This document shows positions 1 through 64,000 of a stretch of 64,000 nucleotides of DNA, in pieces. Position numbers and translations under genes: made by a program. This DNA is from Curtobacterium sp. MCLR17_036 (GTDB taxonomy: Bacteria; Actinomycetota; Actinomycetes; Actinomycetales; Microbacteriaceae), in NCBI RefSeq assembly GCF_003234445.2, contig NZ_CP126269.1, positions 1,178,001 through 1,242,000 on the forward strand, read 5' to 3'. The number at the start of each line of letters is the position of its first letter. The first letter of the stretch is position 1. The notes below the pieces were generated by a model. That model ran no database searches and was not told where the DNA came from. It worked only from the letters and a program-made list of their open reading frames with translations.

Positions 1-392
1 CCGCGCTCGACACCCCGCCGCTCTACGTGCAGGGCCTGTCGGTCTCGAGCAAGTCGAAGCACCTCGCCACCGCCGAGGCGTTCGCGGCGTTCATGACGAA
101 CGCGAAGAACCAGGAGGCGTTCGCCCACCAGGTCAACATCTTCCCGTCCACCACGTCGTCGCAGTCCGACCCGTACTTCTCGAAGGACGACGGCACCGTG
201 AACGGCGAGGCCCGGGTCCTGGCGAACGAGGCCCTGAAGAGCGCGAAGGTCATCAACCCGGTCGAGGCGAACTCCGCGATGACGGACTTCCTCGACCAGC
301 AGATCGCCCTCGCGATGAAGGGCCAGGTCTCGCCGGAGAAGGCACTCCAGACGGCGCAGACCAAGATGAACAGCCTGCTGGCCAACGGCTGA
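1..392 (+). CDS. Sugar ABC transporter solute-binding protein, C-terminal fragment
   Basis: The reading frame is open from the window edge to a TGA at 390-392, so this is the C-terminal part (about 130 residues) of a protein that starts upstream. It runs SSKSKHLATAEAFAAFM through an Asn/Gln-rich helix and ends ALQTAQTKMNSLLANG, the usual tail of family-1 extracellular sugar-binding lipoproteins (UgpB/MalE type). The stop overlaps the ATG of a permease by one base, so it is translationally coupled to the importer. The sugar cannot be read from this fragment. The downstream mannosidases and endoglycosidase suggest oligomannose or Man-GlcNAc glycans, which is inference from context. Confidence 0.85.
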   Translation, partial: ALDTPPLYVQGLSVSSKSKHLATAEAFAAFMTNAKNQEAFAHQVNIFPSTTSSQSDPYFSKDDGTVNGEARVLANEALKSAKVINPVEANSAMTDFLDQQIALAMKGQVSPEKALQTAQTKMNSLLANG

Positions 393-1270
393 TGCGCGCC
401 AACCGCTGGTTCACGCCCTGGCTGCTCGTCCTGCCGGCCCTCGTCTGGCTCGTCGCGTTCAGCCTCTGGCCGTCGATCAACACCGTCCGGCTGTCGTTCA
501 CGAACGCCAGCCCGCTGGGGGGCGTGAGCCAGTGGGTGGGCGTCAGGAACTTCGAGACCCTGCTCGCCGACCCGCAGGTGTGGGAGGCGCTGCTCAACAG
601 CGTCATCTACATGGCGGTCTGCCTGCCCCTGCTCACCGTGCTGCCGCTGCTCATCGCGGTGCTCGTGCAGCAGAAGCTGCCCGGGATCGCGTTCTTCCGC
701 ACGGCGTTCTACACGCCGGTCATCGCCTCGGCGGTCGTCGTCGGACTCATCTGGACCTGGATCCTCGACGACCGCGGCGTCATCAACGAGATGGCGCAGG
801 CGCTCGGCGTCGTGCAGGGCAGCGTCCCGTTCCTGACCGACCGGTGGCTGCTGCTCCTCAGCGCGATCAGCCTGACGGTCTGGAAGGGCCTCGGCTACTA
901 CATGATCATCTTCCTGGCCGCCCTCGGGAACGTCGGCAAGGACCTGCACGAGGCCGCCGCGCTCGACGGCGCCGGCGCGGTCCGCCGGTTCTGGTCGGTG
1001 ACGATGCCCGGCGTCCGCGGCACCATGACGCTCGTCGGGATCCTGGTGTGCGTCTCCGCGCTCCGGGTGTTCAGCGAGCTCTACATCCTCACCAACGGCA
1101 CCGGTGGGCCCGGCGGGCAGGACAACTCGCTCGTCATGCTCATCCAGCAGTACGCCCGCGGCTTCACCGGCAACCTCGGCTACGCGTCCGCCCTGAGCCT
1201 CCTGCTCTTCGTCGTGACGCTCATCCCGATGCTCGCCCTCGCCCGGATGAACAGCAAGGCGGACAAGTGA
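392..1270 (+). CDS. Carbohydrate ABC transporter permease, MalF/UgpA type
   Basis: This is a 292-residue inner-membrane permease of an ABC sugar importer. It begins with a cytosolic MRANRWFTPW and a first membrane helix at about 10-30, followed by five more hydrophobic segments. The family EAA loop, which docks on the ATPase, lies in EAAALDGAGAVRRFWSVTMP (about residues 189-208). The start ATG overlaps the stop of the binding-protein gene, and its own stop overlaps the GTG of the next permease (GTGA), so the three genes are one translationally coupled unit. No ATPase gene is present in the window. Such systems often share an MsiK-type ATPase encoded elsewhere, which is family knowledge. Confidence 0.93.
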   Translation: MRANRWFTPWLLVLPALVWLVAFSLWPSINTVRLSFTNASPLGGVSQWVGVRNFETLLADPQVWEALLNSVIYMAVCLPLLTVLPLLIAVLVQQKLPGIAFFRTAFYTPVIASAVVVGLIWTWILDDRGVINEMAQALGVVQGSVPFLTDRWLLLLSAISLTVWKGLGYYMIIFLAALGNVGKDLHEAAALDGAGAVRRFWSVTMPGVRGTMTLVGILVCVSALRVFSELYILTNGTGGPGGQDNSLVMLIQQYARGFTGNLGYASALSLLLFVVTLIPMLALARMNSKADK

Positions 1271-2235
1271 CGAACACGACCAGCACGACCGAACCCGTCG
1301 TCGGCGGCGCGCAGGGTGCTGCCAGCCCGACGCCGGACGGGACCGGCGCGACCGACGCGGGACGGGCCTCCAGGCAGAACGGACGCAAGCGCCGCCGCGC
1401 GGTCTGGGGCGTCATGTCCACCCGCGAGAAGGTCCTGCGCTACGCGCTGCTCATCGTGGTGCTCTTCATCACGATCGGGCCGTTCCTGTGGCAGCTGTCC
1501 ACCTCGCTCAAGGGCGCCGGCGAGGACATCTACACCGCGAACCCGTCGTTCATCCCGACCGAGCCGACCTTCGAGAACTACCTCAAGGTCGCCGCCGCGA
1601 TCCCGGTCTGGCGGTACATCGGCAACTCGCTGCTCGTCGCCGCGATCGACGTCTTCGGCAACATCGTGTTCGCGACGCTCGCCGGCTTCGCGCTCGCGCG
1701 GCTGCAGTGGCGGCACCGCAAGCTCGTGCTCGGCCTGTTCCTCGCCACGCTCGTGCTGCCCGGCGAAGCGACGATCATCTCGCAGTTCGTCACCGTCAAG
1801 GACCTCGGCCTCGCCGACAACCTGGTCGGTGTCGCCCTGCCCGGCATGATCGCCGCGCTCAACGTGCTGCTCATGTTCAACGCGTTCCGGCAGATCCCCG
1901 AGGAGATCGACCAGGCCGCCGTCATGGACGGCGCCAACGCGATGCAACGCCTGCGGTACATCGCGCTGCCCGCCGTGCAGGGGACCATCGCGGTCATCGC
2001 GATCTTCTCGTTCATCGGCGCGTGGGACGACTTCCTGTGGCCGCTCATCGTGCTGCAGTCGCCGGAGAACCTCACCCTGACCGTCGGGTTGCAGTACCTG
2101 CAGGGCACGTTCGCGACCGACCAGCGCATGATCGCCGCCGGCACCATGATCGCGTTCATCCCGATCGCCGTGATCTTCGCGGTCCTGCAGCGCTTCTTCT
2201 TCAAGGGAGTCGAAGAGGGCGGTGTGAAGGGCTGA
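1267..2235 (+). CDS. Carbohydrate ABC transporter permease, MalG/UgpE type
   Basis: This is the second permease half (322 aa), starting at GTG 1267, whose TG is shared with the TGA of the first permease. The first 50 residues are a Thr/Gly/Ala-rich, probably disordered cytosolic extension ending in a basic patch (RKRRR), longer than in typical MalG. Six membrane helices follow. The EAA motif is EIDQAAVMDGANAMQRLRYI, followed by the usual I-LP-A-P-like loop. It pairs with the upstream permease to form the channel. Its stop codon overlaps the ATG of the following glycosidase gene, so importer and intracellular hydrolase are made together. Confidence 0.93.
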   Translation: MTNTTSTTEPVVGGAQGAASPTPDGTGATDAGRASRQNGRKRRRAVWGVMSTREKVLRYALLIVVLFITIGPFLWQLSTSLKGAGEDIYTANPSFIPTEPTFENYLKVAAAIPVWRYIGNSLLVAAIDVFGNIVFATLAGFALARLQWRHRKLVLGLFLATLVLPGEATIISQFVTVKDLGLADNLVGVALPGMIAALNVLLMFNAFRQIPEEIDQAAVMDGANAMQRLRYIALPAVQGTIAVIAIFSFIGAWDDFLWPLIVLQSPENLTLTVGLQYLQGTFATDQRMIAAGTMIAFIPIAVIFAVLQRFFFKGVEEGGVKG

Positions 2236-3716
2236 TGCGCTTCGGGGTCAACTACACGCCCTCGGTCGGCTGGTTCCACTCGTGGCTCGACTTCTCGCCG
2301 GCGGACACCGCCCGGGACCTCGAGGCGATCGCGTCGCTCGGCGCCGACCACGTGCGGATCTTCCCGCTCTGGCCCGTCGTCCAGCCGAACCGGACGCTCA
2401 TCCGGGCCTCGGCACTGCAGGACGTCGCCACGGTGGTCGACATCGCCCGGTCGTTCGGGCTCGACGTCAACGTCGACGCCCTGCAGGGGCACCTGTCGAG
2501 CTTCGACTTCGTGCCCTCGTGGCTGGACAGCTGGCACCGCCGCAACATGTTCACCGATCCGGACGTCGTCGCGTCGACCGCGGCGTACGTCCGGGCGCTC
2601 GCCGCGGCGGTCGCGGACAAGCCCAACCTGCTCGGGATCACCATCGGCAACGAGGTCAACCAGTTCGCACACGCGCCGCACCCCGCGCCGCACACGATCA
2701 CGGCGGAGCAGGGGCACGCGTGGGCGGCGGCGATGGTCGCGGCGGCGCGGGCCGGACTGTCGTCCGGTTCGTCCGGCACGTCCGGCCCGTCGTCCGGCCC
2801 GTCGTCCGGCCCGTCGTCCGGCCCGTCGTCCGGTCCGTCGTCCGGTCCGTCGTCCGGTCCGTCGTCCGGTCCGTCGTCCGGTTCGTCGTCCGGTCTGGAG
2901 GCGCGGCTCGGCGCCGACACGTCTGCCCGGCCCGGCACCGGGTCGCGTCCCGGTCCGCTGGTCACCGTCGCGCAGTACGACGCGGCCTGGTACGACGACG
3001 CGCAGCCCTTCGGCCCGGCGCACGCGGCGGACCACGGCGACGCCACGGTCACGCACTCGTGGGTGTTCAACGGCTCGGCGGCGCTGCACGGCGCACTCGG
3101 GGCCGGGTCGGTGCGGCACGGGGAGTACCTGCTCCAGCTCGCCGCCGCCTGGAACCGCGACGCGGAGCGGCCGAACTGGCTGCAGGAGGTCGGCGCCCCC
3201 ACCAACGTCGTCGACCCCGCCGACGCCGCGTCGTTCACCGAGCAGACCATCCGGCACGTGCTCGACGCGCAGCAGGTGCTCGGCGTCACGTGGTGGTGCT
3301 CGCACGACGTCTCGCGGAGCCTCGCCGACTTCCCCGAGCTCGAGTACGACCTCGGGCTGTTCACGAACGACGGCCGGCTGAAGCCCGCAGGCGAGGCGTT
3401 CGCCGCCATCGCCCGCGCCGGCGACACCGGGCCGACATCGCCACCGTCGACGGCACTCGTCCTCGACGACGTACTGCCCGACGGCGCGGTCCGCCACGGC
3501 ACCCGCGCGGACTGCGCCCCCGGCGGCCGGTTCGCCGCCGCCTGGCTCGCCCTCGCCGGTACGGCAGCCGACGGCCGCGGCCCGCAGGTCGTGCTCCGTT
3601 CCCGACTCGCCGACCACGCACTCCGCTCGGCGCGGGGGATCACGACCATCGTGGAGGTGCCCGACCACCTCGACGGCACCACGCTCACCGTCGCACACCC
3701 CGCGACCATGCCCTGA
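2235..3716 (+). CDS. Cytosolic clan GH-A glycosidase (GH5-like, probable beta-mannosidase)
   Basis: This 493-aa protein has no signal peptide. It begins MRFGVNYTPSVGWFHSWLDF and has a TIM-barrel layout: strand-4 acid/base at N139-E140 in GITIGNEVNQF, and probable nucleophile E322 in WLQEVGAP. These are the two catalytic Glu residues of clan GH-A. The N-terminal YTPS-GW motif and HVRIFPLWPVVQPN recall the GH5 subfamily 18 beta-mannosidases that act on Man-beta-1,4-GlcNAc, the core of N-glycans. The subfamily call is recognition from memory, not a search. The gene overlaps the permease stop by one base and precedes a GH38 alpha-mannosidase. A 49-residue run of Gly-Pro-Ser-Ser repeats interrupts the barrel between the acid/base and nucleophile strands. 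Confidence 0.82.
   Translation: MRFGVNYTPSVGWFHSWLDFSPADTARDLEAIASLGADHVRIFPLWPVVQPNRTLIRASALQDVATVVDIARSFGLDVNVDALQGHLSSFDFVPSWLDSWHRRNMFTDPDVVASTAAYVRALAAAVADKPNLLGITIGNEVNQFAHAPHPAPHTITAEQGHAWAAAMVAAARAGLSSGSSGTSGPSSGPSSGPSSGPSSGPSSGPSSGPSSGPSSGSSSGLEARLGADTSARPGTGSRPGPLVTVAQYDAAWYDDAQPFGPAHAADHGDATVTHSWVFNGSAALHGALGAGSVRHGEYLLQLAAAWNRDAERPNWLQEVGAPTNVVDPADAASFTEQTIRHVLDAQQVLGVTWWCSHDVSRSLADFPELEYDLGLFTNDGRLKPAGEAFAAIARAGDTGPTSPPSTALVLDDVLPDGAVRHGTRADCAPGGRFAAAWLALAGTAADGRGPQVVLRSRLADHALRSARGITTIVEVPDHLDGTTLTVAHPATMP
2760..2906 (+). repeat. In-frame 12-bp tandem repeat encoding Gly-Pro-Ser-Ser
   Basis: A 12-base unit close to TCCGGTCCGTCG is repeated about ten times. The first copies end TCCGGC and later ones TCCGGT, then it degrades to Ser-rich sequence. 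It lies in frame in the glycosidase gene and encodes residues 176-224 as (GPSS)n. Because the unit is a multiple of three, copy-number changes would alter loop length without a frameshift. Confidence 0.95.
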
Positions 3717-3776
3717 CCTCCCACCCCGCCCTGCTGCCGGCAGCGACGCCGGCCCCTTGCGTCCCGGAAGGACCCC

Positions 3777-6700
3777 ATGCACGACGACATCCCCCTGACC
3801 ACCGGACGCGCCCGACGGGTCCTCGACGAGCGGATCACCCCCGCGGTGCACGCGACCACGGCGGCGTTGGAGACCGCCTGGCACGAGCTGCCGGGGGAGC
3901 CGATCCCGCCGACCGAGGGACTCGCGCTCGCCTTCGAGCCCTACGAGGTCGGCACCCCGTGGGGCGCGGCCTGGGGCACGACGTGGTTCCGGCTGACCGG
4001 GACGGTGCCGACCGAGTGGGCCGGACGCCGGGTCGAGGCCGTGATCGACCTCGGCTTCGACAAGAACATGCCCGGGTTCCAGTGCGAGGGGCTCGTGTAC
4101 CTGGCCGACGGTACCCCCGTGAAGTCGATCAACCCGCGCAACCAGTGGGTCCTGGTCACGGAGCGGGCCGAGGGCGGCGAGACGGTCGAGCTCTTCGTCG
4201 AGGCCGCATCGAACCCCGTCCTGCTCGACTACCACCCCTTCCTGCCGACGCAGGAGGGCGACGTGCAGACCTCGTCGTCGAAGCGCCTGTACGCCACCCG
4301 CCGCATGGAGCTCGCCGTCTTCGAGTCCGAGGTGCACGACCTCGCCCTCGACGTCGACGTCCTGCTCGAGCTGCAGGCCGAGCTGCCCGCCGGGCCCCGC
4401 CGCATGCGGATCCTGCAGGCCCTCGACGACGCCCTCGACCGGCTCGACCTGCAGCACATCGCGGAGACCGCCGGCGACGCCCGCGCGGCACTCGCCGACG
4501 TGCTCGCCGCCCCGGCCGAGGCGTCCGCCCACACCATCTCGGCGATCGGGCACGCGCACATCGACTCCGCGTGGCTCTGGCCCGTGCGCGAGACGATCCG
4601 CAAGGTCGCCCGCACCACGTCGACCATGACCGAGCTCATCGACCAGACCGACGACTTCCTCTACGGCATGTCGAGCGCCCAGCAGTACGCGTGGATCAAG
4701 GAGCACCGCCCCGAGGTCTACGCCCGGGTCAAGGCGGCGGTCGAGGCCGGCCGGTTCCTGCCGATCGGCGGCATGTGGGTCGAGTCCGACACCGTGATGC
4801 CCACCGGTGAGAGCATCGTCCGCCAGTTCTCGCAGGGGCAGCGGTTCTTCGAGCGCGAGTTCGGCATCCGGCCGAAGGGCGTCTGGCTGCCGGACAGCTT
4901 CGGGTACTCGCCGGCGCTGCCGCAGCTCATGCGCCGCGCGGGCTTCGAGTGGTTCTTCACGCAGAAGATCTCGTGGAACCAGGTGAACAAGTTCCCGCAC
5001 CACACGTTCCTGTGGGAGGGCATCGACGGGTCGCGGGTGTTCTCGCACTTCCCATCGATGGACACCTACAATTCGCGGCTGTCGGGCAGCGAGGTCGCGA
5101 AGGCCTCCCGCCAGTTCCGCGAGAACCGCCTGGCCACGGGGTCGATCGCCCCGGTCGGCTGGGGCGACGGCGGTGGTGGCACCACCCGCGAGATGACCGG
5201 CACCGCTGCACGCCTCGCCGACCTCGAGGGCAGCGCGAAGGTCCGCTGGGAGCACCCGGACACGTTCTTCGACCGCGCGAAGGCCGAGCTGACCGACCCG
5301 CCCGTGTGGGTGGGGGAGCTGTACCTCGAGCTGCACCGGGCCACGCTCACGTCGCAGCACGGCACGAAGCAGGGCAACCGCCGGTGCGAGCAGCTGCTCG
5401 TCGAGGCCGAGCTCTGGGCAGCGACCGCCGCCGCCCGCACCGACTTCACCTACCCGTACGACGAGCTCGACGCCCTGTGGCAGCAGGTCCTGCTCCAGCA
5501 GTTCCACGACATCCTGCCGGGCACCTCGATCGCGTGGGTGCACCGCGAGGCGGTCGCGAAGTACGCCGAGACGGCCGCGGCGCTCACCGCGATCATCGAG
5601 CAGGCGCTCTCGGCGCTCGCCGGTGCCGGGGAGGCGGCCGTCGTCGTGAACCCGGCCCCGTTCCTCCAGGCCGGCGCACCCGCGCAGGGCGCGGTCGTGG
5701 CGACCGACGTGGCGGCGGCGACCGCGGTGTCGCTGACCGAGCAGGACGGCGGGTACGTGCTGGCGAACGACCTGGTGCGGGTCGTCGTCGACGCGCAGGG
5801 GCTCGTGACGAGCGCCGTGGACCTGGCGACCGGGCGCGAGGCGATCGCGGCCGGCCAAGCGGCGAACCTGCTGCAGCTGCACCAGGACTTCCCGAACATG
5901 TGGGACGCCTGGGACGTCGACCGGTACTACCGGAACCGCGTCGAGGACCTGGTGTCGGCCACCGGGCTGACCGCGTCGGTCGACGGCGCCGGGGTCGCCC
6001 GGGTCGTCGTGTCCCGCGCCTTCGGTGACTCGACCGTCACGCAGGAGATCGTCCTGGCACCCGGCTCGCGCACGCTGGAGTTCGACCAGACCACCGACTG
6101 GCACGAGACCGAGAAGTTCCTCAAGGTGGCGTTCCCGCTCGACGTCCGCGCCGAGCACACCGTCGCCGAGACGCAGTTCGGCGCGCAGAAGCGGGTGACG
6201 CACACGAACACCTCGTGGGAGGCCGCGAAGTTCGAGACCTCGATGCACCGCTACGTGCTCGTGTCCGAGCCGGGCTTCGGCGTCGCGCTCGTGAACGACT
6301 CGATCCACGGCTTCGACACCACCCGCGACGCCGTCGACGGACACGTCACCACCACCGTGCGGCTGTCGCTGCTGCGAGCCCCGCGGTTCCCCGACCCCGA
6401 GACCGACCAGGGCGTGCAGACGCACCGGTACGGCATCGTCATCGGCACCGACCAGCTCGGTGCGACGGCAGCCGGCGTGGTGATGAACGCCGGCGCACGG
6501 ACGATCACCGGAGCGCACGGCTTCGACCCGCTGGTGCAGGTCTCCGGCGGGGTCGTGCTGTCGAGCGTCAAACTCGCCGACGACCGCTCGGGCGACCTGG
6601 TCGTCCGCGTGTACGAGCCGTCCGGGCAGCGGGGGACCGGCGGCATCGCGGTGTCCGAGGCCGAGGCCGGGGGCGCCGCGTTCGGTCCCGCTGCCGAGGT

Positions 6701-6803
6701 CACCCTGCTCGAGGAGCCGCTGCCTACCGGCTCCGTCGTCGACGCCTCGTCGTTCGCCGTCGACGCCTACGAGGTCCGCACCTTCCGCTTCCCACGCAAG
6801 TGA
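3777..6803 (+). CDS. Alpha-mannosidase, glycoside hydrolase family 38
   Basis: This 1008-aa cytosolic retaining alpha-mannosidase removes alpha-linked mannose from oligomannose glycans. The zinc site and nucleophile are visible: H261 and D263 in GHAHIDSAW, catalytic D373 in WLPDSFGYS, and H577 in QQFHDILPG, in the order H-x-D...D...H seen in family 38. An N-terminal beta domain (about 1-250), the catalytic barrel (250-510), a helical domain and C-terminal beta sandwiches follow the family plan, and the length is normal. No signal peptide is present, so it acts on imported glycans. The start has an AGGA-type ribosome site, and 60 bp separate it from the preceding glycosidase. It is probably one operon with the sugar importer. 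Confidence 0.96.
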   Translation: MHDDIPLTTGRARRVLDERITPAVHATTAALETAWHELPGEPIPPTEGLALAFEPYEVGTPWGAAWGTTWFRLTGTVPTEWAGRRVEAVIDLGFDKNMPGFQCEGLVYLADGTPVKSINPRNQWVLVTERAEGGETVELFVEAASNPVLLDYHPFLPTQEGDVQTSSSKRLYATRRMELAVFESEVHDLALDVDVLLELQAELPAGPRRMRILQALDDALDRLDLQHIAETAGDARAALADVLAAPAEASAHTISAIGHAHIDSAWLWPVRETIRKVARTTSTMTELIDQTDDFLYGMSSAQQYAWIKEHRPEVYARVKAAVEAGRFLPIGGMWVESDTVMPTGESIVRQFSQGQRFFEREFGIRPKGVWLPDSFGYSPALPQLMRRAGFEWFFTQKISWNQVNKFPHHTFLWEGIDGSRVFSHFPSMDTYNSRLSGSEVAKASRQFRENRLATGSIAPVGWGDGGGGTTREMTGTAARLADLEGSAKVRWEHPDTFFDRAKAELTDPPVWVGELYLELHRATLTSQHGTKQGNRRCEQLLVEAELWAATAAARTDFTYPYDELDALWQQVLLQQFHDILPGTSIAWVHREAVAKYAETAAALTAIIEQALSALAGAGEAAVVVNPAPFLQAGAPAQGAVVATDVAAATAVSLTEQDGGYVLANDLVRVVVDAQGLVTSAVDLATGREAIAAGQAANLLQLHQDFPNMWDAWDVDRYYRNRVEDLVSATGLTASVDGAGVARVVVSRAFGDSTVTQEIVLAPGSRTLEFDQTTDWHETEKFLKVAFPLDVRAEHTVAETQFGAQKRVTHTNTSWEAAKFETSMHRYVLVSEPGFGVALVNDSIHGFDTTRDAVDGHVTTTVRLSLLRAPRFPDPETDQGVQTHRYGIVIGTDQLGATAAGVVMNAGARTITGAHGFDPLVQVSGGVVLSSVKLADDRSGDLVVRVYEPSGQRGTGGIAVSEAEAGGAAFGPAAEVTLLEEPLPTGSVVDASSFAVDAYEVRTFRFPRK

Positions 6804-6831
6804 TCGATCCATCCACACGAGGAGGAACGCC

Positions 6832-7806
6832 ATGAAGAAGTCCACGAAGTTCGGCATCGCGACCGCACTGGTCGCCATGCTCGCGGCACCACTGGTGCCC
6901 GCCGCGGCATCCGCGGCGCCGTCCGCGTCCGGGGCGGCCCACGGCCACGGGCACGGTGCGTCCCACGGCGGACGCCCCGGGCACGGGCACGGGCACCACG
7001 CCGTCCCCACGAAGTCGGGGCCGACGAGCATCGCCTACGTCGAGGTGAACAACGACGAGCTCGCCAACGTCGGCCGGTACACGCTGGCGAACGGTGCGAA
7101 CGCGTTCGACGTGGCGATCATCTTCGCCGCGAACATCAACCGGGACGAGAACGGCAAGGCCGTCCTGTACGCGAACGAGAACGTGCAGCGCACCCTCGAC
7201 CAGGCCGCGACGCAGATCCGCCCGCTGCAGGCCAAGGGCATCAAGGTGACGCTCTCGGTGCTCGGCAACCACCAGGGCACCGGGCTGGCGAACTTCACCT
7301 CGAAGGCAGCCGCACGGGACTTCGCGGCGCAGGTGTCGGCGACCATCGAGAAGTACGGCCTCGACGGGGTCGACCTCGACGACGAGTACTCCGACTACGG
7401 CGTCGACGGCACCCCGCAGCCGAACGACCAGTCGATCGGCTGGCTCATCAGCGCGCTGCGCGCCGACATGCCGGGCAAGATCATCTCGTTCTATGACATC
7501 GGCCCGTCGTCCGACGCACTGAAGACCGCGAGCCCGTCGATCGGCAAGAAGCTCGACTACGCCTGGAACCCGTACTACGGCACCTACACGGCGCCGACGA
7601 TCCCGGGCCTGCCGAAGTCGAAGCTCTCCGCCGCCGCGGTCGACATCCAGAACACCCCGCAGGCGACGGCCGTCTCGCTCGCGCAGCGCACGAAGGCCGA
7701 CGGGTACGGCGTCTTCATGACGTACAACCTGCCGGACGGTGACGAGTCGGCCTACGTGTCGTCCTTCACGAAGGTGCTGTACGGACAGGCCGCGTCGTAC
7801 CGCTGA
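6832..7806 (+). CDS. Secreted endo-beta-N-acetylglucosaminidase, Endo H type (GH18)
   Basis: This 324-aa enzyme is predicted to cut between the two core GlcNAc residues of high-mannose N-glycans. A Sec signal peptide (residues 1-28, cleavage near ASA-AP) is followed by a His/Gly-rich stretch (37-57) and the catalytic domain. Its signature DGVDLDDE (178-185) fits the GH18 DxxDxDxE motif with catalytic E185. The flanking EYSDYG, PNDQS and YAWNPYYGTY closely resemble Streptomyces Endo H. A strong GAGGAGGA ribosome site precedes ATG 6832, only 28 bp after the mannosidase stop. It is the only extracellular enzyme of the island, and its product would be the substrate of the importer and the cytosolic mannosidases. 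The His-rich linker is unusual. Confidence 0.93.
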   Translation: MKKSTKFGIATALVAMLAAPLVPAAASAAPSASGAAHGHGHGASHGGRPGHGHGHHAVPTKSGPTSIAYVEVNNDELANVGRYTLANGANAFDVAIIFAANINRDENGKAVLYANENVQRTLDQAATQIRPLQAKGIKVTLSVLGNHQGTGLANFTSKAAARDFAAQVSATIEKYGLDGVDLDDEYSDYGVDGTPQPNDQSIGWLISALRADMPGKIISFYDIGPSSDALKTASPSIGKKLDYAWNPYYGTYTAPTIPGLPKSKLSAAAVDIQNTPQATAVSLAQRTKADGYGVFMTYNLPDGDESAYVSSFTKVLYGQAASYR

Positions 7807-7826
7807 CGCGTCCGTCCGGACGGCGA

Positions 7827-8270
7827 CCCGCGCCCCGTGCTCCCCGGCTCCGGCCTGGAGGCGCGGGGCGCGTCCGTCGTCGTGGTCCCGTTGGCTCCGG
7901 GGAGGCGTCGGTTTCTCCCCGCCCTTGACGGTTCCGGTTCGCAGACCCCGGCGATCGTGAACCGGAACCGTCATCTGCTGATTTCGGAACCGGGTCCGGC
8001 GCGTTCGACGCTCCGGTCGGCTCGACGCTGCTGCCCGCTCGGGGCTGCGGCACGGTGCGGCTCGCGCCCCGGGCTTCCCGGCTCCGGCCTGCAGGCGTGG
8101 GGCGGGTCCGTCCTCGTGGTCGCGTTGGCTTGGGGGAGGCATCGGTTTCTCGTCGCCCTTGACGGTTCCGGTTCGCAGGCTCCGGCGATCGTGAACCAGA
8201 ACCGTCATCTGCTGATGTCGGAACCGGGGCCGGCACGTTCGACGCCCCGGCCCGCTCGACCTTGCGGCCC
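7827..8270 (+). repeat. Two imperfect tandem copies of a 234-bp unit carrying a long palindrome
   Basis: Sequence from about 7827 recurs 234 bp later, from about 8061, with scattered substitutions. Each unit contains an inverted repeat with 14-base arms, GACGGTTCCGGTTC and GAACCGGAACCGTC. The first (7927-7940 with 7959-7972) is perfect and the second (8161-8174 with 8193-8206) has one mismatch. Each is followed by ATCTGCTGAT. The whole 7807-8524 interval holds no gene I can support. Because 234 is divisible by three, long spurious frames run through it. Confidence 0.85.
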
Positions 8271-8351
8271 GCTCGACGCTGCGGCCCGCTCGACGCTGCG
8301 GCCCGCTCGACGCTGCGGCCCGCTCGACGCTGCGGCCCGTTCGACGCTGCG
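8250..8351 (+). repeat. 17-bp minisatellite, six copies
   Basis: Six head-to-tail copies of GCCCGCTCGACGCTGCG start at 8250, 8267, 8284, 8301, 8318 and 8335. The middle four are identical, and the first and last each differ by one or two bases. A partial seventh copy follows. The array starts inside the end of the second 234-bp unit. Confidence 0.93.
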
Positions 8352-8512
8352 GTCCGCTCGTGTCCGTGGTGTGCTCGGCGTGCGGCGCGAGCACGACACC
8401 TGGCGTGGAAGCGACAGATCCCGCAGTGTCGCTGCGACCAGGCCGCCGAAGCGACAGCCTGCCGTGCATGTTCTTCGGTGATCCGTCGCTCCGGCGATGC
8501 GTGCTGCGGCCG

Positions 8513-8518
8513 TACGAT
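8513..8518 (+). promoter_or_regulatory. -10 element TACGAT for a leaderless start
   Basis: TACGAT ends exactly six bases before ATG 8525, and no ribosome-binding site lies between. This places the transcription start on the A of the ATG. The same -10/6-base/start geometry recurs at four other genes in the window. Confidence 0.55.
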
Positions 8519-8524
8519 CCCCGC

Positions 8525-8815
8525 ATGGAGCTCGAGTTCCGCGGCGAGGTGATCGAGTGGCGCGGCCCGTCACCGTTCTTCTTCGCCGTCGTGCCACTGG
8601 AAGCCGCCGAGGTCATCGCGGACCTCGCGCCGGTGCTCACCTACGGCTGGGGGGTGATCCCGGCACGCGTGACGATCGACCGGGTGACGTGGACGACGTC
8701 GCTCTTCCCGAAGGACGGCGGCTACCTCGTGCCGTTGCGTGCGGCGGAGCGGAAGCGTGCCCGTGTCGGACTCGGCGATGCCCCGCAGATCACCCTCGAG
8801 TTCGCCGACCCCTGA
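8525..8815 (+). CDS. DUF1905 domain protein
   Basis: This is a 96-aa single-domain protein, MELEFRGEVIEW...FFFAVVPLEAA, with the later WTTSLFPKDGGYLVPLRAAERKRARVGLGD pattern of DUF1905, a small beta-barrel family of unknown role. The start at 8525 is chosen because the family begins with this FxG segment and because a TACGAT -10 sits six bases upstream, implying leaderless translation. It is a lone gene between the repeat-rich tract and a convergent tRNA-Gly. Function is unknown. Confidence 0.85.
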   Translation: MELEFRGEVIEWRGPSPFFFAVVPLEAAEVIADLAPVLTYGWGVIPARVTIDRVTWTTSLFPKDGGYLVPLRAAERKRARVGLGDAPQITLEFADP

Positions 8816-8830
8816 CCGGGTGGGCTGTGG

Positions 8831-8901
8831 AGGGGATGACGGGAATCGAACCCGCGTAGCCAGTTTGGAAGACTGGGGCTCTACCATTGAGCTACATCCC
8901 C
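8831..8901 (-). tRNA. tRNA-Gly (anticodon TCC)
   Basis: Read on the minus strand, the 7-bp acceptor GGGGATG pairs with CATCCCC. The D arm (GCTC/GAGC), the anticodon arm CCAGT-CTTCCAA-ACTGG with TCC, and the T arm with TTCGATT all fold. The discriminator base is T, as usual for glycine. No CCA is encoded. Confidence 0.97.
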
Positions 8902-8969
8902 GCGCCTGCGCACCAGGCGCAGCCCGATCATCGTAGCGGACGAACGGGCACCGAACGAACGAGCACGAC

Positions 8970-9245
8970 ATGCCAGGGCGCGTCATCCCCAAGCCGGACC
9001 ACGGTGCCGAGCGCACGATCCGCTGGTCGCGCATCGTCTCGTACGTCCTGGTGGTCCTCGCCGCGGCCGTGCTGTCGTTGCGGCCCGAGGTGTTCGGCGA
9101 CCCGTCGTCGCAGCCCGCGCACGCACTGCTGCACGTCTGGCGGATCGTCGCCGGCATCGCCCTGGCCGTGGCGGCGCTCGGGGTCCAGGTCGTCGTCGGG
9201 CTGCGGTGGCGGAACGGCCTGCGACGCGCCGCGGCCGAGGACTGA
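8970..9245 (+). CDS. Small membrane protein of unknown function
   Basis: This 91-aa frame predicts two membrane helices (about 23-42 and 58-80) flanked by basic segments (KPDHGAERTIRWSR and RWRNGLRRAAAED), so both ends are probably cytosolic. No domain is recognised. It lies between tRNA-Gly and tRNA-Pro and ends 94 bp before the latter. Codon use (third-position G/C) matches the neighbours, which supports it being real. The ATG lacks a strong ribosome site. Confidence 0.65.
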   Translation: MPGRVIPKPDHGAERTIRWSRIVSYVLVVLAAAVLSLRPEVFGDPSSQPAHALLHVWRIVAGIALAVAALGVQVVVGLRWRNGLRRAAAED

Positions 9246-9339
9246 CACGACTGCCGGGAACCGCGCACCGGGGGACCGCTAGACTCATCGGCGTTGCACG
9301 CGCCGTTCGGCGTGCGCGGACACCCTGGCCCAGTCAAAC

Positions 9340-9415
9340 GGGGCGTAGCTCAGCTTGGTAGAGCGCCCGCTTTGGGAGCGGGAGGTCGCAGGTTCAAATC
9401 CTGTCGCCCCGACCA
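9340..9415 (+). tRNA. tRNA-Pro (anticodon TGG)
   Basis: The acceptor CGGGGCG/CGCCCCG, D arm GCTC/GAGC, anticodon stem CCCGC/GCGGG around TTTGGGA, and T arm CAGG-TTCAAAT-CCTG all fold. CCA is encoded at 9413-9415. A TAGACT -10-like box lies at 9280-9285. The trigger-factor gene follows 52 bp downstream. Confidence 0.97.
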
Positions 9416-9467
9416 GGTCCTCGAGAAACACCGACCACACGAACGTCAACCAACAGGAGAACATCCC

Positions 9468-10775
9468 TTGGCCACCAGCACCGTCGACAAGGTGAGCGAC
9501 ACCCGCGTCAAGCTCACCGTGAACGTGACGCCGGACGATCTCAAGCCGAGCATCGACCACGCGTACAAGCACATCGCCGAGCAGATCAGCATCCCCGGCT
9601 TCCGCAAGGGCAAGGTCCCGCCGGCGATCGTCGACCAGCGCGTCGGCCGCGGCGAGGTCCTGAACCACGCCGTCGGTGACGCCATCGACACCTTCTACCG
9701 CCAGGCGGTCGAAGAGCAGGAGCTGCGCATCCTCGGCCGCGCCGAGGCCGACGTCGCCGAGCTGCCGAACCTCGCGGACTTCACGGGCGACCTCGTCCTG
9801 ACCTTCGAGGTCGACGTCCGCCCCGAGTTCGACCTGCCGGACTACGCCTCGTACGAGCTCACCGTCGACGCGGTCGAGGTCTCCGACGACGAGATCGAGG
9901 AGGAGCTGCAAAACCTGCGCACCCGCTTCGGCACGCTCGTCACGGTCGACCGTCCCGCGACGACCGGCGACTTCGCCCAGATCGACCTGACCGCCACCAT
10001 CGGCGACGACGAGGTCGACTCGGCCACCGGCGTCTCCTACGAGATCGGCTCGGGCGACCTGCTCGAGGGCATCGACGAGGCGCTCGAGTCCCTGACCGCC
10101 GGTGAGTCGACGACCTTCGAGTCGAAGCTCGTCGGTGGCGACCGCGAGGGCGAGACCGCCCAGATCGCCGTCACCGTCACCGCCGTCAAGGAGCGCGAGC
10201 TCCCCGAGGCCGACGACGAGTTCGCCCAGATCGCCAGCCAGTTCGACACGATCGACGAGCTCAAGGTCGACCTCAAGGACCAGATCGCCAAGTCGAAGAC
10301 CTTCGGCCAGGGTGCCGCGGCGCGCGACAAGCTCGTCGAGAAGCTCACCGAGGACGTCGAGATCCCGATCTCCGAGAAGCTCATCGAGGACGAGGTGCAC
10401 CGTCACCTCGAGCAGGAGAACCGCCTCGAGGACGACGAGCACCGCAAGGAGGTCTCCGAGTCCAGTGAGAAGGCCTTCCGCTCGCAGATCCTCCTCGACG
10501 CGATCGCCGAGAAGGAGGAGATCCAGGTCTCCCAGGAGGAACTGACCCAGTACCTCATCCAGGCCGCCGCGCAGTACGGCATGGAGCCGGCCGAGTTCAT
10601 CAAGGTCATCGACCAGAACGGCCAGATCCCCGGCATGGTCGGCGAGGTCGCCCGCTCGAAGGCGGTCGCGACCGTCCTCGCCAAGGTGACCGTCAAGGAC
10701 ACCAACGGTGACGACGTCGACCTGTCCGCCTTCACGGCGGGCGTCGCGCAGGAGCCGGCAGGGGCCGCCGAGTAA
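9468..10775 (+). CDS. tig: Trigger factor, ribosome-associated chaperone
   Basis: This 435-aa protein binds the ribosome exit tunnel and chaperones nascent chains. The ribosome-binding signature GFRKGK appears as [15 protein letters not shown] (about residues 43-57), followed by a PPIase domain (about 150-235, [15 protein letters not shown]) and the helical chaperone domain. The start is TTG 9468, preceded by CAGGAGA. An upstream extension would run through tRNA-Pro and is rejected. The C-terminus is short and acidic to Ala-rich. It precedes clpP1-clpP2, the standard actinobacterial order, with a terminator between. Confidence 0.97.
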
Positions 10776-10797
10776 CGATCTCGACGCCACCAGCACG

Positions 10798-10849
10798 ACG
10801 GACGGGAGGCACGGTGCCAGCTGGCACCGCGCCTCCCGTCCGGCGTTTT
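10798..10849 (+). terminator. Rho-independent terminator after tig
   Basis: A long hairpin with arms GACGGGAGGC.CGGTGCCAG and CTGGCACCG.GCCTCCCGTC ends in TTTT at 10846-10849. It separates tig from the clpP operon. Confidence 0.85.
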
Positions 10850-10859
10850 CGGCACCACC

Positions 10860-10877
10860 GCATTGCCGACAGCGAAC
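10860..10877 (+). promoter_or_regulatory. Candidate ClgR operator upstream of clpP1P2
   Basis: TTGCCGACAGCGAAC (10863-10877) fits the actinobacterial ClgR consensus (core CGCYNANRGCG followed by AA) with one core mismatch. It lies about 70 bp upstream of the clpP1 start. ClgR activates clpP1P2 in Corynebacterium and Mycobacterium, so the position is sensible, but no ClgR gene is in the window. Confidence 0.4.
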
Positions 10878-10944
10878 AGGCGGGAATCGGTGCGTTGCAC
10901 CCGATAAGTTCGACAACAAGCGACAACTGAACGGGAGCTTTTCC

Positions 10945-11574
10945 ATGGCCGAAGCAACACTGAACCCCAGTGTTTTTGACCGCCTTCTGAGAGACCGGAT
11001 CGTGTGGCTCGGCTCCGAGGTCCGCGACGACAACTCGAACGAGATCGCAGCCAAGCTGCTGCTGCTCGCCGCCGAGGACCCTGAGAAGGACATCTACCTC
11101 TACATCAACTCGCCCGGTGGTTCGATCACCGCCGGCATGGCGATCTACGACACGATGCAGTTCGTGCCGAACGACATCGTCACCGTGGGCATCGGCCTCG
11201 CCGCGTCGATGGGACAGTTCCTGCTGTCCTCCGGCACGCCGGGCAAGCGCTACATCACGCCGAACGCCCGCGTGCTGCTGCACCAGCCGTCCGGTGGCTT
11301 CGGCGGTACCGCTGCCGACATCCAGACGCAGGCCAAGGTCATCCTCGACATGAAGCAGCGCATGGCTGAGCTCACCGCCGAGCAGACCGGCAAGTCCATC
11401 GAGCAGATCCTCAAGGACAACGACCGTGACAACTGGTTCACGGCGCAGGAAGCGCTCGAGTACGGCTTCGTCGACCACCTCCGCGCCTCGAGCGCCGAGG
11501 TCATCGGCGGCGGTGGCACCGTCGGCGACGGCGAAGCACCGACCAGCGCGGCCGAGCCCGACGCCCAGTCCTGA
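10945..11574 (+). CDS. clpP1: ATP-dependent Clp protease proteolytic subunit 1
   Basis: This 209-aa serine protease subunit assembles into the Clp barrel. The catalytic triad is S88 (GLAASMGQF), H113 (LLHQPSGG) and D162 (DRDNWF). The N-terminus is short, as usual for ClpP1, and a Gly/Ala/Pro-rich C-terminal tail of about 25 residues lies beyond the fold. ATG 10945 follows an ACGGGAGC ribosome site. It sits 26 bp upstream of clpP2. Actinobacterial ClpP1 and ClpP2 form mixed two-ring particles that are often essential (family knowledge). Confidence 0.96.
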
Positions 11575-11600
11575 CCCCCACCGAAGAAAAGGAAACGAGA

Positions 11601-12260
11601 ATGCATCTCCCAATGCTCGGTGGCGCGCAGAACGTCCCGGCTCCGACCGATCGGTACATCCTGCCGAGCTTCGAGGAGCGCACGGCCTACGGCTACAAGC
11701 GGCAGGACCCGTACGCGAAGCTCTTCGAGGACCGCATCGTGTTCCTCGGCGTCCAGGTCGACGACGCGTCGGCTGACGACGTCATGGCCCAGCTGCTCGT
11801 GCTCGAGTCGATGGACCCCGACCGCGACATCGTCATGTACATCAACTCGCCCGGTGGCTCGTTCACCGCGATGACGGCGATCTACGACACGATGCAGTAC
11901 ATCCGTCCGCAGATCCAGACGGTCTGCCTCGGCCAGGCGGCCTCGGCCGCGTCGGTGCTCCTCGCCGGTGGTACCCCCGGCAAGCGCCTCGCCCTGCCGA
12001 ACGCCCGTGTGCTCATCCACCAGCCCGCGACCCAGCAGGGTGGCGGTCAGGCGTCCGACATCGAGATCCAGGCGGCGGAGATCCTCCGCATGCGCACCTG
12101 GCTCGAGGAGACGCTGTCGAAGCACTCCAACAAGACGCCGGAGGAGATCAACCACGACATCGAGCGCGACAAGATCATGTCCGCGCAGGAAGCCGTGGAG
12201 TACGGCCTGATCGACCAGGTCCTCACCAGCCGCAAGAACCTGCCGGCGCTCGTCAAGTAG
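11601..12260 (+). CDS. clpP2: ATP-dependent Clp protease proteolytic subunit 2
   Basis: This 219-aa second ClpP has the triad S115 (GQAASAASV), H140 (LIHQPATQ) and D190 (ERDKIMS). It has a longer N-terminus (about 30 residues before [13 protein letters not shown]) that carries the propeptide and docking region. ATG 11601 is preceded by AAAAGGAAACGAGA. It is co-transcribed with clpP1, and the unfoldase gene clpX lies on the same strand 1.7 kb downstream, past the inserted copper pair. A strong hairpin follows the stop. Confidence 0.96.
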
Positions 12261-12272
12261 CACCAGCAGGAA

Positions 12273-12314
12273 CGACGAAAGGCCCCGCACCGAACGGTGC
12301 GGGGCCTTTCGTCG
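12273..12314. terminator. Bidirectional terminator between clpP2 and the copper pair
   Basis: A 19-bp perfect stem (CGACGAAAGGCCCCGCACC with its complement) and a GAAC loop, with A-rich and T-rich flanks, serves the convergent genes on either side. Confidence 0.92.
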
Positions 12315-12325
12315 TGCGGGTCCGT

Positions 12326-12985
12326 TCAGTCCTCGGTGTCGTCGGATTCCGGTGCCGGCTTCCGGCGCAGGAGCAGCAGCACCGCGACGACGACGCCCAC
12401 CAGCACGACGCCACCGGCGCCGATCCAGAGCGCGTCCGAGGCGGTCGAGTCGGACCCGCCAGCGGCGGTGCCCGTCGTGGTGCCGCTCGTGGCGTCGTCA
12501 CCGGCGGTGGCGCACGTCGGCGGCTCTGCTGAGCCGGTCGCGGGGGAGAAGCCCGCCGGGGCCTCCCACGTGAAGGCGTACTCGTCGGAGACGGTGTGGC
12601 CGTCCGCGGAGACGATCTGCCACTCGACGGTGTACTTCCCCGAGTCGCCGAGCGCGGCGGGAGTGGTCATCGAGGGGCCGTCGACGTCGACGCAGCCGTC
12701 CTCGTAGTACTTGCCGTCCGGGCCGACGACGCGGAAGGCGAATCCGGAGTCGGAGCCGCCGATGTCGAGCAGGCGGTCGTTCGTGGTGATCTCGAACGAC
12801 TCCGGCAGCGACGTGAGCGTGCCGTCGACCGCGGGCGTCGACCCGACCAGGTAGTTGTGCGCGCTGGCCGGACCGGCGAGCCCGAGGACCGCGCCGCCCG
12901 CGATCGCGAGCACGGCGGCGGACCCGGCCACGAGCCTCCTGGCAGAGGACCGCAGCCGGGACCGACGTGCGCCGCGCTCGGTCAC
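12326..12985 (-). CDS. CopC/YobA-domain copper-binding protein with C-terminal membrane anchor
   Basis: This 219-aa exported protein has a long basic signal region (1-42) cut near ASA-H, leaving His at the mature N-terminus (HNYLVGSTPAVDGTL). It is followed by a CopC beta-barrel ending in the VSADGHTVSDEYAF motif. A Ser/Thr/Gly-rich linker and one membrane helix (about 187-207) with basic RRK anchor it. The N-terminal His and the His of SADGH are the copper ligands of this family. It starts at GTG 12985, overlapping the stop of the ycnI-type gene by GTGA. No CopD permease follows. Confidence 0.9.
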   Translation of the reverse strand: MTERGARRSRLRSSARRLVAGSAAVLAIAGGAVLGLAGPASAHNYLVGSTPAVDGTLTSLPESFEITTNDRLLDIGGSDSGFAFRVVGPDGKYYEDGCVDVDGPSMTTPAALGDSGKYTVEWQIVSADGHTVSDEYAFTWEAPAGFSPATGSAEPPTCATAGDDATSGTTTGTAAGGSDSTASDALWIGAGGVVLVGVVVAVLLLLRRKPAPESDDTED

Positions 12986-13719
12986 TTGGTGGTGGTCCGG
13001 CGGCGCATGCCGGCGACGGCGACGACCAGGGCGACCGCGCCGAGCACGAGACCGCCGAGGCCGAGGAAGCGCCCGACCAGGTCGGGGTCGGCCGGGGTCG
13101 TCGAGGTGGCAGCGGCCTCGGCCGTCGGGGTCGCGGCGATCGGGTCACCGTCGTCGTCGGTCGCCTCGGCGGCGGTCAGCGTGATCGAGGGCGCCGGGTG
13201 CTCGGGCTCGGCCTCGCCGGGCTGCTGCTCCTGGTTCCACTCGACCGAGCCCTCCTCGCAGGTCTGCAGCACGGGGAACGCCACGACGTCGCCGGCCTTG
13301 CCGTCGGGCAGGGCGAAGGAGAACGCGAAGGTGTCGCGCTCGTCGGCGGGCAGCGGGGTCTTCGCGGTGTACGTGATGCTCGTGACGCGCTCGGGGGTGT
13401 CCTCGGCGTGCGCGGAGCCCTCGGCGTCGGCCGACGCGGACGGGTCCGTGTACGGCTCGGTCGTCTTCGAGATCTTCCAGTTCGGGTTCACCGTCGGCGT
13501 GACCTCGATGACCGACTCGGGCACCTGGAACTCGAGCTTCGTGGTCGGCGACCCGTCGCAGCCGTGCGGGACCGAGAAGGTCGTCGTCGTGTACGAGTTC
13601 GCGGCGGTCGAGGTCGCGGTCGCCGACACGTGCGCGCTGGCTGCGCCGGCGGTGCCGAGGACGATGGCTGCCACGGCGCCGAGGGTGACGGCGCCGCCGG
13701 CGGCGAGACGCTTCTGCAT
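12982..13719 (-). CDS. YcnI-family (DUF1775) copper-binding membrane-anchored protein
   Basis: This 245-aa exported protein has a signal peptide at 1-29 ending ASA-H, so the mature protein starts with His (HVSATATSTAANSYTT), the copper ligand of YcnI proteins. The DUF1775 domain follows to about residue 165 (FSVPHGCDG, VTSITYTAKTPLP, FPVLQTCEEGSVEW). Two Cys residues (C54 and C154) may form a disulfide. A Thr/Ala/Glu-rich linker and a C-terminal helix ending GMRRRTTTK anchor it. ATG 13719 follows GAAGGA. It heads a two-gene operon with the CopC-like gene. Confidence 0.92.
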   Translation of the reverse strand: MQKRLAAGGAVTLGAVAAIVLGTAGAASAHVSATATSTAANSYTTTTFSVPHGCDGSPTTKLEFQVPESVIEVTPTVNPNWKISKTTEPYTDPSASADAEGSAHAEDTPERVTSITYTAKTPLPADERDTFAFSFALPDGKAGDVVAFPVLQTCEEGSVEWNQEQQPGEAEPEHPAPSITLTAAEATDDDGDPIAATPTAEAAATSTTPADPDLVGRFLGLGGLVLGAVALVVAVAGMRRRTTTK

Positions 13720-13745
13720 GGGGATCCTTCGATGGTCGGGAGGGT

Positions 13746-13766
13746 GTTTCTACAACTTGTAGAGAC
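13746..13766 (-). promoter_or_regulatory. Palindromic operator overlapping the ycnI-copC promoter
   Basis: TCTACAACTTGTAGA (13749-13763) is a perfect inverted repeat around one base, extended to 21 bp with a single mismatched pair. The TACA/TGTA core is the type bound by CopY/BlaI/MecI winged-helix repressors. On the minus strand, GTGAAC, 17 bp and TGTAGA form a plausible promoter whose -10 lies inside the palindrome, 30 bp before the ATG. The repressor is not encoded nearby. Confidence 0.6.
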
Positions 13767-13952
13767 GACTGGTTCACGGTAGCAGGCCCGAACGCCCTGG
13801 GCGAACGCGCGTGCGAAATCCCGCGGCGCCGCGCGGTCGGTGTCGCCGGTTGCGATTAGGCTCGTGTCCACGACGAGGTGCCCACCAGCAGCGGTGCACC
13901 GGCGGCCGGTGCGAGTGCGCGGGCCGGCACGTCCGACCAGGGAGGCACGGCA

Positions 13953-15233
<1,281 letters not shown>

Positions 15234-15265
15234 CGCGCCGCTGAGTCAGCGGTAGACACCAGCAG

Positions 15266-15305
15266 AACGACAGAACACCTCGAGATCTCGAGGTGTTCTG
15301 TCGTT
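15266..15305. terminator. Perfect 40-bp palindromic terminator after clpX
   Basis: Twenty-base arms, AACGACAGAACACCTCGAGA and its exact complement, abut with no spacer. The hairpin is centred on GAGATCTC and ends in TTT. It serves clpX and the convergent peptidase gene. Confidence 0.9.
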
Positions 15306-15334
15306 TCCGTGGTGTTCGCCGGTCGAGCCGCCGC

Positions 15335-17359
15335 CTACTCGAGCCCGCGGCGCCGCAGCAGCGGACCGACCTCGGCATCGCGGCCGCGGAAGTCCCGGTA
15401 GGCCTCGAGCGGGTCCTTCGCCCCACCGACACCGAGCAGGCGTTCCGCGAAGCGGCGACCGGCCTCGCGGTCGAGCCCACCGTTGTCGCGGAACCACTCG
15501 ACCGTGTCCGCGTCGAGCACCTCGGACCAGATGTACCCGTAGTACCCGGCGTCGTACCCGCCGGAGAACGTGTGCGCGAAGTAGGTCGACGAGTACCGCG
15601 GCGGGACTGCGGCGACGGCGATGCCGGCGTCGGCGAGTGCCTGGCGCTCGAACGCCTCGACGTCCGTGACCGCGGCGGCCTCGGCGGCGGACAGCCGGTG
15701 CCACGCCTGGTCGAGCAACGCCGCCGCGAGGTACTCGGTCGTGCCGAAGCCCTCGTTGAAGCCCTCGGACTCGCTGAGGCCCAGGACGAGCTCGGGCGGC
15801 AGCGGCGCCCCGGTCTCGTGGTGCTTGGCGTAGTTCGCCAGGACCGACGGCCACGACACCCACATCTCGTTCACCTGGCTCGGGAACTCGACGAAGTCGC
15901 GCTCGACGTTCGTGCCGGAGAAGCGCGGGTAGGTCGTGCGGGCGAGGAGTCCGTGCAGCGCGTGGCCGAACTCGTGGAACAGCGTCTCGACCTCGTCCTG
16001 GATGAGCAGCGTCGGCGACCCGGCGGCCGGCTTCGCGACGTTGAGGTTGTTCACCACCACCGGCAGGGTCCCGAGCAGCTCGGACTGCTCGACGACGGGG
16101 TTCATCCACGCGCCGCCCCGCTTGCCGTCCCGCGTGTACAGGTCGAGCAGGTACAGGCCGACGGGCTCGCCGCCGTCGCCGGTCACCTCGAACACCCGGA
16201 CCTCGTCGTTGTACCCGCGCAGGTCGGGGCGCTCGGCGAACGAGAGCCCGTACAGGGCACCGGCGGCGTGGAAGACGCCGTCGTGCAGGACCCGGTCCGC
16301 CTCGAAGTACGGTCGCAGCGCCGAGCTGTCGGCCGCGAACTGCTCGCCGCGCAGGATCTCGGTCGCGTACGACCAGTCCCACGACTCGATCTCGAAGCCG
16401 ACGGTCTTGGACCGGACGGCGCGCTCGTCGTCGGCGTTCCGGGCTGCGGCGTCGACGAGCGAGGACAGCAGGCCGTCGACGGCTTCCGGGGTCCCTGCGG
16501 TCTCGTCCGCGGTCACCACGGCGGCGTGGTTCGGGAACCCGAGCAGTTCGGCACGTTCGGCCCGGAGTCGGACGATGCGGAGCAGGACCTCGCGGTTGTC
16601 GTGCGCGTTGCCACGACGGCCACGGGCGAGCGAGGCGCGCATGATCCGCTCGCGCAGGCCGCGGTCGGCCAGCGATGCGAGCCACGGGTGCCCGGTGTAG
16701 AGCGGGAGCGTGATGAGCCAGCCGTCGAGGCCACGATCGGCAGCGGCGCCGGCGGCGGCCGACTTCGCGCCGTCGTCGAGACCGTCGAGCTCCTGCTCGT
16801 CGGTGACGTGCACGGCGGAGTCGTTCGTGTCCTCGAGCAGGTTGCGCTCGAACGTCGTGGTGAGGGTGGAGAGCTCCTGGTTGATCGCCGTCAGCCGCTC
16901 CTTGCCGACCTCGTCGAGCCCGGCGCCGGCCAGGGTCATCTCGGCGTGGGTGCGCTGCACGAGGCGCAGGGCCTCACCGGTCAGCCCGGCGGCCTCGGCG
17001 CCGTCGAGGACCTCCTGCACGCGGGCGTAGAGCCGGGAGTCGAGCGTGATCGCGTCGCGGTGTGCGGCAAGCAGTGGCGAGACCTCGGCCTCGAGGTCGT
17101 GCAGCTCGGGCGTCGAGTCCGCCGACGACAGCGTGAAGAACACGTGGCTGACGCGGGCGAGCAGCTGGCCGGACCGCTCGAGTGCGACGAGCGTGTTCTC
17201 GATGGTCGGCGGGTGCGGGTCGGTGGCGATGGCCTCGACCTCGGCGCGCTGCTCGGCCATGCCGGCGTCGAAGGCCGGCTGGAAGTGCTCGAGCCGGACG
17301 TCGCCGAAGGGCGGGAGGGCGTAGGGGAGGGTGCTCGGTTCATCGAACGGGGTTGCCAT
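15335..17359 (-). CDS. M3-family oligopeptidase (oligopeptidase A / dipeptidyl carboxypeptidase type)
   Basis: This 674-aa cytosolic zinc metallopeptidase degrades short peptides. The zinc motif is H462-E463-F-G-H466 in LFHEFGHALHG. A downstream EFPSQVNEMW supplies the third ligand (about E491), and GGYDAGYYGY is the substrate-binding loop of the M3A group. Length and the N-terminal alpha-helical half match the Dcp/PrlC group. There is no signal peptide. It is convergent with clpX, sharing the 15266-15305 hairpin, and is monocistronic. Choosing between dcp and prlC by eye is not reliable. Confidence 0.93.
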   Translation of the reverse strand: MATPFDEPSTLPYALPPFGDVRLEHFQPAFDAGMAEQRAEVEAIATDPHPPTIENTLVALERSGQLLARVSHVFFTLSSADSTPELHDLEAEVSPLLAAHRDAITLDSRLYARVQEVLDGAEAAGLTGEALRLVQRTHAEMTLAGAGLDEVGKERLTAINQELSTLTTTFERNLLEDTNDSAVHVTDEQELDGLDDGAKSAAAGAAADRGLDGWLITLPLYTGHPWLASLADRGLRERIMRASLARGRRGNAHDNREVLLRIVRLRAERAELLGFPNHAAVVTADETAGTPEAVDGLLSSLVDAAARNADDERAVRSKTVGFEIESWDWSYATEILRGEQFAADSSALRPYFEADRVLHDGVFHAAGALYGLSFAERPDLRGYNDEVRVFEVTGDGGEPVGLYLLDLYTRDGKRGGAWMNPVVEQSELLGTLPVVVNNLNVAKPAAGSPTLLIQDEVETLFHEFGHALHGLLARTTYPRFSGTNVERDFVEFPSQVNEMWVSWPSVLANYAKHHETGAPLPPELVLGLSESEGFNEGFGTTEYLAAALLDQAWHRLSAAEAAAVTDVEAFERQALADAGIAVAAVPPRYSSTYFAHTFSGGYDAGYYGYIWSEVLDADTVEWFRDNGGLDREAGRRFAERLLGVGGAKDPLEAYRDFRGRDAEVGPLLRRRGLE

Positions 17360-17447
17360 CGCTCCACCCTACGGACTGGCGGCTCGTGGAGGCCTCGGGA
17401 GTGCCGCGGCCGGTGGTTCTTCCCATCACGCTCGCTGTGGGAAGCAG

Positions 17448-17531
17448 TTCCGCGCGTCGGGGGCCAGAACTTCCGGCCCACCACGCGCGGAACGACCTCC
17501 CACGCGCGGAACGACCTCTCACGCGCAGAAC
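17448..17531. repeat. 19-bp tandem repeats with an inverted copy upstream of the M3 peptidase
   Basis: ACGCGCGGAAC occurs at 17483 and 17502 and, with one change, at 17521, giving a 19-bp period. Its exact inverse GTTCCGCGCGT lies at 17448. Between the inverted copies sits another small hairpin, GGGCC-N-GGCCC. The block is in the peptidase promoter region, about 90-170 bp upstream of its start, and could form alternative hairpins or operators. Confidence 0.8.
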
Positions 17532-17585
17532 AGCACCCGCCCCACCCGCCGTCACCCGCTCCCGAGCCGCGCCGGGGAAGCCGCG

Positions 17586-18164
17586 TCAGCGCGTCGCGGC
17601 GTCGATCAGGGTCTCGGCGGCGCGGCGGGCGTGGGCCGCGGGCTCGGTGGTGCCGGCGATGGCCGCCGTGGTCTGGGCGCCCTCGGCGAGCAGTGCGAGC
17701 TGTGCGGCGAGCTCGGACGCGCGGGCGGCGTCGGGGACCACGTCGGCGGTCAGCCCGGCGACGAACTGCTGGAACGAGTCCTTGTGCTCGCGGGCGATCT
17801 CGGCGATGGCGGGCGAGGTGGCCCCGAGCTCGCCGAAGGCGTTGATGAAGCCGCAGCCGCGGAAGGTGTCGTCGCCGAACCACGACTCCAGGAAGTCGTA
17901 CATCGCCAGGAGCTTGTCCCGAGGACCCGTCGCGGAGTCGACCGCTCCGTGCACGCCGCGCTCCCAGAGCTCGTGCCGGCCGGAGAGCACCGCGGTGATG
18001 AGCTGCTCCTTGCCGGGGAACGCCGCGTACAGCTTCTTCAGCGAGACGCCGGCGTTCGTGCGGATCTCGTCCATGCCCACGGCCTGGATCCCACGCGCGT
18101 AGAAGAGCCGGTCGGCGACGTCGACGATGTGCGCGCGGACGTCCGGTCCGATGATGGTGGCCAC
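17586..18164 (-). CDS. TetR/AcrR-family transcriptional regulator
   Basis: This 192-aa repressor-type protein has an N-terminal helix-turn-helix at about 10-55 (ADRLFYARGIQAVGMDEI, then AGVSLKKLYAAFPGKEQLI). A C-terminal helical ligand domain contains FRGCGFINAFGELG, a motif common in regulators of small-molecule responses. The start at GTG 18164 is chosen because the fold begins there; upstream codons are possible. Two palindromes lie 60-100 bp upstream. Its gene ends 226 bp before the M3 peptidase gene on the same strand. The effector and targets are unknown. Confidence 0.9.
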   Translation of the reverse strand: MATIIGPDVRAHIVDVADRLFYARGIQAVGMDEIRTNAGVSLKKLYAAFPGKEQLITAVLSGRHELWERGVHGAVDSATGPRDKLLAMYDFLESWFGDDTFRGCGFINAFGELGATSPAIAEIAREHKDSFQQFVAGLTADVVPDAARASELAAQLALLAEGAQTTAAIAGTTEPAAHARRAAETLIDAATR

Positions 18165-18222
18165 GTGGGTACCCCGTTCCTGCGAGTTCACCGGTTCCGA
18201 GTTGCGCTGGGAACCAACGTTC

Positions 18223-18261
18223 TCTACTGTAGACCTCGTGGCTGGAGAACGCTCGTTCTCC
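18223..18261 (-). promoter_or_regulatory. Paired palindromes upstream of the TetR gene
   Basis: TCTACTGTAGA (18223-18233) and GGAGAACGCTCGTTCTCC (18244-18261, 8-base arms around CT) are two adjacent inverted repeats 59-97 bp upstream of the regulator start. They are good candidates for autoregulatory operators. The remaining sequence to 18484 (about 220 bp) shows no gene or clear signal. Confidence 0.5.
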
Positions 18262-18484
18262 GTCGTGGACGCCGAGCCCTGATTCCTCGACGTCGTTCGT
18301 GGCCCGGGTGGGCAGAGCATGCTCGGCTCGCCCGGTCCCGGCATCCTGGCGGCGCATGCCGTCCAGGGCCCGGCGTCCGTCAGCGACGGAACCCGGTAGA
18401 GCCCGACGGCCGCCGTCGCCGCCCGAGCCCCGATGTTCGACGTGCACGAGCGCCGTCCCCGGATCCGGGACCCGCGCCGCGGCG

Positions 18485-18736
18485 TCAGTCCTCTTCGGCC
18501 GCGTCGTCCGGGTTCGTCACCTGGGCGTGCCCGGCGTCGTCGAGGTGGATCGAGGTGCCGTCGTCGAGCTCGACGATCGGCTTGCCCTCGAGGAACGTCA
18601 GCGTCCAGCCCCACGCCCCCGTGTCGACCGACTCCGCGGCGAGCTCGTCCTCGACCCCGCGCACGGCGACGACCATCGCCTCGGGGAGTCGCGACGGTGG
18701 CATCCCACCGACGTTCCATCGTGTGCCCAACTGCAT
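18485..18736 (-). CDS. Small acidic protein of unknown function
   Basis: This 83-aa frame, MQLGTRWNVGGMPPSRLPEAM, continues with a helix (VVAVRGVEDELAA) and a short beta segment (WGWTLTFLEGKPIVELDDG), ending with an acidic tail (DDAAEED). A strong ribosome site (CTGGAGGCACGG) sits before ATG 18736, which argues that it is translated. It lies downstream of valS on the same strand, with 120 bp between. No domain is recognised. The compact alpha-beta layout looks folded. Confidence 0.75.
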   Translation of the reverse strand: MQLGTRWNVGGMPPSRLPEAMVVAVRGVEDELAAESVDTGAWGWTLTFLEGKPIVELDDGTSIHLDDAGHAQVTNPDDAAEED

Positions 18737-18856
18737 CCGTGCCTCCAGTCCGTCGTCCTGTGCGCAGGAACGGTCGGGTCCGCATGACGGACCCGACCAT
18801 TCCTGCTCACGAAGCGTGGATCGCGAACGCGCGAGCGCGCGTCCGCCCCGCCGACG

Positions 18857-21451
18857 TTACGCCTGCTGCTCCGCGAGCTCGATCTCGGTGACCGCGAGCT
18901 CGGGGCCGTCGACGAACGACAGGTTCTCGATGCGTCCGACCGCCGCCAGGTCGACCGCCGCGCGCTCGATGAGCGCCCGCTCCTCGGCCGGCGCCGCGAC
19001 CACGGCGCGCGTCACGGGTGTCTTCTGGGACGCCTTCGCCGCCGTCTTCGCGCCGCGGATCCCGATGAGCGCCTGCCCGACGGCGGCGAGCAGCCCCGTC
19101 GGCTCGGCCTGGGTGGGCAGCTCGGCCGTGGTCGGCCAGGAGGCCCGGTGCACGCTGGTCTCGTGGGTCCAGGCCCACACTTCCTCGGTCGCGTACGGCA
19201 GGAAGGGCGCGAGCAGGCGGAGCAGCACGTCGATGGCACCGCGCAGTGCGAGCACGGCGCTCGCCTGCGTCTCGTGCGTCGCGTCGGCGGCGGTGCCGTA
19301 GGCGCGCTCCTTCACGAGTTCGAGGTAGTCGTCGCAGAAGGTCCAGAAGAAGCGCTCGGTGACCTCGAGGGCGCGGGCGTGGTCGAAGCCCTCGAACGCC
19401 GCGGTTGCCTGCTCGACGACCGTGCCGAGCTCGGCGAGCATGTCGACGTCGAGCGCTTCGGTGACGCTGGTCGCGCCGGACGGCAGCTCGAAGCCGTAGA
19501 CGAACTTCGCCGCGTTGAGCACCTTGATCGCCAGGCGGCGGCCGACCTTGATCTGCTTCGGGTTCTGCGGGTCGAAGGCCGCGTCGGTGCCGAGCTTCGA
19601 CGAGGCGGCCCAGTAGCGGACCGCGTCGGCGCCGTGCTGCTCGAGGATGGACAGCGGCGTGACGACGTTGCCCTTCGACTTCGACATCTTCTTGCGGTCG
19701 GGATCGACGATGAAGCCGGAGATGCTCGCGTGCTTCCACGGCACGACGTCCGCCTCCAGCTGGCTGCGGAGCACGGTGGTGAACAGCCAGGTGCGGATGA
19801 TGTCCTGCGCCTGCGGGCGGACGTCGTACGGGTACACCAGGTCGTACAGGGCCGGGTCGGTCTCCCACTTGCCGGCGAGCTGCGGGGTGAGCGACGACGT
19901 CGCCCAGGTGTCCATCACGTCGAGCTCGCCCTGGAACCCGCCGGCGACGCCGCGCTGGTCCTCGGAGTAGCCGGGCGCCGGCTCGGAGGCCGGGTCGACG
20001 GGCAGCTGCGCCTCGGTCGGCACGATCGGCTGGTCGAAGACGGGGTTGCCGTCGGCGTCGAGCGGGTACCAGACGGGCAGCGGCACGCCGAAGAAGCGCT
20101 GGCGCGAGATGAGCCAGTCGCCGGACAGGCCGCCGACCCAGTTGTCGTAGCGGACGCGCATGAAGTCCGGGTGGAACGCGATCTCCTCGCCGCGCTGGCG
20201 GAGCGTGCTCTTCAGCTGCTCGTCGCGGGCACCGTTGACGATGTACCACTGGCGGGTGGAGACGATCTCGAGCGGCTTGTCGCCCTTCTCGAAGAACTTC
20301 ACCGGGTGCTGGATCGTCTTGACGTCGCCGATCAGCTCGCCGGACTCGGTCAGGGCGTCGACGACGACCTTCTTCGCCGAGAACACGGTCTTGCCGGCCA
20401 TCTCGGCGTAGAGCGCCTTGCCGCGCTCCGACTCGATCCACGTCGGCTCGTCCGAGCGCACCCGGCCGTCGAAGCCGATGATGGCGCGGTTCGGCAGCTG
20501 GAGCTCGCGCCACCACACCACGTCGGTGGTGTCACCGAAGGTGCAGACCATCGCGATGCCGGCGCCCTTGTCCTGCTGCGCCAGGTGGTGCGCGAGCACC
20601 GGGACCTCGACGTCGAACAGGGGGGAGCGGACGGTGGTGCCGAACAGGTCCTGGAACCGCTCGTCGTCCGGGTGTGCGACGAGGGCGACGCAGGCGGCCA
20701 GCAGCTCGGGGCGGGTGGTCTGGATGACGACGTCGTCGCCGCCGTCGGTGCGGTGGAAGGCGATGCCGTGGTACGCGCCGGGCATCTCCTTGTCCTCGAG
20801 TTCGGCCTGCGCGACCGCGGTGCGGAACGTGACGTCCCACAGGGTCGGGGCGTCGGCCTGGTAGGCCTCGCCGCGCTCGAGGTTGCGCAGGAACGCGCGC
20901 TGGGCGCTCGCCCGCGAGGTGTCGTCGATCGTGCGGTAGGACTGCGTCCAGTCGACGGACAGGCCGAGCGTGCGGAACAGGTCCTCGAACTGCTGCTCGT
21001 CCTGCACGGTCAGGCGCTCGCACAGCTCGATGAAGTTGCGGCGCGAGATCGGCACCTGGTCGGCGGCCTTGGCGGACTTGCCCTCGCCGCCCTCGAACGG
21101 CGGCACGAAGGCGGCGTCGTACGGCAGCTGCGGGTCGCAGCGGACGCCGTAGTAGTTCTGCACGCGGCGCTCGGTCGGCAGACCGTTGTCGTCCCAGCCC
21201 ATCGGGTAGAAGACGTGCTTGCCGCGCATGCGCTCGAACCGCGCCTTGAGGTCGGTGTGCGTGTACGAGAACACGTGCCCGATGTGCAGCGAACCGGAGG
21301 CGGTCGGCGGGGGCGTGTCGATCGACCAGACGTTGCTGCGGTCGCCGGCGGCGGAACGGTCGAAGCGGTAGGTGCCGTCCTGCTCCCAGGTCGGTCCCCA
21401 GGCCTGCTCCAGTCCGTCGACGCTCGGCTTCTCGGGCATGGGCTTGGTCAT
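18857..21451 (-). CDS. valS: Valyl-tRNA synthetase
   Basis: This 864-aa class I enzyme charges tRNA-Val. The ATP-site signatures are HIGH at 56-59 in ASGSLHIGHV and KMSKS at 588-592. The preceding DTPPPT is characteristic of ValS over IleS and LeuS. The CP1 editing domain lies at about 180-360, with TTRPELLAACVA. The anticodon-binding helical domain and a short C-terminal region follow. ATG 21451 is chosen over an in-frame ATG ten codons earlier because GGAAGG precedes it at proper spacing. A TAGCCT -10 box about 80 bp upstream would give a short leader. Confidence 0.97.
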   Translation of the reverse strand: MTKPMPEKPSVDGLEQAWGPTWEQDGTYRFDRSAAGDRSNVWSIDTPPPTASGSLHIGHVFSYTHTDLKARFERMRGKHVFYPMGWDDNGLPTERRVQNYYGVRCDPQLPYDAAFVPPFEGGEGKSAKAADQVPISRRNFIELCERLTVQDEQQFEDLFRTLGLSVDWTQSYRTIDDTSRASAQRAFLRNLERGEAYQADAPTLWDVTFRTAVAQAELEDKEMPGAYHGIAFHRTDGGDDVVIQTTRPELLAACVALVAHPDDERFQDLFGTTVRSPLFDVEVPVLAHHLAQQDKGAGIAMVCTFGDTTDVVWWRELQLPNRAIIGFDGRVRSDEPTWIESERGKALYAEMAGKTVFSAKKVVVDALTESGELIGDVKTIQHPVKFFEKGDKPLEIVSTRQWYIVNGARDEQLKSTLRQRGEEIAFHPDFMRVRYDNWVGGLSGDWLISRQRFFGVPLPVWYPLDADGNPVFDQPIVPTEAQLPVDPASEPAPGYSEDQRGVAGGFQGELDVMDTWATSSLTPQLAGKWETDPALYDLVYPYDVRPQAQDIIRTWLFTTVLRSQLEADVVPWKHASISGFIVDPDRKKMSKSKGNVVTPLSILEQHGADAVRYWAASSKLGTDAAFDPQNPKQIKVGRRLAIKVLNAAKFVYGFELPSGATSVTEALDVDMLAELGTVVEQATAAFEGFDHARALEVTERFFWTFCDDYLELVKERAYGTAADATHETQASAVLALRGAIDVLLRLLAPFLPYATEEVWAWTHETSVHRASWPTTAELPTQAEPTGLLAAVGQALIGIRGAKTAAKASQKTPVTRAVVAAPAEERALIERAAVDLAAVGRIENLSFVDGPELAVTEIELAEQQA

Positions 21452-21580
21452 GGCTGCGCCTTCCGTTCGTGTGTGCGGCACCGAGTCCGTGATGAGGTGC
21501 CTGAGTGTCCGCGCGCGGTGCGCGGTGTCCCCAGGCTACCCGGTGCTGCGGGACCGGAAGCGGCACCCCGGATGCAGCAC

Positions 21581-21672
21581 GGGGAATTCCCCCGGGGAGA
21601 ATACGCAAATGCCGCACGAATGCAATTGTTTGCATTCTTTCGGAATGCCCTTATGGTGCATTCCGTGAATGC
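21581..21672. promoter_or_regulatory. Cluster of GAATGC/GCATTC half-sites and palindromes in the valS-glycosidase interval
   Basis: GGGGAATTCCCC (21581-21592) is a 12-bp palindrome. From 21618 to 21672 the hexamer GAATGC or its inverse GCATTC occurs five times in alternating orientation (starts 21618, 21632, 21643, 21658, 21667). These form the perfect inverted repeat GAATGCAA-N4-TTGCATTC (21618-21637), then GGAATGC-N9-GCATTCC (21642-21664). The stretch is much more A+T-rich than its surroundings and overlaps the glycosidase start, suggesting a multi-site operator. Confidence 0.65.
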
Positions 21673-22927
21673 ATCCGGAAGATCCTCGACCGTCCTCGGC
21701 GCCGCGGCGATCCTCGTCGCGGGCGCGCTCCTCGCAGGCGTGGCCGGACCCGCACAGGCCGCGACGGCCGTGCCCGGCTCGACCCGGTTCGGCATCGGCT
21801 CCGGCATCGACACGACGGCGGACGGCGCGCAGGTGCGCCTCGCAGCCGGCCTCGGCGTCGGGACCGCGCGGATCGACCTCTGGTGGACCGGGATCGAGAA
21901 GACCCCGGGCGACCTCGTGATGCCCGCTTCGTACCGGACGGCCGTGGACCGGCTCCGGTCGGCGGGGATCCGGCCGCTCATCGTCCTCGACTACGGCAAC
22001 CCCCACCACGACGGCGGCGGCGGCCCGACCTCGGCCGACGGCATCGCCGCGTTCGCCCGGTACGCGGGCTTCGTCGCCGCGACGTTCGGCCCCGACGTCG
22101 CCGGGTACGAGGTCTGGAACGAGTGGCCGAACACCGTCGCGCCGGGACTCCGCAGCGCGTCCCGCTACGTCGCACTGACCAAGGCGGCGTCGGCGGCCGT
22201 CCACGCCGCGGCGCCGGGGGCCGTGGTGGCGGGACCCGCCATGAGCCTGCTCGGGGCCGACGGTCTGCACCCGTGGCTCCGGCAGTGGCTCGCCGCCGGT
22301 GGCCCGGCGACGGTGGACGCGGTCTCGGTCCACGCGTACAGCGGGACGCGACCGCCCGAGACGGCCCTCGGGCCGGCGATGCGGGAGCTCCGGGCGGCCC
22401 TCGCGGCGCAGCACCGCTCCGTCCCGGTGTGGTGGACCGAGGGCGGCTGGCAGGCCGGTCCGCCGGGGCAGGCGGGCACCGTCTCGACCGCCGTGCAGTC
22501 CGCCTGGCTGGTGCGCTGGGGCGCGCTCGCCGCGCACCTCGGTGCCGTGCTCGTCGTGCCGTTCACCCTGAACGACGCCGTCTCGACCCCGACCGGGTAC
22601 GGCCTGTACGGCTCGGCGGGCGGCGGCTGGACGGCCCGGCGCGCGGCCACCGCCTACGCGGTCCTCGTGCGCACCGTCGGCGACCGTCGGTTCGCGGCTG
22701 TCGAGCGATCCGGGGCCGGCGGTGTCTGGATCGTCCGCTACGGCTCCGGCCGCGACGTCGTCCGCGTCGCCTGGTCGACGTCGGGTGTCCGGACGGCGAG
22801 GGTCCGGGTGCCGAGCGGGACCTCGCTGGTCTCCGCGACCGGGGTGACGAGTCGCACGGTGGTGGTACGTGGTGAGACGGCCGTGCGGGTCCGGGCGGCG
22901 CCGGTGTTCCTGCGGTCCCGCCGGTGA
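21653..22927 (+). CDS. Secreted clan GH-A glycoside hydrolase (GH39/GH5-like)
   Basis: This 424-aa exported enzyme has a signal peptide (about 1-37, ending GPAQA-A) and a TIM barrel. The acid/base is N156-E157 in YEVWNEWPN and the nucleophile is E263 in VWWTEGGW. The motif RIDLWWTGIEKTPG early in the barrel is like GH39/GH5 xylosidase or glucanase-type enzymes. A beta-rich C-terminal domain (about 325-424) follows. The substrate is not clear. The start is uncertain: ATG 21653, GTG 21665 or ATG 21620 are all in frame, none has a good ribosome site, and all keep the signal peptide. The unusual half-site cluster overlaps the start region. Confidence 0.82.
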   Translation: MVHSVNASGRSSTVLGAAAILVAGALLAGVAGPAQAATAVPGSTRFGIGSGIDTTADGAQVRLAAGLGVGTARIDLWWTGIEKTPGDLVMPASYRTAVDRLRSAGIRPLIVLDYGNPHHDGGGGPTSADGIAAFARYAGFVAATFGPDVAGYEVWNEWPNTVAPGLRSASRYVALTKAASAAVHAAAPGAVVAGPAMSLLGADGLHPWLRQWLAAGGPATVDAVSVHAYSGTRPPETALGPAMRELRAALAAQHRSVPVWWTEGGWQAGPPGQAGTVSTAVQSAWLVRWGALAAHLGAVLVVPFTLNDAVSTPTGYGLYGSAGGGWTARRAATAYAVLVRTVGDRRFAAVERSGAGGVWIVRYGSGRDVVRVAWSTSGVRTARVRVPSGTSLVSATGVTSRTVVVRGETAVRVRAAPVFLRSRR

Positions 22928-23005
22928 GGCGTCGGCGCTGCCGTCCGGTCGGCTACCACACCGACCTGACGGACACGCCGAGAGCCTGGTAGTCTGTCGG
23001 AGTTT

Positions 23006-23056
23006 GTCCGGTGGGCGCGGGTCCGCAGGTACTGCACCGTCGCCGTCCCACCGGAC
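23006..23056 (+). promoter_or_regulatory. Leader hairpin upstream of the MHS transporter
   Basis: GTCCGGTGGG (23006-23015) and CCCACCGGAC (23047-23056) are exact inverse arms around a 31-base loop. They lie just downstream of a promoter-like CTGACG-N18-TAGTCT (ending near 22994) and 35 bp before the TTG start. The element would form in the 5' untranslated RNA. Confidence 0.45.
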
Positions 23057-23090
23057 GCCCGAAGGACGCACCACACACCGGAGGAACCAC

Positions 23091-24668
23091 TTGGCACCGA
23101 ACGACGCACCCCACGCGCACGGCGATCGACCGCTGCGGACGAAGGGCGCTGCGAAGCGCGCTCGGCGCAAGCTGACCACGGACGACGTCACCGTCGTCGA
23201 GGAGTCCCTGCTCAAGCGTGCCGTGGCGGCAGCCGCCCTCGGCAACGCGATGGAGTGGTTCGACTTCGGCATCTTCGCCTACCTGACCGTCACCATCTCG
23301 CAGGTCTTCCTGCCGCAGGGCGACCCGGCGGCGAACATCGTCGCGACGTTCGGCTTCTTCGCCGCCGCGTTCATCGTCCGTCCGATCGGCGGTGCCGTGT
23401 TCGGCCCGATCGGCGACAAGATCGGCCGGCAGAAGGTCCTCGCGCTGACGATGATCCTGATGGCCGCCGGCACGCTCATGATCGGCCTCATCCCGTCGTA
23501 CGACACGATCGGCTTCTGGGCCCCGGTCCTGCTGCTCGTCGCCCGCTTCGTGCAGGGCTTCTCGACCGGTGGTGAGTACGGCGGCGCCGCGACGTTCATC
23601 GCCGAGTACTCGCCGGACAAGCGCCGTGGCTTCATGGGCTCGTGGCTCGAGTTCGGCACCCTCGCCGGCTACGTGCTCGGTGCCTCGATCGTCACCGGCC
23701 TGCAGTTCGGCCTGTCCGAGGACGCCCTGCTCAGCTGGGGGTGGCGCATCCCGTTCATCATCGCCGGGCCGCTCGGCCTCATCGGGCTCTACCTGCGCCT
23801 CAAGCTCGAGGAGACCCCGGCCTTCCAGAAGCAGCAGGAGCAGGCCGCCGAGCGCGAGGGCCAGAAGACCCCGTTCCTCAAGCTGTTCGCCGAGAACTGG
23901 CGCTCGCTCCTCATCTGCATCGGGCTGGTCCTGGTCTTCAACGTGACCGACTACATGCTCCTGTCGTACATGCCGACCTACCTCGAGCAGAATCTCGGCC
24001 AGAACGCGACGTTCGGCCTCATCCTCATCGTCGTCGTGATGCTGCTCATGATGGTCGTCATCACCTTCGGCGGGCGGCTGTCCGACCGGTTCGGCCGCCG
24101 CCCGGTGCTCGCCGCCGGCTGCATCGGCTTCATCCTGCTGTCCTGGCCGGCGCTCAAGCTCGTCCAGACCGGCACGGGTGTCGGGGTCTTCTCCGGCCTG
24201 CTCATCCTCGGTGTAGTGCTCGTGACGTTCACCTCGACGATGCCCTCGACGCTGCCCGCGCTGTTCCCGACGATCATCCGCTACGGCGCACTCGCCATAG
24301 CGTTCAACGTCTCGGTGTCGCTCTTCGGTGGCACGACCCCGCTCGCCACCGCCGCGCTCATCAACGGTGCGAAGGACGCCGGCTTCGGCTGGGCCGAGGA
24401 CATCCCGGCCTTCTACCTCATGCTCGCCGCGGTGATCGGCCTGGTGGCGGTGTACTTCACCAAGGAGACCGCGGCCACGCCGCTCATGGGCTCCGGGCCG
24501 ACGGTCGGTTCCGAGGACGAGGTCGCCGGTGTGATCGAGGACTACAACGACCCGACTTCGGAGCTCGCGCAGTCCGACTGGGCGAAGGACTTCTCGACGA
24601 GCGAGATCCCGATCATCTCGGGTGACGCCGCGACGGGTGACGAGGAGAAGGCACCCGCCGGCTCGTAG
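23091..24668 (+). CDS. MFS transporter, metabolite:H+ symporter family (ProP/KgtP-like)
   Basis: This 525-aa membrane protein has 12 predicted helices. The family signature RFVQGFSTGGEYGGAATF and the loop GDKIGRQKVL identify the MHS group of the major facilitator superfamily, which includes the proline/betaine transporter ProP. N- and C-terminal hydrophilic extensions are long. The C-terminal 65 residues are acidic (GSEDEVAGVIEDYNDPTSEL) without the coiled coil of E. coli ProP. The TTG start at 23091 follows GGAGGAACCAC, and no ATG fits as well. It is monocistronic, bounded by the leader hairpin and a terminator. Substrates could be osmolytes or organic acids. Confidence 0.9.
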   Translation: MAPNDAPHAHGDRPLRTKGAAKRARRKLTTDDVTVVEESLLKRAVAAAALGNAMEWFDFGIFAYLTVTISQVFLPQGDPAANIVATFGFFAAAFIVRPIGGAVFGPIGDKIGRQKVLALTMILMAAGTLMIGLIPSYDTIGFWAPVLLLVARFVQGFSTGGEYGGAATFIAEYSPDKRRGFMGSWLEFGTLAGYVLGASIVTGLQFGLSEDALLSWGWRIPFIIAGPLGLIGLYLRLKLEETPAFQKQQEQAAEREGQKTPFLKLFAENWRSLLICIGLVLVFNVTDYMLLSYMPTYLEQNLGQNATFGLILIVVVMLLMMVVITFGGRLSDRFGRRPVLAAGCIGFILLSWPALKLVQTGTGVGVFSGLLILGVVLVTFTSTMPSTLPALFPTIIRYGALAIAFNVSVSLFGGTTPLATAALINGAKDAGFGWAEDIPAFYLMLAAVIGLVAVYFTKETAATPLMGSGPTVGSEDEVAGVIEDYNDPTSELAQSDWAKDFSTSEIPIISGDAATGDEEKAPAGS

Positions 24669-24688
24669 CCGCTGCCGCTCCGCCGGCC

Positions 24689-24734
24689 TGGAGGCACGGT
24701 GCGCGTCCGTCACGGACGTCGCGCCGTGCCTCCG
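24689..24734. terminator. Hairpin terminator after the MHS transporter
   Basis: Outer arms GAGGCACGG and CCGTGCCTC enclose an inner hairpin CGTCCG-TCA-CGGACG. It lies between convergent genes and has no long T tract. Confidence 0.65.
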
Positions 24735-24771
24735 GTCGTCTCCGGGCGGGTCGCCCCTGCCGGGGCGGCGA

Positions 24772-26358
24772 TCAGGCCGCCGGGCCGCTCGCGAGTCGGT
24801 CGGCGGCGCGGAGCAGGCCGGCGGTCACCGGGTGGCCCGGGTGCTCGAGCACCGAGGCGGCCGGGCCGTGCTCGACGACCGCGCCCTCGTGCACGACGAG
24901 CACGTCGTCGGCGATCCGCCGGACCGCGCGCAGGTCGTGCGACACGAAGACCATCGCCACGCCGGTCTCGTCGCGGAGCCGCTCCAACAGGGTGAGCACG
25001 GCGTCCTGCACGGTGGCGTCGAGCGCGGTCACCGGCTCGTCGAGCACGACCACCTCGGGGTCGGTCGCGAGTGCCCGGGCGATCGCGAGCCGCTGTCGCT
25101 GCCCGCCCGAGAGCGTCAGCGGTGACCGTGGGCGCAGCGCCGGGTCGAGGTCGACCTGCCGCAGGGCGTCGTCCACCCGCGCCGCGAGCGGACCGGTGGC
25201 GCGTCGGGCGGTGCCGCGCGAGAGCGCGTCGGCGAGCACGCGCTCCACAGACCAGCGCTCGTCGAACGTCGCTCCGGGGTCCTGCACGACGGCGGCGACC
25301 CGGTGGCGTCGTGGGCGGCGGTCCCGCTCGGCCAGGGGCACCCAGGCGCCCCCGTCGAGCTCGACGGTGCCGGCGTCCGGCCTCTCGAGGCCGAGCAGGA
25401 CGCGCGCCAGGGTGGTCTTGCCCGAACCCGACGCCCCGATCACCCCGAGCACCCGCCCGCGGTCGAGGGCGAACGACACGTCGTCGAGCGCGCGGACACC
25501 GGCGAAGTCCCGCCGGAGCCCACGCGCCGCAACGACCGCGGGAGCGTCTGCGTCCGCCGTGGACGCTCCGGCACGAGCGGCCGGGGCGAGGCCACGGCCG
25601 GCGGCACGCACCAACGCCCGCGTCGCCTCGTGCCGCGGCGCGTCGAACACCGCGGCGACGGGTCCCTGTTCGACGACCCGCCCCTCGTGCACGACGACGA
25701 CGCGGTCCGCCCAGCCGGCGACGAGTCCGAGGTCGTGCGTGATGACGAGGAGGCCGGCGCCGCGCCGTTGGGCCGCGCGGAGCTGCTCCATGACGGTGAC
25801 GGCCACGCCCGCGTCGAGGGCCGTGGTCGGCTCGTCGGCGACGACGAGCGACGGCGAGCCGACGGTCGCCGCGGCGATGAGCGCCCGCTGGCGCATCCCG
25901 CCGGACAGGGTCCCGGCGAGACGGCCGTCGGTCGCGGTGTCCGGGTCGAGGCCCACCGCCGCCAGCGCGTCGCGCACCGCGTCCACACGTTCGGCCGCAC
26001 GCATCCCGGTGTGCAGCCGCAGGGTGTCGGCGACCTCGCGCCCGACGGGACGCAGCGGGTCCAACGCGCCCAGGGCCTCCTGGCCGACGTAGCCGACGCG
26101 TGCGCCACGCACCTGTCGCCACCGCCGTTCGGAGAACGCACGCACGTCGAGCCCGGCGACGGTGAACGTGTCGGCCCGCACAGCGGAGCCCGCGGCCGAC
26201 AGGCCGAGGGCCGCGCGTGCGGTCACGGTCTTGCCGGAACCCGACGCACCGACCAGCGCGACGCACTCGCCGGCGTCGACCCGCAGGTCCACGTCGGTCA
26301 CGATCGGGGTGCCGGCGATCCGCACGCTCAGGCCGCTGATGTCCAGGACGGTCGTCAT
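24772..26358 (-). CDS. ABC transporter ATPase, two fused ATP-binding domains (Dpp/Opp/Nik type)
   Basis: This 528-aa cytosolic subunit joins the D-type and F-type ATPases of peptide/nickel importers in one chain. The first domain has Walker A GASGSGKT at 37-44, signature LSGGM at 151-155 and Walker B LVVADE. The second has GASGSGKT at 308-315, LSGGQ at 416-420 and VVVLDEP. An Ala-rich linker (255-275) joins them. ATG 26358 overlaps the stop of the upstream permease gene (ATGA). It is last in a four-gene minus-strand operon of binding protein, two permeases and ATPase. Confidence 0.96.
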   Translation of the reverse strand: MTTVLDISGLSVRIAGTPIVTDVDLRVDAGECVALVGASGSGKTVTARAALGLSAAGSAVRADTFTVAGLDVRAFSERRWRQVRGARVGYVGQEALGALDPLRPVGREVADTLRLHTGMRAAERVDAVRDALAAVGLDPDTATDGRLAGTLSGGMRQRALIAAATVGSPSLVVADEPTTALDAGVAVTVMEQLRAAQRRGAGLLVITHDLGLVAGWADRVVVVHEGRVVEQGPVAAVFDAPRHEATRALVRAAGRGLAPAARAGASTADADAPAVVAARGLRRDFAGVRALDDVSFALDRGRVLGVIGASGSGKTTLARVLLGLERPDAGTVELDGGAWVPLAERDRRPRRHRVAAVVQDPGATFDERWSVERVLADALSRGTARRATGPLAARVDDALRQVDLDPALRPRSPLTLSGGQRQRLAIARALATDPEVVVLDEPVTALDATVQDAVLTLLERLRDETGVAMVFVSHDLRAVRRIADDVLVVHEGAVVEHGPAASVLEHPGHPVTAGLLRAADRLASGPAA

Positions 26359-27227
26359 CGGGAGGCTCCGGTTCGTCGGATCGCCCGTCCGAGGACCGTG
26401 ACGGCGGTGGCGAGCACCACGATGGCGAGCCCGGGGAAGGTGCTCATCCACGGCGCGGTCTGCAGGTACGTCCGGCCGTCGGCGAGCATCGCGCCCCACT
26501 CCGGTGCGGGGGGCGGCGTGCCGACACCGAGGTAGCTGAGCGCCGACGCCCAGACCACCGCCTGGCCGACCCCGAGCGTGCCGACGGCGACGACGGGCCA
26601 GAGCGCGGCGGGCAGGACGTGCCGGACGACGATCGCGGCGGGGGAGCGGCCGAGCAGCACGGCCGTCTCCACCACCTGCGAGGTGCGGGCGGTGCGGACC
26701 AGGCCGCGCACGATGCGGGCGTAGCCGGGCGCCGTGGCGGAGCCCACCGCCAGCACGGCGGGGACCGGACCGGGGCCGGTGACGGCGATGACCACCAGGG
26801 CGACGAGGAGCAGCGGCAGCGCGAAGGCGACCTCGGTCACCCGTCCGATCACGGCGTCGAGCAGGCGCCCGACCCGTCCGGCCCCCGCGCCGAGCCCCGC
26901 GACCACGCCGAGCACGAGTCCGACGCCGCCGCCGAGCAGCGTCGCGGCGACGCCGACCAGCAGGGACGCGCGGGTCCCCGCGACGACGCGCGCCAGCACG
27001 TCACGCCCGGACTCGTCGGTGCCGAACGGGTGGGCGCCGCTCGGTGCCAGGAGCGCCTCGGCCGGGTGGACGGCCAGCGGGTCGCCCCCGCCGAGCAGCG
27101 CCGGCCACGCGGCCGCGACGACCGCGACGAGCACGACGAGGGCCGCCGCGGTGCCGGACGGGTCGAGCGCCCGACGACGCCGGGAGCGCGCGGCGGCCGG
27201 CGTGCCCGGGTCGACGATGCCGCTCAC
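26355..27227 (-). CDS. Dipeptide/nickel-type ABC permease, DppC-like
   Basis: This 290-aa membrane protein starts with SGIVDPGTPAAARSRRRRAL, then a first helix. The conserved HPFGTDESGRDVLARVVAGTR motif typical of DppC/OppC permeases follows, then five more helices and the coupling loop VVETAVLLGRSPAAIVVRHVLP. It starts at GTG 27227, overlapping the stop of the partner permease (GTGA), and ends overlapping the ATPase ATG. The substrate cannot be told from the permease. Confidence 0.94.
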   Translation of the reverse strand: MSGIVDPGTPAAARSRRRRALDPSGTAAALVVLVAVVAAAWPALLGGGDPLAVHPAEALLAPSGAHPFGTDESGRDVLARVVAGTRASLLVGVAATLLGGGVGLVLGVVAGLGAGAGRVGRLLDAVIGRVTEVAFALPLLLVALVVIAVTGPGPVPAVLAVGSATAPGYARIVRGLVRTARTSQVVETAVLLGRSPAAIVVRHVLPAALWPVVAVGTLGVGQAVVWASALSYLGVGTPPPAPEWGAMLADGRTYLQTAPWMSTFPGLAIVVLATAVTVLGRAIRRTGASR

Positions 27228-28153
27228 CGGGCGCCCCTCGGGTCGACGGCCCGTTCGACCAGGTCCGCCACCGCGAGCACCACGACGTAGGCCGCGGCGG
27301 AGACCATCGCGATGCCCGCGACGAGGGGCATGTCCCGCTGGGTCACGGCGGTGACGAGCGCACGGCCGATCCCGGGCAGGGCGAAGACCGACTCCACGAC
27401 GACCGCGCCGGAGACGAGCGACCCGAAGGCCCACGCCGACAGGGCGATGCCGGGCAGGGCGGCGTGCCGGAGCAGGTGGCGCGCGAACAACCCGGTCCGG
27501 GTCTCGCCGCGGCTCCGGGCCGCGAGCGCGAAGGCGGACCGCTGCGCGTCCACGACGCCGTCGCGGACCGTCTCGGCCAGGTACCCGGCCACCGGCACCG
27601 CGACGGTGACGACCGGCAGCACCCACCCGCGCACGCTGCCGTCGCTGACCGCCGGGACCCACCCGAGCGTGCTCGCGAACACGACGATGAGCACGCTGCC
27701 GAGCCAGAAGTGCGGGACGACGCTCGCCGTCACGCTGATCGCCCCGGTCAGCGCCGCCGCGACCCGCCCGCGTTGCGTCGACCACCAGGCGGCGACGATC
27801 GCCAGCGCCCAGGCGACGACGAGACCGGCGACGGCCAGGGTGAGCGTGACCGGCAGCTGCTGGCCGAGCAGCGTCGCGACCGGCGTCCGGAACGCGTACG
27901 AGTCGCCGAGCCGCAGGGTCGCCAGGCGGCCGAGGAACACCGCGTACTGCACCAGGACCGGCTGGTCGAGGCCGTACTCGCGGCGGACCCCGGCGACCGC
28001 CTCGGCCGAGGCCTGCGACCCGGGTCCGCCCAGGATCGCGAGGGCGGGGTCACCCGGGATGAGCCGGATCGCCACGAAGACGATCGTCGCGACGGCCCAC
28101 AGCACACCGACGCCCCCGGCGAGCCGCCGGACGGCCCACCAGACCCACGGCAT
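27224..28153 (-). CDS. Dipeptide/nickel-type ABC permease, DppB-like
   Basis: This 309-aa membrane protein begins with a short cytosolic MPWVWWAVRR and a first helix leading to FVAIRLIPGDPA, the DppB/OppB N-terminal hallmark. A periplasmic-type loop (REYGLDQPVLVQYAVFLG) and the C-terminal five-helix core follow. The coupling loop is FALAARSRGETRTGLFARHLLRHA, and VVESVFALPGIGRAL is present as in the family. ATG 28153 lies 5 bp after the binding-protein stop. Confidence 0.94.
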   Translation of the reverse strand: MPWVWWAVRRLAGGVGVLWAVATIVFVAIRLIPGDPALAILGGPGSQASAEAVAGVRREYGLDQPVLVQYAVFLGRLATLRLGDSYAFRTPVATLLGQQLPVTLTLAVAGLVVAWALAIVAAWWSTQRGRVAAALTGAISVTASVVPHFWLGSVLIVVFASTLGWVPAVSDGSVRGWVLPVVTVAVPVAGYLAETVRDGVVDAQRSAFALAARSRGETRTGLFARHLLRHAALPGIALSAWAFGSLVSGAVVVESVFALPGIGRALVTAVTQRDMPLVAGIAMVSAAAYVVVLAVADLVERAVDPRGAR

Positions 28154-28158
28154 CCGCG

Positions 28159-29778
28159 TCAGCGGTCGATCCAGGCGGTGCCGAACCAGGGCGTGGACAC
28201 CGGGGTGGTGGTGATGCCGTGCACGGCGGAGCGCACCAGGAAGTGGTTCTGCTGGTCGTACAGGGGCAGCACGGTGTCGCTGGCCAGGATCGCCTGCTGC
28301 GCCCGCTCGTACAGGTCCGCGCGCTCGTCGGCGTCCGACGTGCGGGCGGCCTGCTCGAGCAGCCGGTCGAGTGCCGGGTCGTCGAGCTGGGCGAGGTTCG
28401 CGAAGTAGCCGGACGGTGCGGGCTCGATGCTCGCGCTGTCGTACAGGATCCGCAGGACGTCGGGCCCGACCTTCGTGTACGGGGCGCTGACGACGTCGTA
28501 CTCGTTCGCGGCCAGGGCGGCGTACCAGCTGGACAGGTCGAGCTCGTCGAGCACCACCTGGAACCCGACGGCCTTCTCGGACGCCTGGATCTGCTGGAAC
28601 AGGCTGCGCTCGGCCGGCACCGACTGGTTCGTCGAGACGGGGAAGGTCACGGTGAGCCGCTGGCCGTCCTTCTCGCGGATGCCGTCGGATCCGACCTTCC
28701 AGCCGGCGTCGTCGAGGAGCTGCTTCGCCGTCGACGGCGAGTACGCGAACCGGCTCTGCTCCGAGTACGCGAGCGGTTCGGCGCTCGAGAGCACCGAGTA
28801 CGAGCGCTTCGCGGTGCCGAGGAACAGCGACTGCAGACCGGGGTCGATCTCGGCGCCGGCGATGAAGGCCCGCCGGACCGCTTCGTCCTGGAACACGCCG
28901 TGGCCGGAGTTCAGCTCGAGGCGGTTCGAGGCGCCGGGGCGCGGGGCGTCGAGGTCGCGGATCGCGCCCTTCGCCGACGCGGCCTTGAGCTGGTCGGGCT
29001 GGGCGTTGTCGATGACGTCGACCTGGCCGGACTGCAGTGCGGCGTAGCGCGAGGTCGAGTCCGGCAGGAACCGCCACGTGATGCCGGACAGGCGCGGCTT
29101 CGTCGCGCCCCAGTACTCGGTGTTCTTCGTCAGGGTGACGCGGTCGCCGTGCTTCCACCCGGTGACCGCGAACGGGCCGGTGCCGACGGGGGACTCGCAG
29201 TTCGTCGCCTGCGCCCGCTCGAGCGCCTTCGGGGACTCCATGCCGACCCAGGGCTGCGAGAAGGACTCGAGCAGTGCGCTGTCCGGGCGGCTCAGCGTCA
29301 GCGTGACGGTGTGCTCGTCGGTGGCGGTCGCCTTCGTGATCGACTGCAGCGCCAGGTAGCCGGTGCTCGACGCGGTGTCCGGGTCCTGCACGTGCTCGAT
29401 GTTCGCCACGACCGCCGCGGCGTCGAACGGGGTGCCGTCGGTGAAGGTGACGTCGTCGCGCAGGGTGAACGTCAGCGTCTTGCCGTCGTCGCTCGTCGTC
29501 CACTTCGTCGCGAGCTCCGGGGTGGGTTCGCCGTCCTCGAGGCCGACGAGTTCCTCGATGTACTGCGTCGCCAGGAGTGCCTGCGGGTAGTTGCCGCCGA
29601 CGTGCGGGTCGAGGCAGGTCGGCTCGGCGTCGCCGGACGCGTACGTCAGCGTGCCGCCGTTCACCGGCGTGCTGCTCGTCGTGCTCGTGCCCGGACCGCT
29701 GCAGGCGGCGAGGGCGAGGACGACGACGGTGGCGCTCGCGACCGCGGCGAGGGTTTTCTGTACTGGGTCCAAGATCAT
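28159..29778 (-). CDS. ABC transporter solute-binding lipoprotein, family 5 (peptide/nickel type)
   Basis: This 539-aa lipoprotein has the lipobox LALAAC at about 21-26 after a short signal sequence. The large two-lobed SBP_bac_5 fold follows, with DPHVGGNY near the start and KWTTSDDGKTLTFTLRDDV and FTDGTPFDAAAVV as in DppA/OppA. It captures peptides, nickel chelates or similar solutes outside the membrane and hands them to the two permeases. The start is ATG 29778; a TAGACT -10 lies nine bases upstream on the minus strand, so its RNA has almost no leader. It is divergent from a TetR gene. Confidence 0.94.
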   Translation of the reverse strand: MILDPVQKTLAAVASATVVVLALAACSGPGTSTTSSTPVNGGTLTYASGDAEPTCLDPHVGGNYPQALLATQYIEELVGLEDGEPTPELATKWTTSDDGKTLTFTLRDDVTFTDGTPFDAAAVVANIEHVQDPDTASSTGYLALQSITKATATDEHTVTLTLSRPDSALLESFSQPWVGMESPKALERAQATNCESPVGTGPFAVTGWKHGDRVTLTKNTEYWGATKPRLSGITWRFLPDSTSRYAALQSGQVDVIDNAQPDQLKAASAKGAIRDLDAPRPGASNRLELNSGHGVFQDEAVRRAFIAGAEIDPGLQSLFLGTAKRSYSVLSSAEPLAYSEQSRFAYSPSTAKQLLDDAGWKVGSDGIREKDGQRLTVTFPVSTNQSVPAERSLFQQIQASEKAVGFQVVLDELDLSSWYAALAANEYDVVSAPYTKVGPDVLRILYDSASIEPAPSGYFANLAQLDDPALDRLLEQAARTSDADERADLYERAQQAILASDTVLPLYDQQNHFLVRSAVHGITTTPVSTPWFGTAWIDR

Positions 29779-29810
29779 GGCTGACCGAGTCTAGCGGTTT
29801 ACTGGGGCCC
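29779..29810. promoter_or_regulatory. 32-bp divergent promoter interval
   Basis: Both the minus-strand ABC operon and the plus-strand TetR gene must start transcription within or across this 32-bp gap. It holds TAGACT on the minus strand and TTACTG on the plus strand and no good ribosome site for either gene. Overlapping promoters suggest joint control by the regulator. Confidence 0.5.
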
Positions 29811-30410
29811 ATGGACGAACCGATCCGCCGCGGTGGGCGGCCCCGCCGGTCGAGCGCCGAGGTGCTCGCGGACGCCGCCGCCGAGCTGTTCCTCGAGCAG
29901 GGCTACGGACGCACCACGGTCGACCAGATCGCCGCCCGCGCCGGGGTCAGCCGTGCGACGTTCTTCAACTACTTCCCGGCGAAGGCCGACGTCATGTGGC
30001 TCGAGCTCGACGCCGCCGTCGCCGCCCTGCCGGGGTACCTGGCGGCCGCCACCGAGCCGAGCGCCGTCCGGGCCGTCGAGCAGGCGCTGCTCGCGGCCGC
30101 ACGCGCCCACGACCCCGAGCGCGTGCCGTGGGCCGTCGCGCAGGCCGAGGTGATGGGGATCGGCTCCGAGCTCGTGGCCGGGGTCGCCGTCCGGGTGACC
30201 GCCCAGCACGCGGCCGTCGCCGCCTTCGTCGCCGGGCGCACGGGGGAGCGGCCGCGGTCGGCCTGGCCGCAGACCGTCTCCGGGGCGATGCTCGGGGCCG
30301 CAGCCGCGGCGTTCGGCGTCTGGGTCACGGACGGCGTGGCCCGACGACCGCTCGTCGAGTACGTCGGCGCTGCGCTCGCCCCCGTCGCCGACGGCCTCGA
30401 CCGGGCCTGA
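29811..30410 (+). CDS. TetR-family transcriptional regulator divergent from the ABC importer
   Basis: This 199-aa protein has the DNA-binding domain at about 10-58: RRSSAEVLADAAAELFLEQGYGRTTVDQIAARAGVSRATFFNYFPAKAD, of which the helix-turn-helix is VDQIAARAGVSRATFFNYF. An Ala-rich helical ligand domain follows. ATG 29811 has no ribosome site and a TTACTG-like -10 a few bases upstream, so it may be leaderless. Its placement 32 bp from the binding-protein gene suggests it represses or senses the substrate of the importer. That link is an inference. Confidence 0.9.
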   Translation: MDEPIRRGGRPRRSSAEVLADAAAELFLEQGYGRTTVDQIAARAGVSRATFFNYFPAKADVMWLELDAAVAALPGYLAAATEPSAVRAVEQALLAAARAHDPERVPWAVAQAEVMGIGSELVAGVAVRVTAQHAAVAAFVAGRTGERPRSAWPQTVSGAMLGAAAAAFGVWVTDGVARRPLVEYVGAALAPVADGLDRA

Positions 30411-30501
30411 GGCGGCGCGGGCGCCGAGCGCCGCGCGGGCCCCGCGCCGTGCGGGCCCCGCGCCGCGCGTGCGCCGTGCCGCTCGCGGCGCGGCCGTCCG
30501 G

Positions 30502-31533
30502 TCACTCGGTGCGGAGGGTCCCCGCTCCGCCCGCCGCGACGTCCTCGACTGTGCCGTCGCGCACGACCTCGGGCACCTCGTCGCTGGTCGGCACCAGGGA
30601 CGCGTCGTCCGGCAGGCTCAGGGTGAGCACTGCCTCTTCCACGTACTGGCTGCCCTCGAGCGAGGCCTCGACCTGCCGCAGGCGCACCGCGACGCGGGAC
30701 TCGTCCTCGTTGCCGGTCAGGTCGACGGCCGCGACGAGGTACACGCGGGACGGCCCGACGAACTCCAGGTGCAGGTAGGTCACCCGCTCGACCTGCTCGC
30801 GCGAGAGCAGTTCGACGAGCACCGCGTTCTCGAGCTCCGGCGACGTGCTCTCGCCGAGCAGGAAGCGACGGTTGCGCTCGATGAGGACGATCGCCACGAC
30901 GCCGAGGAGCAGGCCGATCGCGATCGAGCCGATCGCATCGAAGACCGCGAGCCCGGTGACCTGGTGCAGGAAGACCCCGAGGAAGGCCACGACGAGGCCG
31001 ACGAGTGCCGCGGCGTCCTCGGCGAAGACCGCTCGCAGCGTGGGGTTCGAGGACTGCAGGACGTGCCGCAGCACCGGCACGCGGCGCTTCGTCGCCGCGC
31101 CCCGCGCCTGCCGGTACGCCTGCAGGAAGCTCGTCCCCTCGAGGCAGAACGCCAGGGCGAGCACGACGTAGTTGAGCAGGACGTCCTCGGCCGGGCCGGT
31201 CTCCCCGAACTCCGAGATGCCGTGCGAGATCGAGACGATCGCGCCGGCGGTGAACAAGCCGAACGCGGCGAACATCGACCAGATGTAGGTCTCGCGCCCG
31301 TACCCGAGCGGGTGCGCGGTGTCCCGCTTCTTGCCGCCTCGTCGTTCGGCCACGAGCAGGAAGATCTCGTTCCCGGTGTCCGCCCACGAGTGCGCGGCCT
31401 CGGCGACCATCGAGGCCGATCCGGACAGGAGTGAGGCGATCGTCTTCGCGATCGCGACGAGCAGGTTCGCGCCGAACGCGATGAGGACGGTGAGCAGGGA
31501 GCCGGAGCTCTTCTGCTCCGAGGGATCGGGCAT
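30502..31533 (-). CDS. Cation diffusion facilitator metal exporter
   Basis: This 343-aa membrane protein of the CDF family exchanges cytosolic Zn2+/Mn2+-type ions for protons. Six helices are predicted. The metal site residues are H48 and D52 in AAHSWADTGNE (helix 2) and E172-D173 in FAEDAAALVG (helix 5), a variant arrangement like that of the ZnT9-type subgroup. The C-terminal cytosolic domain (about 235-343) has the alpha-beta fold with YLHLEFVGPSRVYLVAAVDL. ATG 31533 follows GGAGCG. It is divergent from the ileS T-box promoter. The preceding 91 bp to 30410 are G+C-rich with no gene. Confidence 0.93.
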   Translation of the reverse strand: MPDPSEQKSSGSLLTVLIAFGANLLVAIAKTIASLLSGSASMVAEAAHSWADTGNEIFLLVAERRGGKKRDTAHPLGYGRETYIWSMFAAFGLFTAGAIVSISHGISEFGETGPAEDVLLNYVVLALAFCLEGTSFLQAYRQARGAATKRRVPVLRHVLQSSNPTLRAVFAEDAAALVGLVVAFLGVFLHQVTGLAVFDAIGSIAIGLLLGVVAIVLIERNRRFLLGESTSPELENAVLVELLSREQVERVTYLHLEFVGPSRVYLVAAVDLTGNEDESRVAVRLRQVEASLEGSQYVEEAVLTLSLPDDASLVPTSDEVPEVVRDGTVEDVAAGGAGTLRTE

Positions 31534-31567
31534 CGCTCCAGCATGCTCCCGTCCGCTAAACTCGTCC

Positions 31568-31770
31568 GCACAGGCGTCGATCCGGCCATCACCGGGGAGC
31601 CTCCGGCAGAACGCGGACCAGCAACGGGCCGTCAGTAGAGCCGGGCGGACCGGGCCGCACCAGCCCCGGCGACGAGCGGTCGACCGCAGCGCGAGCAGCG
31701 GTCGGCAAGCGAGGTGGTACCGCGGAGCACGCTCCGTCCTCGTGGAGAGCAACCGAACCCACAGGAGCTG
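31568..31770 (+). ncRNA. T-box riboswitch controlling ileS
   Basis: The leader has the actinobacterial ileS layout. A very short stem I carries the isoleucine specifier ATC at 31588-31590 (CCGG-CCATCA-CCGG). Further helices follow, then the conserved T-box GAGGTGGTACCGCGG at 31711-31725, which pairs with the NCCA end of uncharged tRNA-Ile. The downstream arms GGAGC/GCTCC and GTCCTCGTGGAG lead into the AGGAG ribosome site at 31763-31767. There is no terminator T tract, so control is translational: uncharged tRNA frees the ribosome site. A TAAACT -10 box lies at 31556-31561. Confidence 0.93.
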
Positions 31771-31773
31771 CGC

Positions 31774-34700
31774 GTGGCCTACCCCCAGAACTCGTCCGCC
31801 GACGGCGTGACCCCGTCGCCGTCCTTCCCCGCCGTCGAGCGCGGGATCCTCGCCTTCTGGAAGGGCGACGACACCTTCCAGGCGTCGATCGACCAGCGCG
31901 AGGGCTGCCCGGAGTGGACGTTCTACGACGGCCCGCCCTTCGCCAACGGCCTGCCGCACTACGGGCACCTGCTGACCGGGTACGCGAAGGACGTCTTCCC
32001 GCGCTACCAGACCATGCGCGGCAAGCAGGTGCACCGCCGCTTCGGCTGGGACACCCACGGGCTGCCCGCCGAGCTCGAGGCGATGCGCCAGCTCGGCATC
32101 ACCGAAAAGCACGAGATCGACGCCATGGGCATCGACGTCTTCAACGCCGCCGCCAAGAAGTCGGTGCTGCAGTACACCGACGAGTGGCAGGAGTACGTCA
32201 CCCGTCAGGCGCGCTGGGTCGACTTCGAGGACGACTACAAGACCCTCGACGTCACGTTCATGGAGAGCGTGCTCTGGGCGTGGAAGCAGCTCTGGGACAA
32301 GGGCCTGGCGTACGAGGGCTTCCGCGTCCTGCCGTACTGCTGGAACGACCAGACGCCGCTGTCCAACCACGAGCTGCGCATGGACGACGACGTCTACACG
32401 ATGCGCCAGGACCAGTCCGTCACCGTCTCGTTCCCGCTGCGGGGCCCGCGCGCGGACGCGCTCGACCTGACCGGGGTGCGGGCGCTCGCCTGGACGACGA
32501 CCCCCTGGACGCTGCCGACGAACGCCGCCCTCGCGGTCGGTCCGGACATCGCGTACGCGGTCCTGCCGACCGGGCCGGGAGGCGCGGCTGACGGTGGCGC
32601 CGCCGGCTCGGCCACCTACCTGCTCGCGTCCGACACCGTGGCCGCGCACGCGAAGGAGCTCGGCTACGAGAGCGCCGACGACGCGCTCGCCGCCGTGCTC
32701 CGCACGGTCGCCGGCGCCGAGCTCGACGGCGTCGAGTACGAGCGCCTGTTCGACTTCCTCGACGGCACCGAGGGGTACGAGAACGCGTGGAAGGTCCTCG
32801 TCGCCGAGTACGTCGAGACCGGTGAGGGCACCGGCATCGTGCACCAGGCCCCGGCCTACGGTGCCGACGACCAGGAGGTCTGCGCCGCGGCCGGCATCCC
32901 CGTCGTGCTGTCCCTCGACGAGGGCGGTGTCTTCACCTCGCAGTTCGGCGAGGTGGCCGGCATGCTCTGGTCGGACGCGAACAAGCCGCTGACCAAGGCC
33001 GTCCGCGACGCCGGGCGACTGCTCCGCCAGGCGTCCTACGAGCACAGCTACCCGCACTGCTGGCGCTGCCGGAAGCCCCTCATCTACAAGGCCGTCTCGT
33101 CGTGGTTCGTCCGCGTCACCGAGCTCCGCGACCGCATGGGCCAGCTCAACCAGGACATCAACTGGGTGCCGGACAACGTCAAGGACGGCCAGTTCGGCAA
33201 GTGGGTCGGCAACGCCATCGACTGGTCGGTCTCGCGCAACCGCTACTTCGGCACGCCGATCCCGGTGTGGCAGTCCGACGACCCCGAGTACCCGCGCACC
33301 GACGTGTACGGCTCGCTCGAGGACATCGAGCGCGACTTCGGCCGCCTGCCGGTGAACGCCGAGGGCGAAGTGGACCTGCACCGCCCGTTCATCGACGACC
33401 TGACGCGGCCGAACCCCGACGACCCGACGGGGGCGTCGACGATGCGCCGGATCACCGACGTGTTCGACGTCTGGTTCGACTCCGGCTCGATGCCGTACGC
33501 GCAGGTGCACTACCCGTTCGAGAACCGCGAGTGGTTCGAGTCGCACAGCCCGGCCGACTTCATCGTCGAGTACATCGGGCAGACGCGCGGCTGGTTCTAC
33601 GTCATGCACGTGCTCTCCACCGCGCTGTTCGACCGGCCGGCCTTCGAGAACGTCATCAGCCACGGCATCGTCCTCGGCTCCGACGGCCAGAAGATGTCGA
33701 AGAGCTTGCGGAACTACCCGGACGTCTCCGAGGTCTTCGACCGCGACGGCGCCGATGCCATGCGCTGGTTCCTCATGTCGTCGTCGGTGATCCGCGGCGG
33801 CAACCTCGTCGTGACCGAGGAGGGCATCCGCCAGGGCGTCCGCGAGTTCATGCTGCCGCTGTGGTCGACGTACTACTTCTTCACCCTGTACGCGAACGCC
33901 TCCGGGCCCCACGGGTACCAGGCCACCCGCAGCACCGCGAGCACCGACGTGCTCGACCGGTACCTGCTCGCGAAGACCCGGGTGCTCGTCACCGACGTCC
34001 GGACGCACCTCGACGCGCTCGACACCCCGCTCGCGGCCCAGGCCGTCCGCGACTTCGCCGACGTGCTGACGAACTGGTACGTCCGCCGCTCGCGCGACAA
34101 GTTCTGGACCGGGGCCGACGCGGACGCCGGCGCCGAGACCCGTGCGGCGTTCGACACGCTGTACACCGTGCTCGAGACCCTGACCCGGGTCGCCGCGCCG
34201 CTCGCGCCGCTCGTCACCGAGGAGATCTGGAAGGGCCTGACCGGCGGGCGGAGCGTCCACCTGACGGACTTCCCGGACCCCGACGAGTTCCCCGCCGACG
34301 ACGCCCTCGTCGACGCGATGGACCGCGTGCGCGACGTCGCCTCGAAGGGCCTGGCGCTCCGCAAGGCCACCGGCAAGCGCGTCCGGCTGCCCCTCGCCAC
34401 GCTCACCCTGGTGGTGCCGGACCCGGCGGCGGTCGAACCGTTCGCCGACATCCTGCGCGACGAGCTCAACGTCAAGCGCGTGGTGCTCGAGGAGCAGGTC
34501 GAGGAGTCGCTGGCGCAGTACGGCATCGAGCGGAAGCTCACCGTGAACGCCCGCGTCGCCGGCCCCCGCATCGGCAAGCAGGTGCAGCAGGTGATCCCGG
34601 CCGCCAAGCAGGGCGACTGGACCGCGACCGACACCGGTGTGACCGTCGGCGGCGTCGACCTGGTCGAGGGCGAGTACTCGCTCGACCTCACCGTGGCCGA

Positions 34701-35031
34701 CGCCTCGGTGGCGGTGGCGTTCCTCGACGAGGGCGGCTTCGTGGTGCTCGACACCGTGACCACGCCCGAGCTCGAGGCCGAGGGGCTCGCCCGCGACGTC
34801 GTCCGCGCCGTCCAGCAGGCCCGCCGCGACGCCGACCTCGACGTCAGCGACCGCATCGCCCTGACCCTGCGCGTGGACGAGGCCGCCGGTGGCCCGGTGC
34901 GCACCCACCAGGAGCTCATCGCCGGGGAGACCCTGGCGACGAGCGTCGAGATCGTGCCCCTCGGGGCGGACGACACCACCACCGACGTCGGTGACGGTGC
35001 GAAGGTGACCGTGGAGGTGTCACGCGCATGA
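31774..35031 (+). CDS. ileS: Isoleucyl-tRNA synthetase (type 2, eukaryote-like)
   Basis: This 1085-aa class I synthetase has the HIGH motif as HYGH (62-65) within [16 protein letters not shown] and KMSKS at 640-644. The editing domain contains [17 protein letters not shown]-terminal anticodon-binding and extension domains follow. The [18 protein letters not shown] pattern and length mark the type 2 form, which is commonly less sensitive to mupirocin than type 1 (family knowledge). GTG 31774 sits six bases after AGGAG, the site masked by the T-box. It overlaps folC by ATGA. Confidence 0.97.
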
Positions 35032-36494
35032 GTGACGACGACCAGTACGACCAGCACGACCAGCACGACCGGTACGACGAGGACGGCATCCGGATCCCGG
35101 TGGGGCCGTCCGCCGACGCCCCGGTCGAGGCGCTGCCCTACGGGGGTGACGACGACGAGGTCCGCCGGGTCGAGGCCGCGCTGTACGCCCGGATCGGCGA
35201 GCAGTCGCCCGAGCACCGGCTCACCGCGACCCGTCGCGCCGTCGAGCTCCTCGGCGACCCGCACCTGGCGTACCCGGTGATCCACCTCACCGGGACGAAC
35301 GGCAAGACGTCGACCGCCCGCATGACCGAGAGCATCATCCGGGCCCACGGCCTGCGCACCGGCCTCATGACGAGCCCGCACCTGGTGTCCATCCGGGAGC
35401 GCATCGTCATCGACGGCCAGCCGATCGCGGCGGACCGCTTCGTCGAGAACTGGGACGACATCGCCCCCGTCCTCGAGATGACCGACCAGGAGCTCACCGA
35501 CAAGGGCGAGCTCCCGCTGACCTTCTTCGAGGCGCTGACCGTCCTCGCCCTGGCGTGCTTCGCCGAGGCGCCGGTCGACGTCGCCGTGGTCGAGGTCGGC
35601 ATGGGCGGCGAGTGGGATTCCACGAACGTCGTGCAGAGCCAGGTGTCGGTGTTCACGCCGATCGCCATCGACCACGCGAAGCAGCTCGGCGCCACGGTGG
35701 CCGAGATCGCCCGCACCAAGTCGGGGATCGTCAAGCCGTCGTCGGCCGTGGTGTCGAGCCGGCAGGTGCCCGAGGCGCTGGCCGAGCTCGAGCGTGCCGC
35801 CGAGCTCACCGAGTCCACCCTGGCCGTCGAAGGCGCGGGGTTCAGCGTGGTCGACGTCACCCCGGCCGTGGGCGGACAGCTCGTCACCGTGCAGGGCATC
35901 GCCGGCCGATACGACGACCTGTTCCTGCCGCTGTTCGGCCGGCACCAGGCCGAGAACGCGGCCGTGGCGATCGCCGCCGTCGAATCGTTCCTGGGCCGCG
36001 GCGCGCAGGCACTCGACGAGGACGTCCTGTCCGAGGGTCTCGCCGGTGCCACCAGTCCCGGCCGCCTGCAGCCGATCGCGACCGAGCCGACCGTGGTCGT
36101 CGACGCCGCACACAACCCGCACGGCGCGAAGGCACTCGCCGAGGCGCTGCCGGTCGCGTTCCCGTCGGAGCACGTCGTCGGCGTCGTCGGGATCCTCGCC
36201 GACAAGGACGCCCGCGGGTTCGTCCGCGCGCTCAAGGACACCGTCGCGACCTTCGTCGTCACGCAGCCGCCGGGGGAGCGCGCCCTCGACGCGGACGCCT
36301 TCGCCCGGGTGGTCGTCGACGAGGTCGGCGGCGACCGCGTGGTCGTCGAACCGACGCTCACAGCGGCGCTGCAGGAAGCACGCGACCTGGCGGACGAGGC
36401 CGACGCCGAGGACGCCCTCGTGCTCGTCGCGGGCTCCATCGTGATGGTGGGCGCGGTCATGGACCTCGTGCACCGGGAAGGCGGGACGAAGTGA
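35028..36494 (+). CDS. folC: Folylpolyglutamate / dihydrofolate synthase
   Basis: This 488-aa ATP-dependent ligase adds glutamate to folates, and to dihydropteroate in bifunctional forms. The P-loop GTNGKTS is at 89-95. The Mur-ligase central motif [13 protein letters not shown] and the C-terminal DAAHNPHGA are present. A 25-residue N-terminal extension ([19 protein letters not shown]), rich in Asp, His, Tyr and Gln, is not part of the fold. It starts at ATG 35028 inside the ileS stop and ends overlapping the DUF4233 start. The ileS-folC-DUF4233-ndk order is usual in actinobacteria. Confidence 0.95.
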
Positions 36495-36907
36495 CGGACG
36501 CACCGCGGGCTTCCCGGCCGGGTCGTGCACCTCGGACCCGCAGGCCGCGTCGCGAACGCGGGGCGCGGGAGAGCCTGCTGTCGATCACGCTCGTGCTCGA
36601 GGCGATCATGTTCTTCTTCCCGACACTCGTCGTCTTCGGCAAGGGCACGCTGCCGCCGGCCGTGGCCTTCGGCGGCGGGGTCGCGGCGATCATCGTCCTC
36701 GCAGCTGCCTCACGCCTGACGGGCAACCGGGCCGGTGTAGTGTTCGGGTGGCTGCTGCAGGCGGCCATCCTCGCCACCGGGTTCATCGAGCCCTTCATGT
36801 TCGCGGTGGCCGTGGTGTTCCTGGCGCTGTGGGTGTTCTGCTTCGTCAAGGGCGGTCAGCTCGACCGGATGAACGCCGCGCGCCGGGCCGCTCTGGGCGA
36901 GGACTGA
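36491..36907 (+). CDS. DUF4233 membrane protein
   Basis: This 138-aa protein has a basic, disordered N-terminus (RASRPGRAPRTRRPRRERGARES) followed by four predicted membrane helices: ITLVLEAIMFFFPTLVVFG, a Gly/Ala-rich helix, VVFGWLLQAAILATGF and AVAVVFLALWVFCFVKG. This matches the actinobacterial DUF4233 family, regularly placed between folC and ndk. It starts at GTG 36491, overlapping the folC TGA. The role is unknown. Confidence 0.9.
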   Translation: MTDAPRASRPGRAPRTRRPRRERGARESLLSITLVLEAIMFFFPTLVVFGKGTLPPAVAFGGGVAAIIVLAAASRLTGNRAGVVFGWLLQAAILATGFIEPFMFAVAVVFLALWVFCFVKGGQLDRMNAARRAALGED

Positions 36908-36940
36908 CGACCACGTCGACCACGACCCCAGGAGTACTGC

Positions 36941-37360
36941 GTGACCGATCTCGAACAGACCCTCGTCCTCGTCAAGCCCGACGGCGTCGCCCGCCAGCTC
37001 ACCGGTGAGATCCTCCGCCGGATCGAGGCCAAGGGCTACGAGATCGTCGACCTGAAGATGCTCAGCGCACCGCGCGACCTGCTCGACGCGCACTACGAGG
37101 AGCACCAGGGCAAGCCGTTCTTCGAGCCGCTCGTCGAGTTCATGCAGTCCGGCCCCGTGGTCGCGGTGCGGCTCGCGGGCAACGGCGTCATCGCCGGGTT
37201 CCGCTCGCTCGCCGGCACGACGGACCCGACCTCGGCCGCGCCCGGCACCATCCGTGGTGACCTCGGCCGCGACTGGGGCCTCAAGGTGCAGCAGAACCTG
37301 GTGCACGGGTCCGACAGCCCCGAGTCGGCCCAGCGCGAGCTCGCGCTCTGGTTCGCCTGA
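36941..37360 (+). CDS. ndk: Nucleoside diphosphate kinase
   Basis: This 139-aa enzyme transfers phosphate between nucleoside tri- and diphosphates through phospho-His H122 in NLVHGSDSPESA. The N-terminal TLVLVKPDGVAR and the loop GTIRGDLG are standard. The length is normal. GTG 36941 follows AGGAG at 36930. It is the last gene of the ileS-folC cluster. The next gene, a thioredoxin-fold protein, starts 17 bp later and may share the transcript. Confidence 0.97.
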   Translation: MTDLEQTLVLVKPDGVARQLTGEILRRIEAKGYEIVDLKMLSAPRDLLDAHYEEHQGKPFFEPLVEFMQSGPVVAVRLAGNGVIAGFRSLAGTTDPTSAAPGTIRGDLGRDWGLKVQQNLVHGSDSPESAQRELALWFA

Positions 37361-37377
37361 GCGTTCGGGAGGACGAG

Positions 37378-38226
37378 ATGACGAACAACGACCGACCCAC
37401 CAAGAACGAGCGTCGCCAGCACGCCCGTGAGGTCGCACGGCAGCGTGCCGACGCCGAGAAGCGTCGCAAGCGCCGCAACAAGTGGTTCCTGCAGGGCGGC
37501 ATCGGTCTGGGGATCGTGGCGATCGCCGCGATCATCGGCATCGTCGTCGTGAACGTGAACAACGCACCCGCCGTCTCGGCGGCCGGGCCGGCGAACATGG
37601 CCACCGGCGCGATCCAGTTCACCGGGAAGGGCGGCGACGTCACCCCGGTGACCACGAAGGCCGTCCCCGCGAAGGGCAGCCCCTCGGCCGTGCCGACGTC
37701 GAACGCCGACGGCGCGGTCGCCGTGACCGAGTACGTGGACTGGGCCTGCCCGGTCTGCAAGCAGTTCGAGGCGACCTACGCCGACCAGATCCTCGACAAG
37801 GTGAAGTCCGGCGACGCGACCCTGGCCATCAAGCCGGTGTCGATCCTCGACCGCAGCTACAACGGCTCGCGCTACGCCAGCCGTGCCGCGAACGCGGCGA
37901 TGTGCGTCGCGAACTACGCGCCGGACAAGTTCCTCGACGTGCAGACCCAGTTCTTCGAGAACCAGCCGCAGGAGGGCACCAAGGGCCTGACGAACGCCGA
38001 GATCGCCGACCTGGTGAAGGCGGGCGGTGCGACCGGCTCCGACGTCTCCGAGTGCCTGTCGAACGAGCAGTTCAAGGGCTGGGTGACGAAGTCGACGAAC
38101 CAGGTGCTCGCGGACGACTCGCTCAAGGGCGCCCAGGGCTTCGGCACCCCGACGATCGTCGTGAACGGCAAGCGCCTGGACAGCCTGGGCGACGTCATCA
38201 CGCAGATCGACGCCGCCGCGAAGTGA
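37378..38226 (+). CDS. DsbA-like membrane-anchored thiol-disulfide oxidoreductase
   Basis: This 282-aa protein has a highly basic cytosolic N-terminus (RRKRRNKW near 30-38), one membrane helix (about 38-59) and an extracytoplasmic thioredoxin-fold domain. The active site is C124-P-V-C127 in WACPVCKQFE, with the cis-proline loop in FGTPTIVVNG. The helical insertion typical of DsbA lies between. Two further Cys (MCVANY and SECLSN) may form a structural disulfide. It would oxidise exported proteins and be re-oxidised by the VKOR encoded convergently next door. GGAGGACGAG precedes the ATG. Confidence 0.92.
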   Translation: MTNNDRPTKNERRQHAREVARQRADAEKRRKRRNKWFLQGGIGLGIVAIAAIIGIVVVNVNNAPAVSAAGPANMATGAIQFTGKGGDVTPVTTKAVPAKGSPSAVPTSNADGAVAVTEYVDWACPVCKQFEATYADQILDKVKSGDATLAIKPVSILDRSYNGSRYASRAANAAMCVANYAPDKFLDVQTQFFENQPQEGTKGLTNAEIADLVKAGGATGSDVSECLSNEQFKGWVTKSTNQVLADDSLKGAQGFGTPTIVVNGKRLDSLGDVITQIDAAAK

Positions 38227-38260
38227 CCTGACCGCGGACGACCCCGGTCGGCCCGCGTGA

Positions 38261-38299
38261 CGACGGCCCCCGCTCCCGACCAGGGAGCGGGGGCCGTCG
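38261..38299. terminator. Bidirectional terminator between the DsbA-like and VKOR genes
   Basis: Seventeen-base arms, CGACGGCCCCCGCTCCC and its complement, form a perfect stem around GACCA. The genes on both sides converge on it. Confidence 0.85.
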
Positions 38300-38346
38300 C
38301 GGTTGCCGACCGGACCGGCACCGTGCCGACCGGACCGGCAGCGGGG

Positions 38347-38946
38347 TCAGAGCGTGGTGAGGACCGTCGGGAACACGATGAGGATCGACACGATCACCAC
38401 GAGGTAGTTCGCCAGCGGGAACGTCCAGCAGAAGGGCAGCAGGACCCGGCCGACGCGTTCGAGGCGGGCGCTGAAGGTGCCGCGTGCGGCGTTCCAGATC
38501 GTCAGCACCCAGAACATCGGGATCGTCATCGACCAGACGAGCATGCACCACGGGCACAGGTAGCCGATGACCCAGACGGTCTGCGTGAACAGCCAGGTGA
38601 CGAAGACCCAGGCCAGGAACACCCCGGCGTTGAACGCGATCCAGAACCACCGTGAGCCGCGGAACCCGGCGAGCAGCACGACCCCGACCGCGATCGGGGC
38701 GACGAAGCCCATCACGCCGATGAGCGGGTTCGGGAACCCGAGCAGGTGGCCCTGCCAGCTCGTCATGACCTGCGAGCAGTTCACGAACGGGCTGACGTCG
38801 CAGCTCAGCACGGCCTTCGGGTTCTCGTACTTCGCGAACTCGTCGAGCACGAGCCGGAAGGCCGCGTACAGCGACACCGCTCCGGTGACGACGAGGAAGA
38901 CCGCCATCGCGATCGGACGACGAGTGGTGCGTGCAGACGTGGTCAC
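38347..38946 (-). CDS. Vitamin K epoxide reductase (VKOR) family protein
   Basis: This 199-aa, four-to-five-helix membrane protein passes electrons from DsbA-like proteins to quinones. Loop cysteines C49 and C57 (VLSCDVSPFVNCSQV) and the active-site pair C131-P-W-C134 (GYLCPWCML) are all present, as are the conserved Ser/Asn of the quinone pocket. The GTG 38946 start is chosen for the short basic N-terminus (TTSARTTRRP). An in-frame ATG 13 codons later is an alternative. It is the functional DsbB equivalent of actinobacteria and is convergent with the DsbA-like gene. Confidence 0.93.
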   Translation of the reverse strand: MTTSARTTRRPIAMAVFLVVTGAVSLYAAFRLVLDEFAKYENPKAVLSCDVSPFVNCSQVMTSWQGHLLGFPNPLIGVMGFVAPIAVGVVLLAGFRGSRWFWIAFNAGVFLAWVFVTWLFTQTVWVIGYLCPWCMLVWSMTIPMFWVLTIWNAARGTFSARLERVGRVLLPFCWTFPLANYLVVIVSILIVFPTVLTTL

Positions 38947-39295
38947 GCCGTCATCATCGCACGGGGCTTCCGGTCCTTTCCTGGCGGGGCGTGCGATACT
39001 TCCTGGAGGTCGTGCGGGCAACCGCACACCGATGAGAGCTTTCCGGGCGGCGCCCCTCAAAGGCGGTGCCCGGACGACCGGGTGCGGTGAGAGCGCACTG
39101 TGGTCGGGCCAGCGTCACTCCGACGCCGAGCCGGTCCGGGCCGGGTGCCCGGGGCGGAACGCGCGCGGACGCACCAGAAGTTGACGCGACCGACCACGAG
39201 ACAGCGAGCGCGGGGGCGTCGACGCCGCCCGCCACAACGACAGAATTCCCGCCACCCGACAGGGTGCGAGTGGGGGCCGAGGAGTGCGCCAGTTC
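38947..39295 (+). other. 349-bp intergenic region, probable long RNase E leader
   Basis: No gene is supported here. A GATACT -10-like box lies near 38991-38996, which would give the RNase gene an untranslated leader of about 290 nt. The leader has several G+C-rich hairpins, for example GCCCGG-ACGA-CCGGGT near 39068-39083. A GAGGAG ribosome site lies at 39279-39284. Divergent VKOR transcription must also begin here. Confidence 0.45.
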
Positions 39296-42271
39296 ATGGT
39301 GGAGCAGAACAACGACAACACGACCAACGACGAGAACGCGCCGAAGCGCCGGAGCCGCCTGTTCGGCGGACGCCGCGCCCGGTCGTCCGGGCAGGAGGCG
39401 CCGGGGAGCGCCGCCGCGTCGACCCCCGTCGACGAGACGCCGGCGCTGACCGACGGCGCGGACGCCGGGACGACGGCGCCCGACACCACGGTGCCGGACA
39501 CGACGGCGGTGTCCGACGACGCGGCCGCACCGACGGTGCTGTCGACGGACACCGGGACGGTCACCGTCGCGGTCGAGCCGGTCGCCGCCCAGAGCGGCGA
39601 GCCCGACGACGTGAGCACCCTGACCGGCGACCTGCCGGTGGTCGAGGCCGAGCCGGCGGCGACCGCAGCGGACGCCGACGAGGCGAGCGGTGCCTCCCGT
39701 GCGGACGGTACCGAGCCGACGACCGAGGCGAGCGCACCCGCCGCCCCCGCCGACGAGCCCTACGTGCCGAAGGCCACGAGCACGCTCAGCCTGATCTTCC
39801 ACGCCCCGGTGCTGCCGGAGCTGCCCCAGCGCGCGCCGCGGCGCGAGCGCGACGACCGTGACGACCGCTGGGACGACCGCGACGAGCGGGACGACCGCGA
39901 CGACCGTGACGAGCAGGGCGGACCGCGCCGTCGCTCGCGTCGCCGGGGGAGCAGCGCGGACCGCGAGGTCCGCGAGCCCCGCGACCACCAGGAGCCGCGC
40001 CGACGCGAGCCGGAGCTCATCACCGAGCCGCAGCGGATCAAGGGCTCGACCCGCCTCGAGGCGAAGAAGCAGCGCCGTCGCGACGGCCGTGACGCCGGCC
40101 GCCGCCGCCAGGTCGTCAGCGAGGACGAGTTCCTCGCCCGTCGCGAGAGCGTCGACCGCCAGATGATCGTGCGGTCGAGCTCGTCGACCATCGAGATCGG
40201 CGTGCTCGAGGACGGCATCCTCGCCGAGCACTACATCACGAAGTCCGAGAACGTGTCGCTCATCGGCAACGTCTACCTCGGCAAGGTGCAGAACGTCCTG
40301 CCCTCGATGGAGGCGGCGTTCGTCGACATCGGCCGCGGCCGCAACGCGGTGCTCTACGCCGGCGAGGTCGACTGGAACTCGGTCGACACCAGCCACGGCC
40401 GTCGGATCGAAGCGGCGCTCAAGCCGGGCGACAAGGTGCTCGTTCAGGTCACGAAGGACCCGGTCGGCCACAAGGGTGCCCGCCTCACGAGCCAGGTCTC
40501 GCTGCCCGGCCGCTACCTGGTCTACGTGCCCAACGGCTCGATGAACGGGATCTCGCGCAAGCTGCCGGACACCGAGCGTGCCCGCCTCAAGAAGATCCTC
40601 AAGGAGGTCCTGCCGGAGCACGCGGGCGTCATCGTGCGCACCGCTGCGGAGGGCGCGACCGAGGAGCAGCTGACCCGCGACGTGCAGCGGCTGACCAGCC
40701 AGTGGGAGGCCATCCAGAAGAAGGTCGCCGGTGGCCAGGCCCCGGTCATGCTGCACTCCGAGCCCGACCTGCTCGTGAAGATCGTCCGCGACGTCTTCAA
40801 CGAGGACTTCACGAAGCTCATCATCGACGGCGAGGCCGCCGGTGGCACCATCGACGAGTACCTGTCGGCGGTCGCGCCGGACCTCAAGGACCGCGTGGTC
40901 CGCTACGAGGGCCCGGACTCCTTCGAGGAGTTCCGCCTCAACGAGCAGATCGACAAGGCGCTCGACCGCAAGGTGTGGCTGCCCTCCGGTGGCTCGCTCG
41001 TCATCGACCGCACCGAGGCCATGACGGTCGTCGACGTCAACACCGGGAAGTTCGTCGGCTCCGGCGGCAACCTGGAGGAGACGGTCACGAAGAACAACCT
41101 CGAGGCCGCCGAGGAGATCGTCCGCCAGCTCCGCCTGCGCGACATCGGCGGCATCATCGTCGTCGACTTCATCGACATGGTGCTCGAGGAGAACCGCGAC
41201 CTCGTGCTCCGCCGCCTGGTCGAGTGCCTGAGCCGCGACCGCACGAAGCACCAGGTCGCCGAGATCACCTCGCTCGGCCTCGTGCAGATGACCCGCAAGA
41301 AGATCGGTGTCGGGCTGCGCGAGTCCCTCGACGAGGTCAACGCGAAGATCAACGACAACAACGCCGACCCGGGTCCGAGCAAGGGCCGTCGCAAGGGTCG
41401 CGGCGGTGCCGGTGGCAACGGCAACGGCGGCAACGGGTCGAACGGCTCGGGCTCGTCGAACGGCTCCGGCTCGAACGGGCAGTCGTCGCACGCGACCCAG
41501 GCGCACCAGATCACCGACGACGTGAAGAACGCGCTGTCGCGGATCGCGGCGTCGACCATCGCGCACGACGAGCAGGACGCCGCCGGTGTCGCCTCGCCGG
41601 CCGCCCCGACCTCGGCGGACGCCCCGGGGTCGGCTGCGGGGTCCGCTCCGTCCGACGGCGAGCAGCCCACCGGGTCGAAGCGTCGCCGTCGCGGTGGCCG
41701 TGGCAGCCGGAACACCGAGCAGCAGGCTCCGACGACCGGCACGGAGCAGCAGGCTTCGTCGACCGGCACGGAGCAGCAGGCTTCGACGACCAGCACCGAG
41801 CAGCAGGCCGCGACGACCGACGCCGGTGCGTCGGCGCCCGAGGCCCCTGCCGCCCCTGCGGCCGAACCGGCCCCCGAGGCGCCCGTCGCCGCTGCACCGG
41901 AGGCGTCCGCTGCGCCGGGCGCTGCCGCTGCGCCCGCCGCTGCTGCTGCGCCCGCCGCTGCCGCTGCACCCGCTGCCGAGCCGAAGGCCGCCAGGGCCCA
42001 GGGGCGTCGACGGGTGAGCTCGAGTGCCCCGGTCACCCCGACCGAGAACACCGTGGCGATCCTCGACATCCCGCTGAGCGCGGCACCGAAGCGCGAGCCG
42101 CGCCAGGTCGCCCCGGACGCCGAGTCCCTGCTCGACTCCGTGCTGCAGGCGCTGCCCGAGCCGAAGCAGCCGGGGCAGGGCCGTTCGCGGTCCCGCCGGG
42201 TGTCGTCGCCGAGCATCAGCGCGCCGGCGACGGACACCGACGCAGACGGCTCCGTGGTCACGGGGGACTGA
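39296..42271 (+). CDS. rne: Ribonuclease E/G family endoribonuclease
   Basis: This 991-aa endoribonuclease of RNA processing has a disordered acidic N-terminus with an Arg/Asp-rich patch (about 180-270) and an S1 RNA-binding domain from about residue 315 (SLIGNVYLGKVQNVLPSMEAAFVD). The DNase-I-like catalytic core has metal-binding D580 (VVDVNTGKF) and D624 (VVDFIDM). The core ends at QMTRKKIGVGLRES and passes straight into an Asn/Gly/Ser-rich linker. The CxxC zinc-link and small domain of E. coli RNase E are absent, and no cysteine pair appears in the other frames. The tail is Ala/Pro-rich with TEQQA repeats. ATG 39296 is favoured, though GTG 39284 is possible. Confidence 0.93.
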   Translation: MVEQNNDNTTNDENAPKRRSRLFGGRRARSSGQEAPGSAAASTPVDETPALTDGADAGTTAPDTTVPDTTAVSDDAAAPTVLSTDTGTVTVAVEPVAAQSGEPDDVSTLTGDLPVVEAEPAATAADADEASGASRADGTEPTTEASAPAAPADEPYVPKATSTLSLIFHAPVLPELPQRAPRRERDDRDDRWDDRDERDDRDDRDEQGGPRRRSRRRGSSADREVREPRDHQEPRRREPELITEPQRIKGSTRLEAKKQRRRDGRDAGRRRQVVSEDEFLARRESVDRQMIVRSSSSTIEIGVLEDGILAEHYITKSENVSLIGNVYLGKVQNVLPSMEAAFVDIGRGRNAVLYAGEVDWNSVDTSHGRRIEAALKPGDKVLVQVTKDPVGHKGARLTSQVSLPGRYLVYVPNGSMNGISRKLPDTERARLKKILKEVLPEHAGVIVRTAAEGATEEQLTRDVQRLTSQWEAIQKKVAGGQAPVMLHSEPDLLVKIVRDVFNEDFTKLIIDGEAAGGTIDEYLSAVAPDLKDRVVRYEGPDSFEEFRLNEQIDKALDRKVWLPSGGSLVIDRTEAMTVVDVNTGKFVGSGGNLEETVTKNNLEAAEEIVRQLRLRDIGGIIVVDFIDMVLEENRDLVLRRLVECLSRDRTKHQVAEITSLGLVQMTRKKIGVGLRESLDEVNAKINDNNADPGPSKGRRKGRGGAGGNGNGGNGSNGSGSSNGSGSNGQSSHATQAHQITDDVKNALSRIAASTIAHDEQDAAGVASPAAPTSADAPGSAAGSAPSDGEQPTGSKRRRRGGRGSRNTEQQAPTTGTEQQASSTGTEQQASTTSTEQQAATTDAGASAPEAPAAPAAEPAPEAPVAAAPEASAAPGAAAAPAAAAAPAAAAAPAAEPKAARAQGRRRVSSSAPVTPTENTVAILDIPLSAAPKREPRQVAPDAESLLDSVLQALPEPKQPGQGRSRSRRVSSPSISAPATDTDADGSVVTGD
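41714..41821 (+). repeat. Four 27-bp in-frame repeats (TEQQAxTTx) in the RNase tail
   Basis: Four consecutive nine-residue units, TEQQAPTTG, TEQQASSTG, TEQQASTTS and TEQQAATTD, are encoded by 27-bp tandem repeats. They lie in the disordered C-terminal region and change only tail length and composition. Confidence 0.92.
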
Positions 42272-42273
42272 CG

Positions 42274-43149
42274 ATGGCGAACCCCGGCGACCCGCAGCGC
42301 GACCGCGGGTACTACGGTGCGGGCTGGTCCCAGCCCGCACCGCCGGTGCCACCGGCACCCGCGCAGTCGGCCGGGGCCGTGCGGCCGTACGGTGGCCAGC
42401 CCGGCGCCGGGGGGCCGTACGCGCCCCCACGCCCGCCGCGCAGGTCCCGTCCCGCCGGGGACCCGCGTCGCGCGTTCGCGCCCGGCGCCTCGGTCACGAA
42501 CACGACCGGCGCGCTCATCGCCGTCGTGTCGTTGGTCCTCGTGCAGTTCGTCTCCGGCGCGGTCGGGCTGCTCGGCACGGCACTCGTCGTCCACCCGTTC
42601 TCGCGCTACGGGCCCGGTGCCGACCTGCTCGGCAGCTTCACGGACGGGGTCTTCCTGGCACCGTTCCCGTTCTACGCCGGAGCCTTCCTGGCCCTGGCGT
42701 TCCTCACGCCGATCGCCCGCCGCAGCCCGCTGCCGACGGTGCTCCTGCGTGCGGTGCTCGCCGGTGCCGCCGGGACGGTCGCGCTCGCCCTGGTCGGCGT
42801 CTTCACGGGATCGTTCGCCGCGGTCGGGTCCGGTGCGTCCCGGCTGGTCGTGGACGTCCTCACGACGCCGCTGCGGAACGGCCTGCCGTTCACCGTGATG
42901 CTCCTGGCGACCGCCACCGCCGCCTGGCTCTGGCTCGGACGACCCCGGCGTGGTCGCGGCACGGGCGGTGCGCCCGGACAGCCGGGCACGGTCCGACCGG
43001 CCGACGCCGTCCCGCCGTCGACCGTCCAGCCCTCCGCCGCGCAGCCGCAGCCGCCGCAGCAGCGCGCCTCCGGCCCGTACGGGCCGTCCACCGGGCAGCC
43101 GGGCCAGCCGGGCCAGCAGCCTCCCTGGGCGCCGCCGCCGGCCCACTAG
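42274..43149 (+). CDS. Proline-rich membrane protein of unknown function
   Basis: This 291-aa protein has a Pro/Gly/Tyr-rich N-terminus (about 1-70), four predicted membrane helices (about 75-100, 128-148, 153-175 and 203-223) and a Pro/Gln-rich C-terminus (about 230-291, with GQPGQPGQQPPWAPPP). Nothing in it identifies an enzyme. It begins 2 bp after the RNase E stop, so the two are probably cotranscribed. Small proline-rich membrane proteins of this kind often act as scaffolds, which is speculation here. Confidence 0.82.
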   Translation: MANPGDPQRDRGYYGAGWSQPAPPVPPAPAQSAGAVRPYGGQPGAGGPYAPPRPPRRSRPAGDPRRAFAPGASVTNTTGALIAVVSLVLVQFVSGAVGLLGTALVVHPFSRYGPGADLLGSFTDGVFLAPFPFYAGAFLALAFLTPIARRSPLPTVLLRAVLAGAAGTVALALVGVFTGSFAAVGSGASRLVVDVLTTPLRNGLPFTVMLLATATAAWLWLGRPRRGRGTGGAPGQPGTVRPADAVPPSTVQPSAAQPQPPQQRASGPYGPSTGQPGQPGQQPPWAPPPAH

Positions 43150-43182
43150 GGCGGGCGGCGGCCCGGAGACCGTTCCGGGCAC

Positions 43183-43225
43183 GGACGGGAGGCCCGTGGC
43201 GGACGCCGCCACGGGCCTCCCGTCC
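43183..43225. terminator. Terminator-like perfect hairpin after the proline-rich membrane gene
   Basis: Twenty-base arms, GGACGGGAGGCCCGTGGCGG and its exact complement, surround ACG. No T tract follows, so it may work with Rho or as an RNA 3'-end stabiliser. Confidence 0.7.
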
Positions 43226-43287
43226 GGCGTCCGGTCCGGACCAGGGCAGGGCGCGCCGTGCACGTCGGTGACCACGGACGGCGGTGC

Positions 43288-43383
43288 GCGCTGCCGTCCG
43301 TGCGCGCTGCCGTCGGTGTTGGTTGCCGTCGGTGCTGGTTGCCAGCCGTGCTGGTTGCCGTGCGTGCTGGTTGACGTCGGTCC
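43288..43383 (+). repeat. 16-bp imperfect tandem repeat, six copies
   Basis: Six 16-base units related to TGGTTGCCGTCGGTGC run from 43288 to 43383. The first two begin GCGC and the last four TGGT. They fill the interval between the terminator hairpin and the DUF4031 stop codon. Confidence 0.85.
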
Positions 43384-43392
43384 GGGTTACGG

Positions 43393-43665
43393 TCAGTGCG
43401 CGCGCTTGTCGCGCTGCGGCACCCGGAGGCCGCTGCGGATCAGGCGCAGCACGAGCTCGCGACCGGTGACCGCGGACGCCCCCGCGGCGACCAGTTCGTC
43501 GTAGCGGGCGAGCGGCACGTCGTAGTGGTCGTGGTCGAACGCGCGACGCGGCACGCCGACCCGGTCGGCGAAGGCGTGCAGTTCCGCGTAGGATGCATCA
43601 CTGACGAGGTGCGACCACAGTGTGTCGTGGGCGGGCCACGTCGGTGGGTCGATCAACACGGTCAC
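43393..43665 (-). CDS. DUF4031 domain protein
   Basis: This 90-aa protein begins [23 protein letters not shown] and contains [22 protein letters not shown], the pattern of the small DUF4031 family of unknown function, found widely in actinobacteria. GTG 43665 is chosen because the family starts at this strand. On the minus strand a TACCAT -10 box lies six bases upstream, so translation is likely leaderless. It is divergent from the rplU promoter. Confidence 0.87.
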
Positions 43666-43690
43666 CGTGCAATGGTACGTGTGTCGCCGT

Positions 43691-43720
43691 TTGACCGGAC
43701 CCATGGTGATCGAGTATTCT
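43691..43720 (+). promoter_or_regulatory. Promoter of the rplU-rpmA operon
   Basis: TTGACC (43691-43696) and TATTCT (43715-43720) are 18 bp apart, a near-consensus sigma-70 promoter. Transcription would start near 43727, giving rplU a leader of about 117 nt, long enough for ribosomal-protein feedback control. Confidence 0.7.
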
Positions 43721-43843
43721 CGATCCCTGGTGTCAGCGGGCCGTTCTGCCTGCGTCGCCGATCGGGCCCGGCCTCCGGGAGCCGCTCGTGCAGAAGTGGG
43801 CACCCGAGACTTCCCTCAAGCAGAGTTACGTAAGGATTTCCAC

Positions 43844-44152
43844 GTGGTTTACGCAGTAGTGCGCGCCGGCGGCCGTCAGGAGAAGGTCGAGGTCGGCACC
43901 ATCCTGACCGTCGACCGTGTCAAGGCGGACGACCAGGGCAACATCGACCTCGCCCCCGTGCTCCTCGTGGACGGTGACAAGATCACGTCGGCGGCCTCCG
44001 AGCTCGCGAACGTGACCGTCACCGCCGAGGTGCTGGACGACCTCCGCGGTCCGAAGGTCATCATCCAGAAGTTCAAGAACAAGACCGGGTACAAGAAGCG
44101 TCAGGGTTTCCGCGCTGAGCTGACCCGCGTCAAGATCACCAAGATCGCGTAA
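43844..44152 (+). CDS. rplU: 50S ribosomal protein L21
   Basis: This 102-aa ribosomal protein has [16 protein letters not shown] at the N-terminus and [22 protein letters not shown] at the C-terminus, the L21 signature that contacts 23S rRNA. GTG 43844 follows AAGGA. An upstream in-frame extension lacks a ribosome site and is not part of L21. It is first in an operon with rpmA, 12 bp downstream. Confidence 0.97.
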
Positions 44153-44164
44153 GGGAGTCCACTC

Positions 44165-44416
44165 ATGGCACACAAGAAGGGTGCGAGTTCCACTCGCAAC
44201 GGTCGTGACTCGAACGCTCAGCGCCTCGGCGTGAAGCGCTTCGGTGGCGAGGTCGTCAACGCCGGCGAGATCATCATCCGCCAGCGTGGGACCCACTTCC
44301 ACCCCGGCGCCAACGTCGGCCGTGGTGGCGACGACACGCTGTTCGCCCTCTCGGCCGGTTCGGTCGAGTTCGGCACCAAGGGTGGCCGCAAGGTCATCAA
44401 CATCGTCAACGCGTAA
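44165..44416 (+). CDS. rpmA: 50S ribosomal protein L27
   Basis: This 83-aa protein begins [20 protein letters not shown], the L27 N-terminal arm that reaches the peptidyl-transferase centre. There is no Firmicute-type cleavable extension. A GGGAGT ribosome site precedes ATG 44165. It is followed by a strong terminator, and obg is next downstream, the usual order. Confidence 0.98.
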
Positions 44417-44450
44417 GTCACGACGATCTGATCTGCGCTCGTTCTGAGCG

Positions 44451-44485
44451 GGAGGGGCGGGCCGAGTGCCCGCCCCTCCGTTTTT
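44451..44485 (+). terminator. Rho-independent terminator after rpmA
   Basis: The stem GGAGGGGCGGGC / GCCCGCCCCTCC around CGAGT is followed by G and TTTTT. This is the clearest intrinsic terminator in the window. It separates ribosomal-protein genes from obg. Confidence 0.95.
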
Positions 44486-44526
44486 CATTTGCGCCGGTGG
44501 CGCGACGACCTTCCAGGAGTGGACCC

Positions 44527-46062
44527 ATGGCGACATTCGTCGACCGCGTGACCCTGCACCTCACCGCGGGGAACGGCGGCAACGGCTGCGTGTCGGTCCG
44601 TCGTGAGAAGTTCAAGCCCCTCGCCGGGCCCGACGGCGGCAACGGCGGTGACGGCGGCGACATCGTGCTCGTGGCCGACCCGCAGGTGACGACCCTGCTC
44701 GGGTACCACCGCTCGCCGCACCGGTCGTCGAAGAACGGGCAGCCCGGCATGGGCGACATGCGCAGCGGCGTCAGCGGCGAGGTCCTCGAGTTGCCGATGC
44801 CGATCGGCACCGTCGTGTACGACGAGTCGGGCGAGGTCATCGCCGACCTCACCGAGCCGGGCATGCGCGTCGTCGTGGCGCCCGGTGGCCAGGGCGGCCT
44901 CGGCAACGCCGCGCTGTCGACCACGAAGCGCAAGGCCCCCGGGTTCGCGCTCCTCGGCACCGAGGGCTGGGCCGGGGACGTCAGCCTCGAGCTGAAGACC
45001 ATCGCCGACGTCGCCCTGGTCGGGTTCCCGAGCGCCGGCAAGTCCTCGCTCATCGCCGCGATCTCCGCCGCGAAGCCGAAGATCGCGGACTACCCGTTCA
45101 CGACCCTCACGCCGAACCTCGGCGTCGTCGAGTCCGGTGAGAGCCGGTTCACCGTCGCCGACGTCCCCGGCCTCATCGAGGGCGCGTCCGAGGGCAAGGG
45201 CCTCGGTCTCGAGTTCCTCCGCCACGTCGAGCGCTGCGAGGCCCTGCTGCACGTGATCGACTGCGCCACGCTCGACCCGGGCCGCGACCCGATCAGCGAC
45301 CTCGACGTGATCCTCGGCGAACTCGAGCGCTACCCGGTGCCCGAGGGCCAGGTGCCGCTGCTCGAGCGCCCGCAGCTCGTCGCCCTCAACAAGGTCGACG
45401 TGCCCGAGGCCGAGGAGCTCGCCGAGTTCGTCACCGCCGAGCTGCAGGAGCGCGGCTACCGCGTCTTCCCGATCTCCACCGCGTCCCGCAAGGGACTGCG
45501 CGAGCTCACCTTCGCCCTCGCCGACGTCGTCGAGCAGGGCCGTGCCGCACGCGCCGCCGAGCCGGTGCCCGAGCGCATAGTCATCCGCCCGCGCGCGGTC
45601 AACGACCAGGGCTTCACCGTCCGCGCCGAGGGCGGCGAGGAGCACCGCTTCTACCGCGTGCGCGGCGCGAAGCCGGAGCGTTGGGTGCAGCAGACCGACT
45701 TCACGAACGAGGAGGCGATCGGCTTCCTCGCCGACCGGCTCGCCAAGCTCGGCGTCGAGGACGGCCTGTTCAAGGCCGGTGCCGTCGCCGGGTCGACCGT
45801 CGTCATCGGCGGCGACGGCGGCATGGTGTTCGACTGGGAGCCCACGCTCACCTCGACCGCCGAGCTCATCACGAGTGCCCGCGGCACCGACGCGCGCATC
45901 GGGGCGACCTCGCGGCCGACCCGCAACGAACGCCGCGAGGAGTACTTCGAGCGGATGGACGCCAAGGCCGCCGCCCGCGCGGAGCTCGAGCAGGAGCGCA
46001 TCGCCGGTCTCTGGGCCGACGACGACGAGCCCGCCGACACGACCACCGACGACCGGGGCTGA
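44527..46062 (+). CDS. obg: GTPase Obg (CgtA)
   Basis: This 511-aa ribosome-associated GTPase acts in 50S assembly and stress control. It has a Gly-rich Obg fold (1-158, [25 protein letters not shown]) and a G domain with P-loop GFPSAGKSS at 166-174 and switch [10 protein letters not shown]. The NKVD motif is seen as [13 protein letters not shown]-terminal OCT domain contains [30 protein letters not shown], followed by an acidic tail. ATG 44527 follows CAGGAGTGG. proB starts 7 bp later. Confidence 0.97.
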
Positions 46063-46069
46063 CCGCCGC

Positions 46070-46888
46070 ATGACCGAGACGACCGCCGGCACCGGGCCGG
46101 GACGCGTCACGACGCGTGCGGACATCCCGCGTGCGCGTCGGATCGTGGTGAAGGTCGGCTCGTCCTCGGTCAGCGGCGACAACACCGGGCAGATCGCCGC
46201 GCTCGTGGACGCCCTCGCGGCGGCGCACGGGCGCGGCACCGAGGTCGTGCTCGTCTCGTCCGGCGCGATCGCCACCGGGTTCCCGTTCCTCGGGCTCGAG
46301 GGCCGACCGGACGACCTCGCCACGCAGCAGGCCGCCGCGGCAACCGGGCAGAACGTGCTCATGTACCGGTACCAGCAGGAGCTCGACCGGCACGGCGTCG
46401 TCGCGGCGCAGATCCTGCTCACCGCCGGCGACCTGCAGAACCCGACGCACCGGACGAACGCGCAGCGCGCCGTCGACCGGCTGCTCGCCCTGCGGGTGCT
46501 GCCGATCGTCAACGAGAACGACACCGTCGCCACCCACGAGATCCGGTTCGGCGACAACGACCGGCTGGCCGCACTCGTGGCGCGGCTGCTCGGGGCCGAC
46601 GCGCTCGTGCTGCTGTCCGATGTCGAGGCGCTGTACACGAAGCCCCCGGAGCAGCCGGGCGCGGAGCGCATCGACGAGGTCCCGCTCGGCGACGAGCTCG
46701 CCGGCGTCACGTTCGGTTCGATCGGCGCCGCCGGCGTCGGCACCGGGGGAGCGGGGACGAAGGTGGCCGCCGCCCGTCTCGCCGCAGAGGCCGGCACCGC
46801 CGTCCTGGTGACCGCCACGGCACTCGTCGAGCGGGCGCTCGCGGGCGAGCACGTCGGCACCTGGTTCGCGGCAGCACCCCGCGACTGA
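46070..46888 (+). CDS. proB: Glutamate 5-kinase
   Basis: This 272-aa kinase performs the first step of proline synthesis, ATP + glutamate to glutamyl-5-phosphate. The amino-acid kinase fold has RRIVVKVGSSSV, VLVSSGAIATG, VNENDTVATHEIRFGDNDRL and LLSDVEALYT. The C-terminal PUA domain of E. coli ProB is missing, so this is the short form. ATG 46070 lies 7 bp after obg. The next enzyme of the pathway, proA, follows 49 bp downstream but has its own promoter. Confidence 0.96.
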   Translation: MTETTAGTGPGRVTTRADIPRARRIVVKVGSSSVSGDNTGQIAALVDALAAAHGRGTEVVLVSSGAIATGFPFLGLEGRPDDLATQQAAAATGQNVLMYRYQQELDRHGVVAAQILLTAGDLQNPTHRTNAQRAVDRLLALRVLPIVNENDTVATHEIRFGDNDRLAALVARLLGADALVLLSDVEALYTKPPEQPGAERIDEVPLGDELAGVTFGSIGAAGVGTGGAGTKVAAARLAAEAGTAVLVTATALVERALAGEHVGTWFAAAPRD

Positions 46889-46925
46889 CCGCCGGCGGGG
46901 TCCGTCACGTCGGTGTGCGCCGACC

Positions 46926-46931
46926 TATCCT
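46926..46931 (+). promoter_or_regulatory. -10 element TATCCT for leaderless proA
   Basis: TATCCT ends six bases before ATG 46938, and no ribosome site lies between. Transcription would begin on the start codon. Confidence 0.6.
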
Positions 46932-46937
46932 TGGTGC

Positions 46938-48203
46938 ATGTCCACCACCGCGACCGCCCCGACCCTGACCGACAAGCTCGTCGCGGCCCGTGCCGCGTCG
47001 TCGGCCCTCGCGACGGCGACGACGGCGGTCAAGGACGCCGCCCTGCTCGCGATCGCCGCCGGTGTCCGTGCCGCGACGGCCGAGATCGTCGCGGCGAACC
47101 ACGGCGACCTCGTCGCCGGCGAGGAGAGCGGCCTGTCCTCCGGGCTCGTCGACCGCCTGCGGCTCGACCCCGCCCGGATCGAGTCGCTCGCCGCCGCGGT
47201 CGAGCACGTCGTCGGCCTGACCGACCCGGTCGGCGAGCACGTCCGCGGGTCGCAGCTGCCGAACGGCCTGCAGCTCACCCAGGTGCGCGTGCCGTTCGGC
47301 GTCGTCGGCGCGATCTACGAGGCCCGTCCGAACGTCACGGTCGACATCGCCTCGCTGGCGCTCAAGTCGGGCAACGCCGTCGTGCTGCGTGGTGGCTCGG
47401 CGGCGCAGCGGACGAACGCCGTGCTCGTCGCGCGCATCCAGGACGCCGTCGCCTCGGTCGGCCTGCCGCGCGACCTCGTGCAGACCATCGACGAGTTCGG
47501 CCGCGCCGGCGCCACCGAGCTGATGCGCGCCCGCGGGCTCGTCGACGTGCTCATCCCGCGGGGGAGCGCCTCGCTCATCCAGACCGTCGTCACCGAGTCG
47601 CAGGTGCCGGTCATCGAGACCGGTGCGGGCGTCGTGCACGTCTTCCTCGACGCGTCGGCCCCGGTCCGACGCGCGGTCGACATCGTGCTGAACAGCAAGG
47701 TGCAGCGCCCGAGCGTCTGCAACGCGCTCGAGACCCTGCTCGTGCACGAGCAGGCCGCCGAGCGCCTGCTCCCGGTGCTCGCCGACCGGCTCCGGGCCGC
47801 GGGGGTCACGCTCCGCGGCGACGACGCCACGCGCGCGATCGTCCCCGGGGTGCTCCGCGCCACCGACGAGGACTGGGGGACCGAGTCGATGGACCTCGAC
47901 CTGTCGATCCGGGTCGTGCCGGACGTCGACGCCGCGATGGCGCACATCGCCCGCTGGTCCACGCACCACACCGAGTCGATCGTGACGAACGACGTCGACA
48001 CCGCCGAGCGGTTCCTGGCGGCGGTCGACTCCGCGGTCGTGATGGTGAACGCGTCGACACGGTTCACCGACGGCGGCGAGTTCGGCTTCGGGGCCGAGGT
48101 CGGCATCTCGACCCAGAAGCTGCACGCGCGCGGGCCGATGGGCCTGCCGGAGCTCACGAGCACGAAGTGGATCGTGCGCGGGCAGGGCCAGATCCGCGGC
48201 TAG
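46938..48203 (+). CDS. proA: Glutamate-5-semialdehyde dehydrogenase (gamma-glutamyl phosphate reductase)
   Basis: This 421-aa NADPH-dependent enzyme performs the second step of proline synthesis, reducing glutamyl-5-phosphate. The aldehyde-dehydrogenase fold has catalytic C261 in KVQRPSVCNALETLLVH, preceded by GNAVVLRGGSAA and VPVIETGAGVVHVF. The length is normal. It is placed after proB with its own leaderless promoter. A TAGACT box overlaps its stop codon and may start the next transcript. Confidence 0.97.
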   Translation: MSTTATAPTLTDKLVAARAASSALATATTAVKDAALLAIAAGVRAATAEIVAANHGDLVAGEESGLSSGLVDRLRLDPARIESLAAAVEHVVGLTDPVGEHVRGSQLPNGLQLTQVRVPFGVVGAIYEARPNVTVDIASLALKSGNAVVLRGGSAAQRTNAVLVARIQDAVASVGLPRDLVQTIDEFGRAGATELMRARGLVDVLIPRGSASLIQTVVTESQVPVIETGAGVVHVFLDASAPVRRAVDIVLNSKVQRPSVCNALETLLVHEQAAERLLPVLADRLRAAGVTLRGDDATRAIVPGVLRATDEDWGTESMDLDLSIRVVPDVDAAMAHIARWSTHHTESIVTNDVDTAERFLAAVDSAVVMVNASTRFTDGGEFGFGAEVGISTQKLHARGPMGLPELTSTKWIVRGQGQIRG

Positions 48204-48243
48204 ACTGAGCGGCGTCTTTCCCCGACCGAACGGAGCACGAACG

Positions 48244-48444
48244 ATGACCATCCTCGCTGAAGCTGCAGAGCACGCCTCCGGGGCCCCCGCGTTCGTCTTC
48301 CCGCTCGTCGGCGCGCTGTTCTTCATCTTCCTCGGCTTCGTCACCTGGAGCTTCCGTGACGTCGCCTACCGCCACTCCCAGAAGTTCGAGGCCACCCGGC
48401 ACCACGAGTCGGGCGTCGACGAGTTCGGCCGCGCCGACCACTGA
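48244..48444 (+). CDS. Small single-span membrane protein
   Basis: This 66-aa protein has a short N-terminus, one helix (about 17-37, [21 protein letters not shown]) and a basic/His-rich cytosolic tail ([20 protein letters not shown]). A GGAGCACGA ribosome site precedes ATG 48244, and a TAGACT -10 lies at 48201-48206 over the proA stop. Small membrane proteins occupy this slot between proA and nadD in related genomes, as far as I recall. The function is unknown. Confidence 0.82.
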
Positions 48445-48455
48445 CCGCAGACCCG

Positions 48456-49055
48456 ATGCTCGAGAGCACCGGACGGCCGCGCATCGGGGTGATGGGTGGC
48501 ACGTTCGACCCGATCCACCACGGCCACCTGGTCGCGGCGTCCGAGGTGGCGCGCGCGTTCGACCTGGACGAGGTCGTCTTCGTCCCCACCGGTCAGCCGT
48601 ACATGAAGTCCGGCGTCACCGACGCTGAACACCGGTACCTGATGACGGTCATCGCGACCGCGTCGAACCCGATGTTCACCGTCAGCCGGGTCGACATCGA
48701 CCGGCCGGGCCCCACGTACACGGTCGACACGCTCCGCGACCTGCACGAGCAGCGGCCGGACGCGCAGCTCGTCTTCATCTCCGGCGCAGACGCCGTTCAG
48801 CAGATCCTCGACTGGAAAGACCACGATGGTCTGTGGGACCTCGCGCACTTCGTCGCCGTGACGCGTCCGGGACACGCCCTCAGCATCACCGGATTGCCCG
48901 AACGGGACGTAAGCTTGCTCGAAGTCCCCGCGCTGGCGATATCGTCCACCGACTGCCGTGACCGGGTGAGGCGTGGACACCCCGTCTGGTACCTGGTCCC
49001 CGACGGTGTCGTCCAGTACATCTCGAAGCACCATCTGTATCGGAGCGTTGCATGA
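48456..49055 (+). CDS. nadD: Nicotinate-nucleotide adenylyltransferase
   Basis: This 199-aa enzyme makes deamido-NAD from nicotinate mononucleotide and ATP. The nucleotidyltransferase signature [11 protein letters not shown] is at 14-24 and the C-terminal ISSTDCR motif at about 170-176. [10 protein letters not shown] binds the substrate base. ATG 48456 lies 11 bp after the small membrane gene. Its stop overlaps the next start (ATGA), and the cluster continues to rsfS. Confidence 0.96.
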
Positions 49056-50449
49056 GTTCGTCCGACGCGCAGCCGCCCCTGTCGCGGCGCCAGGCGCGCG
49101 AGCGGGAGCGTGCCGCAGCAGCCGGTTCGCAGCCCGTGACGCCGCCGCCCACCGTCGCCGCCCCCGAGGGGTCGACCACCGACCGTGCCCGGCCCGGCTC
49201 CCACGCCGCGCCGGCGCCGACCGGCGCGGCACCGTCGTCGTCCGCTCCGGGCACGCCCTCGTCGGCTCCCGGTGTCCCACCGTTCCCGCCGGACTCCGCC
49301 ACGGACATCGTCCCGGGCAGCGGGGGCCTGACGCGCCGCCAGCTCCGACAGCTCCGTGCCGCCGAGAGCCAGGCCGTGCAGCCCGTCCCGCTCCGCAACC
49401 CGACGCCGCAGTCGTCCGACCGCACGGTCGAGGACGTCCTCGGTTCGGTCGACACCATCGACCCGGGCACCGCGCAGCGGAGCACCCCCGACACCGCCGA
49501 GCCGTCCCCGGTGCTCGACCAGGCCGCCGTGGCGCAGGCCACCGAGGCCGACGGGTCGCCGGACGCGCTCGAGCCCCTCGACGAGGCCGCCGCGCACGCC
49601 GAGGAGCCCCGCCGCCACCGGTCGACGTGGTCGCCGCCGTCCGAGGCCGACGGCGATGCCGCGACGCCCGTCGCCGCCCCGGCGGACACGACCGACGCGG
49701 CCGCCGCCGACGAGGACTCTGACGACGACACCGACAGCGATGCTGCCGACGAGTCGACGTCGGACGACGCCGCACCGCGACCGCAGTCCGCCACCCCCGC
49801 CGTGACGCTGCCGCCGGTGCAGACCGCGTCGACGCCCGCGGTCTTCCCGCTCTCGCTCGACGCCGAGGACGACGACACGAACGAGGTCCCGCTGCCCGCT
49901 GCCGCCGCCACCGAGGACGCACCCGTGGCGTCGCAGCGCCCGACCGAGCCGAAGCCGGTGACGACGGCGTTCGCGCCGCCCACCGGTCACTGGTCGCAGC
50001 AGGCCCACGACTCGAACGACTCCGAGGTCCACGACGAGGAGACCGGTGCCCGCCGGGTCGCGGTGACGAACACCAACGCGATCATCCTGCCGAACTCGGC
50101 CCTCGCCGACCCGACCGGCGCCCTGAACGCCACGGGCGAGGTCATCCTCACCGGGTCGATCGACCTGCCGGCGTCGCTGTCCTCGACCGGGTCGCACCGT
50201 CCGATCGACGGCGCCGAGGTCGACCGCCTGCTCGAGCAGCACGACGAGCAGCCCGAGACGGACGCCAGCCCGGTCCGCGCCAGCCGCGCGGTGTCGAGCC
50301 ACACCTCGACGCGTCAGGTCGTGCTCGCGGCGGCGAAGCCGAAGGAGTCCCGCACCCCGGTGATCCTCGGGCTCGCGGTCGGCGGCGTCGGCATCGCTGC
50401 GGCAGGCGTCATCATCGTCGCCCTGCTGACGACCCACATGGGCGGTTGA
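49052..50449 (+). CDS. Long disordered protein with one C-terminal membrane helix
   Basis: This 465-aa protein is almost entirely low-complexity. It has a basic [14 protein letters not shown] start, then Pro/Ser/Ala/Thr stretches, a second basic motif ([13 protein letters not shown] near 93-105) and an acidic block ([15 protein letters not shown] near 224-240). A more conserved-looking segment ([36 protein letters not shown] near 330-372) leads to a final helix (about 433-458). It is tail-anchored or single-pass with most of the chain cytosolic. It starts inside the nadD stop (ATGA). The function is unknown, though its place between nadD and rsfS seems fixed in relatives. Confidence 0.8.
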
Positions 50450-50520
50450 CGCCCTCGTCCCCGACCACCGGTCCCGACGCCCCGTCGGCCGCGGCCTGGC
50501 CGCGTGTCGGCGGGGTGGCT

Positions 50521-50526
50521 TATGAT
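50521..50526 (+). promoter_or_regulatory. -10 element TATGAT of rsfS
   Basis: TATGAT lies 54 bp before the rsfS start. The -35 region is unclear in G+C-rich sequence. It suggests rsfS can be transcribed apart from the upstream genes. Confidence 0.5.
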
Positions 50527-50579
50527 CGGGACCCATCAAGCGAGCCGACGACCGTCGGTTCGACGACCGGAAGGAATCC

Positions 50580-50954
50580 GTGACCGCCTCCACCCGCGCA
50601 CTGGAACTCGTGCAGGCCGCCGCACTCGCGGCCGACGCCAAACAGGCCGAGGACCTCGTCGCGCTCGACGTCACCGGGCCGCTGCAGCTCACGGACGTGT
50701 TCCTGCTCGCGACCGGTCGGAACGAACGCAACGTGCAGTCGATCGCGGACGCGGTCGAGGAACGTCTCCTCGAGCTCGGGGCGAAGACCCTCCGGCGCGA
50801 AGGCCGCAGCGAGGGCCGTTGGATCCTCATCGACTTCGGCGAGATCGTCGTGCACGTCTTCCACGACGAGGACCGCCAGTACTACTCGCTCGAGCGACTC
50901 TGGGCCGACTGCCCGACCATCCCGCTCGAGCTCCCGGTGGACCACACCGCCTGA
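50580..50954 (+). CDS. rsfS: Ribosomal silencing factor RsfS
   Basis: This 124-aa protein binds L14 on the 50S subunit and blocks subunit joining in slow growth. The core TGPLQLTDVFLLATGRNERNVQSIADAVEERL, GRSEGRWILIDFGEIVVHVFHDEDRQYYSLERLW is the family signature. GTG 50580 follows GGAAGGAA. It completes the rplU-obg-nadD-rsfS block and is followed by tRNA-Ala. Confidence 0.96.
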   Translation: MTASTRALELVQAAALAADAKQAEDLVALDVTGPLQLTDVFLLATGRNERNVQSIADAVEERLLELGAKTLRREGRSEGRWILIDFGEIVVHVFHDEDRQYYSLERLWADCPTIPLELPVDHTA

Positions 50955-51061
50955 CCGGCGACGCGCCCGGGTGACGGCTGCGATTTCGTCACCCGGCGTT
51001 CGCATGGTGTACGCTTAACTGGTGCCTCCGGGGAACCGGTCGGCACGGAGCAACACCTTCC

Positions 51062-51137
51062 GGGTCTGTGGCGCAGCTGGTAGCGCACCTGCATGGCATG
51101 CAGGGGGTCAGGGGTTCGAGTCCCCTCAGATCCACCA
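51062..51137 (+). tRNA. tRNA-Ala (anticodon GGC)
   Basis: The acceptor GGGTCTG/CAGATCC, D arm GCGC/GCGC, anticodon stem CCTGC/GCAGG around ATGGCAT, and T arm AGGGG-TTCGAGT-CCCCT all fold. CCA is encoded at 51135-51137. A TACGCT -10 box lies at 51011-51016. Confidence 0.97.
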
Positions 51138-51139
51138 AC

Positions 51140-51171
51140 AACCCCCGTCGTTCCCCGGAACGGCGGGGGTT
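51140..51171 (+). terminator. Terminator after tRNA-Ala
   Basis: A 15-bp stem (AACCCCCGTCGTTCC with its complement, one G:T pair) with a two-base spacer starts 3 bp after the tRNA. It has TT at its end only. Confidence 0.8.
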
Positions 51172-51236
51172 CCGTCGTTCCACGACGCGTTCTCCACAGG
51201 GGCCCGTCGGCGGCGCTCGGGTGCGATCCCGGCCGA

Positions 51237-51242
51237 TACGCT
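51237..51242 (+). promoter_or_regulatory. -10 element TACGCT for a leaderless epimerase gene
   Basis: TACGCT ends six bases before ATG 51249, the same spacing as at proA and the DUF1905 gene. There is no ribosome site. Confidence 0.55.
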
Positions 51243-51248
51243 GAGCGC

Positions 51249-52172
51249 ATGAGCAACGACGCGCCCCTGTCCGGTACTCCGCTGACGATCACCGCCGGTG
51301 GGTACACGGCCGACGTCGCCTCGGTCGGAGCGACGCTGCGCACCCTGCGTCACGAGGGGCGCGACCTGGTCGTCCCGTTCGACGCCGACGAGGTCCGTCC
51401 GGTGTTCCGCGGCGCCGTGCTCGCGCCGTGGCCGAACCGCGTCGTCGACGGCACGTACACGTCCGGGGGCGTCGATCACGAGCTCGCCCTGACCGAACCG
51501 GCGCGGCACCACGCCCTGCACGGGCTGGTCGCCTGGACCGACTTCGCGGTCTTCGCGCACGACGACGACCGGGTGCTGCTCGGCACGACGATCCCTGCGC
51601 AGCAGGGGTACCCGCACCGCGTCGACGTGCACGTCGAGTACCGCCTGGACGCCGAGGGCCTGCACACGACGGTCACGGGCACGAACACCGGTGCCGACGA
51701 CGCCCCGTGGGGCACCGGGCCGCACCCGTACCTGGTGGCCGGTGACGGCACGGTGGACGACTGGACGCTCACGCTGCCGGCCGCCGAGGTGCTCGAGGTC
51801 ACCCCCGACCGACTCATCCCGACGGACCTGGTGCCCGTGCACGACGAGTTCGACCTGCGCACCCCCACCCTGATCGGCGACCGCTTCATCGACCACGCCT
51901 TCACCGGCTTCGACCGTGACGCGGACGGCCTCGCCGCCGTCACGGTCACCGCTGCGGACGGCCACGGGGTGCGCGTCGCCTTCGACGCTGCGTGCCAGTG
52001 GGTCCAGGTGCACACGGCGGACCACGTCGTCCCCGCGTACCACCGCGCCGGACTCGCCGTCGAACCGATGACGTGCGCCCCCGATGCCTTCAACGACGGC
52101 GTCGACCGCGGCCTGGTCGTCCTGGCCCCGGGGTCGGCGCACGCCGCAGCATGGACGATCGCCGCGGTCTGA
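51249..52172 (+). CDS. Aldose 1-epimerase family protein
   Basis: This 307-aa mutarotase-fold enzyme interconverts sugar anomers. It shows APWPNRVVDGTYT, the His of HALHGLVAW (general acid/base region), TGPHPYLVAG and the C-terminal VQVHTADHV with a glutamate in AVEPMTCAPDAF, matching galactose mutarotase-like proteins. The length is somewhat shorter than GalM. It starts leaderless at ATG 51249. Its last 22 bp overlap the next gene in another frame. The specific sugar is unknown. Confidence 0.92.
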   Translation: MSNDAPLSGTPLTITAGGYTADVASVGATLRTLRHEGRDLVVPFDADEVRPVFRGAVLAPWPNRVVDGTYTSGGVDHELALTEPARHHALHGLVAWTDFAVFAHDDDRVLLGTTIPAQQGYPHRVDVHVEYRLDAEGLHTTVTGTNTGADDAPWGTGPHPYLVAGDGTVDDWTLTLPAAEVLEVTPDRLIPTDLVPVHDEFDLRTPTLIGDRFIDHAFTGFDRDADGLAAVTVTAADGHGVRVAFDAACQWVQVHTADHVVPAYHRAGLAVEPMTCAPDAFNDGVDRGLVVLAPGSAHAAAWTIAAV

Positions 52173-53692
52173 CCGGGTCCGACCGGACCGTCCGCATCGA
52201 GGTCCGTCGACTCGGTGCCGTTCCGGACCTCGCCGCCCTCGCCGCCGCGTCGACCGCGGACGTCGTCTGGCTCGATTCGTCCCTGCCGGACGGTGCCCCG
52301 GACACCGCACGCCCACGGGCCCGCTGGTCGGTGCTCGCCTGGACCGACGGCCCGTTCTCGACACGCTTCCGGCACGAGGCGCGACGGGCCCACGTCGCGG
52401 TCCCCGCACCCGCTGCACGCTGGTTCGGCCGGTCGTGGTCCGGTGACCGCCCGGCGTTCGCCGTGCTCGCCGACCTGCTGGCGGCGACGCCCGTGCTGCC
52501 CGAACCGGTCGACGGCTGCGGCTTCGCGCTCGGCTGGACCGGGTTCCTCGGCTACGAGCTCGGCCGCGAGTCCGGCGGCCCCGACCGCACCGCCGACGGT
52601 CACCCCGACGCCGACCTGCGCTTCGTGGATCGCGCTGTCGTGGTCGACCGGGCCGGAGCCGGAGCCGGGGTCGCCTGGGCGCTCGCGCTCGTCGCGGACG
52701 CGGAACCGGCGGCCAGTGCGTCGAACCGGGCGTGGCTCCGGACGGTGCCCACGTCGTCGACGGGGGGCGGTCCCGGGGACGTGCCCACGGGCCTCCCGGC
52801 CGGGACGGCGACCGGCCGTGTGGGCCGCGCCGCCTACGAGGACGCGGTCGACGCGTGCCGCGCCGAGATCCGCGAGGGCAACGCCTTCCAGGTGTGCCTC
52901 ACCACCACGTTCGTCCTGACGGGCGGACGGGAGGGCCGGGTCGCCCCCGGCACGGACCCACACCTGGTCGAGTACCTGCGCATGCGCGCGTCGGACCCCG
53001 TGCCGTTCGGTGCCTACCTGCGGCTCGGCACGCTGCGCGTGGCGAGCCGGTCGCCGGAACGGTTCCTGCGGATCGACGCCGACGGGGCGGTGACGGCGGA
53101 GCCGATCAAGGGCACGCGCCGCCGCGTCGCCGACCCCGCGGCGGACGCGGCCGTGCGGGCCGAGCTCTCGGCGAGTGCGAAGGACCGGGCCGAGAACGTG
53201 ATGATCGTCGACCTGCTGCGGAACGACCTGCTGCGGACGGCGCTGCCCGGCTCGGTGCACGTCGAGCGGTTGTGCGACGTCGAGACCTACGCGAGCGTGC
53301 ACCAGCTGGTGTCGACGATCGGCGCGCGGCTGCCGACGGGCACGTCGCGGGCGGAGGTGGTGCGCGCGGCCTTCCCGCCCGGGTCGATGACCGGTGCGCC
53401 CAAGTCCAGCGCCACGGCGATCGCCGACCGGCTCGAGCGTGCACCGCGCGGCGTCTACTCCGGGGCGATCGGGTACTTCTCGGCGAGCGGGGCGGTGGAC
53501 CTCTCGGTGGTGATCCGGACACTGGTGACGGTCGTGGACACCGACGGCGTCGTCCGGTCGCGGACGCTCGGCGCCGGGGGAGCGGTGACGTGGTCGTCGG
53601 ACGCGACGCAGGAGGCGGACGAGGTCGAGACGAAGACGCGGTCGGTGCTCGGGGCGGTCGGTGCGAGCACATCCTGGACTGTCAATATGTGA
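52151..53692 (+). CDS. Chorismate-binding enzyme, aminodeoxychorismate synthase component I (PabB-like)
   Basis: This 513-aa protein has a divergent N-terminal half and a C-terminal chorismate-binding domain: REGNAFQVCLTT, FGAYLRLGTLRVASRSPERFL, AEPIKGTRRR, AKDRAENVMIVDLLRNDL, FPPGSMTGAPK. The Lys of PIKGT (K320) is diagnostic of PabB, since TrpE has PIAGT, so the product is likely 4-amino-4-deoxychorismate for folate. No glutaminase partner or lyase is adjacent. It starts at ATG 52151 within the end of the epimerase gene; the overlap of 22 bp implies coupled translation. Confidence 0.88.
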   Translation: MDDRRGLTGSDRTVRIEVRRLGAVPDLAALAAASTADVVWLDSSLPDGAPDTARPRARWSVLAWTDGPFSTRFRHEARRAHVAVPAPAARWFGRSWSGDRPAFAVLADLLAATPVLPEPVDGCGFALGWTGFLGYELGRESGGPDRTADGHPDADLRFVDRAVVVDRAGAGAGVAWALALVADAEPAASASNRAWLRTVPTSSTGGGPGDVPTGLPAGTATGRVGRAAYEDAVDACRAEIREGNAFQVCLTTTFVLTGGREGRVAPGTDPHLVEYLRMRASDPVPFGAYLRLGTLRVASRSPERFLRIDADGAVTAEPIKGTRRRVADPAADAAVRAELSASAKDRAENVMIVDLLRNDLLRTALPGSVHVERLCDVETYASVHQLVSTIGARLPTGTSRAEVVRAAFPPGSMTGAPKSSATAIADRLERAPRGVYSGAIGYFSASGAVDLSVVIRTLVTVVDTDGVVRSRTLGAGGAVTWSSDATQEADEVETKTRSVLGAVGASTSWTVNM

Positions 53693-53754
53693 AATACGGT
53701 GCGCTACGATGCCCGGGTCGCGTTCTGCGGCGTCCCCACATCGAGGAGTCACAC

Positions 53755-56049
53755 TTGGCAATCCCACGCACAGCACACCTGACGACGCTCGGCGTCGTCA
53801 TCGCGGTCGGCCTGAGCTGCACGATCGGCGCGTCCGGCGCCGTCGCGGCCCCTGCGTCGGTCGCCACCAGCACCCCGGCGCCGGCGTCGAGCCCCGACAC
53901 GACCGCCCGATCCGTGCAGGCCGGCATCCCCGCGCCGGTCGTCCAGAGGATCGACACCGACCCGAACGGCACACAGCGCATGCTCGGTTCCGCCGGTACC
54001 GACCGGGTCGAGGTCCTCGACGGCGACACCGTCGTGACGGCGTGGCCGGGGGGATCGGGCCTGTTCTCCATCGCCGTCCCCGCCCGGTTCAAGGACACCC
54101 CGCTCACGATCGTCGCCTCGCGCACGGTCGACGGCGAGGTCCTCCGTTCCGCGCCGGTGGCACTGCCCCGCACCCTGCAGGTCGACGACGTCACCAAGTC
54201 GGTGGTCCGCTTCGTCCCGGGGCGCCACACGTTCGCCGGCACCGCGACCGCCGGGGCGACCATCACGGCGAAGGACGCCGACGGCACCGAACTCTTCTCC
54301 ACCGAGGTGCCGACGTCCAAGACCGCGGCAGGCCGCTGGGCCACAGAGGTGGACCTGTCCGACGAAGCGCACGTCGTGGACTTCACGCAGACCGTTCGGG
54401 GTGGTGCGACGACCACCATGCGCGGAGTGTCCTTCCTCCCCGCGTCCGACGAGACGATCGCGCCGCCGACGGTCGACGTCGTGGACCGCGGCGTTCGTGG
54501 GCAGTTCTTCGTGCAGGGAACCGTCGCGGGTACTGCGGTGGTCACCGTCGGTGACGAGGAGTTCACTGCCGAAGCGAATGTGGAAGGCCGTTTCGTCGTG
54601 GACGTCCCCGCCCGCCTCGTCGGCCGACCCGCGACGATCGCCGCGAGGACGTTCTCCGGTACGTCCACCCCCGTCGCGGTGTCGCTCGCCGCGGCGCCGG
54701 TGGATGCGTCGATCGCCGCACCGACCGTGCGGGACGTCTTCAACCTGCCGGACGGTCGCATCATGGTGACCGGCGACCCGCACGCGCCCGGGGCTATCTG
54801 GTTCATGCACGGTGACCGCGTCGTCGCGGGGACGTCGCCGGACGGCGGGTTCTCGTACACGATCGGGTCCGAGTACACCGACCAGCAGGTCGACATGGCC
54901 ACGATGCAGTTCGGCACGATCTCGGAGCGGACCGCCCTGCCGCGCCTGCTGTCGGTCGACGGGGTGACCGACCACGAGAACTCCTTCGTGCCGGGCCCGC
55001 AGACGTTCACAGGTCGGGCGGAGGCCGGTGCGACGGTCACCGCGCGCGACGCCGACGGTACGGAGTTGTTCTCGGTCGAGGCCTCGGGTGCGAAGGCGGG
55101 TGTCGGCAGCTGGTCCGCCGAGGCCGACCTGTCTGCCGGCTCGCACGAGCTGACGTTCACGCAGACCACCCCGGACGGGCGGACGTCGGTGATGCAGGAC
55201 ATCGGGTTCACCTCGGAGGACGATGCCCCGGTGGCCCCGGTGGTCGTGACCGCGCCGGCCGAGGGGGCGACGGTGACGTCGAAGCGCCCGGTGTTCGAGG
55301 GCACGGGTGCCGAGGGTGCTTCGGTCGTGGTCAAGGGGTCGAGCCGTCAGGTGGCGACGACCACCGTGGCCGACGGCAAGTGGTCGGTGCCGGCCGACTT
55401 CGACCTCGGGAACGGTGAGTACCGCCTGTGGGTCACGCAGACCCCGACCGGTGGCGCAGCGCCGACGACGGTCGAGGTGTCGTTCTCCGTGCGGCACGCC
55501 GCCGTCGCGCCGGTCGTGGTGACCGGGCCGACGGAGGGGTCGACGGTGACGTCGAGGCGTCCGGTGTTCGAAGGCACGGGTGCCGAGGGTGCCACGATCG
55601 TGGTGAAGGGGTCGAGCCGTCAGGTGGCGACGACCACCGTGGCCGACGGCACGTGGTCGGTGCCGGCGGACTTCGACCTCGGGAACGGTGAGTACCGCCT
55701 GTGGGTCACGCAGACCCCGACCGGTGGCGCAGCGCCGACGACGGTCGAGGTCTCGTTCACCGTGCGGCACGCCGCCGTCGCGCCGGTCGTGGTGACCGCG
55801 CCGACCGAGGGGTCGACGGTGACGTCGAAGCGTCCGGTGTTCGAGGGCACCGGTGCCGAGGGCGCGCAGATCGTGGTCAAGGGGTCGAGCCGCCAGGTGG
55901 CGACGACCACGGTCGAGGACGGCACGTGGTCGGTGCCGGCGGACTTCGACCTCGGCAACGACGAGTATCGTCTGTGGATCACGCAGACCCCGACCGGCGG
56001 TGGCGCGCCGACCACGGTCGACGTGACGTTCCGGGTCGCTGCGGGCTGA
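53755..56049 (+). CDS. Secreted multi-domain Ig-like repeat protein
   Basis: This 764-aa exported protein has a signal peptide (about 1-35, ending AVAA-P) and is then built of beta-sandwich modules. Two related modules (about 160-215 and 419-480) share AKDADGTELFS-type strands. Three nearly identical 91-residue bacterial Ig-like domains (494-584, 585-675, 676-764) each begin APVVVT and contain RPVFEGTGAEGA and WSVPADFDLGN. There is no LPXTG or membrane anchor, so it is released or held non-covalently. TTG 53755 follows GAGGAG at good spacing. Surface adhesion or matrix function is a reasonable guess. It is monocistronic with a TACGAT box 45 bp upstream. Confidence 0.88.
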   Translation: MAIPRTAHLTTLGVVIAVGLSCTIGASGAVAAPASVATSTPAPASSPDTTARSVQAGIPAPVVQRIDTDPNGTQRMLGSAGTDRVEVLDGDTVVTAWPGGSGLFSIAVPARFKDTPLTIVASRTVDGEVLRSAPVALPRTLQVDDVTKSVVRFVPGRHTFAGTATAGATITAKDADGTELFSTEVPTSKTAAGRWATEVDLSDEAHVVDFTQTVRGGATTTMRGVSFLPASDETIAPPTVDVVDRGVRGQFFVQGTVAGTAVVTVGDEEFTAEANVEGRFVVDVPARLVGRPATIAARTFSGTSTPVAVSLAAAPVDASIAAPTVRDVFNLPDGRIMVTGDPHAPGAIWFMHGDRVVAGTSPDGGFSYTIGSEYTDQQVDMATMQFGTISERTALPRLLSVDGVTDHENSFVPGPQTFTGRAEAGATVTARDADGTELFSVEASGAKAGVGSWSAEADLSAGSHELTFTQTTPDGRTSVMQDIGFTSEDDAPVAPVVVTAPAEGATVTSKRPVFEGTGAEGASVVVKGSSRQVATTTVADGKWSVPADFDLGNGEYRLWVTQTPTGGAAPTTVEVSFSVRHAAVAPVVVTGPTEGSTVTSRRPVFEGTGAEGATIVVKGSSRQVATTTVADGTWSVPADFDLGNGEYRLWVTQTPTGGAAPTTVEVSFTVRHAAVAPVVVTAPTEGSTVTSKRPVFEGTGAEGAQIVVKGSSRQVATTTVEDGTWSVPADFDLGNDEYRLWITQTPTGGGAPTTVDVTFRVAAG
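55234..56046 (+). repeat. Three 273-bp near-identical tandem repeats
   Basis: The sequence repeats with a period of exactly 273 bp (91 codons), starting at 55234, 55507 and 55780. Long blocks are identical at nucleotide level, including silent positions. This points to recent duplication or gene conversion within the Ig-repeat gene. Confidence 0.93.
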
Positions 56050-56082
56050 CGCCCCCGCGACTGACGCACCTGTCCGTCTGAC

Positions 56083-56117
56083 GCGCCGGGCACCCTCGTC
56101 ACGGGGGTGGCCGGCGC
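56083..56117 (+). terminator. Hairpin terminator after the Ig-repeat gene
   Basis: GCGCCGG.CACCC (56083-56095) pairs with GGGTG.CCGGCGC (56105-56117) with one internal mismatch. It has no T tract. Confidence 0.5.
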
Positions 56118-56209
56118 TGTCCTGCCCGGGGTGCGTGTCGGCCGTCCCGGGCAGGATGGGGCACGTCGTCGGCGCTCGATCGGTGCTTCGTCGGATCGGT
56201 CACGGCGTG

Positions 56210-56225
56210 TCGAACGCGTGTTCGA
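56210..56225. promoter_or_regulatory. LexA box 1 (SOS box)
   Basis: TCGAACGCGTGTTCGA is a perfect TCGAAC-N4-GTTCGA palindrome, the LexA operator of actinobacteria. It lies 54 bp upstream of a second box and 80 bp before the imuA start. Confidence 0.92.
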
Positions 56226-56254
56226 CCAGCGCTGTCCACGGATGTCGGACGCGG

Positions 56255-56283
56255 TTGACATCATCGAACACATGTTCGAATAT
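56255..56283 (+). promoter_or_regulatory. imuA promoter with LexA box 2
   Basis: A consensus -35 TTGACA (56255-56260) and GAATAT (56278-56283) are 17 bp apart. The second perfect LexA palindrome, TCGAACACATGTTCGA (56264-56279), fills the spacer, so LexA would block polymerase directly. The -10 ends six bases before ATG 56290, predicting a leaderless mRNA. Confidence 0.9.
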
Positions 56284-56289
56284 GAGGGC

Positions 56290-57099
56290 ATGCAGACGGC
56301 CGCCGCACTCCGGTCGCCCGCCCCCGACCGGGGCGGGCGGAACGGTGCAGCACGCGGCGGCGGCGGTGGTGTACGGCGGGGGAACGACCACCTCGGCGAC
56401 GCCCGCGCGGCCCTCGACCGCATCACGTCGCTGCGCTCCCGGGTCGCCGACATGGAGTCCACCCGGGTCGACACCGCCGGGCTGCCCACGGCACCGGCCC
56501 TCGAACCGCTGCTGCCCGGCGGGGCGATCCGCGTGGGTGGCACGTACGCCGTGCCCGAGTCCGTGCTGCTCGCGATGACCATGCTGCAGGCGGCCTCGGC
56601 TGCAGGAGCGTGGTGCGCGGTGGTGGGTGTGCCGTCCTTCGGGGTCGAAGCCGCGGCCGCCGCGGGGATCGACCTCGAACGGCTCGTGCTCGTCCCCGAC
56701 CCGGGCGACCAGTGGCTCGCGGTGACGGCGGCGATGGCCGACGTCGCGCAGATCGTCCTCACCCGGCCGCTCGGCCGGGTCGTCCCCGGGGACGTGGCCC
56801 GACTGTCCGCCCGGCTGCGGCAGCGGGGCGGCGCGCTCGTCGCGCTCGGCGCCTGGCCCGGAGCGGACGTCACGCTCCGGGTCACGTCCTCGACGTGGAG
56901 CGGCATCGGGCAGGGGCACGGCCACCTGACCGAGCGCCGCGCCACGGTGACGGCCACCGGGCGAGCCGGTGCGGTGCGCCCGACCAGCACCGAGCTGCTG
57001 CTGCCCGCTGCGGACGGAGCGGTCCGCGCCGCGGTCCCCGTGCCGTCGGTCGGTTCCGGCGACGGACGGGTCCTGCGCCCGGTGGCGGTGGCGTCGTGA
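56290..57099 (+). CDS. imuA: ImuA-type mutasome protein (RecA-like fold)
   Basis: This 269-aa protein sits in first place of an imuA-imuB-dnaE2 operon. After a Gly/Arg-rich N-terminus (about 15-40), a RecA/SulA-like domain runs from about 60 (LLPGGAIRVGGTYAVPESVLLAMTMLQAAS, AGAWCAVVGVPSFGVEAAAAAGIDLERLVLVPDPGDQW), recalling the RecA core without a full Walker A. The start at ATG 56290 is chosen because it falls six bases after the -10; ATG 56272 inside the LexA box is less likely. The stop overlaps the imuB GTG. It is induced by DNA damage through two LexA boxes. Confidence 0.86.
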   Translation: MQTAAALRSPAPDRGGRNGAARGGGGGVRRGNDHLGDARAALDRITSLRSRVADMESTRVDTAGLPTAPALEPLLPGGAIRVGGTYAVPESVLLAMTMLQAASAAGAWCAVVGVPSFGVEAAAAAGIDLERLVLVPDPGDQWLAVTAAMADVAQIVLTRPLGRVVPGDVARLSARLRQRGGALVALGAWPGADVTLRVTSSTWSGIGQGHGHLTERRATVTATGRAGAVRPTSTELLLPAADGAVRAAVPVPSVGSGDGRVLRPVAVAS

Positions 57100-58724
57100 T
57101 CGCCCGCGGTCGCATCCGCGCCGACGCGATCGCCCGCGGCGGTGCCGTGCCGGAACCGCCCCCGACCCGGACCATCGTGCTCTGGTGCCCGGACTGGCCG
57201 GTGATCGCGGCTGCCCGCGCCGCCGGGGAGCCCCCGGAGCAGCCCTTCGCGGTCGTGTCGAAGGGACTCGTGTTCGCGAGCTCCGCCTCGGCCCGGCAGC
57301 ACGGCGTCGTCCGGGGGCTCCGCGTGCGCGAGGCGCAGGCGCGCTGCACGGAACTCGTCGTGCAGCCCTACGACGACGCCCTCGACCACCGCGCCTTCGA
57401 ACCCGTCATCCGTGCGGTCGAGGCAGCCGTGCCGGGGGTCGAGGTCGTGCGGCCGGGGACTCTCGCCCTGCGCTCGCGCGGCCCCGCGCGGTACTACGGC
57501 GGCGAACGCGCCGCGGCGGCCACCCTCGCCGGGATCGCAGCCGACCACGGCGCGCCGGCGGTGCGGGCGGGGGTGGCGGACACCCCGTTCGCTGCCGAGC
57601 AGGCGGCACGCGCGCGACCCCTCCGCCCCGGGGAACGCGTGCGGATCGTGCCCGTGTCCGGATCGGCCGACTTCCTCGCGGACCTGCCCCTCGGCGTCCT
57701 CGGCGACCCCGAGCTCGCGACCGTGCTCGACCGGCTCGGCATCGGCACGCTGGGGGACTTCGCGGCGCTCAGCGACGAGCAGGTCCGCGACCGCTTCGGG
57801 GTGGCCGGTGCGTTCCTGCACCGGCTGGCCGGCGGCCGCGACCCGCGCGAGGTCGCGGCGCGCGAGGTCCCGCCCGAACTCCGGGTCGAGGCGTCCTTCG
57901 AGCCGCCGCTCGACCGTGCCGACCAGATCGCCTTCGCGTTCCGGCGCTCCGCCGACGACTTCGACGCCCGGCTCCGGGCCGCCGGACTCGTCGCGACGAC
58001 GATCCGGGTCGGGATCGTCGACGAACGCGACGTCCTGCTCGAACGCACCTGGGCGCACCCGCGCTGGTTCGACGCCGCCGACGTGGTCGACCGGGTGCGG
58101 TGGCAGCTCGCCGGCGGGGTCGACCCGACCGGGCTCGAGGCACCGGTCACGTCGGTCGTGCTCGAACCCGTCGCGGTCGACGACGTGGCGAACCACGAGC
58201 GCGGGCTGTGGGGCGCCGGCCCCGACGAACGCGTGCACCACGGGCTCGCCCGCATCCAGGGCATGGTCGGCCACGACGGTGTCGTCAGCCCCAGGATCGG
58301 CGGCGGTCGCACCCTGTCGGAGCGCGTGGTGCTCGTCCCGTGGGGCGACGCGCCCGCGGGTGGAGAGCGCGCGCTGGCCACCGTGCGCGACCGCCCGTGG
58401 CCGGGCAGGCTGCCGGGGCCGCCGCCGGCCACGGTCCTCGAACGTCCCCGCCCGGTCGACGTGGTCACCACCGGCGGCGCGAGCGTCGACGTCGACGAGC
58501 GCGGGGCGCTGTCCGGTCCGCCGGAGCACTTCCGCGCCGAGGGCGACCGCGGGGGCGGGTTCTCGGCGGTCACCGCGTGGGCGGGGCCGTGGCCGCTCGT
58601 CGTGCGCTGGTGGGAGTCCGGCGGACGCCGACTGCACCGGCTGCAGCTCGTCGACGCCGAGGGGCGTGCCTGGTACCTGGTGCTCGCCGACCACCGCTGG
58701 TGGGCAGAGGCGATCGCCACGTGA
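57096..58724 (+). CDS. imuB: ImuB, Y-family polymerase-like mutasome adaptor
   Basis: This 542-aa protein of the Y-family polymerase fold starts TIVLWCPDWPVIAAARAAGE and later reads LALRSRGPARYYGGERAAA, the ImuB versions of motifs that in active polymerases carry the metal-binding Asp/Glu residues. These acidic residues appear to be missing, so it is probably a non-catalytic adaptor. Helix-hairpin-helix-type sequence follows (RLGIGTLGDFAALSDEQVRDRFG). A little-finger-like domain and a C-terminal tail (PLVVRWWESGGRRLHRLQLV) bring partner and clamp contacts. It starts at GTG 57096 overlapping the imuA stop; dnaE2 is 22 bp downstream. Confidence 0.9.
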   Translation: MIARGRIRADAIARGGAVPEPPPTRTIVLWCPDWPVIAAARAAGEPPEQPFAVVSKGLVFASSASARQHGVVRGLRVREAQARCTELVVQPYDDALDHRAFEPVIRAVEAAVPGVEVVRPGTLALRSRGPARYYGGERAAAATLAGIAADHGAPAVRAGVADTPFAAEQAARARPLRPGERVRIVPVSGSADFLADLPLGVLGDPELATVLDRLGIGTLGDFAALSDEQVRDRFGVAGAFLHRLAGGRDPREVAAREVPPELRVEASFEPPLDRADQIAFAFRRSADDFDARLRAAGLVATTIRVGIVDERDVLLERTWAHPRWFDAADVVDRVRWQLAGGVDPTGLEAPVTSVVLEPVAVDDVANHERGLWGAGPDERVHHGLARIQGMVGHDGVVSPRIGGGRTLSERVVLVPWGDAPAGGERALATVRDRPWPGRLPGPPPATVLERPRPVDVVTTGGASVDVDERGALSGPPEHFRAEGDRGGGFSAVTAWAGPWPLVVRWWESGGRRLHRLQLVDAEGRAWYLVLADHRWWAEAIAT

Positions 58725-58746
58725 ACCGACCCGAGAGCAGGACCTG

Positions 58747-61700
58747 ATGGGCTACAGCAACCCGGCCATCCCGTGGTCGCAGTTCGAGCGCGCCCTGTCC
58801 GACAAGCGGAGCCCCGGCACCGCTCACGACGGCGACGGCGGCGACAGCCCCGCGTGGTCGCGCAAGCGTGAGCGGTACGTGCCGACGACGCTCGACACCG
58901 ACGACGCCCCCGTGGTGCCGTACGCCGAGCTGCACGCGCACTCGACCTTCAGCTTCCTCGACGGCGCGAGCCAGCCCGAGCACCTGTTCGAGGAAGCTGC
59001 CCGGCTGCAGCTGCACGCCCTCGCGCTCACCGACCACGACGGCTTCTACGGCGCCGCCCGGATGGCCGAGGTCGCCGAGGCGTACCCCGCGGTCGGCACC
59101 GTCTACGGCACCGAGCTCTCGCTGGGGTTGACCGAGCCGCAGAACGGCGTGCCCGACCCGCAGGGGTCGCACCTGCTGCTGCTCGCCGACGGCCAGGACG
59201 GCTACCACCGGCTCGCGGGCGCGGTGACGAGCGCGCACCTCGCCGCCGGGTCCGAGAAGGGCAGCCCGCGGTACGACCTCGACGAGCTCGCGGCGCGCGC
59301 GGACGGCCACTGGCGCGTCCTGACCGGCTGCCGGAAGGGCACCGTCCGGCAGGCGCTCGAGCAGGGCGGCGAGCCGGCGGCCGAGACCGCCCTGCGCGTG
59401 CTGCTCGACCGGTTCGGCACCGGCAACGTCGTGGTGGAACTGCTCGACCACGGCGACCCGCTCGACAGCGCCCGGAACGACGCCCTGGCGACGCTCGCCG
59501 AGCGGTACGCGCTGCCCCTGGTCGCGACCGGCAACGTGCACTACGCCACCCCGGACCGCTTCCCGGTGGCGACGGCACTCGCGGCGGTCCGCGCCCGGCG
59601 CAGCCTCGACGAGATCGACGGCTGGCTGCCGGCGGCAGACACCGCGCACCTGCGCTCCGGCGTTGAGATGACCCGCCGGTTCGGGCGGTACCCGGGGGCG
59701 ATCGAGAACACCGTCGCCCTGGCCGACGAACTCGGGTTCCGGCTGCGCACGGCGAAGCCCGGGCTGCCCGACATCGACGTGCCGGACGGGCACACCGCGA
59801 TGTCCTGGCTCCGCGAGCTCACCTGGGAGGGTGCGCGACGCTTCTACCCGGGCAGCGCCGACGGGGTGGAGCCCCACAAGCGGGAACGGATCGAGCGCGA
59901 GCTGTCCGTGATCGAGGACAAGAACTTCCCCGGCTACTTCCTCATCGTGCGCGACATGGTGCAGTACGCCCGTGGGCGCGGGATCCTCTGCCAGGGGCGG
60001 GGGTCCGCGGCGAACTCGGCGGTCTGCTACCTGCTCGAGATCACCGCCGTCGACTCCATCCGCTACGGACTGCCCTTCGAGCGGTTCCTGTCGGCGATGC
60101 GCGACGAGGAACCCGACATCGACGTCGACTTCGACTCCGACCGGCGCGAAGAGGTCATCCAGTACGTCTACGACAAGTACGGCCGGTACAACGCCGCGCA
60201 GGTCGCCAACGTCATCACCTACCGGCCGAAGGGCGCCGTGCGGGACATGGCGAAGGCGCTCGGGCACAGTCCCGGTCAGCAGGACGCCTGGTCGAAGCAG
60301 GTCGAGCGGTGGGGGTCGGTGACCGAGAGCCAGGACCACGACATCCCGCCCGAGGTCGTCGGTCTCGCGAGCGACGTCCTCGGCTTCCCCCGGCACCTCG
60401 GCATCCACTCGGGCGGCATGGTGCTCACCGACCGCCCGGTGGGCGAGGTCGTGCCGATCGAGCACGCCCGGATGGACGGCCGCACCGTGCTGCAGTGGGA
60501 CAAGGACGACTGCGCCTACATGGGCCTGGTGAAGTTCGACATGCTCGGCCTCGGCATGCTCGCCGCGCTGCAGTACTCGTTCGACCTGGCGGCGGAGCAC
60601 TGCGGGGAGCGCTGGGAGATGCACTCCATCCCGAAGGAGGAGCAGGGCGTCTACGACCAGCTCTGCCGCGCGGACACGGTCGGCGTGTTCCAGGTGGAGT
60701 CCCGCGCGCAGATGGGCACCCTGCCCCGGCTGCTCCCGCGACGCTTCTACGACCTCGTCATCGAGGTCGCCCTGGTGCGCCCCGGGCCGATCCAGGGCGG
60801 CGCCGTGCACCCCTACATCCGCCGCCGCACGGGCGAGGAACCCATCACGTACATGCACCCGGCGCTCGAGCCGGTGCTCGAACGCACGCTCGGGGTGCCC
60901 CTGTTCCAGGAGCAGCTCATGCAGATGGCGATCGCGGTGGGCAACTGCTCCGGTGACGACGCCGACCTGCTGCGGCGGGCGATGGGCTCCAAGCGCGGGC
61001 ACGAGAAGATCGACCGGCTCCGCGACACGCTCTACACGGGCATGGCGGACAACGGCATCCACGGGGCGGACGCCGACGCGATCTACGCCAAGATCCAGGC
61101 GTTCGCGAACTTCGGCTTCGCGGAGAGCCACTCGATCAGCTTCGCCCTCATCGTCTACGCGAGCGCCTGGATGCGCCTCCACTACCCGGGAGCGTTCCTG
61201 GCGGCCCTGCTGCGGGCACAGCCGATGGGCTTCTACTCGCCGCAGACCCTGGTCGCCGACGCCCGACGGCACGGCGTGCAGGTGCTGCGACCGGACATCC
61301 TGCGCTCCGGCGTGGACGCCACGCTCGAACCGCTGCCCGACGGCTCCCTCCATCCCACCGGGCAGGACGCCTGCCTCGCCACCGAGCAGCCGCCGGTGCT
61401 GCCCTTCGACAAGGCGCTCCCGGACGACACCGCAGAGCACCGTCGCGACGGCGCCTTCGCGGTGCGGCTCGGGCTCGCCGAGGTCGCGTCGCTCAGCCGG
61501 AAGACCGCCGAGAAGATCGTCGCCGAACGCGACGCGCACGGCCCGTACACCGACATGTCCGACCTGGCCCGCCGCGTGGGGCTCACCACGGCGCAGCTCG
61601 AGGCCCTCGCCGCAGCGGACGCCTTCGCGCCGTTCGACATCGACCGTCGCGGGGCGATGTGGTCGGCGGCGCAGGCCGCGGCCGAGCGGCCGGACCAGCT

Positions 61701-62160
61701 GCCGGACACGCAGGTGGTGGTGCAGCCGCCGCTGTTCGGGCAGATGACCAGCGGCGACGTCCTGATCGCCGACATGTGGTCGACGGGCATGACGACCGAC
61801 GACCACCCGGTGCGACACGTCCGTGACCGGCTCGCCGCCCGACGCGTGCTCACCGTGCAGGACACCGCCACCGCCGAGACCGGGCGTCGTGTCGAGGTGG
61901 GCGGCATCGTCACCCACCGTCAGCGACCCGCGACGGCCTCGGGCATCACGTTCCTGAACGTCGAGGACGAGACCGGGCTCGTCAACGTGATCTGCAGCGT
62001 CGGGGTCTGGGGCCGGTACCGGCGGGTGGCTCGGGAATCGCCGGCGGTGGTCGTCCGGGGGATCCTCGAGCGCTCACCGGACGGCGTCGTGAACCTGGTG
62101 GCGGACCGCATCGAGCACCTGCCGCTCGCGGTCCGCACCCGGTCCCGCGACTTCCAGTGA
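58747..62160 (+). CDS. dnaE2: Error-prone DNA polymerase III alpha subunit DnaE2
   Basis: This 1137-aa C-family polymerase performs translesion synthesis with ImuA and ImuB. The PHP domain begins at about residue 58 (AELHAHSTFSFLDGASQPEH and LALTDHDGFYG). The palm has catalytic D457 and D459 in EPDIDVDFDSDRR and GRGSAANSAVCYLLE just before. Finger and helix-hairpin-helix regions follow. A C-terminal OB fold (VEVGGIVTHRQRPATASGITFLNVEDE) completes it. The length and VDFDSDRREEVIQY match DnaE2 rather than the replicative DnaE1. ATG 58747 follows AGCAGGA. The gene ends 6 bp from the convergent kinase gene. Confidence 0.96.
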   Translation: MGYSNPAIPWSQFERALSDKRSPGTAHDGDGGDSPAWSRKRERYVPTTLDTDDAPVVPYAELHAHSTFSFLDGASQPEHLFEEAARLQLHALALTDHDGFYGAARMAEVAEAYPAVGTVYGTELSLGLTEPQNGVPDPQGSHLLLLADGQDGYHRLAGAVTSAHLAAGSEKGSPRYDLDELAARADGHWRVLTGCRKGTVRQALEQGGEPAAETALRVLLDRFGTGNVVVELLDHGDPLDSARNDALATLAERYALPLVATGNVHYATPDRFPVATALAAVRARRSLDEIDGWLPAADTAHLRSGVEMTRRFGRYPGAIENTVALADELGFRLRTAKPGLPDIDVPDGHTAMSWLRELTWEGARRFYPGSADGVEPHKRERIERELSVIEDKNFPGYFLIVRDMVQYARGRGILCQGRGSAANSAVCYLLEITAVDSIRYGLPFERFLSAMRDEEPDIDVDFDSDRREEVIQYVYDKYGRYNAAQVANVITYRPKGAVRDMAKALGHSPGQQDAWSKQVERWGSVTESQDHDIPPEVVGLASDVLGFPRHLGIHSGGMVLTDRPVGEVVPIEHARMDGRTVLQWDKDDCAYMGLVKFDMLGLGMLAALQYSFDLAAEHCGERWEMHSIPKEEQGVYDQLCRADTVGVFQVESRAQMGTLPRLLPRRFYDLVIEVALVRPGPIQGGAVHPYIRRRTGEEPITYMHPALEPVLERTLGVPLFQEQLMQMAIAVGNCSGDDADLLRRAMGSKRGHEKIDRLRDTLYTGMADNGIHGADADAIYAKIQAFANFGFAESHSISFALIVYASAWMRLHYPGAFLAALLRAQPMGFYSPQTLVADARRHGVQVLRPDILRSGVDATLEPLPDGSLHPTGQDACLATEQPPVLPFDKALPDDTAEHRRDGAFAVRLGLAEVASLSRKTAEKIVAERDAHGPYTDMSDLARRVGLTTAQLEALAAADAFAPFDIDRRGAMWSAAQAAAERPDQLPDTQVVVQPPLFGQMTSGDVLIADMWSTGMTTDDHPVRHVRDRLAARRVLTVQDTATAETGRRVEVGGIVTHRQRPATASGITFLNVEDETGLVNVICSVGVWGRYRRVARESPAVVVRGILERSPDGVVNLVADRIEHLPLAVRTRSRDFQ

Positions 62161-62166
62161 GCGGCC

Positions 62167-63651
62167 CTACTCGACCTCGGGCAGGCGGACGGTGACCTCG
62201 AGCCCCCCGGAACGGACGTTCCGCAGGGCGGCGGTCCCACCGGCACGTTCGGCCACGGCGCGCACGATCGCGAGGCCCAGTCCGGAGCCGCCCGGCATCG
62301 GGATCGCGCCGGTGGTCGGGTCCGGGTTCGCCCGCGAGGTCCGCGCCTCGTCCGGACGCGTGAACCGGTCGAAGGCCACCGGGATGAACGACTCCGGCAC
62401 CCCCGGCCCGTCGTCCGTGATCTGCAGGACGCCTTCGCCGTCGGTACTGCGCCAGGACACGAAGACGCCACCGCCGCGGGGGAGTGCGGCGACGGCGTTG
62501 CCGGCCACGTTCGTCACGAGCTGCGCCATGCCGCCGGTGTCGATGCGGTAGCGCGGTTCGGTGTCGCCGCCGGTCGCCGGTGCCTCGAGGTCGAAGTCGA
62601 CCGTGACGTCCTTCGCCGAGGCGATGAGGCGGACCCGGTCCACGGCGGCCATCACCTCGTCGCCGAGGTCCGACCAGCCGGTCTCCGGCTGCCGGTCGCC
62701 GTCCTGCTCCCGCCGCTCGGACTCCTCGATCCGCGACAGGGCGAGCAGGTCGTTCGCCAGGCGGGACAGCCGGGCGACGCTGTGCTTGGCGCGCTCGATG
62801 TGCGCGGCCAGGGCGGCGGCGTCGTCACCGTCGAGCGACGCCAGGTCGAGCTGCGTGGTGAGGATGGCGAGCGGGGTGCGGAGCTCGTGGCTCGCGTCCG
62901 AGACCATCTGCCGCTCCCGCTCGGTGGCCTGGCGGGTCCGGGCCAGGAACGCGTTGAGCGTCGTGGCGAGCGAGGCGAGCTCGTCCTGGGCCGGTCCGAC
63001 GGGCAGCTCGGCGCGCTCCGGGGCGACGGAGAGCCGCTCGGCCTCGCGGCGCATCCGGTTCACCGGGCGCAGTGCAGCGGTGGCCAGGACCCACGACGCG
63101 ATGCCGAAGGCGACGAGGATCGCGACCCCGGTGAGCGAGAGCGTCGAGGTCAGGTCGTCGACGACGATCGCCTCGGCCTGCGAGTTGCGTGCGGCGACGA
63201 CCGTCCAGCGGCCGACCTCGTTGACGGGGTGCTCGACGACGACCCGGTACTCCGAGCCGGAGACCCGGATGATCGACGTGCCGGCTGCGGTCGAGGTGAG
63301 GCTGCCGAGGGCGCGCTCGACCCGGTTCGGCATCGTCGACAGCACGATGTCGCCCTCGGGGGAGACCACGGCGACGAGCTGCAGGTTGCCCGGCGGCGAC
63401 AGGTCGGGGTCGCTGTCGACCTCGAGCGTCGCGACGTAGGGGTCGGCGTCCGCGTCGAGCAGGGTGCGGGTGGCGCTCGCGACGACGCTCACCACCTGGA
63501 AGCGCATCACCAGGACGAGCAGGACGATGACGACCGCGGCGATCGCCGTCGAGCCGATCGTGATCCGCGCGCGCAGGGACAGCAGGCGGAGCGGCCGGAC
63601 CGGGCCGCGGCGCCGAGGCTCCGGCGCCGACGTGGCAGAGGGCCCGCTCAC
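62167..63651 (-). CDS. Two-component sensor histidine kinase
   Basis: This 494-aa membrane kinase has two membrane helices (about 33-50 and 173-192) flanking an extracytoplasmic sensor of about 120 residues. A HAMP-like linker follows, then the H-box SDASHELRTPLA with phospho-acceptor H255. The catalytic domain has N box NVAGNAVAALPRGGG, G1 ITDDGPGVPES and G2 GGSGLGLAIV. It starts at GTG 63651, overlapping the stop of the response-regulator gene, so the pair is co-translated. The signal is unknown. The gene converges on dnaE2 with almost no spacer. Confidence 0.94.
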   Translation of the reverse strand: MSGPSATSAPEPRRRGPVRPLRLLSLRARITIGSTAIAAVVIVLLVLVMRFQVVSVVASATRTLLDADADPYVATLEVDSDPDLSPPGNLQLVAVVSPEGDIVLSTMPNRVERALGSLTSTAAGTSIIRVSGSEYRVVVEHPVNEVGRWTVVAARNSQAEAIVVDDLTSTLSLTGVAILVAFGIASWVLATAALRPVNRMRREAERLSVAPERAELPVGPAQDELASLATTLNAFLARTRQATERERQMVSDASHELRTPLAILTTQLDLASLDGDDAAALAAHIERAKHSVARLSRLANDLLALSRIEESERREQDGDRQPETGWSDLGDEVMAAVDRVRLIASAKDVTVDFDLEAPATGGDTEPRYRIDTGGMAQLVTNVAGNAVAALPRGGGVFVSWRSTDGEGVLQITDDGPGVPESFIPVAFDRFTRPDEARTSRANPDPTTGAIPMPGGSGLGLAIVRAVAERAGGTAALRNVRSGGLEVTVRLPEVE

Positions 63652-64000
63652 GCCCCGATGAGGTCGAGCCGGTAGCCGCGGCCGCGGACCGTCGCGATGG
63701 CGACCGTCGCCTCGTGCGCGGTGAGCTTCTTGCGCAGGTACGAGATGTACTGCTCGACGACGTTCGGGTCCACGTGCTGCGACCCGTCCCAGACCTCTTC
63801 GAGGATCTTCGGCCGGTCGACGACCGTGCCGGCGGAGCGGGCGAGCAGTCGGAGCAGCGAGAACTCGGTGGGGCTCACGGCGACGCGCTGGCCCTTGATG
63901 GCGATGCGGCGGGCCTCGGAGTCGATGGAGACGTCACCGACCTCGATCGTGCGGGGCGCACCGGCCGACTCGCGCCGACCGAGCGCGCGGAGGCGGGCCG
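63648..64000 (-). CDS. OmpR/PhoB-type response regulator, C-terminal part (cut by window edge)
   Basis: The minus-strand frame is open to the window end and encodes the last 117 or so residues of a response regulator. It has a beta platform (TIEVGDVSIDSEARRIAIKG) and winged-helix DNA-binding domain: VSPTEFSLLRLLARSAGTVV, ILEEVWDGSQHVDPNVVEQYISYLRKKL, then TVRGRGYRLD. The receiver domain lies outside. It is the partner of the adjacent kinase (GTGA overlap). Confidence 0.93.
   Translation of the reverse strand, partial: ARLRALGRRESAGAPRTIEVGDVSIDSEARRIAIKGQRVAVSPTEFSLLRLLARSAGTVVDRPKILEEVWDGSQHVDPNVVEQYISYLRKKLTAHEATVAIATVRGRGYRLDLIGA

Follow-up and report, generated by a model that had tools for sequence, protein, structure and literature searches.

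A probable high-mannose N-glycan utilisation operon under LacI control in Curtobacterium

Loci for the use of N-glycans have been published for skin, gut and plant-associated bacteria, and the papers concerned are cited here from excerpts. N-glycan locus 1 of Cutibacterium acnes comprises GH38, GH5_18, GH20, GH18 and sugar ABC genes together with a regulator (PMC6160142), and a high-mannose N-glycan cluster of Bifidobacterium longum was reported by Cordeiro et al. 2022 (via PMC10154615). An N-glycan cluster is also known from Xanthomonas campestris (Dupoiron et al. 2015, via PMC10154615 and PMC6160142). For Curtobacterium, the excerpts of PMC8565777 describe the chitinase of Curtobacterium sp. 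GD1 as a GH18 enzyme with a chitin-binding domain and tabulate GH18, GH38 and GH92 counts without mentioning an N-glycan locus, while those of PMC11475409 and PMC10303725 (Subtercola) mention GH5_18, GH85 or GH92 and no such operon. Within the open-licence PMC literature, judged mostly by title, no description of such a locus in Curtobacterium or Microbacteriaceae was found.

The operon analysed here, which runs into a window of 64,000 nucleotides from Curtobacterium sp. MCLR17_036 (NZ_CP126269.1, 1,178,001 to 1,242,000), shares with the C. acnes locus the adjoining GH38 and GH5_18 genes, the sugar importer, the regulator, the GH5_18 active site and a GH18 endo-type gene. In the excerpted text, however, a secretion signal is lacking in the C. 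acnes GH18, for which EndoT is the listed homologue (PMC6160142), whereas the N-terminus of the Curtobacterium Endo H looks signal-like by eye, and the GH20 of C. acnes is absent from the Curtobacterium operon. With B. longum it would share the succession of events, in which an endo enzyme acts first and is followed by import and intracellular demannosylation, as well as the use of GH38 (PMC10154615), but B. longum has three GH38 genes and GH125 in one operon, while Curtobacterium has one GH38 in the operon and further GH38 and GH125 genes elsewhere. The likeness to X. campestris is that of a plant-associated bacterium using N-glycans; X. campestris has a GH2 beta-mannosidase where Curtobacterium has GH5_18 (PMC6160142), and it employs GH92 and GH29 on plant complex N-glycans (PMC10154615). 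Many Streptomyces-type GH5_18-GH85-GH38 operons match in the order LacI, solute-binding protein, permeases, GH5_18 and GH38, with GH85 in place of Endo H. The sequence-only reading of this DNA had regarded such a gene set as known from gut bifidobacteria, which is too narrow, since the locus type is also published for C. acnes and other actinobacteria commonly carry the core operon.

Gene layout and enzyme assignments

The coordinates of all genes in the first 7,806 bases of the window were found again in our analysis, all on the + strand, and the description of a same-strand set of overlapping or closely spaced genes was borne out: the first three junctions overlap by 1, 4 and 1 bases (binding protein/permease 1, permease 1/permease 2 and permease 2/GH5_18), and the next two genes follow after gaps of 60 bases (GH5_18–GH38) and 28 bases (GH38–Endo H). 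Upstream DNA of the same genome placed the 5′-end of the operon 0.9 kb upstream of the window, so that the complete order is a divergent LacI regulator gene (genome 1175968-1176999) and then a sugar-binding lipoprotein, two permeases, GH5_18, GH38 and the putatively secreted Endo H. No promoter emerged from a scan of the region, and terminator-like sites were as frequent as expected by chance, which says nothing either way on a single transcript.

The solute-binding lipoprotein gene starts at genome position 1177079 and its C-terminal part occupies 1..392 (+) of the window. The full-length protein (L004:9079-10392) matched SBP_bac_1 of Pfam with 124 bits and has an LTGC lipobox as judged by eye; a search for solved relatives with a known N-glycan ligand gave no close one, the best match being 6wpm (99 bits). 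Permease 1 (392..1270, +) matched BPD_transp_1 of Pfam with 40.8 bits and a UgpA-type NCBIfam model under its cut-off, and permease 2 (1267..2235, +), a 322 aa open frame with a GTG start, has a position conserved among relatives (tblastn). An ABC ATPase gene, on which the sequence-only reading was silent, lies outside the operon; besides the ATPase, the rest of the genome encodes GH125, a second GH38, GH92, NagB-like and NagA proteins. For a third GH38 (L006), a search of solved structures gave no match at E 1e-5, and this protein was left out of the pathway model.

The clan GH-A enzyme (2235..3716, +) is a member of GH5_18 by sequence, fold and residues, and it is predicted to be an exo-beta-1,4-mannosidase. 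Its nine best PDB matches had E values of 3.9e-130 to 3.4e-93, the next one being 7bob at 1.2e-17; most of the nine are titled GH5_18 in the PDB, and BlMan5B, also among them, presumably belongs there too. The solved relatives 7lr8 and 7lr6 were crystallised with Man-beta-1,4-GlcNAc according to their entry titles. The general GH5 model of Pfam remained below its cut-off (20.4 versus 23.5 bits), and an NCBIfam scan gave no match. Membership of 6gvb in GH5_18 is stated in the excerpts of PMC6160142, from which the reference residues of CaMan5_18 were also taken: the active-site set R41, S88, N139, E140, H215, W217, E259 and W295 is kept in 8/8 positions (acid/base E140, nucleophile E318 here, with an offset of +59 past an insert described below), and 11/12 dimer residues are identical, T99 being replaced by S. 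Placement outside GH5_18 had been named beforehand as a point against the earlier interpretation; the nine nearest solved sequences and the complete C. acnes-type catalytic set put the enzyme inside it. The same excerpts report that the C. acnes relative splits Man-beta-1,4-GlcNAc and also, slowly, manno-oligosaccharides (PMC6160142), and Man-beta-1,4-GlcNAc is the predicted substrate here. No signal peptide was seen in GH5_18 or in GH38.

The assignments of the two remaining enzymes were likewise confirmed, and the scores of all three enzyme families lie well beyond chance. In the GH38 alpha-mannosidase (3777..6803, +) the GH38N (300 bits), middle, C and C2 domains of Pfam were all over cut-off, and the motifs GHAHIDSAW, WLPDSFGYS and FHDILPGTS, which we take to be parts of the zinc site, were found at residues 258, 370 and 576; its nearest structures are 7ufr (823 bits), 7ufu, 7ufs and 7uft, presumably B. 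longum enzymes. The Endo H-type GH18 endo-beta-N-acetylglucosaminidase (6832..7806, +), predicted to be secreted from an N-terminus that looks signal-like by eye, scored 398.2 bits against the NCBIfam equivalog NF045482 (curated cut-off 300), by which a chitinase is ruled out. It aligned to 1edt, which we take to be Streptomyces plicatus Endo H, over 264 query residues with 334 bits, and its DxxDxDxE motif (DGVDLDDE at residue 178) is aligned to DGVDFDDE of 1edt. In contrast to 1edt, it carries a His-rich stretch behind the putative signal and is located inside a catabolic operon.

Proposed pathway and distribution among genomes

The genes, their families, catalytic residues, order, co-occurrence and conserved candidate operator make it very likely that the operon, under LacI control, serves the use of high-mannose N-glycans as food; secretion, import specificity, the order of cuts, induction and the substrate are what we infer from them. 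Cleaving between the two GlcNAc residues of the core, a secreted Endo H would release the high-mannose chains of glycoproteins as Man(n)-GlcNAc, which the binding protein and the two permeases would take up with energy from a MsiK/UgpC-type ATPase that is shared and encoded outside the operon. The alpha-mannoses would then be removed by GH38, possibly aided by the second GH38 and by GH125 enzymes from elsewhere in the genome, GH5_18 would split the remaining Man-beta-1,4-GlcNAc, and mannose and GlcNAc would enter central metabolism. A chitobiase would be unneeded, since one GlcNAc stays behind on the protein after the Endo H cut. The earlier proposal of import and full dismantling inside the cell is largely upheld, but the operon alone is insufficient for it, as the ATPase and perhaps further alpha-mannosidases are encoded elsewhere.

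It is improbable that a different mannose oligosaccharide is the target of the importer, GH5_18 and GH38, such as beta-manno-oligosaccharides or fungal alpha-mannan fragments, with Endo H a mere neighbour. The slow activity of the C. acnes enzyme on manno-oligosaccharides would fit this, as would the Streptomyces locus L027, where GH5_18 and an importer occur with GH3-like and ROK-like genes (by eye) and without GH38, and the three of 55 Curtobacterium genomes in which Endo H lies apart from the operon: G024 and G042 (another contig) and G043 (840 kb off). However, in raw genome counts uncorrected for descent, Endo H and operonic GH5_18 were present in the identical 55 of 66 Curtobacterium genomes and their presence or absence agreed in all 66; the two lay within 6 kb on one strand in 51/55, the contigs of G065 were too short to place Endo H relative to the operon, and in G010 Endo H was found as three sub-threshold pieces. 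The pairing also recurs in four other Microbacteriaceae, where Endo H is located 8-16 kb from GH5_18 on the same contig, with GH92 between them in both of the two scanned for it. Among 299 Microbacteriaceae genomes, Endo H was over cut-off in 10, all of which are among the 19 with GH5_18; outside Curtobacterium, GH5_18 was found in 4/4 genomes with Endo H versus 9/288.

Operons of GH5_18, GH38 and importer genes are found widely among actinobacteria. Endo H is present in 12 of 79 related loci and GH85, the other endo-type family, in 17; none has both and 50 have neither, although some of the stretches are short and the genomes of L014, L015 and L017 carry Endo H further away; GH85 is placed between GH5_18 and GH38 in 12 of its 17 loci. 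GH38 was not found in the stretch covered for 25/79. Because of these 25 loci and the 50 with neither endo enzyme, GH5_18 and an importer alone do not imply N-glycans; it is the gene order, the co-occurrence in genomes and the replacement of Endo H by GH85 in relatives that support one pathway.

Plants contain free GlcNAc1-type N-glycans, which the importer and the cytosolic enzymes could accept unaltered, so free high-mannose glycans shed by plants might be the main food and Endo H secondary. This seems very unlikely, given that all 55 Curtobacterium genomes with operonic GH5_18 have Endo H, 51 of them beside it, and that the genomes of L014 and L015 keep it elsewhere.

The repeat-coded insert and the candidate operator

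A low-complexity insert at 2760..2920 (+) of the GH5_18 gene, absent from the sequence-only reading, contains a 12-bp minisatellite (TRF: 2779-2895, 9.8 copies, 97% match) and codes for (SGPS)n and SGLEARLG. In the predicted structure the insert forms part of the barrel loop that joins alpha4 to beta5, with pLDDT mostly below 50 over residues 189-237, consistent with disorder. Its length differs between genomes, and the NQF–YDAAW distance of 106 in the window is the longest among 32 Curtobacterium-type loci (57-90 in the other 31). That this expansion broke the barrel of a decaying gene in an operon being lost from the present strain can be dismissed, since the frame is intact in every locus compared, the insert is confined to the one loop of a barrel mostly predicted with high confidence, and all eight active-site residues are retained.

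A candidate operator of the probable N-glycan feeding operon, the palindrome ACTATAGCGCTTTAGT or a sequence with up to 2 mismatches to ACTAWASCGCWTTAGT, lies no more than 300 bases upstream of the LacI gene in 50/59 loci; at up to 1 mismatch it was found in 44/59, including 13/13 Curtobacterium-type loci. In the genome of the window the pattern, with as many as 2 mismatches allowed, has a single location (reversed control 1), and a wider LacI regulon was rejected accordingly. Separately, CTGGAGGCGCGG was found at 22 sites versus 7 for the reversed control, and an inverted partner lies no further than 48 bases away in 15/22 when 3 mismatches are allowed and in 7 when 2 are, counts that carry no chance control. 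It had looked like a mobile element inside the enzyme, a reading that was set aside; the inverted partners would fit terminator-like hairpins.

Meaning for Curtobacterium and related actinobacteria

As a version of the pathway already known from skin and gut bacteria, the operon is well supported but not new in essence. Its novelty is modest, given the published loci of C. acnes and B. longum, the wide spread of the actinobacterial operon and the PDB entry for a Microbacterium GH5_18. More tentatively, Curtobacterium, a plant-surface genus, may be a near genus-wide feeder on high-mannose glycans, with a secreted Endo H able to strip plant or fungal glycoproteins on leaves; the actinobacterial operon may stand under one conserved LacI operator and have a position for the secreted endo enzyme that either GH85 or Endo H can fill; and the cytosolic GH5_18 of Curtobacterium may bear a minisatellite-coded loop of strain-variable length. 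The operon would extend the pathway of skin and gut bacteria to a common plant-associated genus. It is compact, lends itself to testing and has a conserved candidate operator, and in operons of its type two unrelated endoglycosidase families substitute for each other. If it is active on leaves, a common leaf bacterium would be able to remove the sugars of plant or fungal glycoproteins.

Organization of the operon and its candidate operator

The window occupies positions 1,178,001–1,242,000 of the single-contig, 3,635,022-base genome, and the operon was completed by 10 kb of DNA lying 5′ of it. On the plus strand, the gene of a sugar-binding lipoprotein (SBP), starting in the upstream DNA at genome position 1,177,079, is followed by two permease genes and then by the genes of GH5_18 (window 2,235–3,716), GH38 (3,777–6,803), and Endo H (6,832–7,806), with a LacI-type regulator gene upstream on the minus strand (genome 1,175,968–1,176,999). 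SBP, permease 1, permease 2, and GH5_18 overlap successively by 1, 4, and 1 bases, and the following gaps are 60 and 28 bases. The operon itself lacks an ATPase gene; one UgpC/MsiK-type ATPase gene, scoring above its cut-off, was located elsewhere in the same genome (3,175,584–3,176,657).

The LacI–SBP intergenic gap contains ACTATAGCGCTTTAGT and CTGAACCGGTTCAG. Of 59 loci, 50 have ACTATAGCGCTTTAGT, or a form with at most two mismatches from ACTAWASCGCWTTAGT, in the 300 bases upstream of LacI (44 with at most one mismatch). In its own genome the pattern occurs at one place, the reversed control also giving one match. The pattern is likely a conserved local operator.

The three glycosidases

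The sequence-only reading had proposed a cytosolic clan GH-A enzyme with a GH5_18-like N-terminus, a cytosolic GH38 α-mannosidase, and a secreted Endo H-type enzyme, and the searches agreed with all three family assignments. By the GH5_18 gene, the closest named relatives among the matches listed are Curtobacterium. The PDB sequence search matched this protein to ScGH5_18, a Microbacterium oxydans GH5_18, enzymes of B. longum, and the exo-β-1,4-mannosidase of C. acnes. Its E140 aligns with E153 of the S. cattleya enzyme, whose E153A mutant is titled in the PDB as a complex with Manb1-4GlcNAc (7lr8), and all eight active-site residues listed for CaMan5_18 (PMC6160142) are kept. Its AlphaFold model (36 aligned sequences, mean pLDDT 84.8) placed GH5_18 structures at ranks 1–23, with TM scores of 0.90–0.94 normalised to the target.

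Within the barrel, the GH5_18 gene carries an insert (window 2,760–2,920), in which a 12-bp repeat (2,779–2,895) encodes (SGPS)n. The insert stretch is 70 residues long here versus 42 in the same-species genome G031, and across 32 Curtobacterium-type loci the NQF-to-YDAAW distance spanned 57–106 residues, with the window at the maximum and the next locus at 90; in two other Microbacteriaceae it was 42 and 48. The minisatellite varies in length among genomes, and the reading frame was kept in every locus compared. In the AlphaFold model the insert sits between helix 157–177 and strand 242–245, mostly with pLDDT below 50, and from the barrel topology it would face away from the catalytic side. 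The insert probably has no function and is simply tolerated. A further sequence, CTGGAGGCGCGG, has 22 copies in the genome versus 7 for its reversed control, often with an inverted partner close by; copies lie at window 2,895 and 7,855, and one reads as LEAR within the GH5_18 insert. G(L/R)EAR was found again in 26 of the 32 Curtobacterium-type inserts.

Four GH38 domain models exceeded their cut-offs on the operon GH38, which also carries zinc-site motifs. The structures closest to it were 7ufr, 7ufu, 7ufs, and 7uft (823 to 690 bits), followed by Ams1. Endo H reached 398 bits with its equivalog model, above the cut-off of 300; against 1edt it scored 334 bits. A His-rich stretch, HGHGHG...HGHGHH (window 6,937–7,000), separates its signal-like N-terminus from the catalytic domain, and 3′ of the gene (7,823–8,360) a tandem duplication of 232–234 bp, its copies 88% alike, precedes a 17-bp repeat array.

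The genome has other glycan genes outside the operon. Locus L005 (3,225,000–3,244,500) holds GH92, a NagB-like gene, a second GH38 (3,234,657; nearest structure 7ufs), and an importer inside 20 kb. A weak GH38 match lies at 3,003,414, two GH125 genes at 2,287,989 and 632,715, and NagA gave two matches above the cut-off. A second island at about 624,800–633,900 (examined as L086, 616,000–635,999) comprises a GH5_18 paralogue, present in 10 of the 66 Curtobacterium genomes, SBP, GH3, and GH125, besides LacI-like and permease-like genes identified by eye.

Co-occurrence of Endo H and GH5_18

Endo H was matched in 55 of 66 Curtobacterium genomes (54 above the cut-off; in G010 as three sub-threshold pieces) and GH5_18 in 57; in G011 and G046 the sole match is the distant paralogue. 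The 55 genomes with Endo H are identical to the 55 with operonic GH5_18. In 51 of these, both genes share a strand and are no more than 6 kb apart; the exceptions are G024 and G042 (separate contigs), G043 (one contig, with 840 kb between the two), and the fragmented G065.

Among 299 Microbacteriaceae genomes, Endo H exceeded the cut-off in 10, all of them among the 19 with GH5_18 (Fisher p = 7e-14, kinship between genomes ignored); at E up to 0.001 Endo H was matched in 21, the 11 weak matches being scored as absent. Outside the genus, GH5_18 was present in 4/4 genomes with Endo H versus 9/288 without it (p = 2e-6, again ignoring kinship). Since in these four genomes Endo H lies 8–16 kb from GH5_18, either upstream or downstream, the two genes appear to have become associated repeatedly. 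A GH92 gene stands between them in both of the two genomes scanned for it. In G286, which belongs to these four, no SBP or permease relative was found within the 20-kb stretch examined.

Related loci and the likely substrate

The best 79 of 215 relatives, mostly Streptomyces and not a census, included GH38 in 54 loci and SBP in 70. Endo H was present in 12, a GH85 relative in 17 (Pfam-confirmed in 3, tblastn calls in the remainder), both in none, and neither in 50; in 12 of the 17 the GH85 gene sits between GH5_18 and GH38. At least three loci (L014, L015, and L017) have no Endo H within the stretch, yet it occurs elsewhere in their genomes. Based on these counts, the core of the operon is widespread among actinobacteria, with variation in the endo enzyme. 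In 25 of the 79 loci no GH38 was found within the stretch examined, and one of them, L027, has genes resembling GH3 and ROK in its place; the presence of GH5_18 is therefore not enough to identify an N-glycan locus.

According to the review PMC10154615, a GH18 or GH85 with action on the N-glycans of plants had yet to be described; the operon therefore likely targets high-mannose chains of plant or fungal origin. No description of the Curtobacterium operon was found in open-licence PMC papers. According to PMC6160142, the C. acnes locus shares the GH38–GH5_18–importer core with it and also has a GH18. The locus type is thus already known, and Curtobacterium provides a further case of it.
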